Source: an uncultured Burkholderiales bacterium (lineage in GTDB: Bacteria > Pseudomonadota > Gammaproteobacteria > Burkholderiales > Burkholderiaceae_C). Taken from it: 64,000 nt of DNA. The stretch is from contig CAIRBP010000004.1 in the NCBI GenBank assembly GCA_903876885.1, positions 91,207-155,206 on the forward strand, read 5' to 3'. A program made the position numbers and the translations under genes. This document shows positions 1-64,000 of this stretch, in pieces. The first letter of the stretch is position 1. Each line of letters starts with the position of its first letter. The notes beneath the pieces were generated by a model, which saw nothing but the letters and a program-made list of their open reading frames with translations, was not told the DNA's origin and ran no database searches.

Positions 1-1
1 C

Positions 2-832
2 GGCTCTCAAGAACCTTTTAGTCCAGTGCCTGTCGCTGAGGCCGTGAAAACGATTCTTAGCGAAAAACCTGATGTCGTTTTTGCTCCTCATGTGGAGACA
101 TCTTGCGGGATGATTCTTCCTGACGACTACATCAAAGAATTAACGCAAGCTGTTCACAGCTACGGAGGCCTATTCGTTCTTGACTGTATCGCCTCAGGTG
201 CCATGTGGGTTGATACCAAAGAAACAGGCGTTGATGTTCTAATCTCCGCTCCACAAAAAGGCTGGAGCAGCTCGCCTTGCTGTGCAATGATTGTGCTCAG
301 TGAGCACGCAAGAAAGGCAATCGATCAAACTACCAGTACCAGCTTTGCCTGTGATCTAAAGAAATGGCTCCAAATCATGGAGACTTATGAATCCGGTGCT
401 CACGCTTATCACAGCACCATGCCAACTGATGCACTTGTTCGCCTTTGCGCAGTGATGGAAGAGTCTCAGGCGCTTGGCTTCAAGAAACTCAAAGACGCGC
501 AAATTGAAATGGGACTTAAGATTCGTGCAACACTTGAAAAACATGGCTTCAAAAGTGTTGCCAGCAAAGAGTTTCAAGCTCCTGGTGTAGTTGTAAGCTA
601 TACAACAGATCCAGAGATTCAGTCTAGTAAAAAATTCTTAGCAGAAGGTCTGCAAACTGCCGCTGGAGTTCCCCTTCAATGTGATGAGGGCAGTGACTTT
701 ATGAGCTTTAGACTTGGACTTTTTGGATTAGAGAAGCTTCAACACGTAGACAGAACTGTTCGCTTATTTGAGCAGGCTGTTGAGCGTATCACCCCAAAAC
801 AAACCACAAAAGCTGAAGCTGTTCACTCCTGA
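2..832 (+). CDS. Class V aminotransferase (PLP-dependent, alanine-glyoxylate/serine-pyruvate type), 5' truncated by the window edge
   Basis: Reading frame is open to the window edge (GSQEPFSPVPVAEAV...). Contains the fold-type I pattern FVLDCIASGAMWVDTKETGVDVLISAPQKGWSSSP with the PLP-lysine region. Confidence 0.75.
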   Translation, partial: GSQEPFSPVPVAEAVKTILSEKPDVVFAPHVETSCGMILPDDYIKELTQAVHSYGGLFVLDCIASGAMWVDTKETGVDVLISAPQKGWSSSPCCAMIVLSEHARKAIDQTTSTSFACDLKKWLQIMETYESGAHAYHSTMPTDALVRLCAVMEESQALGFKKLKDAQIEMGLKIRATLEKHGFKSVASKEFQAPGVVVSYTTDPEIQSSKKFLAEGLQTAAGVPLQCDEGSDFMSFRLGLFGLEKLQHVDRTVRLFEQAVERITPKQTTKAEAVHS

Positions 833-850
833 TCTAAAGTACACCTGAAC

Positions 851-887
851 AAAAGCCCCTGGACTGAAATAGTTTTGGGGCTTTTTT
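851..887 (+). terminator. Rho-independent terminator
   Basis: AAAAGCCCC (851-859) pairs with GGGGCTTTT (877-885), followed by a T-run, just after the aminotransferase stop. Confidence 0.8.
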
Positions 888-927
888 CAATCCGCATTAT
901 CAACTCCCAGTTTATGGAAAATTAATT

Positions 928-1398
928 ATGGCTCAATCAATCAAATTAAAGGTTAACGGCGCTGAGGTATCCATCTCTTTTAGCGATCCCGAAATGCCTC
1001 TTCTTTACGCACTTCGCAATGAACTCAACTTGAAGGGCCCGCGATTTGGTTGTGGACTTGGACAGTGCGGAAGCTGCACAGTGCACGTCAACGGAGAGGC
1101 TGTGCGCTCCTGTGTTTTCCCGGTATCCGCAGCGAAGGGTACAACAATCACTACTCTAGAGGGTCTGGGGAACTCGTCAAAGCCAGATGTAATCCAACAA
1201 GCCTTCATAGATGAGCAAGCCGCTCAGTGTGGATACTGCATTAACGGTATGGTTATGCAGGCTAAAGCGCTTTTAAATAAAAACAAAAAACCCACAGAGA
1301 GTCAAATCAAAGAGGCCCTAGGAAACAATTTGTGCCGATGCGGAACGCATCAACGGATTGTTCGTGCAGTGCAAAGAGCGTCAGCTCAACTGGTCTAA
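928..1398 (+). CDS. (2Fe-2S)-binding subunit of xanthine dehydrogenase-family molybdenum hydroxylase (isoquinoline 1-oxidoreductase alpha-like)
   Basis: Motifs GCGLGQCGSCTVHVNGEAVRSC and CGYCINGM...NLCRCGTHQRI typical of two [2Fe-2S] clusters. Confidence 0.9.
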   Translation: MAQSIKLKVNGAEVSISFSDPEMPLLYALRNELNLKGPRFGCGLGQCGSCTVHVNGEAVRSCVFPVSAAKGTTITTLEGLGNSSKPDVIQQAFIDEQAAQCGYCINGMVMQAKALLNKNKKPTESQIKEALGNNLCRCGTHQRIVRAVQRASAQLV

Positions 1399-1409
1399 GG
1401 GAGTTAAAA

Positions 1410-3671
1410 ATGAATATTATTACAAGCACCAAATCCACTTTGTCTTCAGTTTCTGAGACATCGGTTTCGCGACGCAATATTTTGCGCGGCGTAAGCTCAT
1501 TAGTAGTTAGCTTCACGTTCTCACCCTTCATTGAGAGTGCAGTTGCACAAAACACCGCCGGCCTAGGCAAACCCAAATCAGTAGCTCTTGATGAGGTTGA
1601 GGGCTTTGTAGCTGTTAATTCCGATGGGACTGTAACTATTTTTTCAGGCAAAGTAGATCTTGGTACGGGCGTACGTACTGCTATGAGTCAAATCGCTGCA
1701 GAGGAACTTGATGTTCCACTCGCAAAAATTAACGTAATACAAGGAGATACCTTACTCACTCCCGACCAAGGTCCAACCTTCGGTAGCTTATCCATTCAAA
1801 TAGGTGGAATGCAAATTAGACAGGCTTGTGCAACTGCTCGCGAGGCACTTAAATCACAAGCTGCTAAACAGTGGAACCTAACACCCCAAGAAATCCAGAC
1901 CAAGGACGGTGAATGCCGCGTACAAGACAAGTCCATCAGCTATGTGGCCTTAGTTGGGCAACAACCCCTTAGCTTGAAATCTGATCCTAAGGCTACTTTA
2001 AAAAATCCTTCCACCTACAGCGTAGTCGGCAAGTCGGTTCCAAGGCTGGATATCCCGGCAAAACTCACAGGAGAATTTACATACATACATGACTTTAAAT
2101 TGCCAGGCATGCTACATGCCCGTGTGGTTCGTCCTCCCGCTGTCCACGCGAACCTAATATCATTTGATGATTCACAAGTTAAAACCATACCTGGATTCGT
2201 TCAAATTGTCAGAGACGGTAATTTCCTTGCAGTAGTCTGCACCGATGAGTGGGCAGCCATTAAAGGCAGCAAAAAGCTTAAGACCAAATGGTCTGAGTGG
2301 GCTGGCTTACCTGAGCAAAAAGAATTATGGAACTACGTTCGCAACTCTAAAGTAGCAAGTGTCGATCAACTTCAAAAGGTAGGTGACGTTGCACAAGTTA
2401 ATCTTGAGGGTGCCAACACCATCCAAGCCACTTACGATTTTGCCGTACATACCCATGGATCGATTGGTCCTTCCTGTGCCGTAGCAGCTTGGGAGAACGG
2501 AGTCGTTACGTGTTGGAACGCCTCCCAACAAACTCACCTCTTGCGCAAGCAACTAGCTCAGATGCTAAAGCTATCTGACGATCAAGTACGCTGCATCTAC
2601 ATTGACGGTGCGGGTTGCTACGGACGTAATGGACACGAAGACGCTGCAGCGGATGCCGTGTTGATCTCTAAACACGTTGGTAAACCCGTTCGAGTTCAAT
2701 GGTCCAGAGCTGATGAGCACGGGTGGGATCCAAAGGGCCCTCCTTCGCTTTATGATTTCAAGGCTTCTTTAGACAAGGAAGGTAAGGTGTTGGCCTGGGA
2801 GTCCGATGCATTCATGGCAGAGAGACCTAAACAAATATCGGTAACTCTCTTAGCAGCAGACCTTGCAGAACTACCAAGAGAAGTGCCTCACCCGGGTAAT
2901 ATTCAAAATTCACTTGCTATTCAATACAAGCTGCCCAATATTAGAGCCTCCGCTCACTATGTAGAGAACACTCCTTTCAGACCAGGATGGATACGCACCC
3001 CTGGAAGAATGCAAAATACTTATGGCAACGAATGTTTCCTAGATGAGCTAGCGGTTCAAGCTAATGCCGATCCTTTTGAATTTAGGTTGAAATACCTTGA
3101 TGATCCAAGAGGAGCTGAATGTATTCAACGCGTAATGAAGTTGGCTAATTGGAAGAGTTCGCCGTCTCACTCCAAAACCAACCGAGTGGGTGACGTTGTA
3201 AAGGGTCGCGGAGTTTCGTACATTAAGTATGAGCTGGTTAGAACCTATATCGCAGTTGTTGCTGATATTGAGCTCAACACCAAGACCGGAGTTGTCAAAG
3301 TTAGCAAGTTCTACGTTGCACATGATTGCGGTCAGATCATCAATCCTGATGGCTTAAGGAACCAAATCGATGGAAATATCATCCAAACCGTTAGTAGAAC
3401 ACTTTTGGAGGAAGTTAAATTTACCCGCTCAGCAATTACCAGCCTAGACTGGAGTACTTATCCGATCATCAAATTCCCGCAAGTGCCTTCCATTGAAATT
3501 GATCTGATTGATCGACCCAATGAAAAACCTTGGGGTGCAGGTGAACCAGCGGCAGCTGTAGTTCCGTCAGCAATTGCAAATGCAATTTTTGATGCCGCAG
3601 GTATCAGGATGCGTTCTGTACCCATTACACCGCAGAAAGTAATGCAAGCTCTGAAGTCAAAGCAAGCTTGA
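1410..3671 (+). CDS. Molybdopterin-binding aldehyde/xanthine dehydrogenase large subunit (IorB-like), Tat-type N-terminus
   Basis: Start placed at ATG 1410 (MNIITSTKST...SVSRRNILRGVSSLVVSFTF). Molybdenum hydroxylase motifs such as GWIRTPGRMQNTYGNECFLDELA and KPWGAGEPAAAVVPSAIANAIFDAAG. Adjacent to the 2Fe-2S subunit. Confidence 0.88.
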   Translation: MNIITSTKSTLSSVSETSVSRRNILRGVSSLVVSFTFSPFIESAVAQNTAGLGKPKSVALDEVEGFVAVNSDGTVTIFSGKVDLGTGVRTAMSQIAAEELDVPLAKINVIQGDTLLTPDQGPTFGSLSIQIGGMQIRQACATAREALKSQAAKQWNLTPQEIQTKDGECRVQDKSISYVALVGQQPLSLKSDPKATLKNPSTYSVVGKSVPRLDIPAKLTGEFTYIHDFKLPGMLHARVVRPPAVHANLISFDDSQVKTIPGFVQIVRDGNFLAVVCTDEWAAIKGSKKLKTKWSEWAGLPEQKELWNYVRNSKVASVDQLQKVGDVAQVNLEGANTIQATYDFAVHTHGSIGPSCAVAAWENGVVTCWNASQQTHLLRKQLAQMLKLSDDQVRCIYIDGAGCYGRNGHEDAAADAVLISKHVGKPVRVQWSRADEHGWDPKGPPSLYDFKASLDKEGKVLAWESDAFMAERPKQISVTLLAADLAELPREVPHPGNIQNSLAIQYKLPNIRASAHYVENTPFRPGWIRTPGRMQNTYGNECFLDELAVQANADPFEFRLKYLDDPRGAECIQRVMKLANWKSSPSHSKTNRVGDVVKGRGVSYIKYELVRTYIAVVADIELNTKTGVVKVSKFYVAHDCGQIINPDGLRNQIDGNIIQTVSRTLLEEVKFTRSAITSLDWSTYPIIKFPQVPSIEIDLIDRPNEKPWGAGEPAAAVVPSAIANAIFDAAGIRMRSVPITPQKVMQALKSKQA

Positions 3672-3701
3672 AAATTTGTAAAGACTAATTGCGGAATAAA
3701 T

Positions 3702-3740
3702 GAAAAAGCCACATACTCCAAAGAGTTTGTGGCTTTTTTC
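3702..3740 (+). terminator. Rho-independent (possibly bidirectional) terminator
   Basis: GAAAAAGCCACA ... TGTGGCTTTTTTC stem, located between convergent genes. Confidence 0.75.
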
Positions 3741-3790
3741 TTGTTGGTATAAGCGATGAAGCTTATGGGTAGATTTATTTAATTTTCAGA

Positions 3791-4126
3791 TCACTTGACC
3801 CGTTGATTCATAGCACCTCTAAATTGACCGCCACGCTCAATTTCCAGTTCTGAATAATCTAAGTTTCCTGAGACTTTACCGGTACTGTGAATCAGTAAGT
3901 GATGCTGACAAGAGATTTCTTCGTGCAATTCACCGTAGACGTCCATCTCTCGAGCTTTGACTTTTCCGGAGACATGCCCAGCACGACCGATTTGTAGGTC
4001 ATCGGCAACGAGTTCACCGCTGACCTTGCCGTGAATGGTTACTTTACCAGGCGCAGCGATTGAGCCTGTAAACACAACACCTTCACCAATAAACAAATTA
4101 TTTTTAACGGGATCCATATCAGCCAT
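3791..4126 (-). CDS. Bactofilin family protein (polymer-forming cytoskeletal)
   Basis: Repeating beta-helical pattern: NLFIGEGVVFTGSIAAPGKVTIHGKVSGELVADDLQIGRAGHVSGKVKAREMDVYGELHEEI. Confidence 0.88.
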   Translation of the reverse strand: MADMDPVKNNLFIGEGVVFTGSIAAPGKVTIHGKVSGELVADDLQIGRAGHVSGKVKAREMDVYGELHEEISCQHHLLIHSTGKVSGNLDYSELEIERGGQFRGAMNQRVK

Positions 4127-4217
4127 ACTAAAGCCTCACTTAATGATTGCGATAATTATACGAAATATTCAGAGTTATTCAAAAAACTGTTGTCGTATGA
4201 AAGGGTTAGAGAGTTAA

Positions 4218-4249
4218 TTTAGCCTAAAAGATTAGGTTTTAGGGCTAAA
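4218..4249 (-). terminator. Probable terminator downstream of the DUF1330 gene
   Basis: TTTAGCC-TAAAA ... TTTTAGGGCTAAA near-perfect stem with a bulge. Confidence 0.4.
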
Positions 4250-4254
4250 AAAGA

Positions 4255-4548
4255 CTAGGCGCCCTCAATAATTCGTATATCTCGAACAACGTTACCGGTC
4301 CCAAGAGCCTTTAAGGCCTCTTGATAACCTGGGCTAGCGTAAGCCGCCTCAGCGTGGGCAACGCTTTCAAACTCAATTAAAACAGTGCGCTGTAATAATC
4401 CTTCTTCTTTTGCAAAGGCTGGAATGCCTCGGGCCAGGAACTTCCCACCCATCGCAGTCAATGCTGGGCTGGCCAACTTCCCGTAAGCCGCTAGGGCGTC
4501 AGGGTTTGTGATAGAGCGGTAAGTACTGACCCAATAAGCTTTAGGCAT
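4255..4548 (-). CDS. DUF1330 domain-containing protein
   Basis: MPKAYWVSTYRSITNPDALAAYGKLA...FLARG...RTVLIEFESVAHAEAAYASPGYQEAL is typical of the family. Confidence 0.88.
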   Translation of the reverse strand: MPKAYWVSTYRSITNPDALAAYGKLASPALTAMGGKFLARGIPAFAKEEGLLQRTVLIEFESVAHAEAAYASPGYQEALKALGTGNVVRDIRIIEGA

Positions 4549-4595
4549 GCGATGATCTCCAAGTAAACTGTTGCCAATGATAGCAAGGAGTAGCG

Positions 4596-5309
4596 ATGTT
4601 TAATGATGAAACTAAGACAAACCCTGACCAAAAGTGCATTAATTACACTTACAAGAGAAATTTATGGGCTACCCCTTTCCTGGCCCACTTACTTTGCTTT
4701 TTTGCAAGTTTTCTCACGATCCAACACGCTCTGGCCCAAGAAGATTTGAGACGATTTAAGCTCCTAAAGGCGGAAGAGCTCTCAGCAGAGCAAGCCACCC
4801 TTGCCCAATCCATTCGCAGTGGGCCCAGATCAAGCACTGGAAGCACTGCCACTCAGCCCAATACCCCTCTTGGAAGCCCTTTTAACGTTTGGCTTCGTAG
4901 TCCAGAGATGGGCGATATTATCCAAAAACTAGGATCTCAAATTCGTTTTGGTAGCTCTTTGCCGACAAAACTAAATGAATTTGCAATTCTAATTACCGCC
5001 CAGCACTGGGGGGCACAGTATGAGTGGTTTGCGCATCACAGGCTTGCATTAAAGGCGGGGCTTAATCCCGAAATCGCGGAGGCATTAAAAAATAATAAAA
5101 GACCTTCAAACATGTCACCAGATGAGGAGGCCGTGTACGATTTCTCTACAGAATTACATCAAACACATTTCGTGAGTGATAAAACCTACAAACAAACTTT
5201 GAGTATCTTTGGAGAAAAAGGCGTTGTCGATTTAATCGCCGTCAATGGATACTATGATTTAGTTTCAATGACTTTGAATGTAGACCGAACACCCATTCCT
5301 AATAACTAA
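4596..5309 (+). CDS. Carboxymuconolactone decarboxylase-like (AhpD-fold) protein with signal peptide
   Basis: LNEFAILITAQHWGAQYEWFAHHRLALKAGLNPEIAEALK...DEEAVYDFSTEL. Paralogous to the ORF at 27368. Confidence 0.7.
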   Translation: MFNDETKTNPDQKCINYTYKRNLWATPFLAHLLCFFASFLTIQHALAQEDLRRFKLLKAEELSAEQATLAQSIRSGPRSSTGSTATQPNTPLGSPFNVWLRSPEMGDIIQKLGSQIRFGSSLPTKLNEFAILITAQHWGAQYEWFAHHRLALKAGLNPEIAEALKNNKRPSNMSPDEEAVYDFSTELHQTHFVSDKTYKQTLSIFGEKGVVDLIAVNGYYDLVSMTLNVDRTPIPNN

Positions 5310-5347
5310 ACTCTAAAGTTAAAGAGTAACCAGAGGACTTCGCTCAC

Positions 5348-5395
5348 CCCTATTTCACTTCCCTATTTCACTACCCTATTTCACTTGCCTATTAA
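5348..5395. repeat. 13-bp tandem repeat CCCTATTTCACTT (three full copies plus a degenerate fourth)
   Basis: CCCTATTTCACTT / CCCTATTTCACTA / CCCTATTTCACTT / GCCTATTAAACAC at 5348-5399. Confidence 0.85.
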
Positions 5396-7435
5396 ACACA
5401 ACATACCCCTTAAGTCCAGGGCCATTCGATCAAGCGGCTCCGCCCACTCATTAAAGGAAGTTTGTCTATAAATTTTGGCACTTGAATAGCCGTACTGCGA
5501 GTCCTCAACCACTTGCCAGCGCCAATCAGACGTAAGGGGTACTACAACCCAGGTTTTAACTCCTAGTGCTGCTGCGAGATGAGCGGTAGTGTTGTCAATA
5601 CTAATGACCAAATCACAACCGGATATTAATTGAGCTAATCCGTACAAGTCCTGTTCAGCATTCAGGTCTTTAATTTCTCCAACGCTGATACCTGTTCGTT
5701 CCAGGGTATTTTTGATCTCGTCGCGTACGTCTGAGTATTGCAAGCTAACCCAACTTATGGTGTTTGGCGGACCACCGTCCTGGCTCAAAGGAAGCAGTCG
5801 GTCTGTATTTAGAGTATCGAGCGAAGATTCATCCAAGCTCAAATGATTGATTAATTCACAAAGTGGAAGACTTCTTTTAGCTCCACTTTGGGGGTGTAAA
5901 CTTTTCCAGGAAATGCCTATAACGAATTCGTTTCGTGTTTTATTCCTTATGCCTTTAGGGTGAAGGTACGGTTGAGACAAAGCATGAGCTAAGCGTGGAC
6001 TCTTTACCCCGTCAAGCATTTGATTCAATCGTCCCCACCTAGCCAAACTTCCTAGCGGTATGTGCGCATCAAAATCGGAATCACTTATGGATTCAGACTC
6101 AGAGATAAATTTAATAGTCGGATATGATTCGCGGAAAAGCTTAACAAGCCGGGCATCTACCCTGACAATTAAATCTTTTACGCAGGGTTTGATTAAGGGT
6201 AAAAATCGAACAAAATAAATATCATCTCCCACCCCTTGCTCATTCCAAACTAAAACACGTTCATACCCCTGGCTGGGTGCATATTTTTGTCCTTGTTCTT
6301 TCTCCTGCTCGAACTGGGTACCTTGGAGGTTCACAAAGGGCTCCCACATAGGTTTAGAAGTTTGAAGCACTTGGGAGGCGTATTCTGGGGTTGCCCACCT
6401 CCACTCATACTCTTCAAACCCATTTTCAAAACCTCCCTGCCCTAAGAGTAATAAGGCCTTATTCAAATGAGCTGTAGCAAAACCAGGTTGTAAGTCAATC
6501 GCAGATTGATAATGTATTAAGGCTTCCTTGAAACGGCCCATCTCTTTGTAAACATTTCCCAGGTTGGAGATGGCCTGAGGGTAATCAGGCTTTAACCCAA
6601 TAGCATTCCTGAAATCCGCAATAGCACTGTCCCATTGGTAGAGATATTTATAGATGTTACCCCTGTTGTTTAAAAGTTCTGGGTTGTTGGGGTCCAAGTC
6701 AATAGCTAGATTAAAACTGATAAGTGCATCCGCATTTTTATTAAGCTCAGTTTGAGCTAGACCACTCCCCTTTAAAGCGTCTACAACAGTCGACTGAAGG
6801 TTTTGCGTGCTTGCGGCCTCTTTAAGTTTTAAAAACTCTACCAAAGCATTCTGTGCTCTGCCGATGCCGAGTAAAGTCCACGCTTTGTTTGACATTCCCT
6901 CTAAAAAATTAGGAGTAGATTTCACAGCAAGCTCAAAAAAATCAACAGCAGACTCTAAGCGATTCAATTTAACGCTTGCTATGCCAGCGTTATTTAAAAG
7001 CATAGAGTGAGTGGGGTTTAACTGAATAGCTAGCTCATAACGGGTCATGGCTTCGCTGTCTCTGCCGAGCTCTAAAAATATATTACCCTGGTTGTACAAA
7101 GCCTCGAAGTGCTTAGGATCAAAATAGATACATGTTTCATAACACTTAACGGCTTCTTGCCAATTCGCTCTGACTTCGAATGCAAAACCTTTTATGAAAT
7201 AAAGTTCAGCATAAGTCTGAGACTTGGGGTGCTTTTGTAGGAACTCATCAACTAGCTTAAGGGCTGCGCCTGAATCGCCCTTTACACACATGGATTTGGT
7301 AAGCCCTGCGAAAACTCGCTCATCGCTGGGGTAGTCTTCGAACAACTCTTTAAACAACTGAAAGGCGTTGTGAACATCACCGCTTGTAAGCAAATTGGAT
7401 GCTTTTGTAAGCGATTTTTCTAGATCGTTTAACAT
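5381..7435 (-). CDS. TPR-repeat protein with C-terminal glycosyltransferase-9/heptosyltransferase-like domain
   Basis: Many TPR units (e.g. FEALYNQGNIFLELGRDSEAMTRYELAIQLNP). C-terminus has VGDDIYFVRFLP...GISWKS...LAQLISGCDLVISIDNTTAHLAAALGVKTWVVVPLTSDWRW. Confidence 0.85.
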   Translation of the reverse strand: MLNDLEKSLTKASNLLTSGDVHNAFQLFKELFEDYPSDERVFAGLTKSMCVKGDSGAALKLVDEFLQKHPKSQTYAELYFIKGFAFEVRANWQEAVKCYETCIYFDPKHFEALYNQGNIFLELGRDSEAMTRYELAIQLNPTHSMLLNNAGIASVKLNRLESAVDFFELAVKSTPNFLEGMSNKAWTLLGIGRAQNALVEFLKLKEAASTQNLQSTVVDALKGSGLAQTELNKNADALISFNLAIDLDPNNPELLNNRGNIYKYLYQWDSAIADFRNAIGLKPDYPQAISNLGNVYKEMGRFKEALIHYQSAIDLQPGFATAHLNKALLLLGQGGFENGFEEYEWRWATPEYASQVLQTSKPMWEPFVNLQGTQFEQEKEQGQKYAPSQGYERVLVWNEQGVGDDIYFVRFLPLIKPCVKDLIVRVDARLVKLFRESYPTIKFISESESISDSDFDAHIPLGSLARWGRLNQMLDGVKSPRLAHALSQPYLHPKGIRNKTRNEFVIGISWKSLHPQSGAKRSLPLCELINHLSLDESSLDTLNTDRLLPLSQDGGPPNTISWVSLQYSDVRDEIKNTLERTGISVGEIKDLNAEQDLYGLAQLISGCDLVISIDNTTAHLAAALGVKTWVVVPLTSDWRWQVVEDSQYGYSSAKIYRQTSFNEWAEPLDRMALDLRGMLCLIGK

Positions 7436-7484
7436 CTTTAAAGTTAGTCCACGTCCTAAACTAGAGTCTTCGTACGATCAGGCT

Positions 7485-8348
7485 TTAAACGCGTTTGCTA
7501 GCATAGTGTGCTTTTAAACGCTCTCGCCTAGCATCCTCAGTGGATTTAGCATCATTGATTTCTCTGAATACACTTGTAAGGTCAGCCTTTCGCTCAACCG
7601 TTTTGAATCGACCGGTAAGAGGCGTCTCTGGTGTTAGTTCACCCCTTTGGTACAAGTCCCAAATCTCCGCGCCAAACTGAGTGGACAAAAGAGATGGAGC
7701 AAATTGACCAAAAAAGATTCTTAAATTATTCACATCTCTCATCAACATCCGCTGTGCATGGTTATTACCTGCTGCGTCAACCGCCTGAGGCAAATCAATA
7801 ATTACAGGCCCATCTGCAGCCATCAAAATATTGAATTCAGATAAGTCAGCATGCACAATACCAGCGCACAGCATTTTGACAACTTCCTCTATCAACATTG
7901 CGTGAGCCCAAAGCGCTTGCTCAGGGCTAAATTTTGAATCATTAAGGCGCGGTGCAGCGTCTCCGTTGGCATCCGTAATCAGCTCCATAAGAAGCACGCC
8001 TTCAAAAAAATTGTAGGGCTTGGGCACTCGTACTCCAGCATGAGCGAGTCTGTAAAGAGCGTCAACCTCTGCACTTTGCCAAGCCGCCTCCTGAGACTCA
8101 CGTCCAAACTTAGTACCCTTTGCCATAGCACGGGCTTGCCGAGAGTTCTTCACTCTTCTATTCTCAGTGTAGTCAACCGCCTGTCTGAAACTTCGCTGAG
8201 TTGCTTCCTTGAAAACCTTGGCGCAACGTACATCATCTCCACAGCGCACAACATAGACCATGGCCTCTTTGCCACTCATCAATTGACGTATTACGTCATC
8301 AATGATGCCCTCCTCAACAAGGGTTTGTAGACGACTTGGTGCTTTCAA
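7485..8348 (-). CDS. RIO1-family serine protein kinase
   Basis: Kinase motifs GKEAMVYVVRCGDDVRCAKVFKEA, GIVHADLSEFNILM and VIIDLPQAVD. Confidence 0.88.
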   Translation of the reverse strand: MKAPSRLQTLVEEGIIDDVIRQLMSGKEAMVYVVRCGDDVRCAKVFKEATQRSFRQAVDYTENRRVKNSRQARAMAKGTKFGRESQEAAWQSAEVDALYRLAHAGVRVPKPYNFFEGVLLMELITDANGDAAPRLNDSKFSPEQALWAHAMLIEEVVKMLCAGIVHADLSEFNILMAADGPVIIDLPQAVDAAGNNHAQRMLMRDVNNLRIFFGQFAPSLLSTQFGAEIWDLYQRGELTPETPLTGRFKTVERKADLTSVFREINDAKSTEDARRERLKAHYASKRV

Positions 8349-8386
8349 CTTATTAGTCCTTTAAAAAAAGAGATGAATCAGCTTAA

Positions 8387-8860
8387 CTAGCTCACTGCTT
8401 TCAATTGATTTTGTGCTTGAATTCTAAGATTTTTCCTAACTTGAGCAGCGCCGTGCCTTCTTATCTCATCTGGAGTCTGAGGAACGAACTCATTTACAGG
8501 AGTGGGTTTGCGTGAATCGTCTACGGCCACCATAGTGAAGTAACAACTATTTACATGTCGTTTTTCCTGTGTTCGTATGTTCTCTGCTACCACACGAATT
8601 CCAATCTCCATTGACGTTTTACCGGTATGGTTAACTGAGGCCAGGAACGTCACCATCTCCCCTACGTGAATGGGTTGCCTGAAAATAACTTGGTCTACAC
8701 TCATCGTGACAACGTACCTCGCAGCGTAACGACTTGCGCAGGCATAGGCCACCTCATCCAGTAGCTTTAAGATTGCACCGCCGTGCACATTTCCTGTAAA
8801 GTTTGCAGTGTCCGGCGTCATAAGCACTGTCATCGTTAGTTGATGCTGTGGAATATTCAT
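8387..8860 (-). CDS. Acyl-CoA thioesterase (YciA/hotdog family)
   Basis: NFTGNVHGGAILKLLDEVAYACASRYA and FRQPIHVGEMVTFLASV. Confidence 0.85.
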   Translation of the reverse strand: MNIPQHQLTMTVLMTPDTANFTGNVHGGAILKLLDEVAYACASRYAARYVVTMSVDQVIFRQPIHVGEMVTFLASVNHTGKTSMEIGIRVVAENIRTQEKRHVNSCYFTMVAVDDSRKPTPVNEFVPQTPDEIRRHGAAQVRKNLRIQAQNQLKAVS

Positions 8861-9096
8861 AAATTAAGAGGGGGTTATCAATTTGTTAAAAAATGCAGTT
8901 CTTGCAAACCTAACTCAATTGAAGCAGGATACCCACTGCATGAGGGCACCATAGTCGTCAAAAGCAACTAACGTCTGATTTTACCCATAAACCATTAAAC
9001 TGAAGTGCTCGCCAGTTGGTCTAAACACTATTTAGCCTACTAAAATATCTGTTCGTTAAATAGTTTAAAGCGTTTTTCAAAAACAAAAGGACATTC

Positions 9097-10089
9097 ATGT
9101 CGCAATTAAAGCTTAGTTTTGCCTGTTGGAATTATGACCGGACACGCCCATTGCTCGATGGTAGCGTTAAGTGCGATGGTATAGACCTTAATTATCTCAA
9201 TCTACCCGTAGAGGAAACTTTTTTTAGGATGGCGAGATATCAAGAGTTTGATGTTGCAGAGATGTCTTTATCGTCATATTGTGTATCAATGAATAAACCG
9301 AATAAACCGTTCATCGCTATTCCGGTTTTTCCGTCTCGTTATTTCAGACACTCATGTATTTATATCAATGCAGCAAGCGGTATCAAAGAGCCTAAAGATT
9401 TGATAGGCAAAAGAATAGCTAGCCCTGAGTATCAGATGACTGCTCCAGTTTGGATTCGGGGTATCTTGTCCGATCATTACGGAGTCCCAGTTGACGCACA
9501 GCCCTACCTCTTTGGGGGCGAAGAGGAGATCGGTCGCATCGAGAAACTTAAGCTAGAGTTGCCGCCTAACATCATAGTCCAACCCATCCAGGCACACCAA
9601 ACACTATCTCAAATGCTATACGACGGTGAGTTGGACGCGCTTTATACCGCGCGCATGCCCTCATCCTTTTTAAAATCAGATGGCCGTGTGAAGCGTCTGT
9701 TTGAGAACTACCCGGAAGTAGAGCTCAATTACTACAGGGAAACACAGATTTTTCCAATCATGCATACCATCGTTATCAAGCGGGAAGTCTACGAGGCCAA
9801 TCGCTGGATTGCTCAGTCCTTAACCAAGGCCTTTTACGAGGCACAGCGTATCGTTTACGCAGACTTTGCAGAAACTGCAGCTCTCAAAACTATGTTACCT
9901 TGGCTACCTGCCCATGTGGATGCAACCCGTAGGGAGTTCGGCGATGATTGGTGGCCATACGGCTTGGAGAAAAATCTAAAAACACTTGAGACTTTTACCC
10001 GCTACCACCTCGAACAAGGTCTGTCCAAGACTAAATTAAATCCATTAGAACTATTTGCGCCTGAATCATTAGAGGCGTTCAAAATCTAA
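9097..10089 (+). CDS. 4,5-dihydroxyphthalate decarboxylase-like / substrate-binding-fold protein without evident signal peptide
   Basis: LKLSFACWNYDRTRPLLDGSVKCDGIDLNYL...FRMARYQEFDVAEMSLSSY is characteristic of the Pht5/DHP decarboxylase-like family. Confidence 0.75.
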   Translation: MSQLKLSFACWNYDRTRPLLDGSVKCDGIDLNYLNLPVEETFFRMARYQEFDVAEMSLSSYCVSMNKPNKPFIAIPVFPSRYFRHSCIYINAASGIKEPKDLIGKRIASPEYQMTAPVWIRGILSDHYGVPVDAQPYLFGGEEEIGRIEKLKLELPPNIIVQPIQAHQTLSQMLYDGELDALYTARMPSSFLKSDGRVKRLFENYPEVELNYYRETQIFPIMHTIVIKREVYEANRWIAQSLTKAFYEAQRIVYADFAETAALKTMLPWLPAHVDATRREFGDDWWPYGLEKNLKTLETFTRYHLEQGLSKTKLNPLELFAPESLEAFKI

Positions 10090-10856
10090 GCAACAGATTT
10101 GGACAATCCAAGATAAGTGTTAATGATCTTTGGATTGTTGATAAGCACTGAGGAGTGCCCCTCTAAAGTGATTCTTCCATTCTCGATCAAGTAAGCGTAA
10201 TCTGATACCTGCAGGGCTGCTCGAGCGTTTTGTTCAATTAAGAGTATCGCAACGCCCGTATCTCTGAGGGAGGCAATAACTTTTAAAACCTCCTTAGTAA
10301 CTCGAGGCGCAAGCCCAAGACTTGGCTCATCTAGCATTAAAAGCTTGGGCTCTGACATGAGCGCACGACCAATAGCAAGCATTTGTCGTTCCCCGCCAGA
10401 CAATGTTCCAGCTAATTGTTTTCTGCGCTCCAACAGTCTAGGAAATAAACAGAAAATCTCGTCCATCTTTGCTTGAGATTTAACTCTTCCCAGGGAAATT
10501 TTTGAATACCCGCCCAAAAGCAAATTATCTTCAACAGTCAAACTTGTAAATAGCTCTCGCTTCTCTGGCACAAGACTAACGCCGAGGCCCACTCTCTCAT
10601 CTATGCTTAGGCTAGTTAAATATTCACCGCACCAACGCACAGTTCCCTGATTTGCTGGCAATAAGCCCATTAAAGTGTTCAACAGCGTACTCTTACCTGC
10701 CCCATTGGGACCAATCACACTCACTATCTGACCTGCTTGAATGTTTAGGTTGATTGCCTCTAATGCACTTACCAGTCCGTAACAAACACTAAGGCCTTTA
10801 ACCTCTAGGTTTTTCTGCAAAGTCCTATCTGTGGTTTTATCATTTAAATTATTCAT
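10086..10856 (-). CDS. livF: Branched-chain amino acid-type ABC transporter ATP-binding protein (LivF-like)
   Basis: Walker A GPNGAGKST, signature LSGGERQMLAIGRALM, Walker B LLMLDEPSLGLAP. Confidence 0.88.
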   Translation of the reverse strand: MNNLNDKTTDRTLQKNLEVKGLSVCYGLVSALEAINLNIQAGQIVSVIGPNGAGKSTLLNTLMGLLPANQGTVRWCGEYLTSLSIDERVGLGVSLVPEKRELFTSLTVEDNLLLGGYSKISLGRVKSQAKMDEIFCLFPRLLERRKQLAGTLSGGERQMLAIGRALMSEPKLLMLDEPSLGLAPRVTKEVLKVIASLRDTGVAILLIEQNARAALQVSDYAYLIENGRITLEGHSSVLINNPKIINTYLGLSKSVA

Positions 10857-12694
10857 TCAATACCGCCCAAATAAGCTTCAATCACAAGCGGATTTTCTCT
10901 CACCTTTGCTGGATCACCAGACGCAATTTGGTTACCAAAATCCATGACGACCAATTCATCTACGAGACCCATCACAAAATCCATATCATGTTCAACAATT
11001 AAAATGCTGATTCCTTGATCTTCACTAAGGCGTTTTAGCGTTACTTGTAGCTCCTCTTTTTCGAAATGCCTAAGACCGGCTGCTGGTTCGTCGAGTAACA
11101 ACAAAATGGGATCAGATGCTAGTGCTCGAGCTATCTCAAGAAGTCTTTGCTGGCCTAGCGAGAGCGTATTTGCATTTTGATGGGCTACCTCCTCTAGTCC
11201 TACATCTCTCAAACAAGAGTAGCCGATTTCCCTCAACGCAGACTCTTCTTTTTGATTCGTTCTAAAAATCGCGCCTAACCAACTAGAGCGGGCTCTTAAA
11301 TGCGCGCCAATTAGGACGTTATCTAACACCGTCATTTGTCCAATTAAGCGCACGTGTTGGAAAGTTCTTCCCATTCCAAGCTTAGATCTCAATCGGGCGG
11401 GAAGCTTTTGCACCTCTTGACCTAAGAACTCGATTCGCCCAGATGAAACGGGTAAAACACCACTGATTAAATTAAAAAGCGTGCTCTTACCAGCGCCATT
11501 CGGCCCAATCAGTCCAACAATTCGTGAAGCGTGAACCTCAAAACTTAAGCCGTTCACAGCTTTTAATCCTCCAAAAGACTTGTGTGCTCCCACAACCTTC
11601 AAAACTACGCGATCTTGCTTTGTTATTGACCTTTGGCTCAATCTAGCGAATTCTTCTCGTTCACCCTTGAGTAGTCTTGATGTAGTTGACGACAAAGATC
11701 TAGAATTTACAATCCATTGGGGCAATAGGGGATTAATTACGTGTTCTACCCAATACCACACACCCTGGGGAGATTTCTGTAGTAAGACAATTAAGAGCAC
11801 GCCTGAGACGATTACTTCGTAGTTTCCGCTTTGCCCAAGCAAAGTGGGAAGTATGTTTTGAAGCCAATTGTTGAGGAGCGTAATAAGCACTGCACCCACA
11901 ACTGCGCCTCCCAAATACCCGACTCCGCCGATAACGGCCATGATTAAATAACCTATACCTGCTGTCAAATTAAAGGCGGTCGGGTTTACCGCGCGCTGCA
12001 AATGAGCATAAAGCCAACCAGACATAGAGGCTAAAACTGCAGCCAAAACGAAGGCTAATAATTTGTATTTCATGGTTTCAACCCCACAGGATTCGGCCAT
12101 GAGGACTCCGCCCTTAAGTGCTTTAAACACCCGACCAGTTCGAGAGTTAAGTAAATGGTGTAGAGCTACTGTGCACCATACGACGAAAAACCAAATCAAA
12201 ACAAAGTTATCTCGTCCACTGGCTAAATCAATACCCAAAAAGTTAATAGGTGGGATGGCAGTGATACCGTCAAACTTACCTAAATAGTCCATATTGCCAA
12301 ATAGATAAAAAAGACTAATTCCCCATGCGATAGTACAAAGTGGCAAGAAGTGACCTGATAAACCAAGCGTGATCCACCCCAGTGCATAGGCAGTGATAAC
12401 AGTAATAACTATTCCAGCAAGTAGTCCAAGCCAAGGCGAAATACCCCAAGTTGTAGACAAATACGCACTGGCATAAGCACCTAATCCTACAAAAGCAGCT
12501 TGACCAAAAGATGTCATTCCCGTCACACCAGTTAGGAGCACAAGTCCAAGGGCTACCAAACTGTATAGTCCAACGTAGTTAGCAAGTGTGATCCAAAACT
12601 CTGGCACCGGGATAAAGTTCAAAAGGACTATCAATGTACTAATAGTCAACCCAAAGCGAACGGACAACGGAGTTGAGATAGGAGTCAATTTCAC
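10853..12694 (-). CDS. Fused LivM-like permease and LivG-like ATP-binding protein
   Basis: N-terminal LivM-type permease (TGVTGMTSFGQAAFVGLGAYASAYL). C-terminal ATPase (IGPNGAGKSTLFNLISG, LSLGQQRLLEIARALA, LLLLDEPAAGL). Confidence 0.9.
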   Translation of the reverse strand: MKLTPISTPLSVRFGLTISTLIVLLNFIPVPEFWITLANYVGLYSLVALGLVLLTGVTGMTSFGQAAFVGLGAYASAYLSTTWGISPWLGLLAGIVITVITAYALGWITLGLSGHFLPLCTIAWGISLFYLFGNMDYLGKFDGITAIPPINFLGIDLASGRDNFVLIWFFVVWCTVALHHLLNSRTGRVFKALKGGVLMAESCGVETMKYKLLAFVLAAVLASMSGWLYAHLQRAVNPTAFNLTAGIGYLIMAVIGGVGYLGGAVVGAVLITLLNNWLQNILPTLLGQSGNYEVIVSGVLLIVLLQKSPQGVWYWVEHVINPLLPQWIVNSRSLSSTTSRLLKGEREEFARLSQRSITKQDRVVLKVVGAHKSFGGLKAVNGLSFEVHASRIVGLIGPNGAGKSTLFNLISGVLPVSSGRIEFLGQEVQKLPARLRSKLGMGRTFQHVRLIGQMTVLDNVLIGAHLRARSSWLGAIFRTNQKEESALREIGYSCLRDVGLEEVAHQNANTLSLGQQRLLEIARALASDPILLLLDEPAAGLRHFEKEELQVTLKRLSEDQGISILIVEHDMDFVMGLVDELVVMDFGNQIASGDPAKVRENPLVIEAYLGGIE

Positions 12695-13800
12695 AGCGAG
12701 TCGTCATCCTCTAAGAGCTGGGGATGGGTAAGTGAGCGCCACATTAAGACTGGAATGATAAGCGAGAACACCCAGACTTCTTTGTAAGCACTAGCCCAAA
12801 AAGAGATGTAGGCTTCCATCAAACCCACCCAAATTGCACCCGCTGCAGCAAGAGGGTAAGCTGCCAATCCGCCAAGAATTGCACCGACAAAACCTTTCAA
12901 ACCAATTATGAATCCAGAATCATAATAAATCGTTGTAATAGGTCCGATCAAAATCCCAGAAAAAGCCCCCAAACAAGCTGCCAGCAAAAAAGAGAGTTGA
13001 CCAGCACGCTTGACTTTAATACCCATCAAACTAGCACCCAAACGGTTGATCGCAGTGGCTCTCAAAGCCTTACCTGTCATTGAGTAGTGAAAAAATACAG
13101 AGAAACTAACCATGATGATTGCAGATGAAATTACAACAAAAAGGCTTTGCCCACTCATGGATAGAGCACCCCAATCTAAACGAATATCAAGCATTGGCTT
13201 TGAGCGTCCGCCCTCAGCCCCAAACATCCATAGACCAAGTCCCATCAAACTTAGGTGCAACGCTACTGAGACTATCAAGAGCACCAATATGCTCGCGTCA
13301 GCGATAGGTTCGAAAACCGTTTTATAAAGCATTGGACCCAAGGGGGCTACGACCATCAATGTCAAGAGGGCTTGAGTTCCTAAACTTAAATTTGAAAATG
13401 AATATGCTGTACTTAACTGCAACAAAACAGTTAACAGTGCAAAAGGATATAAGATGTATTGAGCAAAACAAAATGCTAGGGGTTTATTTGATTTAAAAAA
13501 TCCTACAACTTGTTTAGATTGTAAATTGGGTGGATTTAAATTAAATTTTTTATAAAATTGAAAAGATTCAATTAAGAAAATATAAATACCCAGCACAATT
13601 TGAAGATAAATCACCACTGGGAAACTGTTAATCTGAAGTGCGGCAATCGTCAACGCTCCGTAAGTAACCATCTCGCCTTGCGGGATGAAAATAACTCTCG
13701 TCACAGAGAACACAAGCACCAATCCAATAGCCAATAAAGCATAAACAGAACCAGTTACGAATCCGTCTTGAAGCAAAATTAAAGCAATTGACGAATCCAT
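12691..13800 (-). CDS. LivH-like ABC transporter permease with an extra internal membrane segment
   Basis: Terminal regions fit LivH (GSVYALLAIGLVLVFSVTRVIFIPQGEMV; GAILGGLAAYPLAAAGAIWVGLMEA). ATGA-type overlap with the LivM-LivG fusion gene. Confidence 0.8.
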   Translation of the reverse strand: MDSSIALILLQDGFVTGSVYALLAIGLVLVFSVTRVIFIPQGEMVTYGALTIAALQINSFPVVIYLQIVLGIYIFLIESFQFYKKFNLNPPNLQSKQVVGFFKSNKPLAFCFAQYILYPFALLTVLLQLSTAYSFSNLSLGTQALLTLMVVAPLGPMLYKTVFEPIADASILVLLIVSVALHLSLMGLGLWMFGAEGGRSKPMLDIRLDWGALSMSGQSLFVVISSAIIMVSFSVFFHYSMTGKALRATAINRLGASLMGIKVKRAGQLSFLLAACLGAFSGILIGPITTIYYDSGFIIGLKGFVGAILGGLAAYPLAAAGAIWVGLMEAYISFWASAYKEVWVFSLIIPVLMWRSLTHPQLLEDDDSL

Positions 13801-13864
13801 TTTCCGGCTTTGTATAAATTAGGGCTAGTAAGGTAATCGTACGATGTAGTACTGAAATCAAGTA

Positions 13865-13894
13865 ATTACGGGCGTTTTAGATAACGCCCGTAAT
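13865..13894 (-). promoter_or_regulatory. Intercistronic hairpin between the Liv substrate-binding and permease genes
   Basis: Perfect 12-bp inverted repeat ATTACGGGCGTT ... AACGCCCGTAAT with a 6-nt loop and no adjacent T-run. Confidence 0.65.
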
Positions 13895-13955
13895 AAGGGA
13901 TAGCTAGTTCAAGAGATCAAAAAGTTAGAGGACTTGTTCAACCTCAAGCTCAGAA

Positions 13956-15104
13956 TTACTGAGCCAATTTCCATTGACCGTTCTCAATTTTCACCATAAC
14001 TCGCGCTCTTTGATCAAATCCCATATGGTCAGCTTTGCTCATATTCATGATTCCGTGCGTTGTCACTAAATCATGAGTTCCCTCAATTGCATCACGTAGC
14101 GCCGCTCTAAACTCCTTGGTGCCAGGCTTTGCTGTTTTGAGTGCAATAGGTACTGCATACTTTAAGATAAGGTAAGTATTCCAAGCATGTGCAGTAAATG
14201 AATTTGGTGCTTGATTAGGAAATTTGGACTCGTAGAGTTTGATAAAGTCTAGTGAGACCTTTTTAATTGGGTTTGTGTCAGGCAGTTGGCTTGCAACTAC
14301 GAATGGCCCAGCGGGAAGAAAAGATCCATCTAAATCCTTACCCCCTACACGTAGAAAATCTTCGTTTATCACACCGTCCGTGAAGTAAATTTTACCTTTA
14401 TAACCACGATCCTTCAAGGTTTTCAGTGGTAACACCGCAGGTGTGCCGGAGGCAGCAATTAGTACTGCGTCAGGATTTGATGCGACTATCTTCAAGATCT
14501 GACCGGTAACCGAGGTGTCTGTTCTAGCATATCTTTCGTTTGAAACGATATTTAACTTACGCACAGGTGCTAACTTGCTGAACTCACTAATGACGCCTTC
14601 GCCGTATGAATCGTTAAAACCGATCAGTCCAACAGTTTTAACTCCCGCGTCACTCATGTGTGCCGACAATGCAGTCATCATGTGCGCATCATTTTGAGGC
14701 ACTTTAAATACCCAAAACTTTTTAGCATCAATAGGATCAACAATTTTGAGCGAAGAGGCCATTGCGATCATAGGTGTTTGAGCTTCTGCAACGACGTCTA
14801 CCATCGCCAAACTGGCGGGGGATATGGTTGATCCCAAAACAATGTCTACTTTATCCTCTGAAACCAATTTACGGGTGTTCTTTACTGCAGCAACAGGATC
14901 AGTAGCGTCATCCAAAATAATATATTCAACCTTTTGACCAGCGATTTCATTGGGCATTACAGCAAATGCATTTTTCTCAGGAATGCCGAGTGAAGCTGCA
15001 GGGCCAGTTGCGGATACAGTAACACCCACTTTGATTTGAGCCAGGGCGTTTGAGGCGATGCAAATGCTTGCGGCGCTTATTATCAAAACAAAAAATCTGG
15101 ACAT
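13956..15104 (-). CDS. Periplasmic branched-chain amino acid-type ABC substrate-binding protein
   Basis: Start assigned at 15104 (MSRFFVLIISAASICIASNALAQ signal peptide). IKVGVTVSATGPAASLGIPEKNAF...DDATDPVAAVKNTRKLVSEDKVDIVLGSTISP. Confidence 0.87.
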   Translation of the reverse strand: MSRFFVLIISAASICIASNALAQIKVGVTVSATGPAASLGIPEKNAFAVMPNEIAGQKVEYIILDDATDPVAAVKNTRKLVSEDKVDIVLGSTISPASLAMVDVVAEAQTPMIAMASSLKIVDPIDAKKFWVFKVPQNDAHMMTALSAHMSDAGVKTVGLIGFNDSYGEGVISEFSKLAPVRKLNIVSNERYARTDTSVTGQILKIVASNPDAVLIAASGTPAVLPLKTLKDRGYKGKIYFTDGVINEDFLRVGGKDLDGSFLPAGPFVVASQLPDTNPIKKVSLDFIKLYESKFPNQAPNSFTAHAWNTYLILKYAVPIALKTAKPGTKEFRAALRDAIEGTHDLVTTHGIMNMSKADHMGFDQRARVMVKIENGQWKLAQ

Positions 15105-15521
15105 GCCAAGAAATTTTAAAAACCGCTCATAGCAGTATTTAGTGCGCACGTCGGCAAAATCAATTTTCAACAACTTAATTCCTAAACTCTTTGAGCCCAA
15201 AAGCATACTGCCCCCTGATAAAATCAGCAAATCGATATTTGCAATTAAAAACCGAAAAAGTTAACAGTGAAAGATCTAACTTGAATAACCTGCTAAGGCA
15301 CTGTGGGTTATATCCAAACCGGTTCCGGCATTGTAACAAGATCGCGAAATCGACAATATCCACAACGGGACTGTCAACAAAGTAGGTAAGCCTTATCCTA
15401 GCAATGACAGCACTGAATCGAATTTTCCTCTAGACTCACGGAAATGTTCGTAAAATAAGCTTCAAGCGTATGCTCACCGTATTGTCAAAAGTCTTAAAAC
15501 TTAATCAGAAAGATTACTGAA

Positions 15522-16976
15522 ATGTTGGATGTATTAGTCATTGGAGGCGGAAATGCTGCCCTTTGCGCGGCCCTAATGGCAAGGGAGCGTGGGGCTAGTG
15601 TTAGGTTATTGGAATCCGCGCCAAAGGAGTGGCGCGGAGGCAACTCTATGCACACCCGAAATCTTCGCTGTATGCACGATACACCTCAAGATGTCCTCGT
15701 AGATGCTTATCCGGAGGAGGAGTTTTGGCAAGATTTACTCAAAGTAACTGGAGGAATTACAAATGAGCATTTAGCTAGAGTTGCTATTAGGGCGTCCTCA
15801 ACGTGTCGGCCATGGATGGTCAAGCACGGTGTTCGTTTTCAACCCTCGCTATCTGGAGCGCTTCACACAGCAAGAACCAACGCGTTCTTTATGGGTGGCG
15901 GAAAAGCCCTTGTTAATGCTTATTACAGAAGTGCAGAATCTCTAGGCGTGCAAATTGAATACAACGCTGAAGTCATTAGTTTAGATATTGATAATGGCAA
16001 CTTCAAGGCAGCGCTTATTCAACACAAAAACGCTCAAGGTGAGGTGGTCCGCACTGAGCGTGTTGAGGCCAAGAGTTGCGTCATGGCATGCGGTGGGTTC
16101 GAGTCCAACATAGATTGGCTGCGTGAGGCATGGGGACAAAACGAATTAGGAGAGTATCCTGTTGACAACTTCTTAATTAGAGGGACACGTTACAACCAAG
16201 GCGTACTTATAAAAAACTTACAAAATGATCATCATGCAGACATGATCGGGGACCCTACACAGGCTCATATGGTCGCAATCGATGCACGAGCTCCTCTTTA
16301 TGACGGAGGTATCTGCACTCGTATAGACTGTGTATCCTTGGGTATCGTTGTCAATAAGGAAGCTAAGCGGTTTTATGATGAAGGCGAAGATTTTTGGCCA
16401 AAGCGCTATGCGATTTGGGGTCGACTTGTTGCCCTACAACCTGGCCAAAGAGCCTACTCAATCATTGACAGCAAAGCAATTGGTCGGTTCATGCCTCCTG
16501 TTTTTCCAGGCACAAAAGCAGATACGCTTGAGGAGTTGGCGCAAAAAATTGGGCTTGACGTACAAACCTTCATGCAAACCGTCAACAACTATAACCAATC
16601 TGTTCAACCAGGTAATTTTGATCACACCGTGCTCGACGATTGCAAAACTGAGGGAGTTGCTCCCGTAAAGAGTCATTGGGCACGAAAAATTGATACAGCG
16701 CCTTACTTCGCTTATGCTGTCCAACCCGGAGTCACTTTCACCTACTTAGGACTCAAAACAGATGATCAAGCGCGGGTTTACTTTAACTCTAAGCCAAGTC
16801 ATAACCTTTTCGTAGCAGGTGAGATGATGGCCGGGAACGTGCTTGGCAAAGGTTATACAGCAGGTGTTGGTATGACTATTGGTACTGCATTCGGTAGGAT
16901 TGCGGGGGATCAAGCTGCAATATCAGCTTTAGGCGATTCAACAAATAGCTCCCAAGAACTCTTAGCAACGCATTAA
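15522..16976 (+). CDS. tcuA: FAD-dependent tricarballylate dehydrogenase-like protein (TcuA)
   Basis: VLVIGGGNAALCAALMARERGASVRLLESAPKEWRGGNSMHTRNLRCMHD with a C-terminal FAD motif. Followed by tcuB. Confidence 0.85.
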   Translation: MLDVLVIGGGNAALCAALMARERGASVRLLESAPKEWRGGNSMHTRNLRCMHDTPQDVLVDAYPEEEFWQDLLKVTGGITNEHLARVAIRASSTCRPWMVKHGVRFQPSLSGALHTARTNAFFMGGGKALVNAYYRSAESLGVQIEYNAEVISLDIDNGNFKAALIQHKNAQGEVVRTERVEAKSCVMACGGFESNIDWLREAWGQNELGEYPVDNFLIRGTRYNQGVLIKNLQNDHHADMIGDPTQAHMVAIDARAPLYDGGICTRIDCVSLGIVVNKEAKRFYDEGEDFWPKRYAIWGRLVALQPGQRAYSIIDSKAIGRFMPPVFPGTKADTLEELAQKIGLDVQTFMQTVNNYNQSVQPGNFDHTVLDDCKTEGVAPVKSHWARKIDTAPYFAYAVQPGVTFTYLGLKTDDQARVYFNSKPSHNLFVAGEMMAGNVLGKGYTAGVGMTIGTAFGRIAGDQAAISALGDSTNSSQELLATH

Positions 16977-17038
16977 CTCCCCCTGATTTCACATTGTCTC
17001 TGCTCTGTTGAACCAAATCCATTTATTGCCTCTTCATT

Positions 17039-18241
17039 ATGCAAACCCTAGATCAACTCACAAAAGAAGCCGTTGCGCTTGCAAATCCAGACAATAAGCA
17101 CCACATACCAATTCAAGATGCACCCACTAGCAATAGTGTTCTTGAGGTATCAAGACAAATGACAATTTGTAATGGATGCAGATACTGCGAAGGATTTTGC
17201 GCGGTTTTTCCTGCAATGACTCGTCGCCTTGAGTTTGGTGCCTCTGACGTGCACTACCTTGCCAATTTGTGCCATAACTGTGGCGCCTGTTTGCATGCTT
17301 GTCAATATGCCCCACCCCACGAATTTCAAATCAACGTACCTCGAGCGATGGCAAAAGTTAGACTTGAGACGTACACTGCCTATGCTTGGCCAAGCTCGTT
17401 TGGCACACTCTACAAAAACAATGGACTCTGGATCGCTATTACTCTAGCTTTTGGTTTAACACTTTTTCTTCAAATGACGGCTAACTTCCTAAGTGGTGCC
17501 AATGCTTTGACGCTGGATTTATCAAATTTTTACTCCATCTATCCTCATAATACTTTAGTAAGTTTATTTTTACCAATTTTTGGGTTCGTAGTTTTTTCAC
17601 TCTTTATGGGTGTGAGGCATTTCCTAAGAGATATTAAAAATGCCACTAGCAAAGAGGCCCCAAATGTGCCCTCTTTAACTGAAGCGACCTCAAACGCGCT
17701 CAGCCTAAAATACCTGGACGGTGGGCACGGTGACGGATGCAACAATGAAGACGACGCATTCACCAAACTTCGAAAGTACTTTCATCACCTCACCTTTTAC
17801 GGGTTCATGCTTTGCTTTAGCGCAACGAGTATCGCTACGATTTATCACTACGTCTTTGGCTGGGAGGCACCCTACGCTTGGGTATCGCTTCCCAAAATTT
17901 TAGGCGTCTTGGGTGGTCTCTCATTAGCAGTAGGTTGTATTGGTCTATTTTATTTAAACCTCAGGCGTCATCCCCTTCACGGTGATCCAGAACAAAAATC
18001 TATGGATATAGGATTTATATTTTTGCTTTTTATGACGAGTATCACTGGTTTATTGCTCGCCCTTTCACATCAATCAACTAGTATGCCTTTGTTGTTATCG
18101 ATGCACCTGGGAGTCGTAATGGCGTTATTCCTTACCCTGCCCTACGGTAAATTTGCACACGGTATATTCAGACTTGCTGCGTTGATCCGGTTTCAAACTG
18201 AACGACGCTTACCCAGCAATATTGGTCTAAGTGGAGAGTAA
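17039..18241 (+). CDS. tcuB: Tricarballylate utilization 4Fe-4S / membrane protein (TcuB/CitB)
   Basis: CNGCRYCEGFCAVFPA and CHNCGACLHACQYAPPHEF ferredoxin motifs followed by several TM segments. Confidence 0.87.
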   Translation: MQTLDQLTKEAVALANPDNKHHIPIQDAPTSNSVLEVSRQMTICNGCRYCEGFCAVFPAMTRRLEFGASDVHYLANLCHNCGACLHACQYAPPHEFQINVPRAMAKVRLETYTAYAWPSSFGTLYKNNGLWIAITLAFGLTLFLQMTANFLSGANALTLDLSNFYSIYPHNTLVSLFLPIFGFVVFSLFMGVRHFLRDIKNATSKEAPNVPSLTEATSNALSLKYLDGGHGDGCNNEDDAFTKLRKYFHHLTFYGFMLCFSATSIATIYHYVFGWEAPYAWVSLPKILGVLGGLSLAVGCIGLFYLNLRRHPLHGDPEQKSMDIGFIFLLFMTSITGLLLALSHQSTSMPLLLSMHLGVVMALFLTLPYGKFAHGIFRLAALIRFQTERRLPSNIGLSGE

Positions 18242-18268
18242 TGGCATTGATGGGGTAAAGCCAAAGAC

Positions 18269-19432
18269 CTAGCTAACTTGGCGCAGTAACTCTCTGCCAA
18301 TGATGAGTTGCTGGATTTGAGTAGTTCCCTCATAAAGACGAAGTAACCGAACATCACGGTAAAACCTCTCCACAGGATACTCATTGATATAGCCAGCACC
18401 GCCATGGACTTGGACTCCTCTATCTGCAATTCGACCGACCATTTCAGTGCAAAACATTTTGGTACACGAAACGCGCATCGATACATCAGTATCAGATACA
18501 TTCGCGGACTTAGAGTCATATCGCTGAGCTACCTCTTGAACCAACGACCAACCCGCTAAGAGTTCGGCTTGACTGTCAGCGAGCATGGCCTGGATGAGTT
18601 GAAACTCCCCAATAGACTTACCAAACTGTTTTCTGTCTTTTGCGTATCGTACGGATTCATTCAAAATACGCTGCGCCATCCCGCAGGCTACGGCTGAAAT
18701 ATGAAGTCTCCCTCGGTCAAGAACCTTCATGGCCGTCTTAAAACCTTGACCAGGTACACCACCAATAATGTTTGCTGCTGGTACCCTTACATTCTCTAAA
18801 ATCACATCGCATGTTTTAGTACCTCTTTGACCCATTTTCTTGTCTGGTTTACCCAGTTGAATACCAGGAAGGTTTGAGGGAACAATAAAGGAAGAAACTC
18901 CTGAGCTACCGGGCCCACCTGTTCGCGCCATAAGCGTAAATGCTCCCGCTCTAGGCGCGTTGGTAATGTAGCGTTTGGTACCGTTTAAGACATATTGATC
19001 GCCGTCCAAATCAGCTCTAGTTTTGAGGGAGGCAGCATCCGATCCAGCGTCAGGTTCGGTAAGCGCAAAGGACATGATCAACTCACCACTAGCAACCTTG
19101 GGTAGGTAAAAGGCCTTTTGTTCGGCAGTTCCGTCCATCAAAATGCCTTGAGATCCAATTCCAACATTAGTGCCGAATACAGATCTAAATGCAAGTGAGG
19201 TTTTCCCAAACTCGAACGCCACCCTCACCTCTTGGCTCATTGAGAGCCCTATTCCGCCGAACTCCTCGGGTATGGACAACCCAAAAAGCCCCATCGACTT
19301 CATATCCTCAACCAAATCGGTTGGAACTTCGTCATACTCTTCAAGATAGTTTTCCTGAGGAACTAACTTTTGGTGAATAAATTTCTCTACGCTTGAGAGC
19401 AATATATCAAATGATTCGCTATCTAATGTCAT
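18269..19432 (-). CDS. Acyl-CoA dehydrogenase
   Basis: SFALTEPDAGSDAASLKTRA, YITNAPRAGAFTLMART, GGAGYINEYPVERFYRDVRLLRLYEGTTQIQQLIIGREL. Confidence 0.92.
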   Translation of the reverse strand: MTLDSESFDILLSSVEKFIHQKLVPQENYLEEYDEVPTDLVEDMKSMGLFGLSIPEEFGGIGLSMSQEVRVAFEFGKTSLAFRSVFGTNVGIGSQGILMDGTAEQKAFYLPKVASGELIMSFALTEPDAGSDAASLKTRADLDGDQYVLNGTKRYITNAPRAGAFTLMARTGGPGSSGVSSFIVPSNLPGIQLGKPDKKMGQRGTKTCDVILENVRVPAANIIGGVPGQGFKTAMKVLDRGRLHISAVACGMAQRILNESVRYAKDRKQFGKSIGEFQLIQAMLADSQAELLAGWSLVQEVAQRYDSKSANVSDTDVSMRVSCTKMFCTEMVGRIADRGVQVHGGAGYINEYPVERFYRDVRLLRLYEGTTQIQQLIIGRELLRQVS

Positions 19433-19462
19433 TAATTTTTTGCTATATACAGCTGGTTAAAT

Positions 19463-19900
19463 TCAAATCTTACTCCACAACATTTTTATCGTTTGATAAA
19501 TTTCAACATCAACATCATTTAATTCGTCGAGTATGTCCGTAAATTGCGGAAATGCTTCAGAAAATTCTTTTGCATTAAATAACTTCATCCCCCAGTCAGG
19601 AAATCTGCGTTCTTTAATGCTCGAAATGCTTAACAACTTAATATTTTGATGTCTTCTGTCTTTTTGAATTTTGCCCCATAATTCATCAACAATAGCCCTC
19701 TCACCTTCAATAATTTGACCAAAATAGCCATAATCAAAAAAAAGTATGCCGGTCAATCCCTTTGATCTATTCGAACTAATAGATTTATCAGTGATTTCTG
19801 ACAAATTAAGCAAGTCAAGCTCTTTAGATATTTCGCTAAAGTACTTTAATTCAACTAATTCCCGATTGTTATAAAGCATTTTTCGGAATAGATTCAACAT
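19463..19900 (-). CDS. BLUF-domain protein (putative flavin blue-light photoreceptor)
   Basis: LVELKYFSE, SNRSKGLTGILFFDYGYFGQIIEGE and RRFPDWGMKLFN match the BLUF pattern, including candidate Tyr, Asn, Gln and Trp/Met positions. No effector domain. Confidence 0.78.
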   Translation of the reverse strand: MLNLFRKMLYNNRELVELKYFSEISKELDLLNLSEITDKSISSNRSKGLTGILFFDYGYFGQIIEGERAIVDELWGKIQKDRRHQNIKLLSISSIKERRFPDWGMKLFNAKEFSEAFPQFTDILDELNDVDVEIYQTIKMLWSKI

Positions 19901-20026
19901 TAGTTTAAATTTTAAAATTTATAATAATGATATATTTTAGCACGTCTACTTTTTTTACCATATCCTTTAAACCCACATCATCTTATAACTACGCTCTAAA
20001 TTGACAGAGCCTGCAAACAAACTTTA

Positions 20027-20512
20027 TCAGGATTTTTGAACTAACTTTGGTTGTCCGAATAGCGAATCAAATATCCAAGTAAATACAAAAGTTCCAAACA
20101 GAAAAAACACTGTCATCGCAATATCCATAATAAAAGCTTGTGCGTAGCTAATTTCAAACCACCACGCAAATAAAACAACAAAGACCAACAACAAAGGAAT
20201 TTCGAATCCTAAAGCGTGCAAAACCCTACGAAAAACTGTTCTATGAGAGGAAATTTGACGATGCTCCCAAATTTCAAACCAATAGTTAAAGAGCCAATTC
20301 CATAAAACAGCTACAACTGACCCTGTAACTGCCATAACGCTTGAATGAGAAATACTCTGATCTGATAGGAATGAGAGTCCAATACTTGAGCATCCAATAG
20401 CCAACAATTCAGAAGTAACTAAAAACAAAACTCGCCTCCTCCACCCCTGTAGCGAATATATTAAGGGATTTTTTAACAGGGTCGTTTGATCTACTTGCAA
20501 TTCATTATCCAA
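20027..20512 (-). CDS. PACE-family (BTP domain) multidrug/biguanide efflux transporter-like protein
   Basis: Two BTP-like halves: RRRVLFLVTSELLAIG...WNWLFNYWFEIWEH and FRRVLHALGFEIPLLL...FTWIFDSLFG. Confidence 0.8.
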   Translation of the reverse strand: MDNELQVDQTTLLKNPLIYSLQGWRRRVLFLVTSELLAIGCSSIGLSFLSDQSISHSSVMAVTGSVVAVLWNWLFNYWFEIWEHRQISSHRTVFRRVLHALGFEIPLLLVFVVLFAWWFEISYAQAFIMDIAMTVFFLFGTFVFTWIFDSLFGQPKLVQKS

Positions 20513-20536
20513 TTATGAAAAACTCAATTTTAAGAA

Positions 20537-22045
20537 TTAGTGTCTAAATTCAAAATCAATATATCCACGCTCTACATTGGTGTGAACCAGTTTTACAGAA
20601 ACGGGATGACCAAGCTCTAAGTGATCGTGAAGACCAATTAACTTTCCTTCTGCGGGTGGAGTGAATATTCGTACCCAATGCCCTACCTCGTTTATACCGC
20701 TTATTACACCCTTAAAGTTCTTTCCGATATGGGACTGCAATAATAAGGCAGCTTCAGATTTTCTTAATTGACGCTCAACTTTTTTTGAGGCATCCTCTTG
20801 GGTCGTGCAGTGTAGAGCAAGAACCTCTAACTCTGCATCGCTGTAAGGGGAGTTTATTCCTTTTAGGGCGGCTTTTAAAATTCTTTGAGTAATCAAATCA
20901 GGATACCTTCTATTGGGTGCTGTTGAGTGCGCATAGTGCAAAACAGCAAGTCCGAAATGACCAATATTTGATTTATCTTTAGGTCTCTCAAGTACATATT
21001 CCCCTGAACCCATTAATTTAACAATTACCAAAGATAGATCCGGAAAAGTGAGCGGCTGAGCTTGGTGTCTTTTAGCCAAAAAACGCTCTAATGCAGAGGA
21101 GTCTGCAGAGCTTGGGAGATGCTCTCCGTATTGAGCCGCTACTTTCACAATCCTTTGCCATTTCTCAGGGGATCTGACCACACGCCTGATACAGGAGTAT
21201 CCCTTGTTGCTTAAAAACCGGGCAATACATCCGTTAGCCGCCACCATAAACTCCTCGATAAGCTGGCGTGCCCGGTTTTGGGGCTGCTCTTGAAGTTCAT
21301 CTATGAGGTTGTTTTTAAATACTGCTCTTGGTTGAATGGAGTGAAACTCCAAAGCACCGTTTGCGTGCCTCAGTGCTCTTAATTTCTGAGCCCATTTATC
21401 TTGATCTTTAAGTTGTTGATCTAAATTGTGAATTCGCCTAGCAGCCTCGGGCAATGGTCCTTTATTTTCTAACCAATCTGAGACTGCGTCATAGGCAAGT
21501 TTGCACTGATTTATTACCTTAGATCTGTAAATGGAGAATCCGAGTTCATGACCATTGTGATCAAAATGCATTTCACAAACCAAAGCAAGTCTTGGAACAT
21601 TAAAGTTCAAAGAGGTCAGATCCGTGCTTAATTCATCAGGTAACATCGGAAATACACGAGCAGATGTGTACACAGAAGTCGTATTATCTTTTGCGTGCTG
21701 ATCGATAGGAGTATTACGGGGAACCAATGAGTCCACATCGGCAATTGCAACCATTACCACCAAAGACCCATCTTTAAGTGGCCTGCAAACGGTAAGTTGA
21801 TCAAGGTCTTTTGAGTCGTCATTATCGATTGAGCACCATAACAAATCTGTTTGATCCTGGATATCATCATTTTGCGCTTCAAATTTAGTAGCTTGATCGA
21901 TTACATGATCGACAGCTATATTTTGAATTAACTTTAATTGCTCCAATACAGCAGAACTAAAGTCTGGTTTGAGCCCATGATCAAGCATCGCTGTATAAGC
22001 GATAGCAGACAAGCTTTCACGGTGATTCTTATAATGGTTACTCAT
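20537..22045 (-). CDS. RNB-domain (RNase II/R family) ribonuclease
   Basis: Start assigned at 22045 (MSNHYKNHRESL). DDSKDLDQLTV, MVAIADVDSLV, FPMLPDELSTDLTSLN, and APNRRYPDLITQRIL motifs with an S1-like C-terminus. Confidence 0.85.
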   Translation of the reverse strand: MSNHYKNHRESLSAIAYTAMLDHGLKPDFSSAVLEQLKLIQNIAVDHVIDQATKFEAQNDDIQDQTDLLWCSIDNDDSKDLDQLTVCRPLKDGSLVVMVAIADVDSLVPRNTPIDQHAKDNTTSVYTSARVFPMLPDELSTDLTSLNFNVPRLALVCEMHFDHNGHELGFSIYRSKVINQCKLAYDAVSDWLENKGPLPEAARRIHNLDQQLKDQDKWAQKLRALRHANGALEFHSIQPRAVFKNNLIDELQEQPQNRARQLIEEFMVAANGCIARFLSNKGYSCIRRVVRSPEKWQRIVKVAAQYGEHLPSSADSSALERFLAKRHQAQPLTFPDLSLVIVKLMGSGEYVLERPKDKSNIGHFGLAVLHYAHSTAPNRRYPDLITQRILKAALKGINSPYSDAELEVLALHCTTQEDASKKVERQLRKSEAALLLQSHIGKNFKGVISGINEVGHWVRIFTPPAEGKLIGLHDHLELGHPVSVKLVHTNVERGYIDFEFRH

Positions 22046-22070
22046 AATCCAAAAAAGATCTACACAATTA

Positions 22071-22820
22071 CTAATCACGAGGAGGTGCAACTGAAGCACC
22101 TTTGATCTGATGTTTGATAAGAGACTGGGCAACGAATTGATTGGACTTCATGTCCTCGACAAATTGAGATAAAACTGAAACCGCCTCATCTCCCTTAGAT
22201 TTAGGGCACCCCATAGCCTGTTGAATGACCATAAAACGTCCCGGCAACAAACGCAGGTGACCGATGCGCTCAGCGTCCATCTCCAGTTGTTGTTTCACCC
22301 CTGCGGCTACATCGTATCCGCCTTGAACATAAAAATCGACAACTTTCGGCGATGTATCGGCTCTGAAAATTTTGGCGTTTTTTAGCTCCCGTGTTAAGTA
22401 CAGATCATAAGCACTGCCTTTTCCGACTACTACGGTTCTGCCACTGACGTCAACTTCATCATTTGATTTAAGGGGCGAGTCGGCACGAACCAGGTAACTA
22501 CCCTCAATCAGAATATAGGCCGAAGTAAACTTAATCCCCTCTCCACGCAAAGGATCAATTGCGAAAAATCCAATATCTGCTTGATCATTAGTAACTGCAT
22601 CAACCGACTTACCAGCAGCGTCAAATACCACGAGTTCAAGTTCAACACCGAGTCGATTTGCAAATGCGTTCGCCAAATCCACTGATACGCCAACAGGTGC
22701 ACCACTAATTGGGTCCTTACCTGCCAAAATCGGATTACCCTGGTTTATGGAAGCTCTAAGCTTTCCCTTGGGTGTGAACGCCTTAATGACTTCATTAGAA
22801 ATTGAAATGGAATTGGCCAT
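22071..22820 (-). CDS. Family 3 solute-binding-like protein without evident signal peptide
   Basis: Start assigned at 22820 (MANSISISNEVIKAFTPKGKLRASINQGNP). GVSVDLANAFANRLGVELELVVFDAAGKSVDAVTNDQADIGFFAIDPLRGEGIKFTSAY. Confidence 0.78.
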   Translation of the reverse strand: MANSISISNEVIKAFTPKGKLRASINQGNPILAGKDPISGAPVGVSVDLANAFANRLGVELELVVFDAAGKSVDAVTNDQADIGFFAIDPLRGEGIKFTSAYILIEGSYLVRADSPLKSNDEVDVSGRTVVVGKGSAYDLYLTRELKNAKIFRADTSPKVVDFYVQGGYDVAAGVKQQLEMDAERIGHLRLLPGRFMVIQQAMGCPKSKGDEAVSVLSQFVEDMKSNQFVAQSLIKHQIKGASVAPPRD

Positions 22821-22846
22821 AAGTGACCTCCTGTAAAAATTGAAAT

Positions 22847-23758
22847 TTAAAAGTCGTATAAAACTGAAGGGTTGGTGACAAGTATTTTGGTCAATTCTGA
22901 GCCTGTATTCGTCCAAGTACTCAGGCGGTTTAAAGCTGACCCATCATTGATGGCTTGAAAAGCCTCTATCTCCTCGACGTTTCTTTTATGCCCAGGTTTA
23001 GCGCCACCTGGATGAGGCCAATCGGTTCCCCAAACTAAACGGTCTACATTAGTGCTGATCAAAGCCTTGGCTAACGCTTTAACCGATGGAGCATCAGGAT
23101 TACTAGAAATTCTGTAAGGTGCAGAGAGTTTTAACCACGTGCGGCCACTCGCAAGAAGATCAAATAACACCGATAGTCCCTCTTGCTCAAGACCTAGGTC
23201 TGGATTGACCAGACAAAAATGATCAATCACCAAAGGTAGCGTCATAGTCTTTATGAACTTAGCAAGAGAGACCAATACTTCAAGACGAGTAAAAATTTGT
23301 ATATGCCATCCCAATGGTGAAACCAATTTTTGTGTGTACTCTAGGGCCTGTATCGCGAGTAGTGGATCCTTTAACCCAAATGTCTCAAGATTAATTCTTA
23401 CTCCTCTTACACCGACTTGGTGCATGCTATGGAGTTGAGCCTCGGTAAATGTGCGATCAATCACGGCCACGCCTCTTGCGCGCTCAGGACCTAGTATCTT
23501 TAATGCATTAAGAGTGCACCTGTTGTCTGTACCGTAAGTACTTGGATGAACTATCACAACTTTGTCCACCTTCAAAGCCTCGTGCAAACGGTTAAGATCA
23601 TCAATTGACGCATCACCAGGTGTGTAACTGCGGTTGGCGTCATAGGGGAATTCACCTTTCGGGCCAAAAACATGCGTATGACAATCAACTGATCCGGCAG
23701 GAGGTTCAAACGTTAATTCATCGTGGATGATATTCAGTATAGGTTGAGAAGAATTCAT
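22847..23758 (-). CDS. Amidohydrolase of the 2-pyrone-4,6-dicarboxylate lactonase (LigI-like) family
   Basis: GSVDCHTHVFGPKGEFPYDANRSYTPGDASIDDL and RLVWGTDWPHPG motifs. Confidence 0.85.
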   Translation of the reverse strand: MNSSQPILNIIHDELTFEPPAGSVDCHTHVFGPKGEFPYDANRSYTPGDASIDDLNRLHEALKVDKVVIVHPSTYGTDNRCTLNALKILGPERARGVAVIDRTFTEAQLHSMHQVGVRGVRINLETFGLKDPLLAIQALEYTQKLVSPLGWHIQIFTRLEVLVSLAKFIKTMTLPLVIDHFCLVNPDLGLEQEGLSVLFDLLASGRTWLKLSAPYRISSNPDAPSVKALAKALISTNVDRLVWGTDWPHPGGAKPGHKRNVEEIEAFQAINDGSALNRLSTWTNTGSELTKILVTNPSVLYDF

Positions 23759-23890
23759 TTTGACAATAACTTAAGTAGACGTATCAGACGGATAATCGGT
23801 AGGGTTTGTGAATAAAATATCACTCTTTAAGGTAGCGATGCACAACAGTGGGCGCATTTCATTCTAACCCCGCATTTTGAATGGTTTTTT

Positions 23891-24952
23891 ATGAAAATAA
23901 TAGTTTTACCCGGAGACGGAATTGGTCCTGAGACCATGGCCGCAACAGTAGAAGTTCTGCAAACCGTAAACAAACGCTTTGATCTAGCCCTTGAGCTCGA
24001 TCACGATATAGCGGGGCATGAGAGTTTAAAGAAGCACGGCTCAACGGTAACCGATATTCTTCTTGAGAAAGTACGCAATGCGGATGGCCTCATGCTCGGA
24101 CCAATGTCTACTTATGACTTTAAGGATGAATCCAAAGGAGAGATTAATCCATCCAAGTTTTTCAGGAAAAGTCTAGATCTTTATGCCAATATCAGACCCG
24201 CCAAAACTTATTCAGGACTGCCTAATAAAGTTGGAGCCTTTGATTTAATAGTTGTACGTGAGAATACCGAGGGTTTTTACGCGGACAGGAACATCGAGTC
24301 CGGTGCAAGTGAGATGCTTATCACACCTGATGTGGTGATCTCATTAAGAAGGATTACAAGACTTTGCTGTGAGCGAATCGCAAGAACTGCGTTTGAATTG
24401 GCACAAACACGACGTAAAAAAGTTACTATTGTTCATAAAGCAAATGTTCTTAAAATTGCAGATGGTATGTTTATCGATATTTGCAAAGCAGTTGGTAACG
24501 ACTACCCTGGTATACAAATAGACGATTTCATCGTCGATGCCATGATGGCTCATGTCGTCCGCGCTCCAGATAAGTTTGATGTAATAGTCACTACTAATAT
24601 GTTTGGGGACATTTTGTCTGACTTAACCTCAGAGCTATCTGGTAGTCTTGGTTTAGCGGGCTCATTGAATGCAGGTACTCAATACGCGATGGGACAAGCT
24701 GCCCATGGCTCTGCCCCTGACATAGCAGGACGCGATATTGCAAATCCGATGTCCCTTATCTTATCTGCCGGTATGCTTCTGGGTTGGTGCGGACAACAGA
24801 AAAAGAGCTCTGCACTATTACAGGCCAGTAAGGCAATCGAGCGCGCATCCGAGCGTATCGTAAAAGATGGTCAAGTAACGCGAGATGTTGGAGGTAACTT
24901 GGGTACCCAAGCTGTAGGGAAAGCGATCGCGAAATGTTTGCAAACTATTTAA
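23891..24952 (+). CDS. Isocitrate/isopropylmalate dehydrogenase-family protein
   Basis: KIIVLPGDGIGPETMAATVEVL, VVRENTEGFYADRN, TIVHKANVLKIADGMF, VTTNMFGDILSDLTSELSGSLGLAGSLN. Confidence 0.9.
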   Translation: MKIIVLPGDGIGPETMAATVEVLQTVNKRFDLALELDHDIAGHESLKKHGSTVTDILLEKVRNADGLMLGPMSTYDFKDESKGEINPSKFFRKSLDLYANIRPAKTYSGLPNKVGAFDLIVVRENTEGFYADRNIESGASEMLITPDVVISLRRITRLCCERIARTAFELAQTRRKKVTIVHKANVLKIADGMFIDICKAVGNDYPGIQIDDFIVDAMMAHVVRAPDKFDVIVTTNMFGDILSDLTSELSGSLGLAGSLNAGTQYAMGQAAHGSAPDIAGRDIANPMSLILSAGMLLGWCGQQKKSSALLQASKAIERASERIVKDGQVTRDVGGNLGTQAVGKAIAKCLQTI

Positions 24953-24971
24953 GAAATCAACAGGGAAATTT

Positions 24972-25955
24972 ATGAATTTATTCAATCGCCTCCTCAAAAT
25001 AATCAGTTTCTCATTTCTTGTTTTGCTAGTGATCACATCCTCACATAGCTACGCCGATACCTACCCAAGCAAGCCGATACGTTTTGTGATCCCAAATCCA
25101 GCAGGTGGGCTGCCAGATACTGTTGCAAGAATCTATGCGCAGCGCCTCTCCGAGAGATTAGGCCAGGCAGTAACGGTTGACAATCATCCGGGAGCAAATG
25201 GTGTGCTTGCGTGTCAATCTGTTATGACCTCCGCCAAGGATGGCTATACTTTTTTAGTCTCTGACGGCTCAACTTTCTCTGTCAATCCCCGTCTTTATAC
25301 AAATCTCAGCTATGATTTGAAGAGAGATTTTGTCGAAGTATCTCTTGCTGCACGGGCGCCCCTTTACCTTGCCGTTCACCCCAGGGTCAAAGCAAATACT
25401 CTTAAAGAATTAATAGCATATATAAAAGCCAATCCAGGAACCCTTACCTACGGCTCTAGCGGAATTGGTAGTACCCATCACTTAAGTATGGAAGCCCTAA
25501 AAACAGCACTAAACTTAGATATAACTCATGTGCCTTATAAAGGTTCTGGACAATCGGTTCCTGCTCTTGTAGGCGGACAAGTCGATATGCTGTTTGCTGC
25601 ACTGCCCTCTCTATCCGGATTCGTCAAAACGGGGCAAGTGAAATTAATCGCTAGCAATGCGGCTCGTCGATCATCACAGGAACCCAATACACCCACTATC
25701 TCCGAGCTCGTCAAGGGCTATGACTTCTCACCCACGATTGGGGTGTTTGCTGCAAAGGGAACGCCCCAAGCTGCGATTGATAAGTTGAGTGCTGAAATAG
25801 CAGCAATTGCAAAAAGCGGAGAGGTTGCCCCACTGTTTGCAACAGCAGGGATTGATCCCGTGGGTAGCACCCCTCAAGAGTTTGAGCGTGCCTTAGCCGA
25901 GGAAATAGAGAAGATTGGCAAGGCAGTCACTGCAGCTGGTATCAAAGCGGAATAA
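24972..25955 (+). CDS. Bug-family (TctC-like) tripartite tricarboxylate transporter substrate-binding protein
   Basis: Signal peptide followed by YPSKPIRFVIPNPAGGLPDTVARIYAQRLSERLGQAVTVDNHPGANG. Confidence 0.92.
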   Translation: MNLFNRLLKIISFSFLVLLVITSSHSYADTYPSKPIRFVIPNPAGGLPDTVARIYAQRLSERLGQAVTVDNHPGANGVLACQSVMTSAKDGYTFLVSDGSTFSVNPRLYTNLSYDLKRDFVEVSLAARAPLYLAVHPRVKANTLKELIAYIKANPGTLTYGSSGIGSTHHLSMEALKTALNLDITHVPYKGSGQSVPALVGGQVDMLFAALPSLSGFVKTGQVKLIASNAARRSSQEPNTPTISELVKGYDFSPTIGVFAAKGTPQAAIDKLSAEIAAIAKSGEVAPLFATAGIDPVGSTPQEFERALAEEIEKIGKAVTAAGIKAE

Positions 25956-25996
25956 GGACCCAGCAGCATTCAGGCTCAGCCTTTTTCCGCTAGCTA

Positions 25997-26785
25997 TTAA
26001 CGTCCAGCAATTGAGTCCAGACCAGTTTTGCGAATTATCGGTTGCACTTCGCTAGAGCTGAGGTAGCTAAGGAATTTTCTTGCTGATTCAACATGTGTTG
26101 AAGTCGAGACAATAGCCGCAGAATATAAGGTTTCCTTTTGAACATCTGGGCTTAATTTGCCAATAATGTCCAAGCCCTTAATGGGTAAGAGTTCACTGTA
26201 TTGCTGAAATCCGATTTCAGCTTGCCCGCTTGCTACAACCTCGCCTACCGGCACGGCTGGTATTTGTCTAGCTTTGTCTTTCAGCTCTTTAGCAATACCT
26301 AAACGTGGGAATAATTCATTAGAGAGGTACTCGCCGCTTGCACTGTCAGAATAGGCAATGGATTTTGCAGCTAAGAGTGTTTTAGTGAGAGCCTCTTTGT
26401 TACTGATATCTGGCTTAGGCGCGCCTTCCTTAACTGCAGCGGCAATCAAAGAACGAGCAAGAACAACCTTTGAGCCTTTAAGCAATTTTCCTTGAGCCAT
26501 TAATTCGTCCAAAGAGCTGCCGACCATGATAACCACATCTACTTTCTCACCGCGATCTAAACGCTTTGGAATAGCATTTGTGGTCTCGCCCATTGAGGGA
26601 CCCCTTTGCATCTCTATCTTTATATCGGGATTGTTTTTTAGAAAAGGGCCGGACAGGTCTAAGTAAGCCTGCGCAAAACCACCAGAGGTGACAACAAGAA
26701 GTTCCTCAGCATTTACAGAAATTGCCTGTGCAAAAAAGCCAAGGAATAAAGCCACACTTAAAAGAGATTTACAAATACCGCGCAT
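25997..26785 (-). CDS. ModA-like extracellular substrate-binding protein
   Basis: Signal peptide; ELLVVTSGGFAQAYLDLSGPFLKNNPDIKIEMQRGPSMG; SGEYLSNELFPRLGIAKELKDKAR. Confidence 0.82.
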   Translation of the reverse strand: MRGICKSLLSVALFLGFFAQAISVNAEELLVVTSGGFAQAYLDLSGPFLKNNPDIKIEMQRGPSMGETTNAIPKRLDRGEKVDVVIMVGSSLDELMAQGKLLKGSKVVLARSLIAAAVKEGAPKPDISNKEALTKTLLAAKSIAYSDSASGEYLSNELFPRLGIAKELKDKARQIPAVPVGEVVASGQAEIGFQQYSELLPIKGLDIIGKLSPDVQKETLYSAAIVSTSTHVESARKFLSYLSSSEVQPIIRKTGLDSIAGR

Positions 26786-26886
26786 AAACAGACTCCCAAA
26801 ACAGAATTGATATTCTGCGATTCTAGCGTTAGGAATTTGTCTGTGGCAGCAAACAGTGGTAATACGGGTCTAGCCGAACGAACAAT

Positions 26887-27132
26887 TTAAGCTTGGACGT
26901 TAATACGGTGCAGATGTTGGACCGTTTTAGTACTGGTTGAGACCGGCTTTGGAGGGACTCCGTTGCCGCCGGCTTGGGGCAATTTGGTGGCCGCATTCTT
27001 CTCAGCAACGGTGGGTTGTTCGACTTTGGGTTGCGGCATTAGACGAGAGGCCTGATTCTGTGCAGACGCTTGGGGCTTGGTCTGCATGGTTTGAAGCGCA
27101 CTTGTGGAGGATGAGATGGACATTGCACTCAT
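26887..27132 (-). CDS. Small Gln/Pro/Ser-rich hypothetical protein
   Basis: 81-aa ORF alone in an intergenic space. Ends in RINVQA, similar to the INVVA end of the ORF at 62210. Confidence 0.4.
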   Translation of the reverse strand: MSAMSISSSTSALQTMQTKPQASAQNQASRLMPQPKVEQPTVAEKNAATKLPQAGGNGVPPKPVSTSTKTVQHLHRINVQA

Positions 27133-27367
27133 TAGGCTATGACTTTATAAAGATTTCTTTACCACGTGATGCCGAAATAATCTACATCAGTTACACGATA
27201 CAAATTAGAACACGAATTTCAGAAAAATGCAAAAGGTCGCAATTAAGTTGAAAACTTAGTGGAATATGCCGTTTAGGGTTAATACTGCTGATTTATTCAA
27301 GAAAATTGAGCATAGTCAAGGTAGCAAAGTTCGCTCCCTTTTATTCAATTCAAATTGACAAAATTCC

Positions 27368-28057
27368 ATGAAATTCATAACGTTACGCACAGTTAAGCTC
27401 TCAGCTTTTTTAAATTTTGCGGTCCTATCAATAGCACTGGTCTCTAGTATGCCCAATCACGCCCAAGAAACTAACAAAGAAGGCTCCACTCCAAAAAACC
27501 CACGTTTTAAACCACTAACACTTGAAGAACTAAACGTTTATCAACAACCTTTGGGTCAGCAAGTCATGAAAGTCTCAAGCATCGGACTTGGGGGGCCCTA
27601 TAACCCACTACTTCGAAGTCCTGTGATGGGCCAAAGAATGTTTGATTTACTTTACTACCTTCGCTGGAACTCATCAGTGCCTCTTAGACTCAATGAATTT
27701 GCGATTTTGATTATTGGTCGACAATGGCGCTCACAGGTAGAGTGGTTTGCTCACGCACCATTGGCCATCAAAGCCGGACTGTCACCTGATATTGTGGCTA
27801 CTTTAAAAACACAAAAAAGACCAGAAAAAATGGCAGAGGATGAAGCCATGGTTTATGATTTTGTTACTGAACTCACTCAGAGCAAACAAGTCTCAGAGGC
27901 TACATTCATAAAGGCTAGAAAAATATTCTCTGAGCAACAACTTGTCGACTTAACGACGATAACGGGTACATACGTCACTGTTGCAATGCTTTTGGCTATG
28001 GCTGATGAAGGCGTACCTGTTGGCAAGGAGCCGCCGTTTAAGGCTGGAGAGCCCTGA
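27368..28057 (+). CDS. Carboxymuconolactone decarboxylase-like (AhpD-fold) protein
   Basis: LNEFAILIIGRQWRSQVEWFAHAPLAIKAGLSPDIVATLKTQKRP. Paralogue of 4596-5309. Confidence 0.72.
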   Translation: MKFITLRTVKLSAFLNFAVLSIALVSSMPNHAQETNKEGSTPKNPRFKPLTLEELNVYQQPLGQQVMKVSSIGLGGPYNPLLRSPVMGQRMFDLLYYLRWNSSVPLRLNEFAILIIGRQWRSQVEWFAHAPLAIKAGLSPDIVATLKTQKRPEKMAEDEAMVYDFVTELTQSKQVSEATFIKARKIFSEQQLVDLTTITGTYVTVAMLLAMADEGVPVGKEPPFKAGEP

Positions 28058-28278
28058 AAAAGCACAAATGTGTTAATTGAATCGGATAATTTACGATCTT
28101 AATTTAGTAGTCTTACCAGGGAAAGTACGGGTTCGTAATTCCCCGTTTATTGAACGCGTGACAATTACACTATTTAAAATTTTAAATCTACCGTTATCCG
28201 TAATTTTATCAATCAAGAATCCGCTCAACTCAGGTCTAAGAACTTCTGGCGACTGAGATTTACTTAAGTTTAAATAAT

Positions 28279-29391
28279 ATGAAAAATTTCTCATCAAACG
28301 GAATCAGTGTTCAAACAACAAAAACCAATCATTTACCCTCGCCAGAGCGCCGAGGATTTTTTCAAAACGTTGCAGGAGCAACAGGGATCGTCGCAACCAC
28401 GCTAAGTGGTGCAACAGGCGCAGCGCTTGGTCTTAGCACAGGTGCCGCACAGGCAGCAAGCTCTAGCGAAACTCCAATCATTGCATCTGAGCACTGGGCT
28501 ATCAAAAGAGTTGGTAATGAAGACATAAAGCTTTTCATATTAAATAAAAAGCCAGCCAACTATAAAAAGCTTCCCATGATGGGAACCATACTATTTGTCC
28601 ACGGATCCTCCATGGCTGGCTCACCCGTATTTGATCTTCAAGTGCCAGGCAAACCCGAGTACTCAACGATGGATTATTTTGCCAAACTGGGGTATGACAC
28701 TTGGTGCTTGGACCACGAGGGTTACGGCAGGTCTTCCAAATCAAGAGACATTACTTACGACATTTCAACAGGTGCGGATGATTTAGAAGCGGTTAGTCGC
28801 TACATCATTCAAAAAACGGGGGATCCAAAGCTAATGCTTTATGGTGTCTCCTCAGGCGGGCTGAGAGCGGCTCTCTTTACTGAGCGTTTCCCAGAGCGAG
28901 TCAGTCGTATCATTCTTGATGCTTTTGTATGGACAGGAGAAGGAAGTCCAACACTGGCAAACCGCAGAAAACGCATTGACGAATGGAAGTCCTCCAATAG
29001 GCGTCCACTAGATCATGCGATGGTTCAAAGTATTTTTACAAGAGACCATCCTGGCACTGCCGATCAAGATGTAATCGACGCTTTTGCTAAAGCAATCTTA
29101 AAACTAGATAACTCTTTACCTACAGGGACATATATCGATATGTCTGTTAACTTACCCGTTTGTACGCCCGAGAAGTTAACGGTCCCGACTATGATTTTGA
29201 GAGGAGAATTTGACGGTATTGCAGCGTTTGATGACATCGTTAAATATTTCTCAAAACTACCTCATCCAGATAAAAGGATTGTGGTAATGCCTGGTATCGC
29301 CCATGCTAGCTTACAAGAAAAAAATGTGAAGCTAGTATTACACGCAATGGAGAGTTTCTTCAGCCAGCCACCGTTAATCTACAAAGGATGA
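28279..29391 (+). CDS. Alpha/beta hydrolase with Tat-like signal
   Basis: ERRGFFQNVAGATGIVATTLSG; VHGSSMAGSPVFDLQVPG; nucleophile elbow YGVSSGGLRAALF; catalytic-type LRGEFDGIA and GIAHASLQE. Confidence 0.85.
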   Translation: MKNFSSNGISVQTTKTNHLPSPERRGFFQNVAGATGIVATTLSGATGAALGLSTGAAQAASSSETPIIASEHWAIKRVGNEDIKLFILNKKPANYKKLPMMGTILFVHGSSMAGSPVFDLQVPGKPEYSTMDYFAKLGYDTWCLDHEGYGRSSKSRDITYDISTGADDLEAVSRYIIQKTGDPKLMLYGVSSGGLRAALFTERFPERVSRIILDAFVWTGEGSPTLANRRKRIDEWKSSNRRPLDHAMVQSIFTRDHPGTADQDVIDAFAKAILKLDNSLPTGTYIDMSVNLPVCTPEKLTVPTMILRGEFDGIAAFDDIVKYFSKLPHPDKRIVVMPGIAHASLQEKNVKLVLHAMESFFSQPPLIYKG

Positions 29392-29417
29392 ACGAGTTAA
29401 GAAAATGCAATAAACAA

Positions 29418-29437
29418 AGAGCCCTGTAATGGGCTCT
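29418..29437. terminator. Hairpin between convergent genes, possible terminator
   Basis: AGAGCCC tgtaat GGGCTCT; no strong T-run. Confidence 0.4.
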
Positions 29438-29451
29438 AGTTGAAGTTTAAA

Positions 29452-30090
29452 TTATTTATTGACAAGCTCAGACAACGCAACATCGATAAACTCAGACCAA
29501 CGCTCTCGCTTACATACCGAGAACACAAACTCTTGCCCCTCGGTTGTGATGATTTGAAATTGATCTCCCTTAATACTAAAACCAAGCTCTGCGCTCTGCG
29601 ATCTTACTCGGCAGTACGGAATTGAGATTACATTTGAATTAACAAAGTAACTCTCCGGGGTAAATACAAGTCCATCGGCCATCAAATATAGCCATCCACC
29701 AATAGTAGCAGCGGGACCAATCAAGGAGGCCGGTCCGTGAGCTCTAATTTCTTTATTTCGGTCAGTCAGGGAAAGGGACTTAAGAATTTTGTGCGTATTC
29801 TTGTAATGAATTAAAAACGTCCAAGCAAATAAGATTAGGACGAAACTAGCATATTTGATAGGTTGAGCAAAAATGTATACCAATAGAGCAAAGACGATTC
29901 CGGCAACCAAAAGGGTTGATAAAAATGCTTTTGATAAATCCATCTGTAAGAAAATTGAGTCGGAGAAAAAACTCACAATATCCTTGGCTCTCCAAACCTC
30001 GCCGGCAACGCTTGGCAATAGCTTGATGCCACAGTTCTCACAATAAGCATTGTCTTCATCGTTGGGGTGATGGCAGATGTTGCAGTTCAT
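29452..30090 (-). CDS. Membrane protein with N-terminal zinc ribbon (locus A)
   Basis: MNCNICHHPNDEDNAYCENCG (CX2C-X10-CX2C) followed by hydrophobic segments. Confidence 0.7.
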   Translation of the reverse strand: MNCNICHHPNDEDNAYCENCGIKLLPSVAGEVWRAKDIVSFFSDSIFLQMDLSKAFLSTLLVAGIVFALLVYIFAQPIKYASFVLILFAWTFLIHYKNTHKILKSLSLTDRNKEIRAHGPASLIGPAATIGGWLYLMADGLVFTPESYFVNSNVISIPYCRVRSQSAELGFSIKGDQFQIITTEGQEFVFSVCKRERWSEFIDVALSELVNK

Positions 30091-30122
30091 AGCTTAGGTT
30101 CTTTATTAGACTAACAGTCGTC

Positions 30123-31958
30123 TTATTCTTTTTCGTTACTTGTACGTTTTTTAGAAGTCGTTTTTTCAGCAGATTTTTCCTCGCCTTTTTCCCGCTCCGA
30201 AGATTTGGAATTAGCCTTTTCTTTACCATGCTCGCCGCCTTTTTCAGACTTGTCTGACTTCTCAGACTTTTCTAAGCGTTCTTTTTCATTCTCTTTATTC
30301 TCTTTGCTTTTATCGGAGGGCTCTTTATCTTGTGCAGACTTGGGCTCATCCTTAGCTATGCCTTTTGCAGGCTCTTCGACCTCGGATTTTGAGCTTTCTT
30401 TCTCGCTGTGTTCATCTTCAGATTTATCTTTGAGCTTTAAAGATTCCTCGACCTTTTTCTTATGTAGCTCAGCCTTAACGTCTTGAGCTGCATAATAGTT
30501 GTAAACACTAAAGCCACCTAGCAACAGAGTCAGTCCACACAGGAATCCAACAAACCACATTACAACAGTGTCACTGATCGAACTGGACTCAGTCGACTTA
30601 GTTTTAACTACATTTTTCACCTGGGCCTGGGCCTGGGCCTGCGATGCTGCTAATTGCTCTTGTTGTTTCCTAAAATTAATATTAAACGAGTTCATCGTCT
30701 TTATCAAAGCTGGATCGATAGTTAATCCACTTAGAAGTTCTTGTTGCTGCTGGAGTTGCGCCCTAATCTCATTTACCGCTGTTGCCATAGCACGGTTTGC
30801 AGTTTGCGCTGCCGACTGCGCCTGAGCTTGGCTTGCCAATTGACCATTTACGAAATTTTCAATGTTTTGTATCTTAAATGTTAATGCAGCAACTACTTCA
30901 TCAAAAGCAGCTGTTGATTTAACAATATTATTTTGCTGAGTGTTGTATAAATTAACAATTCCAGTCTGTATCTTCTTAAACTCAGCAGACAAAATAGCCT
31001 GCATATCATCTGAATTCTTACCAACCAGGGATTGGGCACTATTAGTCCAAAATGCTTTTAACTCCTCTAACTGAGCTGCAATATCTGTCCTTAGCTGATC
31101 CATTTTGGAATTGACTCCCTGCATATCTACAGCAGGAGCAACTAGTGCAGCTTGGGCAGCTTGGGCCGTGTGAATTCTTTGAGCCAAGGCTTGAGCGGTT
31201 GCGTGAACGTCACCCTTGATATCAGCAACTTTTGCGCCCATCTCTTGACGCATACCGTCTATAGCAGTGCGAAGTTCATCCAAACTTGCTCCAAATTCTG
31301 CCGTTAACACTGGAATTGGATTGTTCAAAATTGGGGCTAATTGCTCAATATTTACAGGCGCTTCTGAAACAGGGTGATTAGTCTGTGGCAATTGAACTGT
31401 AGCGCCTACTGGCGCATCAGGGTGAAGCTCAGTGCTTGCATGGACAGGTTCTTGTGCAGATACAGTGTGCGCCTCATGGGCAACAGTTTCTATGACGTGA
31501 GCCTGCGGGGTAGAGACGTCTGATGCCTCGAGTGCTGAGGCTTGAGTTAATGTTGACAAAGGCTCTACCTCTGGTGCGTGCTCACTCAGGTGCTCAGCGC
31601 TATGATGAATTTCACTGGGATTATCATGTTGTATATCATGATGCTCGTGCGATTGAACTGCAGCATCTATCAGTGAATCAAGATTATCTTGGTGATTAAC
31701 ATTCAAATTCGATAAATGATCCGGTTGCGAATGAGAATGCTCAACTGCTGGATTAGCTTCAATTGATTCTGCTTGAACGGATACGGACTCAAGTTGAGCG
31801 CTCACCACCGCAGCGCTTTGCTCTGTGGCGAGAAACGCCAGGGCAGCTGCGGCAGAGGCCTCAGCTTGAATTTTTTTGGAGAAATTCAGAAAAGCACCAC
31901 ATTTCCCGCAAAACTTTGCGTTTAGATTAACGGGTTTACCGCAGTGATCACAATTCAT
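30123..31958 (-). CDS. Zinc-ribbon / long coiled-coil / single-TM protein with Lys-Glu-Ser-rich tail (locus A)
   Basis: MNCDHCGKPVNLNAKFCGKCG; His-rich segment; Ala/Gln-rich helical region; TM VVMWFVGFLCGLTLLLGGFSVYNYY; charged low-complexity C-terminus. Confidence 0.7.
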   Translation of the reverse strand: MNCDHCGKPVNLNAKFCGKCGAFLNFSKKIQAEASAAAALAFLATEQSAAVVSAQLESVSVQAESIEANPAVEHSHSQPDHLSNLNVNHQDNLDSLIDAAVQSHEHHDIQHDNPSEIHHSAEHLSEHAPEVEPLSTLTQASALEASDVSTPQAHVIETVAHEAHTVSAQEPVHASTELHPDAPVGATVQLPQTNHPVSEAPVNIEQLAPILNNPIPVLTAEFGASLDELRTAIDGMRQEMGAKVADIKGDVHATAQALAQRIHTAQAAQAALVAPAVDMQGVNSKMDQLRTDIAAQLEELKAFWTNSAQSLVGKNSDDMQAILSAEFKKIQTGIVNLYNTQQNNIVKSTAAFDEVVAALTFKIQNIENFVNGQLASQAQAQSAAQTANRAMATAVNEIRAQLQQQQELLSGLTIDPALIKTMNSFNINFRKQQEQLAASQAQAQAQVKNVVKTKSTESSSISDTVVMWFVGFLCGLTLLLGGFSVYNYYAAQDVKAELHKKKVEESLKLKDKSEDEHSEKESSKSEVEEPAKGIAKDEPKSAQDKEPSDKSKENKENEKERLEKSEKSDKSEKGGEHGKEKANSKSSEREKGEEKSAEKTTSKKRTSNEKE

Positions 31959-31973
31959 AAGTTCACCTGGTCA

Positions 31974-32603
31974 TTAAAAACTAGCAATTACAAAACACGG
32001 TGCATAGTTGGCAGCATCGGTCTTGCTTTTTTCACAGGCCTTTAAGGCCTCTTTCTCTGCAATTTGCTTACTCTTTTGCTCTTCAACAATGGCACAGTTA
32101 CCAGCGTTACCATCAAAACTGTAAGTAAATGCGCGGTGATTTCCAGTGAAATCTCCCTTCCTCAAATACTTTGCGTAAAGATTCTTGCACTGCCCAATCA
32201 GTTTTGGGCGGTATTTAGACTTGATGGTGCCCGGTTCCAACGCCTCCGCCTCTTCAGCAGCCTTATTCTCTTTTTCGTCCCGTGAAGCAACCTCTTTAGC
32301 TCCAAGTTCATTTTCTGACTCTTTTAATGCTAATTTTGTCGTTTCTTGGCCTTTGTGACTGCCTTTTTCGCCGTCTTTTGAACCTTCATGCGCCTTCGTA
32401 GCCGTTTTTTCCTCCGCCAAAGCCCCCTCAGAGGTCGTTGCGGTCTGGGTCACTCGAGCTAGTTCCTCGGGACTTAACTCCTCATCTTCCAATAGCGTCG
32501 TTAGGCCATCTAACAAGTTTGAGCTGTACAAATAAAAACCAGCGTTTGCACATGCTAGTACTAGCGCTAATATCAGTAACCAAATCTTTAATGAGTTACT
32601 CAT
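31974..32603 (-). CDS. Membrane-anchored protein with charged linker and small Cys-containing C-terminal domain (locus A)
   Basis: N-terminal TM IWLLILALVLACANAGFYLY; linker rich in K/E/A; C-terminal CKNLYAKYL...GNCAIVEEQ...ALKACEKSKTDAANYAPCFVIASF. Confidence 0.65.
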   Translation of the reverse strand: MSNSLKIWLLILALVLACANAGFYLYSSNLLDGLTTLLEDEELSPEELARVTQTATTSEGALAEEKTATKAHEGSKDGEKGSHKGQETTKLALKESENELGAKEVASRDEKENKAAEEAEALEPGTIKSKYRPKLIGQCKNLYAKYLRKGDFTGNHRAFTYSFDGNAGNCAIVEEQKSKQIAEKEALKACEKSKTDAANYAPCFVIASF

Positions 32604-32663
32604 ATTAAAGCTCTTAACTTTACTTTATTGATCGTAAATGGATCATGCTTCATAAATAGTACT

Positions 32664-33071
32664 TTAGACTTTCACTCTTTTGGTTGCCGCAGCGTTGAGG
32701 ATTTCAACATAAGCTAGCCAAGAAATAACTTCGTTCATCATTTTATTAAAAACCAAAGTGTCACTTACACCATTAAAGATACATTCCATAATATTGGCAT
32801 AAACAAAGGCTGGATTCATTTGAAAATTAGAATCGCCTTCTTGAATAACCGTCTGCTGGCGCCTATAGTCGCTCACCATTTGAACAAGCGATTCCCCTAA
32901 ACTGTCGTGGTAAAGATTTCTTTGCTCGTTCAAATCACTCCAAATTTTCTCTCCGACTTGAATTTGAAAAGGCTTATCCCGAACTTTTAAATCATTAAAA
33001 GTACTTTGAAATGTTTTATAAACATTTTCCTTAGTGACGGTTTCAAATAATTTCATAATGTTTAAGTCCAT
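32664..33071 (-). CDS. Small hypothetical protein, first gene of locus A
   Basis: 135-aa ORF co-directional with and 60 bp upstream of the next locus A gene. Confidence 0.6.
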   Translation of the reverse strand: MDLNIMKLFETVTKENVYKTFQSTFNDLKVRDKPFQIQVGEKIWSDLNEQRNLYHDSLGESLVQMVSDYRRQQTVIQEGDSNFQMNPAFVYANIMECIFNGVSDTLVFNKMMNEVISWLAYVEILNAAATKRVKV

Positions 33072-33278
33072 TAACTAATATTCGCACTTACTCTCCAATT
33101 CAGCTCAAGTAAGGTATCGACTCTTTAAAGACTTTCTAAATACTAAATAAGTACTCATTTTGCAAATAAAACCTACTTATTTATAAAGCTTTTTAAGGCC
33201 ACTTAGCTCTTACTCATAGAATGTCGAGTCAAAAATACTTAAAACTCAGCCACATAGGCTAATAACCAAAGACAGCAA

Positions 33279-33902
33279 ATGAGCAATTCAATACACTTTT
33301 ACAAACCCTCTGAGGGGCACGGACTGCCACACGATCCCTTCAATGCTATTGTTGGTCCTCGCCCGATTGGCTGGATTTCAAGCAAAAGCAATTCCGGGGT
33401 TTTAAACTTAGCACCTTATAGTTTTTTCAACGCCTTCAATTACATTCCACCCATAATTGCCTTTTCAAGTATCGGGACTAAAGATAGCGTCAGAAATGTG
33501 CAAGAAAACGGAGAGTTCTGCTGGAACCTAGTAACCAAGGATCTGGCAGAACAAATGAACAAGACCTGCGCGCCCGTCGGACCAGAAGTCGACGAATTTG
33601 CTCTTGCAGGACTCACCCCAACACCATCAAAAGAAATATCAGTACCTCGAGTTCTTGAGAGTAAAGTGTCCTTTGAATGCAAAGCAACGCAGATCATTCA
33701 ACTTGAAAACACTCAAGGTGGCAAGGTCAATACCTGGGTTGTATTTGGTGAGGTTGTTGGGGTTCACATCAACCAGTCGCTACTCGTAAACGGGGTCTAT
33801 GACACCGCAAATGCACACCACATTCTCCGTGGTGGAGGACCGGCAGATTATTTTGATGTAACGCCGAACAATTTATTCAAAATGGCTAGACCGCAGGTTT
33901 GA
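33279..33902 (+). CDS. Flavin reductase-like (FMN-binding split barrel) protein
   Basis: HDPFNAIVGPRPIGWISSKSNSGVLNLAPYSFFNAFNYIPPIIAFSSIG. Confidence 0.9.
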   Translation: MSNSIHFYKPSEGHGLPHDPFNAIVGPRPIGWISSKSNSGVLNLAPYSFFNAFNYIPPIIAFSSIGTKDSVRNVQENGEFCWNLVTKDLAEQMNKTCAPVGPEVDEFALAGLTPTPSKEISVPRVLESKVSFECKATQIIQLENTQGGKVNTWVVFGEVVGVHINQSLLVNGVYDTANAHHILRGGGPADYFDVTPNNLFKMARPQV

Positions 33903-33974
33903 GTCAAAGGACACTCTTCGCCGTCAAAACTACAACAAGAGTTTTGGCGCGAAGATGCCCCCCCCGCAATTACA

Positions 33975-34337
33975 CTAATCTTCGTCTGACTCTTCTTGGT
34001 TAAAGACAGAGAAGTGCACATCCTTAAAATCAATCGCAATATAAAAAGACTGCATCAGCGGCTCCTCAGACTCCAAGTAGTACCGCATCTCGTGAAATAT
34101 ATAGAAACACAGTGAGTCTAAGAAAGTCTTGTATTCAGCTAAATCCCCGCTATGAGACCCAACTCTCAGTCGCCAAGGGTGTACGGGATGATTACCCTTT
34201 TTAAAGAAAACCTCACAGTCACGCCCTTTTAACAGCTCTCCGCCCGACTCAATGTCATAAAACAGGCGTGCTTTATAGGTTTTTGCATCTTCATATTGAC
34301 CAAAAATACGTAGCGGAAAAATCCTGACAAATGGCAT
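33975..34337 (-). CDS. Hypothetical protein
   Basis: 120-aa ORF with coding-like composition and acidic C-terminus; no family recognised. Confidence 0.5.
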   Translation of the reverse strand: MPFVRIFPLRIFGQYEDAKTYKARLFYDIESGGELLKGRDCEVFFKKGNHPVHPWRLRVGSHSGDLAEYKTFLDSLCFYIFHEMRYYLESEEPLMQSFYIAIDFKDVHFSVFNQEESDED

Positions 34338-34627
34338 AAGTAAAAAAATTGAAAGTTGTTTTGTTTCTTGAGCTAAAAAACTGATTTTTTTGATCTCTTA
34401 AAGAAAAGCCCTGCTCTAGCAATAAAACTTTTCCTTTATAAGCTCTAATATCACAAGAATCATAATCAAAGCGTAAAAAAACAAGTCTTTTCCCGAGTAA
34501 ATCCACTAATAGATGTGCTCGCAGAAATGGCTAAGATATCAAGCTAATCGTAGCTTAGCTCATTTTCTTGATATTTGTGCTTATGCTACGCTCAAATTTT
34601 TTCAGAGAATGCTAAGGAGCTTGGATC

Positions 34628-35848
34628 ATGCAACAAAGTACCGAACTAAATAGAAGATCTATCGTTAAATCTATCGCTAGTGCGCTTGGCTGGGTTGGGT
34701 TTGGACTCTCGCAATCTGCCTTTTCGCAGTCTGGACCCATCCGTATCGGAGGCACGTTAGCCTTAACTGGTCCATTGTCAGCAACGGGACTTGTACATAA
34801 ATTAGTTGCTGAAATTGCAATCGACGATTTGAACAAAAGGGGCGGATTGCTCGGTCGTAAAGTTGAATACGTTCTCAAAGACGACCAATCTAAACCAGAC
34901 GTAACTCGCACCCTCTACGAGCAACTCATCACAAATGACAAAGTAGATCTCATTATTGGCCCTTATGCAACTCAGGGAATATTGTCAGCTATGGGGGTTG
35001 CAGAGCGCTACAACAAAGTACTCGTTCATCATACATTTGGTATTCCGTCTAAAGCCAAATATGACAAACAATTTCCTATTTGGGCACTTGGTCCAAATCC
35101 TGAGAAAACAGTTCCCACAACTGCTTTTGATGCAGTCGCAGCACTAGCCAAGCCTCCAAAAACGGTTGCAATCGTCACAACAAAATTCGCCTCTGTTTAT
35201 TTCTTATCCACAGGAGCTCGAGATGTAGCAAAAGAAAAAGGCCTCAAAGAGGTACTCTACCTCGAGTGGGATTTTGGCAATCGTGACTTTGGCCCTATAG
35301 CGGCTAGATTAAAGGATGCTGCTCCTGATGTAGTTTGGGTTGGAGATATTGGCGCTGAGGGCAATCAACTCCTAGAGGCATGTAAGAAAATAGATTACAC
35401 CCCTCCTCTTCATATCCATACATTCCCATCACCAGGACTAATGGCACAAGCTCAAGAAACCCAGGGCGCACTAGCTCTATCCTTGTTTGAGGAGCATGCT
35501 CCATTCACTAAGAACAAAGGTGCTGAGTTTTTTGTTAAAGCTTTTCATGAAAAAGCCAAAGCAGCTAACCTTCCCTATCAAGAGGTTGAAGTCCAAGCGG
35601 CTTGCTCCTATGGCGCTTGGCAGTTGATAGAGGCCGCGGTAAACGCCACTAAGAGCCTGGATGACGAAGCGCTCGCCAAGTGGATCAAAGCCAATAAGGT
35701 CGATACTATCGTGGGTAAACTTAGATTTGATGGCCCCTCTAACTACGGAGACGACTTAATGCATATTAAACAACTCCAAAAAGGCGAATGGAAAATGGTA
35801 TACCCAAAAGCCTTTGCAGCTCCTGGGGCAACCATTCAGACAATTTAA
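34628..35848 (+). CDS. Periplasmic branched-chain amino acid-type ABC substrate-binding protein
   Basis: IRIGGTLALTGPLSATGLVHKLVAEIAIDDLNKRGGLLGRKVEYVLKDDQSKPDVTRTLYEQLI. Confidence 0.88.
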   Translation: MQQSTELNRRSIVKSIASALGWVGFGLSQSAFSQSGPIRIGGTLALTGPLSATGLVHKLVAEIAIDDLNKRGGLLGRKVEYVLKDDQSKPDVTRTLYEQLITNDKVDLIIGPYATQGILSAMGVAERYNKVLVHHTFGIPSKAKYDKQFPIWALGPNPEKTVPTTAFDAVAALAKPPKTVAIVTTKFASVYFLSTGARDVAKEKGLKEVLYLEWDFGNRDFGPIAARLKDAAPDVVWVGDIGAEGNQLLEACKKIDYTPPLHIHTFPSPGLMAQAQETQGALALSLFEEHAPFTKNKGAEFFVKAFHEKAKAANLPYQEVEVQAACSYGAWQLIEAAVNATKSLDDEALAKWIKANKVDTIVGKLRFDGPSNYGDDLMHIKQLQKGEWKMVYPKAFAAPGATIQTI

Positions 35849-35860
35849 ACGTAGCTTTTC

Positions 35861-35904
35861 AACACCACAAAGGCTCTAGATACACCTAGAGCCTTTGTGG
35901 TGTT
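35861..35904 (+). promoter_or_regulatory. Intercistronic hairpin between the Liv substrate-binding and permease genes
   Basis: Perfect 19-bp inverted repeat AACACCACAAAGGCTCTAG / CTAGAGCCTTTGTGGTGTT with a 6-nt loop. Confidence 0.8.
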
Positions 35905-35944
35905 AACTACTAGTTTTTTGCATACTCACTTTTAGAAATCTACA

Positions 35945-36796
35945 TTGCCAAGCATTAACCTCATCATTCAATCGGCCGTCTCAGGACTCTTACTGGGTGG
36001 ACTCTACGGGCTTATTGGTCTTGGTTTAGGCCTGTCCTGGGGTTTGCTAGGACAGATCAATCTTGCCCATTTTGCCTTTGTATTCTTATCGGCTTACCTC
36101 AGTTATCAACTAAGTACTACCTTTGAAATAAATCCCTGGTGGGCACTTTGTGTTTTACCACCCGTTTTCTTTTGTATTGGGGCGGGACTGCATGCGCTGA
36201 TTAGACGATTTAAGATGACACCCTTTAATTCATTACTGCTGACCTTTGGGTTAACAGTTATTGTGGATGCATTGATACAGTGGATTTGGACTGCTGATTT
36301 TCGCAAACTCGAATCCGTCTATTCCAACTCCAAGTTAGAGATTGCAGGTATTTACTTCCCCTATGCAGAGTCCCTAAGCTTTGCTATATCTTTGGTTTGT
36401 GCAAGTGCTGTTTACTGGGTCATGAAACGCACGGACATGGGCAAAGCAGTGAGGGCTATAGCCCAAGACCCCCAAATGTCCAGCTCATTTGGTATCAATC
36501 AAAAATTTATAACGATGTGTTTAGCCGGTACTTGCACTGCCCTAGCTGCAATTGCTGGCATCTGCGTGTCACTTATCTTCACGCTAAACCCATCCCAACT
36601 CTATACCTGGATTGGCGTCGTATTTGCTGTAGTAATGCTAGGAGGTCTTGGATCTGCATTTGGTCCCATATTAGCCGGAATGCTGATTGGTGTTTCTGAA
36701 TCTATCACGATGGTTTTTGTAGCTCCGTCATGGGCTCCCATCGTATCTTTTACATTACTAATCGGGTTGTTACTCTTTAGACCGGACAAAATCTAA
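35945..36796 (+). CDS. livH: LivH-like ABC transporter permease (TTG start)
   Basis: GLLLGGLYGLIGLGLGLSWGLLGQINLAHFAF; VMLGGLGSAFGPILAGMLIGVSES. Confidence 0.85.
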   Translation: MPSINLIIQSAVSGLLLGGLYGLIGLGLGLSWGLLGQINLAHFAFVFLSAYLSYQLSTTFEINPWWALCVLPPVFFCIGAGLHALIRRFKMTPFNSLLLTFGLTVIVDALIQWIWTADFRKLESVYSNSKLEIAGIYFPYAESLSFAISLVCASAVYWVMKRTDMGKAVRAIAQDPQMSSSFGINQKFITMCLAGTCTALAAIAGICVSLIFTLNPSQLYTWIGVVFAVVMLGGLGSAFGPILAGMLIGVSESITMVFVAPSWAPIVSFTLLIGLLLFRPDKI

Positions 36797-38613
36797 TGCA
36801 ACTCAAACGAATGCAAACGAAACGTCCCTTATTAAACATCTTAATGCTGGGACTCCTTTTAGCAGCGGTGCCTTGGATTGGACTTTCCGCCTTTTGGCTA
36901 TCCTTTTTTTACCTAATCCTTTACTGGTCGGTGCTGACCTTATCTTGGAACGTCTTTTCAGGCTACTCAGGCTATTTCTCATTTGGTCACGGCGCGTTCT
37001 TTGGCATTGGAATTTATACAGTCGCCTATATGTGCGGTCAGCTTGAGTTAGCTTTTTTACCGATGGTATTGTTGGCAGGAGCTCTTGCAGGTAGTGCCGG
37101 CGTATTACTTGGCGCTTTGGTATTTCGGGTCAAGCGAGTAAGGGGGGAGCTCTTTGCGCTTCTCACCTTAGCTGTTACGTTTATTATCGCAACTGTTGTT
37201 CTAAACACGCCTATAGACGGTGGCCCAGGGGTTTATCTGAACTCGGTTCAAGTCCCTAAACTAGGTCCGTCTACCCCTGCAACTTTCTATCTTTTAATAT
37301 TAATACTTTTCGTTATTGCACTCCTCACCTCAAAGCACATTAGCTCTTCAAAACTGGGATTAGCGTTATTTGCAATTCACGACGATGAGGACGCAGCTGA
37401 AGTGATGGGCGTTCCTACTTTTAAAACTAAGCTCATAGCGCTTTTTATCTCCTCTGCTTTAGCAGGTATTGCAGGGGGTATACATGCGGTATTTGTGTCC
37501 TACGTGACAGCCAATGAGGTATTTTCGATCAACGTACCACTTTTTGTAGTTTTAATGAGCATTTTAGGTGGTGCTAGGCACTGGGCTGGTCCGGCGCTTG
37601 GCGCCGTAGTCATCACTTCGTTGCAGTATGTTTTTACGATTGGTGATAATGCTTTAGTCGGCAAAATGGCGCTTGGATTAATTTTGATACTTGTCATTCT
37701 CTTTAAGCCCGAGGGCTTCTTGGGAAAATTGGCAAAAGCCAATAACAAACGCTCAGCCAGACTCATTGCAGACTCGTACGGAGTTAGTTCAAGCTCCGTA
37801 ACCCATGACACCCCCACACACTTTCAAGTTGATCACCATCATACTCATGCAAGTGATCATCCTAGCAAAAGACTTCATCCCAAAGCGGTTCTTTTGAAGG
37901 CTGAAGATCTTTGTATGAGCTTTAGTGGACTGAAGGTGCTTCAAAATCTAAACCTTGAAATTTATCAAGGAGAAATCTTAGGTTTATTGGGTCCAAATGG
38001 CTCAGGCAAATCAACCTTTATTAACGTTGTTAGCGGTCACTACAGGTCAACATCTGGCAAGCTTAGCTTTGCGGGCATGGAGCTATCGGGTCTAAATGCT
38101 CACACCATTGCACAACAAGGTATAGCTCGGACTTACCAAATACCAAGACCTTTTGCTAACCTAACGGTATTTGAAAACACAAGACTTGTAGCCTCTTATG
38201 CTAGAGGAATTTCTTTAAGCCAAGCAACACCTTTTGCAATCCAAGCACTTGAAATGGTGGGGCTTGCCTCAAAGATAGATGTGCTTCCACAGGACTTAAA
38301 CCTACATCAACGTAAGTTTCTCGAGTTTGCAAGAGCCCTCGCCGCAAAACCAAAACTACTCATGCTTGATGAGGTCTTATCGGGTCTCACGCCCAGCGAA
38401 ATTCAAAGTGCGATTGATTTAATTCTCAACATCAAGGCGCAGGGTACAACTATCCTTTTCGTCGAACACGTTATGAGTGCGGTTATGGCTCTTGCCGACA
38501 GAATTGCAGTGATTAATTACGGACAACTATTGGCACAAGGGGACCCACAAGAGGTAATGCGAAATCCTGAGGTCATCACCGCGTATTTGGGTAAGAAATT
38601 AGATCATGCTTGA
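36796..38613 (+). CDS. Fused LivM-like permease and LivG-like ATP-binding protein
   Basis: FSGYSGYFSFGHGAFFGIGIYTV permease part; LLGPNGSGKSTFINVVSG and LLMLDEVLSGLTPSE ATPase part. TAATG overlap with livH. Confidence 0.9.
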   Translation: MQLKRMQTKRPLLNILMLGLLLAAVPWIGLSAFWLSFFYLILYWSVLTLSWNVFSGYSGYFSFGHGAFFGIGIYTVAYMCGQLELAFLPMVLLAGALAGSAGVLLGALVFRVKRVRGELFALLTLAVTFIIATVVLNTPIDGGPGVYLNSVQVPKLGPSTPATFYLLILILFVIALLTSKHISSSKLGLALFAIHDDEDAAEVMGVPTFKTKLIALFISSALAGIAGGIHAVFVSYVTANEVFSINVPLFVVLMSILGGARHWAGPALGAVVITSLQYVFTIGDNALVGKMALGLILILVILFKPEGFLGKLAKANNKRSARLIADSYGVSSSSVTHDTPTHFQVDHHHTHASDHPSKRLHPKAVLLKAEDLCMSFSGLKVLQNLNLEIYQGEILGLLGPNGSGKSTFINVVSGHYRSTSGKLSFAGMELSGLNAHTIAQQGIARTYQIPRPFANLTVFENTRLVASYARGISLSQATPFAIQALEMVGLASKIDVLPQDLNLHQRKFLEFARALAAKPKLLMLDEVLSGLTPSEIQSAIDLILNIKAQGTTILFVEHVMSAVMALADRIAVINYGQLLAQGDPQEVMRNPEVITAYLGKKLDHA

Positions 38614-39313
38614 AATTAAATCCCTACAAGTATCTTACGGCCCCGCAGTTGCTTTGTGGGATATTGATTTGCATGTGGACACCGGGGAGTTAGTATGCGT
38701 TATCGGACCTAATGCTGCTGGTAAAACTACGCTCATCAACACAGTCGCTGGGCTCAACAGAGCCGACAAAGGTAAGATCATCTTCAACGGTCATGATCTT
38801 GCCCACACAGAGCCTCATCTGTTTTGTGTACACGGCGTTGCCTTAGTCCCTGAGAGTAGACGATTGTTTGCAAACATGAGTGTTCTTGAGAACTTAGAGC
38901 TTGGAAGTTTTATAAGCCAAGCGAAAGCTCACAGAACACAATCACTGGAATATGTTCTTGAGCTTTTTCCAGCGATGAAACAAAAATTAAATTCTCCCGC
39001 TGGCTCATTGTCTGGTGGGCAACAACAAATGGTTGCTATATCTAGGGCTTTGATGGCTCGACCAAAGATATTATTACTAGACGAACCCTCACTTGGACTG
39101 GCTCCGTCTATTGTTTTGGATATGTTTAAAGCAATCAAACAAATTAATGAAAGTGGTATCTCAGTTCTCTTGGTTGAGCAAAATGTAAGTCTTGCATTAG
39201 ACATCGCTAAGCGAGCTTATGTTTTGGAGGAAGGTCGTATTGCCCAAGAAGGTCTTGCTAAAGATATGTTAAATAGCACGACAATCCAAAAAGCATATTT
39301 GGGTATTAGTTAA
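38606..39313 (+). CDS. livF: LivF-like ABC transporter ATP-binding protein
   Basis: GPNAAGKTTLINTVAGL, LSGGQQQMVAISRALMARPKILLLDEPSLGLAP. Confidence 0.9.
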   Translation: MLEIKSLQVSYGPAVALWDIDLHVDTGELVCVIGPNAAGKTTLINTVAGLNRADKGKIIFNGHDLAHTEPHLFCVHGVALVPESRRLFANMSVLENLELGSFISQAKAHRTQSLEYVLELFPAMKQKLNSPAGSLSGGQQQMVAISRALMARPKILLLDEPSLGLAPSIVLDMFKAIKQINESGISVLLVEQNVSLALDIAKRAYVLEEGRIAQEGLAKDMLNSTTIQKAYLGIS

Positions 39314-39355
39314 TTCAGACCTTAGAACTAAAATCTTTTATTGCTGAGGGCACGT

Positions 39356-39748
39356 ATGATTGATCATTTGGATCACCTTGTACTAACAACGAATCAGATT
39401 GATGCATGCATTGATTTTTACACCAGGGTACTGGGAATGCAATTAGAGAGCTTTGTGGGAGGTACGCCTCCCGTAAGCAGACAGGCTTTAAAGTTCGGTA
39501 ATCAAAAAATAAATTTGCATATTAAAGGTAAGGAGTTTGAGCCTAAAGCGCAAACACCCATACCCGGCTCATTAGACCTTTGCTTTATAGCGGATCGTCC
39601 TCTAGATGAAGTCATAAAAAGAATTAACGCAGAGGAATGGCCTATCCTTGAAGCACCTTCATTTAGAACGGGCGCCACAGGGAAGATTAGATCCATATAC
39701 CTCAGAGATCCAGATCAAAATCTCATTGAAATTAGTGAGCTAATATAA
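39356..39748 (+). CDS. VOC-family (glyoxalase/bleomycin resistance/dioxygenase) protein
   Basis: MIDHLDHLVLTTNQIDACIDFYTRVLGMQLESF...RSIYLRDPDQNLIEISE. Confidence 0.9.
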   Translation: MIDHLDHLVLTTNQIDACIDFYTRVLGMQLESFVGGTPPVSRQALKFGNQKINLHIKGKEFEPKAQTPIPGSLDLCFIADRPLDEVIKRINAEEWPILEAPSFRTGATGKIRSIYLRDPDQNLIEISELI

Positions 39749-39769
39749 AAGATCACAGAATTCAACTGT

Positions 39770-41602
39770 TTATTCAAATACGTAAGTTCCGGGCGCACTG
39801 ACCCACGTTTCATCTGATGCAGTTGACGCCTTAAATACAGGTGGCTTGACTGAGCGACTTGAGTGAGAATCTATCCAATTTATCCAGTAATCCCACCATG
39901 AACCTTCAATGGTTTTCGCCGCTGTCAGCCATTCATCAGGAGTAAGTTTTCTAGCCCTAGTGGTCTTACCTAGCAACTGATATCTGCGGTTCTTAAGTCC
40001 TGGAGGACTCACAATACCTGCATTGTGACCACCTGAGGCGAGTAAGAATTCTATTTGTACCTTGATATGATTATGAATTTTATAAACAGATCTCCAAGGC
40101 GCTACGAAATCTTCAACTGTCCCGACTGCGAAAACGGGACAATTTATATCCCCGATATGGATTGGTTTACCGCCGACCTTGTATCGTCCCATTGCCAAAT
40201 CATTGTTTAAATACATGTGCCTCAGATACTGAGAGTGCATCCTAATAGACAGACGCGTTCCATCAGCATTCCAAGCCATCAAGTCGTTCGGAGGTGATCG
40301 GTCACCCAAAATATACTCTTTAGTCAATTGCGCCCACTTTCGATCGGCTGCTCCGATCATTTGAAAAGCGCTTGACATTTGTGTACTATCCAAATAACCA
40401 TTTGGTCTCATCAGACTTTCTATAAAACCAACTTTCGCTTGATCAATGAACATACTGATATTTCCGGGCTCAGAAAAATCAGTCTGCGCAGCAAGTAAGG
40501 TAATGCTTGCCAGTCTGCGGTCTTTATCGCGTCCCATTTTTGCTGCAGCTATTGACAGCAAAGTTCCACCGAGACAGTATCCAACCGCATGAATTTTTTG
40601 ATTAGGGCAAGTTTCATTAATTTGGTTCAACGCACCAAAAACACCTAGGTTCAAATAATCTTCCAACCCCTTGTAGCGATCTTTTGAATCTGGATTTTTC
40701 CAAGAAATAGCAAATACAGTGTGCCCTTTGTCTACTAGAAATTTAACAAGAGAGTTCTGCGGACTTAGGTCTAAGATATAGTATTTCATGATCCAAGCAG
40801 GGACGATTAGTATTGGCTCTGCTTTAACTCTAGTCGTTGTTGGGTTGTATTGAATCAACTCAATAAGATCGTCTTTGAAAATAACCTTGCCAGGAGTAAT
40901 CGCCACATTACGGCCTACTACAAAATTTTCGAACCCTTTAGCAGGCAATCTAAATAGAGCGCGGTATGCATCATCTAAATAATAGTTTGCACCACGAATC
41001 AAATTAGCACCCCCTTCCTTTAAGGTTCTATCTATCAAAATGGGATTGGTTGGCAGAAAATTAGCCGGTGATATTGAGTCAATGAATTGCAAAATCTCGA
41101 AGCGACTAATCGTTAATTTATTTACTTGCTCGCCAGGTAAACTACTAAATGCGTGAGTCCACCACTGCTTCAAGTGCATAAAGCCTTGACTATAAGTATT
41201 AAATGGCCAAGCCTTCCAAAGTTCATCTTGAAAACGATGATCAGGCTTGACCAGGCCTAGTGGTACGTTTGTAACGGCCTTCTCTAATTGGTTTATGAAA
41301 GCCGGTAGATCATGAAATGTCTGACCAAATTTCTCACGAATTCGAGATAAGTTATGCGGATCCTCAAGTAACCCAACTAACCAATCCCTAAAGCTTTCAG
41401 GTAGCGACTGAGGATTGAAGACTTGAGCACGAGCCCTGGTACGATTGATTCGAGTCGAAACAGGTGCAGATTGAAAATCATTTGAAGGTTTGTGCTTAAC
41501 AAGGGGTGAACTAGATGACTTAGTAGCCCTTTTAGTAGAGCTAGCTCTAGCTGAATCGATACGTAAAACTTTGTTTAGAGTATTCATAGATAAATTGAAC
41601 AA
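39770..41602 (-). CDS. phaC: Poly(3-hydroxyalkanoate) synthase (class I PhaC)
   Basis: Lipase-like box GYCLGGT; PILIVPAWIMKYYILDLSPQNSLVKFLVDKGHTVFAISWKNP; GGHNAGIVSPPG. Confidence 0.9.
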   Translation of the reverse strand: MFNLSMNTLNKVLRIDSARASSTKRATKSSSSPLVKHKPSNDFQSAPVSTRINRTRARAQVFNPQSLPESFRDWLVGLLEDPHNLSRIREKFGQTFHDLPAFINQLEKAVTNVPLGLVKPDHRFQDELWKAWPFNTYSQGFMHLKQWWTHAFSSLPGEQVNKLTISRFEILQFIDSISPANFLPTNPILIDRTLKEGGANLIRGANYYLDDAYRALFRLPAKGFENFVVGRNVAITPGKVIFKDDLIELIQYNPTTTRVKAEPILIVPAWIMKYYILDLSPQNSLVKFLVDKGHTVFAISWKNPDSKDRYKGLEDYLNLGVFGALNQINETCPNQKIHAVGYCLGGTLLSIAAAKMGRDKDRRLASITLLAAQTDFSEPGNISMFIDQAKVGFIESLMRPNGYLDSTQMSSAFQMIGAADRKWAQLTKEYILGDRSPPNDLMAWNADGTRLSIRMHSQYLRHMYLNNDLAMGRYKVGGKPIHIGDINCPVFAVGTVEDFVAPWRSVYKIHNHIKVQIEFLLASGGHNAGIVSPPGLKNRRYQLLGKTTRARKLTPDEWLTAAKTIEGSWWDYWINWIDSHSSRSVKPPVFKASTASDETWVSAPGTYVFE

Positions 41603-41702
41603 AGGTTAACCATCAGTGCATATTACTGTATGCACTTAAATCTAAGCTTGACTTATATCAAAAATACTCTTAAGCAAACTATATTGAAAAGTCCTAATTA
41701 AA

Positions 41703-42332
41703 CTAGCGATTCAATCCAGCAATGTAGTCGGCCAATATTTCAATCTCCTTCTCATTTAACACCGATGCAGCTGAGGACATATTACCGTCCATGTCTGCAC
41801 GAGTCATAGCTTTAAAACCTTTTAATTGAGCAAGTAAGTAAGCATGCTGCTGGCTCGCCACACGAGGAATATGCTGCTGCCCAAGCAGCAAAGGACCATG
41901 ACACTGAACACAGTTGTACTTCTTAGCCATATCTGGTCCCTGAGCAAGCGCCTCAGCAGAACTAACGTGAGTGGGCGTCAATCTTTTCTCGGAAGCGAAA
42001 TAAGCTGCAAGATTATTCATATCAGCATTTGACAAATTTGCGGCAAAGGGAGACATAACTGCATTCTTGCGGTTCCCTTCCCGAAATTGGTAAAGAGCCG
42101 TGGTAATGGCTTGAGCCGTTTGTCCAGCTAAAGCAGGAAAGTCAGGAATCTCACTGTTACCACCAGCTCCGTGGCAAGAAATACATACTTGAGCCTTTTG
42201 TCGACCTGCTTCGATATCGGCTGCTTCAGCACGACCTAATAGAGCAACGCTAGTTAATGTAGAGAGCAAAAAAAAGGTGGTCACCGATAAGGCAACCACC
42301 ATTAAATTAGAGTGTAGGGATATTTTTTTCAT
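41703..42332 (-). CDS. Di-heme cytochrome c (c4-like)
   Basis: Signal peptide and two CXXCH motifs (CISCHGAGG, CVQCHGP). Confidence 0.88.
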   Translation of the reverse strand: MKKISLHSNLMVVALSVTTFFLLSTLTSVALLGRAEAADIEAGRQKAQVCISCHGAGGNSEIPDFPALAGQTAQAITTALYQFREGNRKNAVMSPFAANLSNADMNNLAAYFASEKRLTPTHVSSAEALAQGPDMAKKYNCVQCHGPLLLGQQHIPRVASQQHAYLLAQLKGFKAMTRADMDGNMSSAASVLNEKEIEILADYIAGLNR

Positions 42333-42341
42333 CCCTCCATT

Positions 42342-43598
42342 TTAATTTAATTTCGCAATTTTTGCATCCTTAGAATAACTTATACGGTAAATAACACCGT
42401 TGTAATCATCAGAAACAAGCATCGAACCATCTGCAATAACTTGTACGTCAACTGGACGGCCCCACATTGGCGGGTCTGCTTTCTCGTCAGTTAAAAACCC
42501 AGTAAGAAAAGGTTCGTACTTTACGACTTTCCCTTTTCCGTCAAGTACAACTCGCATCACATCGTAGCCTTGTTTGGTGTTACGGTTCCATGAACCGTGG
42601 CGAGCAATGAACATGTTGTTCTTATATTCGGCCGGGAACATCTTTCCTGTATAAAAACGAAGTCCCAACGGGGCAACGTGAGCACCTAATTTTAAAATAG
42701 GCGGAGTACTCTGAGCGCAGGTGTTATATTTTCCATAGACTGGATCGGCGATATCACCCTGGTGGCAGAACGGAAATCCAAAACTCTCACCCTCTTTATT
42801 GAGAACATTCAGTTCATCATTGGGCACGTCATCCCCTAACCAATCACGACCGTGCTCTGTAAAGTAAAGTTTATGAGTTACAGGGTGAAAAGCCATACCA
42901 ACACTGTTTCTGACACCGGTTGCAACGCGCTCCAATTGTCCGCTATCAGGATCAGCTCGGAAGATCGCTGCCTGCATTTGATTTGGGGAGGTGATGTTTT
43001 GTGGAGATCCAATATTGAAATAGAGCTTGCCATCTGGACCAGCAACTAAATACTTCCAAAAATGTCCTGGACCATTTGTAGGATCAATTCCGTCCACTAC
43101 TACTTTGCCACCTGGCATGTTGTCTAGATTCTTTTCAATATTATCGAACCGCAAAATACGATCCCGCTCTGCAACGTATAAATTACCTTTAATAACCGCT
43201 ATACCATTTGGAGCGCTCATGCCTCGCAAAATAGTTTTGACTTCCCGTTTGCCGTTGTTATCAACAATTGCATATACATTCTTAGCCAGGCGGTTACTAA
43301 CAATTAGAGTTCCGTTTTCGGTTTGAGTCATAGAACGTGCTTCGGGCACACCGTCAGCGTAGACCTCAACTTTAAAACCAGCTGGGACCTTCAACTTAGC
43401 GATCTGAAGGTCTTTTGCCTCAGTGCCGGTAAATATTGGATTAAACGGGTGCAAGGCTGAGGATTCAGATTCAGCCGACATGCCCTGTTTCCATGCAGGA
43501 GGTGGATCTCCTGGTTTTTGGGCGTGAGCGCTGAGATGACTAAGCGCAAGCACAGAGCTCATTAAAGATAAAGCTAAAACGGAACGACGAAAATGCAT
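42342..43598 (-). CDS. PQQ-dependent sugar/sorbosone dehydrogenase-like beta-propeller protein
   Basis: LKVPAGFKVEVYADGVPEARSMTQTENGTLIVSNR; VGMAFHPVTHKLYFTEHGRDWLGDDVPNDELN; HGSWNRNTKQGYDV. Confidence 0.85.
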   Translation of the reverse strand: MHFRRSVLALSLMSSVLALSHLSAHAQKPGDPPPAWKQGMSAESESSALHPFNPIFTGTEAKDLQIAKLKVPAGFKVEVYADGVPEARSMTQTENGTLIVSNRLAKNVYAIVDNNGKREVKTILRGMSAPNGIAVIKGNLYVAERDRILRFDNIEKNLDNMPGGKVVVDGIDPTNGPGHFWKYLVAGPDGKLYFNIGSPQNITSPNQMQAAIFRADPDSGQLERVATGVRNSVGMAFHPVTHKLYFTEHGRDWLGDDVPNDELNVLNKEGESFGFPFCHQGDIADPVYGKYNTCAQSTPPILKLGAHVAPLGLRFYTGKMFPAEYKNNMFIARHGSWNRNTKQGYDVMRVVLDGKGKVVKYEPFLTGFLTDEKADPPMWGRPVDVQVIADGSMLVSDDYNGVIYRISYSKDAKIAKLN

Positions 43599-43823
43599 AA
43601 AATCTCCTAGTAAAGAATGGCATTCAATCTACTTCAGATTTTGACACCGATTTCACTTCTTTGGTAAGTAGCTTGTACTCACTCAAGGGAAAACACTTAG
43701 AATTTTGAGGCGTTACTTTTCATCCTAAAAAGACTCCTCACGAGTGCCAATGTAACTGATTAGAATTGCCAGTTTTTCCAAGTCAACGGTCTTTCTCATT
43801 CGATTTTTCAAACAAGGTAACAA

Positions 43824-44219
43824 ATGTCAATCAACGACAAAACTACTGCTATCAACCTTGCACTCACACTTGAGAGTAAGCGTCGGGAGTTAATAAAAGC
43901 TAGGGATTTTGAAGCGCTCAAATCCTTAATTTCACCAGAAATTATTTATGTTCATAGCACTGGTGGAGTTGATACTTTTGAGACTTATTTTCAAAAGCTA
44001 ATCGACCAAACTCTCGTTTACTTGGATGTAGATTACGTAGATGTGGACGGAACTCTCTTTGGTGAGACACTAATAATCACTGGGAAAATGAACGCTCAAT
44101 TAATCCTTGGCACTGAAGAAAAATCTGTGCACAGCATCTACATGACAACTTGGATCAAACAAAAAGATGGTCACTGGGTAATGTGCGCTCATCAAGGCGC
44201 GCCCAGGCTAAATGTGTGA
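43824..44219 (+). CDS. NTF2-like / DUF4440-type protein
   Basis: LTLESKRRELIKARDFEALKSLISPEIIYVHSTGGVDTFETYFQKL...DGHWVMCAHQGAP. Confidence 0.8.
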   Translation: MSINDKTTAINLALTLESKRRELIKARDFEALKSLISPEIIYVHSTGGVDTFETYFQKLIDQTLVYLDVDYVDVDGTLFGETLIITGKMNAQLILGTEEKSVHSIYMTTWIKQKDGHWVMCAHQGAPRLNV

Positions 44220-44223
44220 TCCG

Positions 44224-45087
44224 TTAGTCCAGCGTGAACTCTAAATTATCGATTAGTCGCGTATTGCCGATACGAGCAGCAGCAAGGGCAACCAATCTTC
44301 GGGATCCATTTTTTTCATTAGGATTAAAAACACTTAAATCAAGAGCGTTCCTAATTGTCAAATAATCGGGTTTCCACCCTCTGGCTTTTAAGAGACTTAG
44401 TGCCTCATGCTCAACAGATGAAACGTTATTACCGGCTTTAACTGACTCGCGCATCTGACACAAAGCCAAATAAAGTTGGACTGCCTCCGCTCTTTCCGCG
44501 TCTTTGAGATACCCATTTCTAGAGCTCATAGCCAAACCGTCTACCTCTCTGCGGGTCTGTACTTTAACGATTTCAATGGGTAAAGCCATCTGACTAACCA
44601 TATGGGTAATGATCATCGCTTGCTGATAATCTTTTATACCAAAGAAAGCTACATCGGGTTGAACGCAATTAAAGAGTTTATGTACAACTGTGCACACACC
44701 CTTAAAAAATCCGGGCCTGAATTCACCCTCCAAAATACAATCTAATTCACTGGGTGGGTGGACTTCAAATCCCTGAGGTACTGGATATAGGTCCTCCTCT
44801 CGGGGTGCGAAAAGCAAATCACATCCTGCAGCTTCCAGCTTTTTAGTATCTTCATTAAGAGTACGGGGATAGGAGTCAAAATCCTCATGCGGGGCAAATT
44901 GAAGTCTATTTACAAAAATACTAGCGACCACGAACTCCGATTGTTTCTTTGCTGTTGAGATTAAATCCAAATGACCAGCGTGTAAGTTGCCCATGGTAGG
45001 CACAAAGCCAACTCGTTTATCGTAATTGATACTACTTCTTAGCTCCGCAATTGTTCGTACCGTTTTCATGTTTAACTGTGTTCCCAT
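44224..45087 (-). CDS. panC: Pantothenate synthetase (pantoate-beta-alanine ligase)
   Basis: VGFVPTMGNLHAGHLDLI; FVNRLQFAPHEDFDSYPRTL; FFGIKDYQQAMII; MSSRNGYL. Start may be ATG 45069. Confidence 0.93.
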   Translation of the reverse strand: MGTQLNMKTVRTIAELRSSINYDKRVGFVPTMGNLHAGHLDLISTAKKQSEFVVASIFVNRLQFAPHEDFDSYPRTLNEDTKKLEAAGCDLLFAPREEDLYPVPQGFEVHPPSELDCILEGEFRPGFFKGVCTVVHKLFNCVQPDVAFFGIKDYQQAMIITHMVSQMALPIEIVKVQTRREVDGLAMSSRNGYLKDAERAEAVQLYLALCQMRESVKAGNNVSSVEHEALSLLKARGWKPDYLTIRNALDLSVFNPNEKNGSRRLVALAAARIGNTRLIDNLEFTLD

Positions 45088-45165
45088 TTGATACCGCTAT
45101 TCTCCCTTCAAAAGTCTCCCACAAGAGAATATTCACCATTTTTTTTATCTAAGATAAAATCATAT

Positions 45166-46539
45166 CTAAGGTTTAAAAAGAGTTCTTAAAGATTTAAGTT
45201 GATTTAATCCACTTAACTTCTCAAATAATTCTTCAGCTTTGATTTCTGAATTTTTGGAATTATTCTTAAAAATTCTAAAGCAATCTATAAACTTTGCATG
45301 CAACTCTTTAACGCTTAATGGATTCTTGGAGTTACCTTTAGCAAAGCGAATTTCTCCAGAATCAAGTTGTTGACTATTTTTAAGCTGAATAACAACTCTA
45401 TTTGTGAGTGCAAAAGCTGGATCAATAGGACACTGTTTTTCAGTAATTTCTATTTCTACTTTAGAGAAAAGTGACTGGACATCTGGACGCAATACGAATT
45501 CATCATTCAACTCCCCTAACCCAACATTTTGCTTAAGTAAAGCACAAACAATTGCAAACTCTAAACTAAATTTGGCCTCCAACCCCGTCTTTGGCGTATG
45601 GTTTCTAAGCATACTAGCCTCGGCTTTCCCTACTGTTGCAGTAATTTTTTCAATCTCGTCTAGCTTGATGCTATTTGATTTCATTAAATTAATGATTGCA
45701 TCAATAGCTCTATGCCCTGAGTAACAAACTGGATACTGCTTTATGCAAAGTCCCGCATCCAATATGAAGAGATGACTACCCATAGGTGCAGCCTCATTCT
45801 TAAGGTTTGCGTGATTATTCGGAGATATTGCATATAAAAAACCAGCCGGATGCTCAAAAACATCAGGTGCGGCGGTAAGACCCATTTCAGCCAAACGAAC
45901 AGCCTCAATACCGTTAGCCGCAGCACGACCCGCATGGAACGGCTTGGTCATAGATCCAAAATTTGACACCAGACCGCTTGCCATGCTTGCGGCAATTGCT
46001 AGGGCAGAACTTGCAGTCTTAGCATCTAATTTTTTAATACGCGATACCGCTGCCGCAACGCCAACGGTGCCTAAAACACCCGTTGGATGCCAACCCTTTA
46101 GGTGGTACTGATCAGGCTCTCTCGCGATCAAGGTAGCCCAAACCTCATAGCCAACAAGGTATGCCTCTAAAGCGTCAAGCCCTGTGATATTTTGCAAATA
46201 TCCTTCAGCCAGAATAGCTGGTACCAAAACTGTGCTTGGATGACCTGAAAGTGCCACATCATCAAAATCAAGCGCATGCGCAGCAGTTCCGCTTATACAA
46301 GCTGCGAACTGAGCAGGCATCATTTTTTGTAAAAACGGAACAGGAGCCTCAGCCACTGGAGATGCAAATTGTTCATAGTGGGCGCTAAGTATTTCGACTA
46401 CTTTCTCATTTGAGCCCGCAAACATTGTTGCAATTGTGTCAATAAAGCCAGTCTTAGCAATTTCCAGTGCTGCATCTTTTTGAGGATGGTTGATAGGTCG
46501 AGTTGCGAAGGAGCCTAACGATTGTGTAAGTGAAGTCAT
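45166..46539 (-). CDS. MmgE/PrpD family protein
   Basis: FIDTIATMFAGSNEKVVEIL; GTAAHALDFDDVALSGHPSTVLVPAILAEG; GWHPTGVLGTVGVAAAVSRI. Confidence 0.9.
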   Translation of the reverse strand: MTSLTQSLGSFATRPINHPQKDAALEIAKTGFIDTIATMFAGSNEKVVEILSAHYEQFASPVAEAPVPFLQKMMPAQFAACISGTAAHALDFDDVALSGHPSTVLVPAILAEGYLQNITGLDALEAYLVGYEVWATLIAREPDQYHLKGWHPTGVLGTVGVAAAVSRIKKLDAKTASSALAIAASMASGLVSNFGSMTKPFHAGRAAANGIEAVRLAEMGLTAAPDVFEHPAGFLYAISPNNHANLKNEAAPMGSHLFILDAGLCIKQYPVCYSGHRAIDAIINLMKSNSIKLDEIEKITATVGKAEASMLRNHTPKTGLEAKFSLEFAIVCALLKQNVGLGELNDEFVLRPDVQSLFSKVEIEITEKQCPIDPAFALTNRVVIQLKNSQQLDSGEIRFAKGNSKNPLSVKELHAKFIDCFRIFKNNSKNSEIKAEELFEKLSGLNQLKSLRTLFKP

Positions 46540-46551
46540 TTAAATCATTCC

Positions 46552-47742
46552 TTAGTAAGATCTTGGTAACTCTAGAATATGCTCTGCAATATAGCTAAGA
46601 ACTAAATTGGTGGAAATCGGGGCTATTTGAAAAAGCCTAGTCTCTCTCCATTTGCGCTCAACATCATATTCCCGGGCGAAGCCAAACCCGCCGTGTGTCT
46701 GTAGGCAAGCCTCTGCCGCCTTCCATGAAGCCTCGGATGCGAGTAATTTACCGATATTGGCGTCATCTCCGCAAGGAAGATTTGCAGCAAACAAAGCGGC
46801 AGCACGCCTGAGTACCAAATCAGCTGCTTGTGTCTCAGCATATGCGCGGGCAATGGGAAAAGCAATTCCTTGATTCTTTCCTATTGAGCGATCAAATACT
46901 GTGCGTTGGTTAGCATATTCAACGCTTTTATTGGTGAACCAGCGAGCATCACCAATCGCCTCAGCAGAAACCAAAATTCTCTCAGCATTCATTCCATCCA
47001 AAATGTATTTGAATCCCTTTCCCTCTTCGCCAATTAGACATGAAGCAGGAATTTTTACATCACTAAAAAAAACTTCAGTTGCGTTGTGATTAACCATAGC
47101 TTTGATGGGCTTAATCTCTAAACCCTTACCTAAACACTCCCGAATATCAATTAGAAAAACTGATAAACCCTCACTTTTTTTCTTTACCTCATCAAGAGGA
47201 GTAGTCCTAGCCAATAGCAACATTAGATCGGAATGCAATGCACGCGAAGTCCATACTTTTTGACCATTAATAATGTAATATTCACCTGAGCGGATCGCCC
47301 TGGTTTTAAGTTTAGTCGTATCTGTTCCAGTTGTGGGCTCTGTAACCCCAAACGCTTGGAGTCTTAGCGCACCACTAGCAATATGAGGAAGATATTGAGA
47401 TTTTTGTTGTTTGCTTCCGTGTCGCAATAATGTTCCCATGATGTACATCTGAGCGTGGCATGCGCCTGCGTTACAACCAGACGCATGAATTTCCTCAAGG
47501 ATAACTGCGCCGGCCCTGAGGGGCATTCCTGAGCCCCCGTACTCCTCAGGAATTAGAGCTCCAAGGTAACCAGATTCAGTTAAGGTTTTAACAAATTCAG
47601 TAGGATAGGCTTCCCTCTCCTCTAAATCTCGCCAGTATTGACCGGGGAATTTAGCGCAGATAGCCCGAATACTTTCTCTTATCTCAGAGAAGTCCTCGCC
47701 AACTTCGACCTGAATGGATTCATTAATTGTTTGATGTTTCAT
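46552..47742 (-). CDS. Acyl-CoA dehydrogenase
   Basis: FGVTEPTTGTDTTKLKTRA; YYIINGQKVWTSRALHSDLMLLLAR; HGGFGFAREYDVERKWRETRLFQIAPISTNL. Confidence 0.92.
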   Translation of the reverse strand: MKHQTINESIQVEVGEDFSEIRESIRAICAKFPGQYWRDLEEREAYPTEFVKTLTESGYLGALIPEEYGGSGMPLRAGAVILEEIHASGCNAGACHAQMYIMGTLLRHGSKQQKSQYLPHIASGALRLQAFGVTEPTTGTDTTKLKTRAIRSGEYYIINGQKVWTSRALHSDLMLLLARTTPLDEVKKKSEGLSVFLIDIRECLGKGLEIKPIKAMVNHNATEVFFSDVKIPASCLIGEEGKGFKYILDGMNAERILVSAEAIGDARWFTNKSVEYANQRTVFDRSIGKNQGIAFPIARAYAETQAADLVLRRAAALFAANLPCGDDANIGKLLASEASWKAAEACLQTHGGFGFAREYDVERKWRETRLFQIAPISTNLVLSYIAEHILELPRSY

Positions 47743-47752
47743 TTGAAAGTTG

Positions 47753-48907
47753 TTAACTTCTGTTTAAATAATTATCTGTATGCTCGCCAAGCTTTGGGGG
47801 AGATGACTGAATCGAGGGCCGCTCCCCATTAAAGCTGATGGGCAAGCCAATAAAAGACATGTCTGAGTTAGGTATATTTTGAATAATCCCCAGGGCTTTG
47901 GTCTGGGGGTGTTTCACCATTTGCTCAATATCGTGAACTGGCGAAGCAGGTAATCCGTACTTCTCACAAGCAACCAGCCATTGTGCAGTGGATTTTGTGG
48001 CAATAATTTTTTCAATTAAACTGTACAGCGTTTTAGCATTGGCTACACGACTTGGGTTATCTCTAAACAGCGGGTCTAATGCCCACTCAGGATGGCAAAC
48101 CATCTCGCAAAATGCATTAAAGAGTGCATCACTTCCTGCGGCAATAACGACTTCACCATCGGTTGTTGCGTAAGCTTTATAGGGGACAATTCCATTAGCG
48201 CCGGACCCCTGCCTTGTCGGTATTTCATTGGAGGCAAGATATTGAGCTGCTAATAAAGAAACCCAACTCGTTGCTGTTTCAAATAATGAGACATCAATCG
48301 TTTTACCTCTACTGCTTGTTTGTCGCTCATAGAGCGCAGTAAGAATACCAATGATCCCCCATAAGCCGGTACCCAAATCTACAATTGAAGGTCCTACCCT
48401 TACTGTTGGTCTATCAGCCTCTCCAGTAGTACTCATAATTCCACTAAAAGCCTGCATTAGCGGATCGTACCCAGGCTGTTGACTCAAAGGTCCCCGACTA
48501 CCGAAAGCTCCGAAATTGCAGAATATCAACTCCGGCTTGATAAAGCTTAGCGACTTAGCATCTAAACCTAATTTCTCGACTTGCCCAGGCCGCATATTTT
48601 GAATAACAATATCCGCCTTTTCATAAATTAGTTGCTTAAGAAGATCAATATGCTCGGGGTTATGAAAGTCACACACCACAGATTCTTTATTTCTATTTAG
48701 ACTTTGAAAATATGCACCCGACCCTTCCCAAAAAGGAGGCCCCCATTTCCTAGCATCATCACCTGTTGGTTTTTCGATCTTTATGACCTTTGCTCCGAGC
48801 TCGCCAAGAATTTGTCCACAAAAAGGGGCCGCAACACTATTTCCAAGTTCAATAACGACTAGTCCAATTAACGGCAAGGGAGAACGGGATGTATTTGTAT
48901 TTGTCAT
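47753..48907 (-). CDS. CaiB/BaiF-family CoA transferase
   Basis: LIGLVVIELGNSVAAPFCGQILGELGAKVIKIEKPTGDDARKWGPPFWEGSGAYFQSLNRNKESVVCDF. Confidence 0.93.
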   Translation of the reverse strand: MTNTNTSRSPLPLIGLVVIELGNSVAAPFCGQILGELGAKVIKIEKPTGDDARKWGPPFWEGSGAYFQSLNRNKESVVCDFHNPEHIDLLKQLIYEKADIVIQNMRPGQVEKLGLDAKSLSFIKPELIFCNFGAFGSRGPLSQQPGYDPLMQAFSGIMSTTGEADRPTVRVGPSIVDLGTGLWGIIGILTALYERQTSSRGKTIDVSLFETATSWVSLLAAQYLASNEIPTRQGSGANGIVPYKAYATTDGEVVIAAGSDALFNAFCEMVCHPEWALDPLFRDNPSRVANAKTLYSLIEKIIATKSTAQWLVACEKYGLPASPVHDIEQMVKHPQTKALGIIQNIPNSDMSFIGLPISFNGERPSIQSSPPKLGEHTDNYLNRS

Positions 48908-49069
48908 TGCGCTTTTGATTTACGGAGCTGTTTAGGTGAAAGCCATAGCTTCACAAAAAAATAATTTGGTTAGACTGATGCGTATACGTCAATAAAAATA
49001 TAAAACTTTGAACGCCAAATCCCTTTAGTAGATTCTCAGAATTTAAATGAATAACATCGATAGTTTATT

Positions 49070-50056
49070 ATGAATAAAAAGACCATCTTACATAAATTTT
49101 TAATCGTTCTATTTCTTTTTTCTGCCCATAATATATTCGCTCAGTCTCAAGTTAGGGTATATCCCAATCAGCAGGTAAAGGTTGTCGTACCTTTCCCCGT
49201 TGGGCAGACAACCGACATTGTGGCCCGCTCAATATCACAAGAATTTACAGAAGTTTTTGGTCAAAGTTTTTTCGTTGAAGACCGGGGCGGTGCTGCTGGA
49301 ATTATTGGTACAGAACTTGTAAAAAATTCCGCCCCCGATGGTTACACCCTCTTAATGGCTTCAAGTGGGCCTCTGGGAATAAATCCCTCACTTTACAGCA
49401 AACTACCTTACGATCCACTTAATGATTTTGCAATTGTGGGCACTTTAGTTACTGTTCCTCAATTCCTGGTGGTTCGCAAGGATTTCCCTGCTAACAATTT
49501 AAAAGAATTGATTAATCTAGTAAAACAAAATAAAGGGAAATTTAATTACGGATCAGGAGGCAACGGATTAACTAATCACTTAACAATGGAATTATTCAAA
49601 CTCTCAGCTGCACTTGATATTACTCACGTGCCTTATAAAGGTTCTGCAGCATCAACGACTGGTTTATTGGGAGGTGAAATTGATATGTTGTTTGAATCTG
49701 GTCCTGCAGTTATGCCTCTTATTAAGGACGGTAAGATAAAAGCTATAGCGGTTGGGAGCCAGAACCGCTCTTTGACGTTACCAGATATACCCACGATTGC
49801 AGAGGCTGGTGTTCCTGGTTTTAAGGCTGTTGCATGGGCAGCATTTTTAGCTCCAGCAAACACACCAAAATCAATAATAGATAAATTAAATACAGAACTT
49901 AAAAAAATATTATCCAAACCAGCGATTAAGGAGCGCTTTTTACTCTTAGGTGCAGAACCCTTTATCTCAACGCCTGAACAGGCTCGTGAGTTCATTAAAA
50001 AAGAAATAGAGAATTGGGCCATTGCCGTTAAAGCATCTGGGGCAAAAGCGGATTAG
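49070..50056 (+). CDS. Bug-family (TctC-like) substrate-binding protein
   Basis: Signal peptide; YPNQQVKVVVPFPVGQTTDIVARSISQEFTEVFGQSFFVEDRGGAAGIIG. Confidence 0.92.
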   Translation: MNKKTILHKFLIVLFLFSAHNIFAQSQVRVYPNQQVKVVVPFPVGQTTDIVARSISQEFTEVFGQSFFVEDRGGAAGIIGTELVKNSAPDGYTLLMASSGPLGINPSLYSKLPYDPLNDFAIVGTLVTVPQFLVVRKDFPANNLKELINLVKQNKGKFNYGSGGNGLTNHLTMELFKLSAALDITHVPYKGSAASTTGLLGGEIDMLFESGPAVMPLIKDGKIKAIAVGSQNRSLTLPDIPTIAEAGVPGFKAVAWAAFLAPANTPKSIIDKLNTELKKILSKPAIKERFLLLGAEPFISTPEQAREFIKKEIENWAIAVKASGAKAD

Positions 50057-50266
50057 ATTCAAATATTTAGGGCTTGTGTTTCGGCAGTAAATTAATGCAC
50101 TCAGAATTGATGTTTCAGGGTATGCCCCAGATTGAGGCGCCTAAAAAATGTGTTCAGATATCACCCCTAAGACTACGGCGTAACCTAATAGATTTGGAAC
50201 TAATTGAAAAACCGAACTGGTACGCGAAATTAAGCCGAGAATCTTGATAAACACAAAGGAATTTTT

Positions 50267-51397
50267 ATGCTGAGCCAGTCCAAATCTCCCTCGATCCCGC
50301 CTGGAGAATCGCTTTGCAGAACCCATCAAAGCGCATTGAAATGCATATGTAGCAATCGCCGGGGAGCTTTAAAGTCTTTAGGTGCTCTGGGATTAATATC
50401 GGCTGGAGGAGTTAGTAGCGATTGGGCCAACGCCCAAGACAATTCATCAAATTTGCACTACAGAGTTGATACGCACCATCACTTTTATCCTCCAGCATAT
50501 CAAAAAGCTTGGCTTGATTATGAGGACAAACGAAATATTCCACATTTCACAAGACAAGTTTCCTGGAGCGTAGATAGCGCACTCGCAGACATGGACTCCG
50601 CTGGCGTTAAAAAAGCAATACTCTCTATGGCATCAACCCCTGGTGTATGGTTTGACCTACCAATTCAAGACATAAACCAGATGGTTCGAAGCTGCAACGA
50701 CTACGCCGCTCAAATGATCAAGGATCATCCGGGTCGTTTCGGACTATTCGCCACGCTTACCATGGTAGATGTCAAAAGCACGTTAGAGGAAATAGCTTAT
50801 GTCTTTGATGTTCTTAAAGCAGACGGTGTAGGCCTTCAAACCAATTACGGCGACAAATGGGCTGGTCATACGGATTACACCCCCATTTACGAAGAACTTA
50901 ACCGTCGCAAAGCATTAGTTTATTTTCATCCACTCGCGGCTAACTGTTGTGGCCGTCTTAATACTGGAACATTTCCTGCAGTCCTTGAGGCTCCACACGA
51001 TACTTCCCGTGCAGTGGTTAGTTTATTACTGGCAGGTGCTTTTGTTAAGTATAAAAATATTAGATGGCTTTTCTCACATGCCGGCGGGACTATTCCGATG
51101 CTTGCAGGACGAATTAATTACTTTCACGGTAGCGCAAAAAATGTAAACGAATTCGCACCCAATGGCATTGAGGCCGAACTGCGAAAACTCTTTTATGACA
51201 CTGCTAATGCTACTCACCCGGCGAGCATGTCAGCCCTTTTAAAACTTGTTCCCCCTTCTCAAGTGGTGTACGGAAGCGATTACCCTTACCTGCCCATGAA
51301 CACACAGGTTAAATCATTGCACGAGCTAGGATTCAATGAATTAATGCTTGACATGATTGAACATTCAAATGCAGAACGTTTAATTAAAACAAATTAA
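50267..51397 (+). CDS. Amidohydrolase-family protein with Tat-like N-terminus
   Basis: NRRGALKSLGALGLISAGG; YRVDTHHHFYPPAYQKAW; SHAGGTIPML; VVYGSDYPYLPM. Confidence 0.85.
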   Translation: MLSQSKSPSIPPGESLCRTHQSALKCICSNRRGALKSLGALGLISAGGVSSDWANAQDNSSNLHYRVDTHHHFYPPAYQKAWLDYEDKRNIPHFTRQVSWSVDSALADMDSAGVKKAILSMASTPGVWFDLPIQDINQMVRSCNDYAAQMIKDHPGRFGLFATLTMVDVKSTLEEIAYVFDVLKADGVGLQTNYGDKWAGHTDYTPIYEELNRRKALVYFHPLAANCCGRLNTGTFPAVLEAPHDTSRAVVSLLLAGAFVKYKNIRWLFSHAGGTIPMLAGRINYFHGSAKNVNEFAPNGIEAELRKLFYDTANATHPASMSALLKLVPPSQVVYGSDYPYLPMNTQVKSLHELGFNELMLDMIEHSNAERLIKTN

Positions 51398-51454
51398 ATT
51401 AATTTCTTAACTAGCCTGCATTAATTATCAGAATTACTTCAAAGGATTTGGAAA

Positions 51455-52447
51455 ATGACTAAGAACCTTTCTCCTAAAACCACTAATCATGCCCAGACTC
51501 GCAGACCGGGCGTCCTTGCAATTCATTCAGTAGATGAGTTTGTATTTAGTGTTCCTGATCTAAAAGATGCGATCCATTACTACGAAAATTTTGGATTAAT
51601 AGTTGCTCGTGAGAACTTTAAGGGCCATCCGGCCCTTGGCCTATATACAGAAAATCACTCACACAGATGGGGAAGAGTTTTACAGGGCGGCGAGAAAAAA
51701 CGCCTTCAATGGATGACTTACGGCATATATCCTGAAGACTTGGAGCCCTTTAGAGCGCACCTAAAGAAAAACAACGTTCAGTTAATAGATCCACTTGACC
51801 CTGAGTCATCAAAAGATCAATGCATTTGGTTCAAACACCCCGATGGGTTGCCACTACAAATTCGAGTGGCTGAGAAAACATCACCCTCTGATGTTTTTGA
51901 ACGATCATTTCCTCCTGCGAAGGCCGATCATGGACGAGCACCAAATGGCTCCAAAGTTCCTTTTATTCGCCCCGCCCATTTGTCCCACATTTTAATGTTC
52001 ACTCCGCACGTCAATAAATCAGAGGCCTTTTACAAAGAAGTACTAGGCCTTCGTTTATCCGACTCAGCTGGGGATGATTTGATTGCCTTCATGCACTCTC
52101 CCCATGGCAGTGATCATCATTTAATTGCTTTATTCACCTCGACTGATTACGGAATTCATCACTCATCTTGGGCAGTTCGTTCAATTGACGAGGTAGGACT
52201 AGGTATGAAGCAAATGGCAAAGGCCGGATACGAAAAAGGTTGGGGCGTAGGTCGTCACGTATTGGGATCAAATTACTTTAGATATGTCAGAGATCCTTGG
52301 GGCTCCTACTGCGAGTACTCCTTTGATATTGACTTCATACCGCACACCTTGGACTGGCCAACTGCAAATCATCCACCAGAAGATTCCCTGTACGTTTGGG
52401 GTCCAGATACACCAGAGGATTTCGTTCATAACTACGAAATAGCTTAA
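51455..52447 (+). CDS. VOC-family type I extradiol ring-cleavage dioxygenase-like protein
   Basis: Two tandem VOC modules. Candidate H-H-E metal triad in the second module: AHLSHILMF, GIHHSSWAV, GSYCEYSFD. Confidence 0.8.
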   Translation: MTKNLSPKTTNHAQTRRPGVLAIHSVDEFVFSVPDLKDAIHYYENFGLIVARENFKGHPALGLYTENHSHRWGRVLQGGEKKRLQWMTYGIYPEDLEPFRAHLKKNNVQLIDPLDPESSKDQCIWFKHPDGLPLQIRVAEKTSPSDVFERSFPPAKADHGRAPNGSKVPFIRPAHLSHILMFTPHVNKSEAFYKEVLGLRLSDSAGDDLIAFMHSPHGSDHHLIALFTSTDYGIHHSSWAVRSIDEVGLGMKQMAKAGYEKGWGVGRHVLGSNYFRYVRDPWGSYCEYSFDIDFIPHTLDWPTANHPPEDSLYVWGPDTPEDFVHNYEIA

Positions 52448-52493
52448 TTGCCTTTGTACAAAAACCTTCAAGCTAATTTCAACCCATAAACTT

Positions 52494-53288
52494 ATGAGCC
52501 GTAAATTCGTTGATTTATCCATCTATTTAGAAAATGATGTGATAAGTGATCCACCTGCCTTTGCACCGAAAATCGAGTACTTCAGCCACAAAAATACTGT
52601 CGAACAAATCGAGAGTTTTTTCCCGGGTCTTAAAGCAAGCGATTTGCCAGACAGTGAAGGCTGGGCCGTGGAGGTAGTAAAACTCTCTACTCATAACGGA
52701 ACTCACCTGGACGCGCCCTATCACTTTCATAGCACGATGGACGCTGCAACGGGAAAAGCAAAACCTTCAATCACTATCGATGAGGTTCCACTTGAATGGT
52801 GCTTTCAGCCTGCAGTTAAATTAGATTTCAGACATTTTGAGGACGGATATGTTGTTCAACCTGAGGATATTGAAACCGAACTCAGAAGAATTAATCACAA
52901 ACTTAGCCCATTGGAGATCGTTGTAGTTAACACAAAAGCTGGCGCTCGCTATGGCCACAATGACTTTGTAAGTGCGGGTTGCGGGATTGGATATGAGGCG
53001 ACCATGTATTTGCTTGACCAAGGAATACGGCTAACAGGAACAGATGCTTGGAGTTGGGACGCCCCCTTTGTTCATACTGCTAAGAAATATGCCGAAACAA
53101 AAGATTCGAGTCTCATTTGGGAAGGTCACAAGGCAGGACGTGAAATTGGCTACTGCCATCTAGAAAAACTTCACAACCTAGAGGTCCTCCCCCCTAGTGG
53201 TTTTTATATTAGTTGCTTTCCACACAAGATAAGAGGAGCATCTGCTGGGTGGACGCGGGCAGTAGCCATATTTGACGAGGCACTGTAA
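52494..53288 (+). CDS. Cyclase-family (kynurenine formamidase-like) metal-dependent hydrolase
   Basis: FVDLSIYLENDVISDPP; VVKLSTHNGTHLDAPYHF; LTGTDAWSWDAPF. Confidence 0.9.
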   Translation: MSRKFVDLSIYLENDVISDPPAFAPKIEYFSHKNTVEQIESFFPGLKASDLPDSEGWAVEVVKLSTHNGTHLDAPYHFHSTMDAATGKAKPSITIDEVPLEWCFQPAVKLDFRHFEDGYVVQPEDIETELRRINHKLSPLEIVVVNTKAGARYGHNDFVSAGCGIGYEATMYLLDQGIRLTGTDAWSWDAPFVHTAKKYAETKDSSLIWEGHKAGREIGYCHLEKLHNLEVLPPSGFYISCFPHKIRGASAGWTRAVAIFDEAL

Positions 53289-53319
53289 TTAAACAATCAA
53301 GCTATTTACTGAATGCTGT

Positions 53320-53985
53320 CTAAGTTAATGGAGCACTGCAATATTTCTTAAATCCAGGGCGATCGCTGACCAATTTGTACCAGAGACTTATATTCTCAAA
53401 ATGAGGTCTATCTACTGGTATGTTAAACCAACGATAGGCAATCAACGCCATAGGTATATCGGCTAAAGTGAAATGCTCTCCCGCGGCGTAAGTATGACTC
53501 TCTAAATGCCCGTCAAAAACTGTAAACGCCTTAATCATTAACTGTCGATTAGCCTCTAACTCTTGCGGATTTCTCTCCTCTGGCTTGAGTCTAACCCATC
53601 CCCAAAATAGTGGCCTCATAGCTGGCCAGGCAACTGTATTACACCAGTCAAGCCACTGATCCACGCGTGCTGCACCTTTTGGATTAAGGGGATAAAGTGA
53701 ATTTTCATCACCACTATCCATAGTAGAGCTAGCATCAGAACCATTAGAGGCACGTCTAACAAGATACCGCATCACAGTATGTGACTCCCATAAAACAAAT
53801 CCATTGTCATTTATGGTTGGTACGAGTCCGTTTGGATTAAATTTGAGGTACTCGGGTGTTTTGGTTACACCGAATTCCATACCTGCATCTATTCGCTTGT
53901 GTTCGATTTTTAAGTCCTCACAAACCCAAAGCACTTTTTGTACATTAATGGAGTTGGTTCGGCCCCAAATGGTTAAATCATTCAA
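53320..53985 (-). CDS. Glutathione S-transferase family protein
   Basis: LTIWGRTNSINVQKVLWVCEDLKIEHKRIDAGMEFG; NPNGLVPTINDNGFVLWESHTVMRYL. Confidence 0.92.
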   Translation of the reverse strand: MNDLTIWGRTNSINVQKVLWVCEDLKIEHKRIDAGMEFGVTKTPEYLKFNPNGLVPTINDNGFVLWESHTVMRYLVRRASNGSDASSTMDSGDENSLYPLNPKGAARVDQWLDWCNTVAWPAMRPLFWGWVRLKPEERNPQELEANRQLMIKAFTVFDGHLESHTYAAGEHFTLADIPMALIAYRWFNIPVDRPHFENISLWYKLVSDRPGFKKYCSAPLT

Positions 53986-54081
53986 TTTTTATCCTTAACC
54001 GCTAAATTAGCATTTACTAATTGTAATGAGGATTAACTTAAAATACCTTAAAGATAAGCAAATTTTAAAACTAGGATTTAA

Positions 54082-55110
54082 ATGCATCAACTAAATATCG
54101 GCGTTCTCGGAGCGGCAAATATTGCAAAACAATTTATTCGAGACACAAAGCACAGTTCATCAATCAAAGTAACCTCTGTTGCTAGCCGAAGCAAGGAAAA
54201 ATCTTTAATTTTTGCAAAAGAAACGGGTCTAGATGAATCCTACGGCAGTTATGAGGAATTATTATCCACCCCCTCAATACAGGCGATCTACCTTCCTCTC
54301 CCCAATAGCATGCACGCCGAATGGGCTATCAAAGCAGCACAGGCAGGTAAGCACATCCTGTGTGAAAAGCCTTTAGCTTTGGGCATTAATGAGGCAAGAC
54401 AAATGTTTGATGCGGCTCGCAGGAACAACGTGATCCTACTCGAATCCTTTCCTTATTACTTTCAACCACAGACACATCAAATGCTATCCATATTGGAGAG
54501 CGGAAAAATTGGAAACGTAAGATTCGTTCAATCCTGTTTCGGTTTTACACTACCCAACCCTCAAAATAATATTCGTTTAAATCCTGATTTAGGAGGTGGA
54601 GCGCTACTTGATGCCGGTAGTTACGCACTTAGCTTAATACGACTTGCAATGGGAGAGGCTCCGACCCATGTCACGGCGGATTCGACTTGGGTTGAATCAG
54701 GTGTTGATATCAATACTGTTGCAACTCTTTTCTACCCTAATGGCAGGAGGGCGCAATTGTCATGCGCTATGGACGCTGCAAACTACAGAAGAGCAACCAT
54801 TTCGGCTACCGGTGGAACCATCGATACCGAATACCTTAACCACACTAGTGGGGAATTAGGAGGTGACGCTCTGGGTTATTTGACTAGTCAACTTCGTGTT
54901 CGTTACGGGACAGCAAACAATATTCCATTCGAGGCAGTACAAAGTGATACTGGTAGTGGTTTTTTATTTGCAGCAGAAGCATTTGCCAAAATGGTCAATA
55001 CTAACGATAAAAAGTCTTTTGAATTTTATGCAAAAACCAGTATCGATAACGCGGCGACATTAGAAGCTTTAGCAAATAGTGCGAAGCAACAAAAGAAAGT
55101 GGAAGTTTAG
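54082..55110 (+). CDS. Gfo/Idh/MocA-family oxidoreductase
   Basis: LNIGVLGAANIAKQFIRDTK; AIYLPLPNSMHAEWAIKAAQAGKHILCEKPLALG. Confidence 0.93.
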   Translation: MHQLNIGVLGAANIAKQFIRDTKHSSSIKVTSVASRSKEKSLIFAKETGLDESYGSYEELLSTPSIQAIYLPLPNSMHAEWAIKAAQAGKHILCEKPLALGINEARQMFDAARRNNVILLESFPYYFQPQTHQMLSILESGKIGNVRFVQSCFGFTLPNPQNNIRLNPDLGGGALLDAGSYALSLIRLAMGEAPTHVTADSTWVESGVDINTVATLFYPNGRRAQLSCAMDAANYRRATISATGGTIDTEYLNHTSGELGGDALGYLTSQLRVRYGTANNIPFEAVQSDTGSGFLFAAEAFAKMVNTNDKKSFEFYAKTSIDNAATLEALANSAKQQKKVEV

Positions 55111-55267
55111 TAATTTTTTAAAATTATCAAATTAACATAGCAAAAATAATTACCAACTCACTCATTTCAAGGGTAATCTCTTGTATCAAAAAGTGAACTA
55201 AATTTATAATATTTACAATCTCTTATTGTATTTTCAAAAAAATCTGTTTACATAATTACTTAAAACG

Positions 55268-57166
55268 ATGAACTCATCAGCACAACCTTCGGATCATCAC
55301 AATCTTGCAGTGGAAATTGCGTCCGAGTTAGATCTTCCTCACCAAAGGTTCTCTCCAACAGTAGAAAGAACATTTGATTATTTAATTGCACTCGTGCTAT
55401 TCCTTGAGCTTATTTTGCTTTTTGGAAACACAGCCATGAGGGGTATATTCAATACCTCACTTGTTTGGGCAAATGAGGTTGCCGAATACGCCTTAACAAG
55501 CCTAGCCTTCATCGGCGGTGCTGTGGCTTACCACAGGGGGCTACATTTAGTTATGCGCTTAGGCATAGATAATTTGCCGCAAAAGTTCCAGGCTAACGTG
55601 GAGTGTGCACGCCACTATTTTGTCATAGCTGTAGCTTTAATTGGACTCTACTTTGCCACACCAATGTGGCGCGACTCTTGGAACACTTTAACCGTCGTTC
55701 TGCAAATCCCTAAGTCCTGGACTCTTTTACCGTTCTTTATTGGCATGGGTCTAACACTTGTATTTGCATTTTTTGAATTGCGCCGTCACACGCTAAAAGA
55801 GAACATCGTTGCGTTTCTCATGGTTTCAGTACTGAGCCTAGTTTGGTTTCTTTTGCAACTATACACAGGTCCATGGCTTGGGACCAGCGGAATCGGATTT
55901 GCCCTTGCTTTACTCTTATTCTTGGTATTCGCCGGGGTGCCAATTGCTTACGTACTCTCCGTTACAGCTTACATGTTTATCTACAGCTCCGGTGAAGACC
56001 CTATGGCAGTATCTATGGCTATGTCGAACGGTATCAGTAGCTTTATCTTATTAGCAGTACCGTTCTTTATTTTGGCTGGCAACGTTATGACTGATGGAGG
56101 GTTGACCAAGCCTCTTGCCGATTGGGTGACGGCAATGGTAGGACGTATGCGCGGAGGCCTTCTACAGGCACTGGTGATTGCCATGTACATTTTCTCCGGT
56201 ATTTCTGGCTCCAAGATAGCGGACGTTGCTGCGGTTGGTACCACTCTTAAGGGAATGCTAAAAGAACAAGGCTATGATCCTGCCGAGAGTAGCGCTGTGC
56301 TCTCTGCAGCCGGAATAATGGGGGAAACCATTCCTCCCAGCTTAGTTATGATGGTACTTGCCTCAATTACAACGCTGTCTGTTGCCACCTTCTTCGTAGC
56401 CGGTGTCATCCCAGCCGCAGTGCTAGGACTTTGTCTAATGATCATTATTAATAGACGAGCAAAGAAGTACAACTGGCCTCGATGTCCAGCACTTTCATGG
56501 CCCGAGAAAATAAAGATCAGTTTCAGAGCACTTCCGGCATTAATGGTCCCGATTATGTTGATCATTGGAATTGTCGGTGGGATTGCAACAACAACTGAAG
56601 TCTCGTCAATTGCGGTCGTTTTCTCAATATTGGTATCAGTATTTATTTACAGAGGAATGAACGTTAAGTCTTTTATCACAACGCTTGCTGATTCGGGCGC
56701 AATGGCAGGGATGGTTTTATTCATGGTGAGCGCTGGAAGCGCCCTATCCTGGACTCTTGCGATCAGCGGATTGCAGGCCGTTGTTTCTGACTTTTTAACG
56801 CTCCTTGGCGGATCTACTTTTGCGTTTATAGCCTTTTCAATCGTACTGATGGTAGTAATGGGTTCGATATTAGAGGGACTTCCATCACTTCTTATTTTTG
56901 GCCCAATGCTTTTACATCTAACACAGAACTACGGTATTGATCCAATGGCATTTGGCATCGTGATCATCATATCAATGGGCATTGGCACTTTCATTCCGCC
57001 TTTTGGAATTTGCTATTTTGTGACTTGCTCGGTCATGGAAACCTCTGTTGAGAAAGTGACCCCTCGATTCATTCCTTATTTAAGTGTTTTACTTATCGGA
57101 TTGGTTTGTATTGCGGTTTTCCCGAGTATCAGTTTATGGCTTCCTCACGCCTTAAATCTAAGATAA
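55268..57166 (+). CDS. Fused TRAP transporter permease (DctQ-DctM)
   Basis: N-terminal small DctQ-like region (TSLVWANEVAEYALTSLAFIGGAVAYHRGLHL) followed by a DctM-like permease (VPFFILAGNVMTDGGLTKPLADWVTAMVGRMRGGL). Confidence 0.9.
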   Translation: MNSSAQPSDHHNLAVEIASELDLPHQRFSPTVERTFDYLIALVLFLELILLFGNTAMRGIFNTSLVWANEVAEYALTSLAFIGGAVAYHRGLHLVMRLGIDNLPQKFQANVECARHYFVIAVALIGLYFATPMWRDSWNTLTVVLQIPKSWTLLPFFIGMGLTLVFAFFELRRHTLKENIVAFLMVSVLSLVWFLLQLYTGPWLGTSGIGFALALLLFLVFAGVPIAYVLSVTAYMFIYSSGEDPMAVSMAMSNGISSFILLAVPFFILAGNVMTDGGLTKPLADWVTAMVGRMRGGLLQALVIAMYIFSGISGSKIADVAAVGTTLKGMLKEQGYDPAESSAVLSAAGIMGETIPPSLVMMVLASITTLSVATFFVAGVIPAAVLGLCLMIIINRRAKKYNWPRCPALSWPEKIKISFRALPALMVPIMLIIGIVGGIATTTEVSSIAVVFSILVSVFIYRGMNVKSFITTLADSGAMAGMVLFMVSAGSALSWTLAISGLQAVVSDFLTLLGGSTFAFIAFSIVLMVVMGSILEGLPSLLIFGPMLLHLTQNYGIDPMAFGIVIIISMGIGTFIPPFGICYFVTCSVMETSVEKVTPRFIPYLSVLLIGLVCIAVFPSISLWLPHALNLR

Positions 57167-57202
57167 TAGACACGTCAACTTAATTTTCAAGGAACATTTT
57201 GC

Positions 57203-58231
57203 ATGAAGCACTCTTTCAAACTCTTTAGCCAAATAGCACTCGCCGCTTTGGCCTCTTGCGCAAGCTTTACAGCGCCAGCACAAAACAAATTTGTTATCAA
57301 AATCGCCCACTCAGACTCTGTTGATCTAAGCACTTCACGAAAAGCCGTAATGGCTGAGGCATTTGCAAGAGAAGTTAAATCTAATAGCGGTGGACGTATT
57401 GATGTTCAGGTTTTTGGGGCCGGAGCACTTGGCGGCGAGAAAGACCTTGTTGAAGGCGTTAAAAATGGATTCATTCAAGCTGGTTTAGCTTCTGGGGTCA
57501 TGGCTAATTTCTTTCCTAGTGCCATGATTACTGATCTGCCCTATCTGTTTCCAAACGACGATATAGCTGACAAAGTAATGGACGGCCCCTTTGGTCAAAA
57601 GTTAGCCGAAGATTTCACGGCCGCAACCGGTATGCACAATATGTGTTTTGGTGAAGTTGGATTCCGACATTTCAGTAGCGGCAAAACACCTATTCATTCT
57701 CCTAAAGATTTAGCTGGGCTTAAGATCAGAGTACAGGAGACTCCTTTATATGTAACGGAGATGAAAGCACTTGGCGCCCAACCTACGCCTATTGCCTTTC
57801 CTGAGACCTATACAGCACTACAAACCGGTGTGGTTGATGGTCAAGAAAATCCGATTCCAACCATCATTTTTGCGAAGTTCTATGAAGTGCAAAAGCACGT
57901 AATCTTAGACGGACACAACTACGGTATTGACTGGTTCGTGATGAGTGATAAATTCTACAAATCGTTACCCGCTGATTTATTAAAAGTTGTGTCTGATGCA
58001 GCTAAAGTAGCTTGCTCAGAGGAGCGCAAAGCAAACCGAACTTTTACTGCCAACGGCAAAAAAATCTTGGCTGAAAAAGGAGTAACCGTCTATACCCCAA
58101 CCCCCGCTGAAATTGGACAATTTAGGGCCGCAACTCAGCCTCCGGTAATTGAGTTTCTAAAAACAAAGGTTGATCCGAAATTGATTGACAGTATTCAATT
58201 GGCAGTTAAAGAGGCTGAGGGAAAAAAATAA
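57203..58231 (+). CDS. TRAP transporter substrate-binding protein (DctP)
   Basis: FVIKIAHSDSVDLSTSRKAVMAEAFAREVKSNSGGRIDVQVFGAGALGGEKDLVEGVKNG; GLKIRVQETPLYVTEMKALGAQPTPIAFPETYTALQTGVVDGQENP. Confidence 0.93.
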   Translation: MKHSFKLFSQIALAALASCASFTAPAQNKFVIKIAHSDSVDLSTSRKAVMAEAFAREVKSNSGGRIDVQVFGAGALGGEKDLVEGVKNGFIQAGLASGVMANFFPSAMITDLPYLFPNDDIADKVMDGPFGQKLAEDFTAATGMHNMCFGEVGFRHFSSGKTPIHSPKDLAGLKIRVQETPLYVTEMKALGAQPTPIAFPETYTALQTGVVDGQENPIPTIIFAKFYEVQKHVILDGHNYGIDWFVMSDKFYKSLPADLLKVVSDAAKVACSEERKANRTFTANGKKILAEKGVTVYTPTPAEIGQFRAATQPPVIEFLKTKVDPKLIDSIQLAVKEAEGKK

Positions 58232-58254
58232 ACTAAATATTGCTATAAAAGTGG

Positions 58255-58288
58255 AGTAATCTAGCTTGCACTAAAGCTAGATTACTTT
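58255..58288 (+). terminator. Rho-independent-like terminator after the TRAP operon
   Basis: Perfect 13-bp stem AGTAATCTAGCTT / AAGCTAGATTACT with a 6-nt loop; only a short T stretch follows. Confidence 0.65.
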
Positions 58289-58538
58289 ATCAGGAGCGGT
58301 TAGACCGAAAACTGGCAATACTTCTGACTTATTTGTAATTCAAATCAACAGGGTAGTGCAATTTTTTTAATTAACACTAATAAAGCGACACCATCAAGGT
58401 ATATAAATTTCAATTATTTAATACAAAAGACATCATTTTAAAGACGTCTTACCTAATTGGACGAATTAAAGACCTATAAAGTGAGATACTAAGTAAAGTA
58501 TAAACATTCTTTCTTATTACGTAACTGAATTTCTAATC

Positions 58539-59984
58539 ATGGTTGCAACTGGCAGTAAGCAGAGAAATAAGAAAAGTAATGAATCTGGCTTAATGGCTTG
58601 GGTCAAAGGGCTTTTTAATAAGCCTGTTGGCTCGCCTCACATGATGTCATTTGAAATTGACGAACTCACTAAGAAGTTCAAAATCAATGAAGAAGCCAAA
58701 CGTTTAGGCAAAATGGGCTTGCCCGCGTTTCACGCCAAGGACTTAACCAGTGTTGAAACCGAATTACTGCGACATCTAAATGTTTTACGAGAGCAAATAT
58801 TAATTAACGCAGAAAACGAAATTGCTGCAATAGACAGACAATTCACAGACAAAGAGCATGAATTCCAAAGATTTCTCACTCAAAGTCTGAATGTAGAGTT
58901 TGAGCGCAAAGCCAGGCAAATAATGGATACCCAGGGTGCATGGCTCAAAAAATTAGCATCTAATGCAATAGCTAATATAAAAGAACTAGAGATTTTTAGA
59001 GAAGAAAATAATTTAAAGCGACAAGCCAACTACCCCGAAAAATCTCAAGCCTTCTTGCGCTACACACTTCTTTTAGTTTTGATTATTATTGAAGGATCAC
59101 TAAATGCGACCTTCTTCTCTGAAGGCGTTAGTACAGGCCTAATTGGCGGCTTTATATACGCTGCGTCATTGGCCTTAATTAATATTTCAGGATGCTTTTT
59201 TATTGGGAAAATTGGTGTCCGTTGGATCAACCATAACAAAGCATACGGCAAAATAATTGGTGGGATTAGCTTACTTGTAGCTGGACTCTTTTTAGGTGGT
59301 ATGGCATTATCTATTGCTCATATCAGGGAGGCTATGGCCGTGGGAGTCGATAACCCAACTCAGGCAGCCTGGAATATGATGCAAAGTGGTCTATGGTCAT
59401 TTAAAGACCTAACTTCATGGTTTTTAATCATGTTGACGCTAGGCTTTGGGATAGCCGCAGTTGTGGACGGTGTCTATGTAGATGATATTTACCCTGGGTA
59501 CGGCAGTATATTCAGACGAACTGAATCGGCTAAAGAGGAATTTGAATCTGAATTTGAGGAAATTCGTTACGAGCTCGAAGAGTTAAAGCAAGAAAAATTG
59601 GATTTCATCGACCAACAGCTTAATTCATGCAATGAGCTTCTTTTCTCTGTTCAAAATTTATTGGAAACTAAAAAGTCTGTCCTAAAGAAATATCAAGACA
59701 AACTCAACGATTCTGAGGTGGTGCTTTTTGCTACGATTAGAAAATTTAGATTTGAAAATGAAATAGTCAGGGAAGATGGCCTAATCCCAGCGTACTTTAA
59801 TACTATGCCATCTTTGAACCCCATCACTCTTCCCAAAATGGAGCAAGCGCGTGAATCAGCTCTCATTGGCAAATTAAATGATTTGATCAGAAATCATGAG
59901 AAGACAATCTCAAGGCAAAGAGAAGAGGTTTATCAGATATTTGAGAAATTTGTAACCCAACTCAATCACCTAAGGTACTACTAA
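58539..59984 (+). CDS. Four-TM membrane protein with cytoplasmic coiled-coil N- and C-terminal regions (locus B)
   Basis: Four hydrophobic segments (YTLLLVLIIIEGSLNATFF; LIGGFIYAASLALINISGCFF; IIGGISLLVAGLFLGGMALSI; LTSWFLIMLTLGFGIAAVVDG), flanked by long charged helical regions. Confidence 0.7.
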   Translation: MVATGSKQRNKKSNESGLMAWVKGLFNKPVGSPHMMSFEIDELTKKFKINEEAKRLGKMGLPAFHAKDLTSVETELLRHLNVLREQILINAENEIAAIDRQFTDKEHEFQRFLTQSLNVEFERKARQIMDTQGAWLKKLASNAIANIKELEIFREENNLKRQANYPEKSQAFLRYTLLLVLIIIEGSLNATFFSEGVSTGLIGGFIYAASLALINISGCFFIGKIGVRWINHNKAYGKIIGGISLLVAGLFLGGMALSIAHIREAMAVGVDNPTQAAWNMMQSGLWSFKDLTSWFLIMLTLGFGIAAVVDGVYVDDIYPGYGSIFRRTESAKEEFESEFEEIRYELEELKQEKLDFIDQQLNSCNELLFSVQNLLETKKSVLKKYQDKLNDSEVVLFATIRKFRFENEIVREDGLIPAYFNTMPSLNPITLPKMEQARESALIGKLNDLIRNHEKTISRQREEVYQIFEKFVTQLNHLRYY

Positions 59985-59991
59985 ACCGGGT

Positions 59992-60795
59992 ATGAGACGC
60001 AAAAGTAAATTAGCACAACAAAGAGCACGTAACCACACCATACTGGGGGTCGTTTTTATTTTCGCTATCGCTGCGGTGGCTGCAGGTATCGTTTGGTGGC
60101 TTGGGCAGCGTCCAGCCCCTCTAGACCCGGTAACACTTTGTCCTGCCCAGGGGCCAATCGGACACCAAGTTTTATTAGTTGATAGGACGGATCCCTTTAA
60201 CCCAGCGCAAAAGGCAGCCTTTGATAACCTAACGAAGGATTTAGTTGAGAAACTACCCGTTGGCTACTTGTTCTCCGTATTCGTTTTAGGCGATGATTTC
60301 AAAGCAGAGACCAAGCCTCTAATTGAGCTGTGTAATCCAGGCACTGGAGAAGGCAAGAGTGAATTGACGCAGAACATCAAAGCACTGCAAAATCAATACA
60401 CCAGTGGTTTTATTCAACCACTTGAAAAAGTAACCACTGAATTGCTGACCTCAGATCCAGCAAAACAGTCCCCAATCATTGAGATGCTGCAACTGGTTTA
60501 CCTGAACTCTATCCAGGCCCATAAAGCAAAAGGTCCTATTACTCTTTACGTTCTTTCGGACTTAATGCAATTCAGCCCTGCTTTGGATATGTATAAAACC
60601 ACGCCCAGCTTTGATGGGTATGACGCCACCTATACTGCCAAAAAACTTTGGGTAGATCTAGGCCTAGTTGATGTCCACGTGATCTTGTTGAATAACAATA
60701 TAAAAAATCAAAGTCCTGCGTTCATGGAGTTTTGGAATGCCTACTTCAAACGTGCAAATGCTAAATCACTAGATGTGACGAGTCTTCCCGGATAA
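59992..60795 (+). CDS. Single-TM membrane-anchored VWA-like domain protein (locus B)
   Basis: RRKSKLAQQRARNHTILGVVFIFAIAAVAAGIVWW anchor; VLLVDRTDPFNPAQKAAFDNL (candidate MIDAS-like strand); IELCNPGTGEGKSEL; ITLYVLSDLMQFSP. 7 bp downstream of the previous gene. Confidence 0.65.
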   Translation: MRRKSKLAQQRARNHTILGVVFIFAIAAVAAGIVWWLGQRPAPLDPVTLCPAQGPIGHQVLLVDRTDPFNPAQKAAFDNLTKDLVEKLPVGYLFSVFVLGDDFKAETKPLIELCNPGTGEGKSELTQNIKALQNQYTSGFIQPLEKVTTELLTSDPAKQSPIIEMLQLVYLNSIQAHKAKGPITLYVLSDLMQFSPALDMYKTTPSFDGYDATYTAKKLWVDLGLVDVHVILLNNNIKNQSPAFMEFWNAYFKRANAKSLDVTSLPG

Positions 60796-60804
60796 CCAAG
60801 CTTA

Positions 60805-61374
60805 ATGAAAGATCATTACCAAGTACTAGGCTTACTCAAAGAAGTTGATGACGTCGTTATAAAGGCGGCTTATAAAGCGCTTGCTCAAAAGTACCACCCT
60901 GACAAACATCCGGAGCAAAAAGCCGAATACAACCGCATAATGAGCGAATTAAATGAGGCATTTTCAGTACTAGGCTTTAAACACAAGCGAAAAGAATATG
61001 ACTTGAAATGGTCTAAGACCCAAGTAAAAGCCAAGCCCGCTAAAGCGAAGGCTGAACCAGCCCCCCACAAGAACAATCCCCATCCCCCTCAAAGCCACGA
61101 ATCTGAACATTCACATAGGCATGAATCCAAGGAGACTGAATCCACAAAGCAAGCTAAGGCTAGCAAAGCAGAGTTCGAGGAAATTCTGAAAAAATTAGAG
61201 CAAAATCAAATAGATGAATACCAATTGATAAATCTATTCGAAACTACTTTTTCATTGAAAATAGAAATTTCAAGTGGTTACATAAATAACTATTCCTACA
61301 TGAAAGATGATAAAAGACACATTGTTAACTTTGAAAAAATCAAACTTGAATTGATCAATCACTGGACTAAATAA
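60805..61374 (+). CDS. J-domain (DnaJ-like) protein (locus B)
   Basis: KDHYQVLGLLKEVDDVVIKAAYKALAQKYHPDKHPEQKAEYNRIMSELNEAFSVLGFKHKRKEYD, with HPD motif intact. Confidence 0.9.
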   Translation: MKDHYQVLGLLKEVDDVVIKAAYKALAQKYHPDKHPEQKAEYNRIMSELNEAFSVLGFKHKRKEYDLKWSKTQVKAKPAKAKAEPAPHKNNPHPPQSHESEHSHRHESKETESTKQAKASKAEFEEILKKLEQNQIDEYQLINLFETTFSLKIEISSGYINNYSYMKDDKRHIVNFEKIKLELINHWTK

Positions 61375-61395
61375 TTTTCTACGAACCTACCCCTT

Positions 61396-62175
61396 ATGCC
61401 CTATCCATTTGAATACGCTGTAGTCAATAAATCTGACGAGAGGTTGTTTAAAGAAAAACTGCCCCACATAAGCTCCTCAATACCAGAGCTTTTCAGAACT
61501 ATGAGTATTGCTTATAGGAGTATCGAGCAACGCAACATTTACGGCAAATATGGTGGTTTAAGGAGAGATAACGGCTTTGAGACAGCACTCAATTTATTAT
61601 GGGTTGCCATGCTCAATGACAAAGTAATTGGCATTGACGCCGATATAACTACTTATATAGACACCCTCAGAGCGCTTTGCCTGAAGTGGTATAAATTCGG
61701 TAACAGCTTGGATGCCTGTTTATTCTTTGGTTACTATTTTTACTTGTTCAACAGCCAATCCAGATTCATTATTCGGGATCAAATCAAAGATTTAAAGTTT
61801 TTAATTGATAATGCAAACCAAACCACCCAAGACCCAAGCATTTTGGCTTTCATCAGTCCTAGCTATTCCAGTGCTTGGTACCAAACTGACGACGGGATCG
61901 GAGATAAACTATCAAATATCTTTATTAAATCCGGGGATTTATCCAAGGTTGGTTTGCCATTACCTGGGTATCAGATCACTTTTGGACAAACCTATCAGTA
62001 CGATCTTCGCGCACCGCATTTTATAAGTGCGGAACAAATAGAGAAACCAATTATTCAAGATAATAAAGTCATCATTACGTGTCCAAAATGCAAGCAACGC
62101 TGCAGAGGAACTAAATTCGAACACATCGAGATGACATGTCCTAAGTGTTCACAAAAGTGGGCTCAGCATATTTAA
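61396..62175 (+). CDS. Hypothetical protein with C-terminal zinc ribbon (locus B)
   Basis: C-terminal CPKCKQRCRGTKFEHIEMTCPKCSQKW (CX2C-X15-CX2C); N-terminal domain unrecognised. Confidence 0.7.
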   Translation: MPYPFEYAVVNKSDERLFKEKLPHISSSIPELFRTMSIAYRSIEQRNIYGKYGGLRRDNGFETALNLLWVAMLNDKVIGIDADITTYIDTLRALCLKWYKFGNSLDACLFFGYYFYLFNSQSRFIIRDQIKDLKFLIDNANQTTQDPSILAFISPSYSSAWYQTDDGIGDKLSNIFIKSGDLSKVGLPLPGYQITFGQTYQYDLRAPHFISAEQIEKPIIQDNKVIITCPKCKQRCRGTKFEHIEMTCPKCSQKWAQHI

Positions 62176-62209
62176 TTTGCTCACTAGCGAATAAGCGGCC
62201 CTATTGCAA

Positions 62210-63376
62210 TTAAGCCACTACGTTAATCCACTGCCCCTGAGCAGGTGCGCTCATTAAATTACGCTGAATATCTTGTAGTGCAGTTTGCAGTGTCGAGGCA
62301 GTAACCGTTGATGTTAATCCCATAGAAGCAAAAAGGCTATTAGCACTTTGAATAAGCGAATCTAGACCTGCAGTCGCCCCACTGGCAATTGCAACGGCGG
62401 ATTGCTCAGCATTATGGGACTGTGTAACGACCAACATTTCAATCATTGACTGAACGCTTGAGTAGACTCGGCTAACGACCCAGCCGTGTACGTTAGATAT
62501 GTTTTGAGCTGTTTCTTGCTGCTGGGCAGTAGTCGCTGCTGAATTAGAGCCACTCCCCACAATATTAACTTGAGCAGAATTAGCTTGACTGCCTGATAGG
62601 TTTGAACTTGAGGTCTCTAAATTAGAGACGTATTGAGTATTAGTCGAATTTACACCTGTCAATGAAATACCGCCATCTAAGGGCTGCGGTGCGGCAGAGG
62701 AAGTAGCGGCATTTTCAACCCTTACTGGATATGGGCTTAAGGGAGTTTGGGGGTTAGTTACAGGTAACGCATTCAAATTACTGGCTTGAACGGGGGATGC
62801 TAATAATTCTTGCGAAGACAGATTCGTTTGTGATTGAACCGTAAAAATGAGTGAGTTTACAAAGGAGTTAATTTGCGCACCAGCCGCATCAACCATCGAG
62901 CCTGGTGTAAGTTGATTAGAGAGCAAAGCATTAACATTACTACTAGCACCACGGGAGATAACACCACTCATTGCTTGCGAGTTTGCAAGCTGATCATTCA
63001 AAGCTTGAACAATTGAGTTCTTGATAACAGAGTAAATTCTTGGAGAAACAACAGTGGGGTCTTGGCTGCTTTGGTGAGTAAGCTCAGGCGTATTGATAAG
63101 TTGCGTTTCATTGACCGCGTTGCTAGCGTAATTACGCTGAACTGTATTACTATCAGCCCCCAAACTAGCCATCAACGCACCGGGACTTGTTGAGTTGGAG
63201 ATGGCCTGACCTCCGGTGTTAGAGAGGTATGAATTGATTACTGAAGTTCGCACCCCAGGGGCACTAGGCTCCATATTGATTACATCAAGTCCCTGAGTGA
63301 GTGACCGCGAGGACATGAAGGTCTGGGCAAGCATAGGGTTGCTAGATGACCTAGAGTACGGAGGGATGACGTTCAT
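62210..63376 (-). CDS. Ser/Asn/Gln/Ala-rich low-complexity hypothetical protein
   Basis: 388-aa ORF with strongly biased composition; ends in QGQWINVVA. Confidence 0.6.
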   Translation of the reverse strand: MNVIPPYSRSSSNPMLAQTFMSSRSLTQGLDVINMEPSAPGVRTSVINSYLSNTGGQAISNSTSPGALMASLGADSNTVQRNYASNAVNETQLINTPELTHQSSQDPTVVSPRIYSVIKNSIVQALNDQLANSQAMSGVISRGASSNVNALLSNQLTPGSMVDAAGAQINSFVNSLIFTVQSQTNLSSQELLASPVQASNLNALPVTNPQTPLSPYPVRVENAATSSAAPQPLDGGISLTGVNSTNTQYVSNLETSSSNLSGSQANSAQVNIVGSGSNSAATTAQQQETAQNISNVHGWVVSRVYSSVQSMIEMLVVTQSHNAEQSAVAIASGATAGLDSLIQSANSLFASMGLTSTVTASTLQTALQDIQRNLMSAPAQGQWINVVA

Positions 63377-63673
63377 GACTTGTAATCGATGACTTTGGCC
63401 ACTAAGCGTTAAAAGGCTTACATGATACTTAATTTCGGCTAATTAAGAAAGTTCTTTTCTTCACTTTCACTTAAAAATCAGTGCATTCCCTGGCATTTCT
63501 CATTAATCCAAAAATATGTATTTGCATACTCGTCAAAATCTAAACAGCTTGGAATGGGTTAAAAAAGTGCCAAATCCACCTGAAAACAAGGGATTTTTAG
63601 CCTAATTCGACCAGATTTACGAATTTTGAAGCGAAAAATTCGAATTACCTATCTACAGGGCTTAAGATTGGTC

Positions 63674-64000
63674 ATGAAAAGAACTTTCCCACTCCAAATA
63701 GAGGGCAAAAAGCCCGAGCGCGTCCTGGACTCCATTAAACATGAAGTACGCAAATATCTTAAACGTGAGCGTCGTCGAGTGCTACCGGATGATACCGATT
63801 ACTGGGACTTTGACTGCAAAGTCGGCAAATTAGAGGAAGAAAGCGAAATAGTCCATCTCTCAACAATCATTGGCCATATTGACGAAGCTTATAAGCTCAA
63901 TGATCCTCAGATTTATATTGAAATTATTGCAAAAGCAGTAAAACGCAAACCTAAAGTGATTTCTACCGACCCATCACCCGATCATTCATCTGATCATTCA
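63674..64000 (+). CDS. DUF6172-like protein, 3' truncated by the window edge (not in the supplied ORF list)
   Basis: Manual translation from ATG 63674: MKRTFPLQIEGKKPERVLDSIKHEVRKYLKRERRRVLPDDTDYWDFDCKVGKLEEESEIVHLSTIIGHIDEAYK...; open to the window end. Confidence 0.75.
   Translation, partial: MKRTFPLQIEGKKPERVLDSIKHEVRKYLKRERRRVLPDDTDYWDFDCKVGKLEEESEIVHLSTIIGHIDEAYKLNDPQIYIEIIAKAVKRKPKVISTDPSPDHSSDHS

Follow-up and report, generated by a model that had tools for sequence, protein, structure and literature searches.

The A–B–J–Z operon and its products

The window, by which we mean the whole 64,000-nucleotide stretch of DNA analysed here, carries a four-gene operon whose members we refer to as A, B, J and Z:

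58255..58286, no strand: hairpin with a 13-bp stem, between the TRAP genes and gene A
58539..59984, plus strand: gene A, 481-aa four-transmembrane (TM) protein with cytoplasmic coiled-coil N- and C-terminal regions
59992..60795, plus strand: gene B, 267-aa single-TM protein with a predicted periplasmic VWA-fold domain
60805..61374, plus strand: gene J, 189-aa J-domain protein with an intact HPD, a linker rich in His and a conserved segment at the C-terminus; lineage-specific partner
61396..62175, plus strand: gene Z, 259-aa soluble protein with a C-terminal two-CPxC zinc ribbon; lineage-specific partner

The ORF listing of the window reproduced the coordinates and strands given in the initial annotation, with 7, 9 and 21 bp between the four co-directional genes, and with a convergent gene on the 3' side (62210–63376, minus strand). 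The convergent gene encodes a Ser/Ala/Asn-rich protein of 388 aa with a conserved C-terminus, for which no match was found in Pfam or NCBIfam, and it also lies 3' of the operon at loci L004 and L007. The terminator reported on the 5' side was upheld in part: there is indeed a hairpin, but only the minus strand carries a T-rich tail, and the hairpin is therefore not a clear plus-strand terminator.

TM segments were predicted in the gene A product at about residues 170–195, 200–225, 236–262 and 290–315, and because Lys and Arg residues are found in the TM2–TM3 loop with almost none in the outer loops, both coiled-coil ends are expected to be cytoplasmic, in agreement with the earlier description of a 4-TM protein with large cytoplasmic helical regions. 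An alignment of homologues identified invariant residues in or near the membrane (E185, N189, N215, H261 and R263), as well as a D316-x-x-P319-G320 motif after TM4 in which D316, P319 and G320 are invariant. The predicted structure of A was poor (pLDDT 54) and a fold search with this model returned coiled-coil noise only.

The single TM segment predicted for B (residues 16–34) sits behind a basic N-terminus, which places the C-terminal domain in the periplasm as had been proposed. The accompanying VWA-like assignment was confirmed by a Foldseek search with a model of modest quality (pLDDT 66), in which the top matches were mostly VWA or integrin I domains with probabilities of up to 1.00. The homologue alignment showed that C50, C114, D64, D67, S189-D190 and F247-W248 are invariant, of which C50 and C114 might form a disulfide, and D64, D67 and S189-D190 resemble a partial MIDAS pattern. 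When B was checked against the MIDAS arrangement (DxSxS, T, D), D64-x-[ST]66, T126 and D190 were found to be conserved and the second Ser of DxSxS to be absent. B is therefore like other VWA-domain proteins in its predicted fold and its conserved D64, S/T66 and D190, but differs from them in having an incomplete MIDAS and an additional conserved Cys pair, and no Pfam VWA model reaches it.

The J protein matched the Pfam DnaJ model (1.1e-16) with the HPD at residues 31–33, confirming the intact motif noted previously. No TM segments were predicted in J or Z, and both are expected to be soluble. The Z C-terminus has two CPxC pairs, with all Pfam matches falling below the cut-off, and searches of Pfam, NCBIfam, PADLOC and PHROGs returned nothing above cut-off for A, B or Z.

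Comparison of relatives L004 and L007 gave dN/dS values of 0.027 for A, 0.064 for B and 0.047 for Z, indicating strong purifying selection and showing that these are real, constrained genes. Synonymous divergence is saturated in the same comparison, yet the A–B–J–Z order and short gaps are preserved in all three carriers, and the operon lies at a conserved chromosomal place in both L004 and L007.

Distribution of the A–B pair

Homologues of A are scattered through the Pseudomonadota, and were found in 3/399 genomes of the same order using a single-sequence search, and a profile search, in which some matches were weak, recovered them from 7/369 genomes of the class and 12/399 of a phylum sample. 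They were also found in two further orders (15/249 and 8/140 genomes) and in 24 plasmid records from Rhizobium, Sinorhizobium, Microvirga, Paracoccus and Tistrella, 11 of which are conjugative. There was no A homologue in phage records or in viral contigs, the latter searched with three A queries. With B as the query we recovered the same 24 plasmid records, as judged by the genus breakdown, with A and B adjacent in every one. Among the fetched loci, B adjoins every clear A except at L038, where the contig ends, and at L049, a distant paralogue in the window's own genome. From the sequences compared, A–B is a previously unnamed membrane-protein pair, the two genes being neighbours in essentially every homologue found.

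At L049 (G000:C53, 8722–14755) the distant A-like gene (418 aa) was matched at E 6e-12, and the next gene, of 259 aa, occupies the B position but gave no convincing profile match as a B paralogue (hhalign probability 7.6%); the cluster around the A-like gene also includes LpoB, Sel1-like and, by eye, YcfL-like genes. We also note that in L042 and L044, from two genomes of one genus, A–B lies a few kb from genes resembling a Tat translocase operon by eye.

Conservation of the neighbourhood across genomes had been suggested as a check on the initial annotation, and this was seen for A–B but not for the set with J and Z, which is found only in the window, L004 and L007, the latter two being the closest relatives of the window. 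At L005 and L006, A–B occurs in other chromosomal surroundings with J and Z absent beside it. Elsewhere in the order, only one of the 399 genomes holds a weak relative of Z, in an unrelated context and with a C-terminal half that is 29% identical (L052, 1227–1949, minus strand); this is a TM protein which adjoins a RepA-like ATPase (by eye). L006 also encodes a 203-aa protein beside A–B (12321–12932) which by eye is ParB/sulfiredoxin-type nuclease-like.

A stator-like pair beside A–B in relatives

A–B is directly followed by two further genes, C and D, at 29 of the loci compared, which is most of the homologous loci. D has a Glu at the same TM position in 28/28 frames recovered from these loci (the L085 D frame was left out), and most of the D proteins tested have a C-terminal OmpA-type periplasmic domain (Pfam OmpA). 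The D proteins of the A–B–C–D loci hence combine the TM acidic residue and OmpA-type domain that we used to recognise ZorB-like subunits, and the Paracoccus D matches ZorB models at 1.5e-27. In the C protein two TM segments each contain an invariant Thr, within the motifs GFLFT and ST[IV].G and at the pore positions expected from MotA/TolQ/ExbB, and a long coiled-coil tail comes after them. The full C profile matched the ZorA chain 8vvn with an E-value of 8e-5, which may in part reflect coiled-coil similarity, but a profile restricted to the TM segments matched no stator structure, making the stator assignment of C likely but not proven. Considering the residue pattern, the tail and the D partner, C is likely to be a ZorA/MotA-type channel subunit, and C–D looks like a MotAB/ZorAB-type stator. 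A PDB sequence search with the A, B and D profiles gave no meaningful match.

The initial annotation had likened the 4-TM and single-TM proteins of the window loosely to ZorA and ZorB. A stator-like pair does exist at the relatives, but it is the C–D pair that follows A–B and not A–B itself, and the window A and B showed no sequence match to the MotA/TolQ/ExbB and MotB/TolR/ExbD families.

A tree constructed from A and B grouped the window with L004–L007 (100/100), with this clade nested with the A–B–C–D locus L037 (99/95) and near L016/L017 (91/86). Searches for C and D in the window's own genome assembly (G000) and in the L004–L007 genomes found neither gene, though absence from G000 alone is weak evidence as this assembly is only 68% complete. 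As the window clade nests among A–B–C–D loci, C–D was probably lost and the J and zinc-ribbon genes added; the loss of C–D is the simplest reading of the tree.

Nucleases, DNA pumps and mobile elements

An SNase-family gene lies within 1.2 kb of A–B–C–D, in various orientations, at 11/29 loci. Using as background either the 23 SNase genes found in 44 Mb across eight host genomes or the density on four plasmids, the chance of such a neighbour is 0.2–0.8% per locus, giving a binomial probability of <1e-15 (computed with 27 loci), and the enrichment was retained after reduction to 18 lineages (6e-11 or lower). A stretch resembling a signal peptide opens several of these genes, and the neighbouring SNase-family nucleases are therefore probably exported. 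One complete A–B–C–D–SNase operon is found on plasmid pRltTA1B of Rhizobium leguminosarum TA1 (CP053208, 147007–152327). At three more loci a nuclease domain is fused to the C-terminus of D, with an SNase domain in L045 and GmrSD_C/HNH-type domains in L043 and L096, and given the topology of MotB-type proteins these would be expected to face the periplasm. By the tests used, 15/29 A–B–C–D loci have no nuclease next door, and the window operon includes no nuclease gene. We regard the A–B pairing and the nuclease association, taken by themselves, as highly probable.

At three loci with A–B only, the next gene encodes a VirD4/TraG-type DNA pump, identified by Pfam in L040 and L048 and by sequence similarity in L090, where a relaxase-like ORF (by eye) comes after it:

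L040 2347–4948, L048 4080–6693 and L090 5856–8544: A–B plus VirD4/TraG-type coupling ATPase

Other flanking genes include an integrase adjoining L016 and L045, a resolvase (by eye) adjoining L037 and L043, a type I methyltransferase beside L039, and a DUF4011 helicase-nuclease known to PADLOC beside L050. The neighbour tables and seven selected flanking proteins were examined, and several other flanking candidates had no PADLOC match. The presence of mobile and defence genes near some loci is suggestive only, hinting at a role in defence.

A proposed mechanism and its rivals

Our preferred explanation is that A–B is the part that senses or scaffolds in a new envelope system which is Zorya-like and probably targets DNA, and that in the window it has been redeployed with an Hsp70 co-chaperone; we give this whole layered reading a probability of about 0.45. 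Pairing, topology, VWA fold, co-occurrence and fusions make up the layer of it that is based on sequence, and from there we infer the remaining mechanism. A–B would be an obligately paired inner-membrane complex, with A as the anchor of long cytoplasmic coiled coils and with the VWA ligand-binding domain of B held in the periplasm. In the ancestral system this domain might sense or dock onto a periplasmic target, such as incoming DNA or its injection apparatus, with A relaying the signal to the cytoplasm via its coiled coils and the pair gating a proton-driven, stator-like C–D motor, while a peptidoglycan-anchored D would carry, or work beside, a nuclease that cleaves DNA on its way in across the envelope. 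The window lineage would have lost both C–D and the nuclease, and A–B would there most likely act as a membrane sensor or scaffold whose signal reaches the cytoplasm when J recruits Hsp70, with Z perhaps a further zinc-binding adaptor or effector. The envelope-spanning complex originally suggested and its likeness to ZorA/ZorB were good leads, and that interpretation is partly supported. The link to defence is circumstantial and comes from the nuclease association and the mobile or defence-gene contexts seen in relatives. A more specific version is tentative and less likely than not, namely that A–B–C–D, with or without a nuclease, is an envelope defence of a new class, driven by protons, in which a periplasmic VWA sensor pair detects DNA entry and a nuclease mounted on the peptidoglycan-anchored stator subunit, or working with it, cuts the DNA in the periplasm; in the window the sensor pair would have been rewired so as to work with an Hsp70 co-chaperone.

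The peptidoglycan-type OmpA domain of D, and the clustering of the A-like gene of L049 with the gene for the peptidoglycan-synthase activator LpoB, are also what might be expected if A–B (and C–D) formed an envelope-maintenance or stress complex, a stator-type machine moving or sensing peptidoglycan, with A–B and J ensuring that envelope proteins stay folded in the window lineage and the SNase neighbours serving to scavenge nutrients. The strong purifying selection and the conserved location on the L004 and L007 chromosomes fit such housekeeping as well as they fit defence. However, the very patchy spread of A (3/399 genomes in the order and 12/399 in the phylum sample), the frequent plasmid location, the integrases beside L016 and L045 and the D–nuclease fusions would all be unusual for a housekeeping machine, and we consider this explanation rather unlikely. 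It is improbable, too, that A–B is an accessory of DNA transfer, built up around either a VirD4-type coupling ATPase or a stator, which helps DNA across the envelope or blocks its entry (entry exclusion): the VirD4/TraG genes right after A–B in L040 and L048, the similar gene and relaxase-like ORF in L090, and the plasmid-borne, often conjugative (11/24) homologues point this way, but no transfer gene lies beside A–B in the window or at most C–D loci, and the coupling-protein loci are a small and divergent part of the family in the A+B tree.

A further alternative concerns J and Z, which might be functionally unrelated passengers co-transcribed with A–B in one small clade. L005 and L006 have A–B without either gene, and the sole other Z-like sequence in the order, with its 29%-identical C-terminal half, has an unrelated context, but the retention of gene order and short gaps in three genomes despite saturated synonymous divergence argues against passengers. 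We consider this alternative quite improbable.

Comparison with known systems

Motors of the stator type drive flagella and nutrient uptake, and in Zorya they drive defence against phage. The likeness to MotAB, TolQR and ExbBD is limited to the loci with C–D, and consists of a two-gene layout, an acidic residue in the single TM segment of the B-type subunit and a Thr pair in two TM segments of the A-type subunit, whereas the window A and B match none of these families and a sequence search with the TM-only profile of C brought up no stator structure.

Zorya consists of ZorA–ZorB plus cytoplasmic effectors (PMC11890865); these are ZorC/D/E or ZorF/G, with ZorE targeting DNA within the cell. The A–B–C–D loci resemble it in having a stator-like pair, the coiled-coil tail of C, the TM acidic residue and OmpA/peptidoglycan-type domain of D, and an associated nuclease. 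They are nevertheless not Zorya because the extra A–B pair has no counterpart in the system as described (PMC11890865), and in contrast to ZorE their nuclease domains are on the predicted periplasmic side of D or in proteins with signal peptides. The window operon itself can be ruled out as Zorya, as A, B, J and Z do not match the PADLOC Zor models, there being no ZorA or ZorB match, and it has neither C–D nor a nuclease. It does show the A–B half surviving without the motor, which suggests that A–B is separable and could be tested alone, and the A–B–C–D family offers short, complete operons that are open to experiment.

SNIPE is a membrane nuclease in which one protein combines a cytoplasmic GIY-YIG domain with DUF4041 (PMC13190303). 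The system proposed here would likewise meet its target at the inner membrane while the DNA is coming in, but no homology to SNIPE was found and its nuclease is proposed to lie on the periplasmic side. A literature search covering sources other than subscription journals and preprints found no VWA/OmpA/MotA/nuclease defence operon. The stator-like and nuclease parts are thus of known kinds, with the A–B pair and the combination not found in the family libraries and literature searched, and a stator-like pair coupled to a VWA membrane pair and predicted periplasm-facing nucleases would extend motor-driven immunity to periplasmic DNA.
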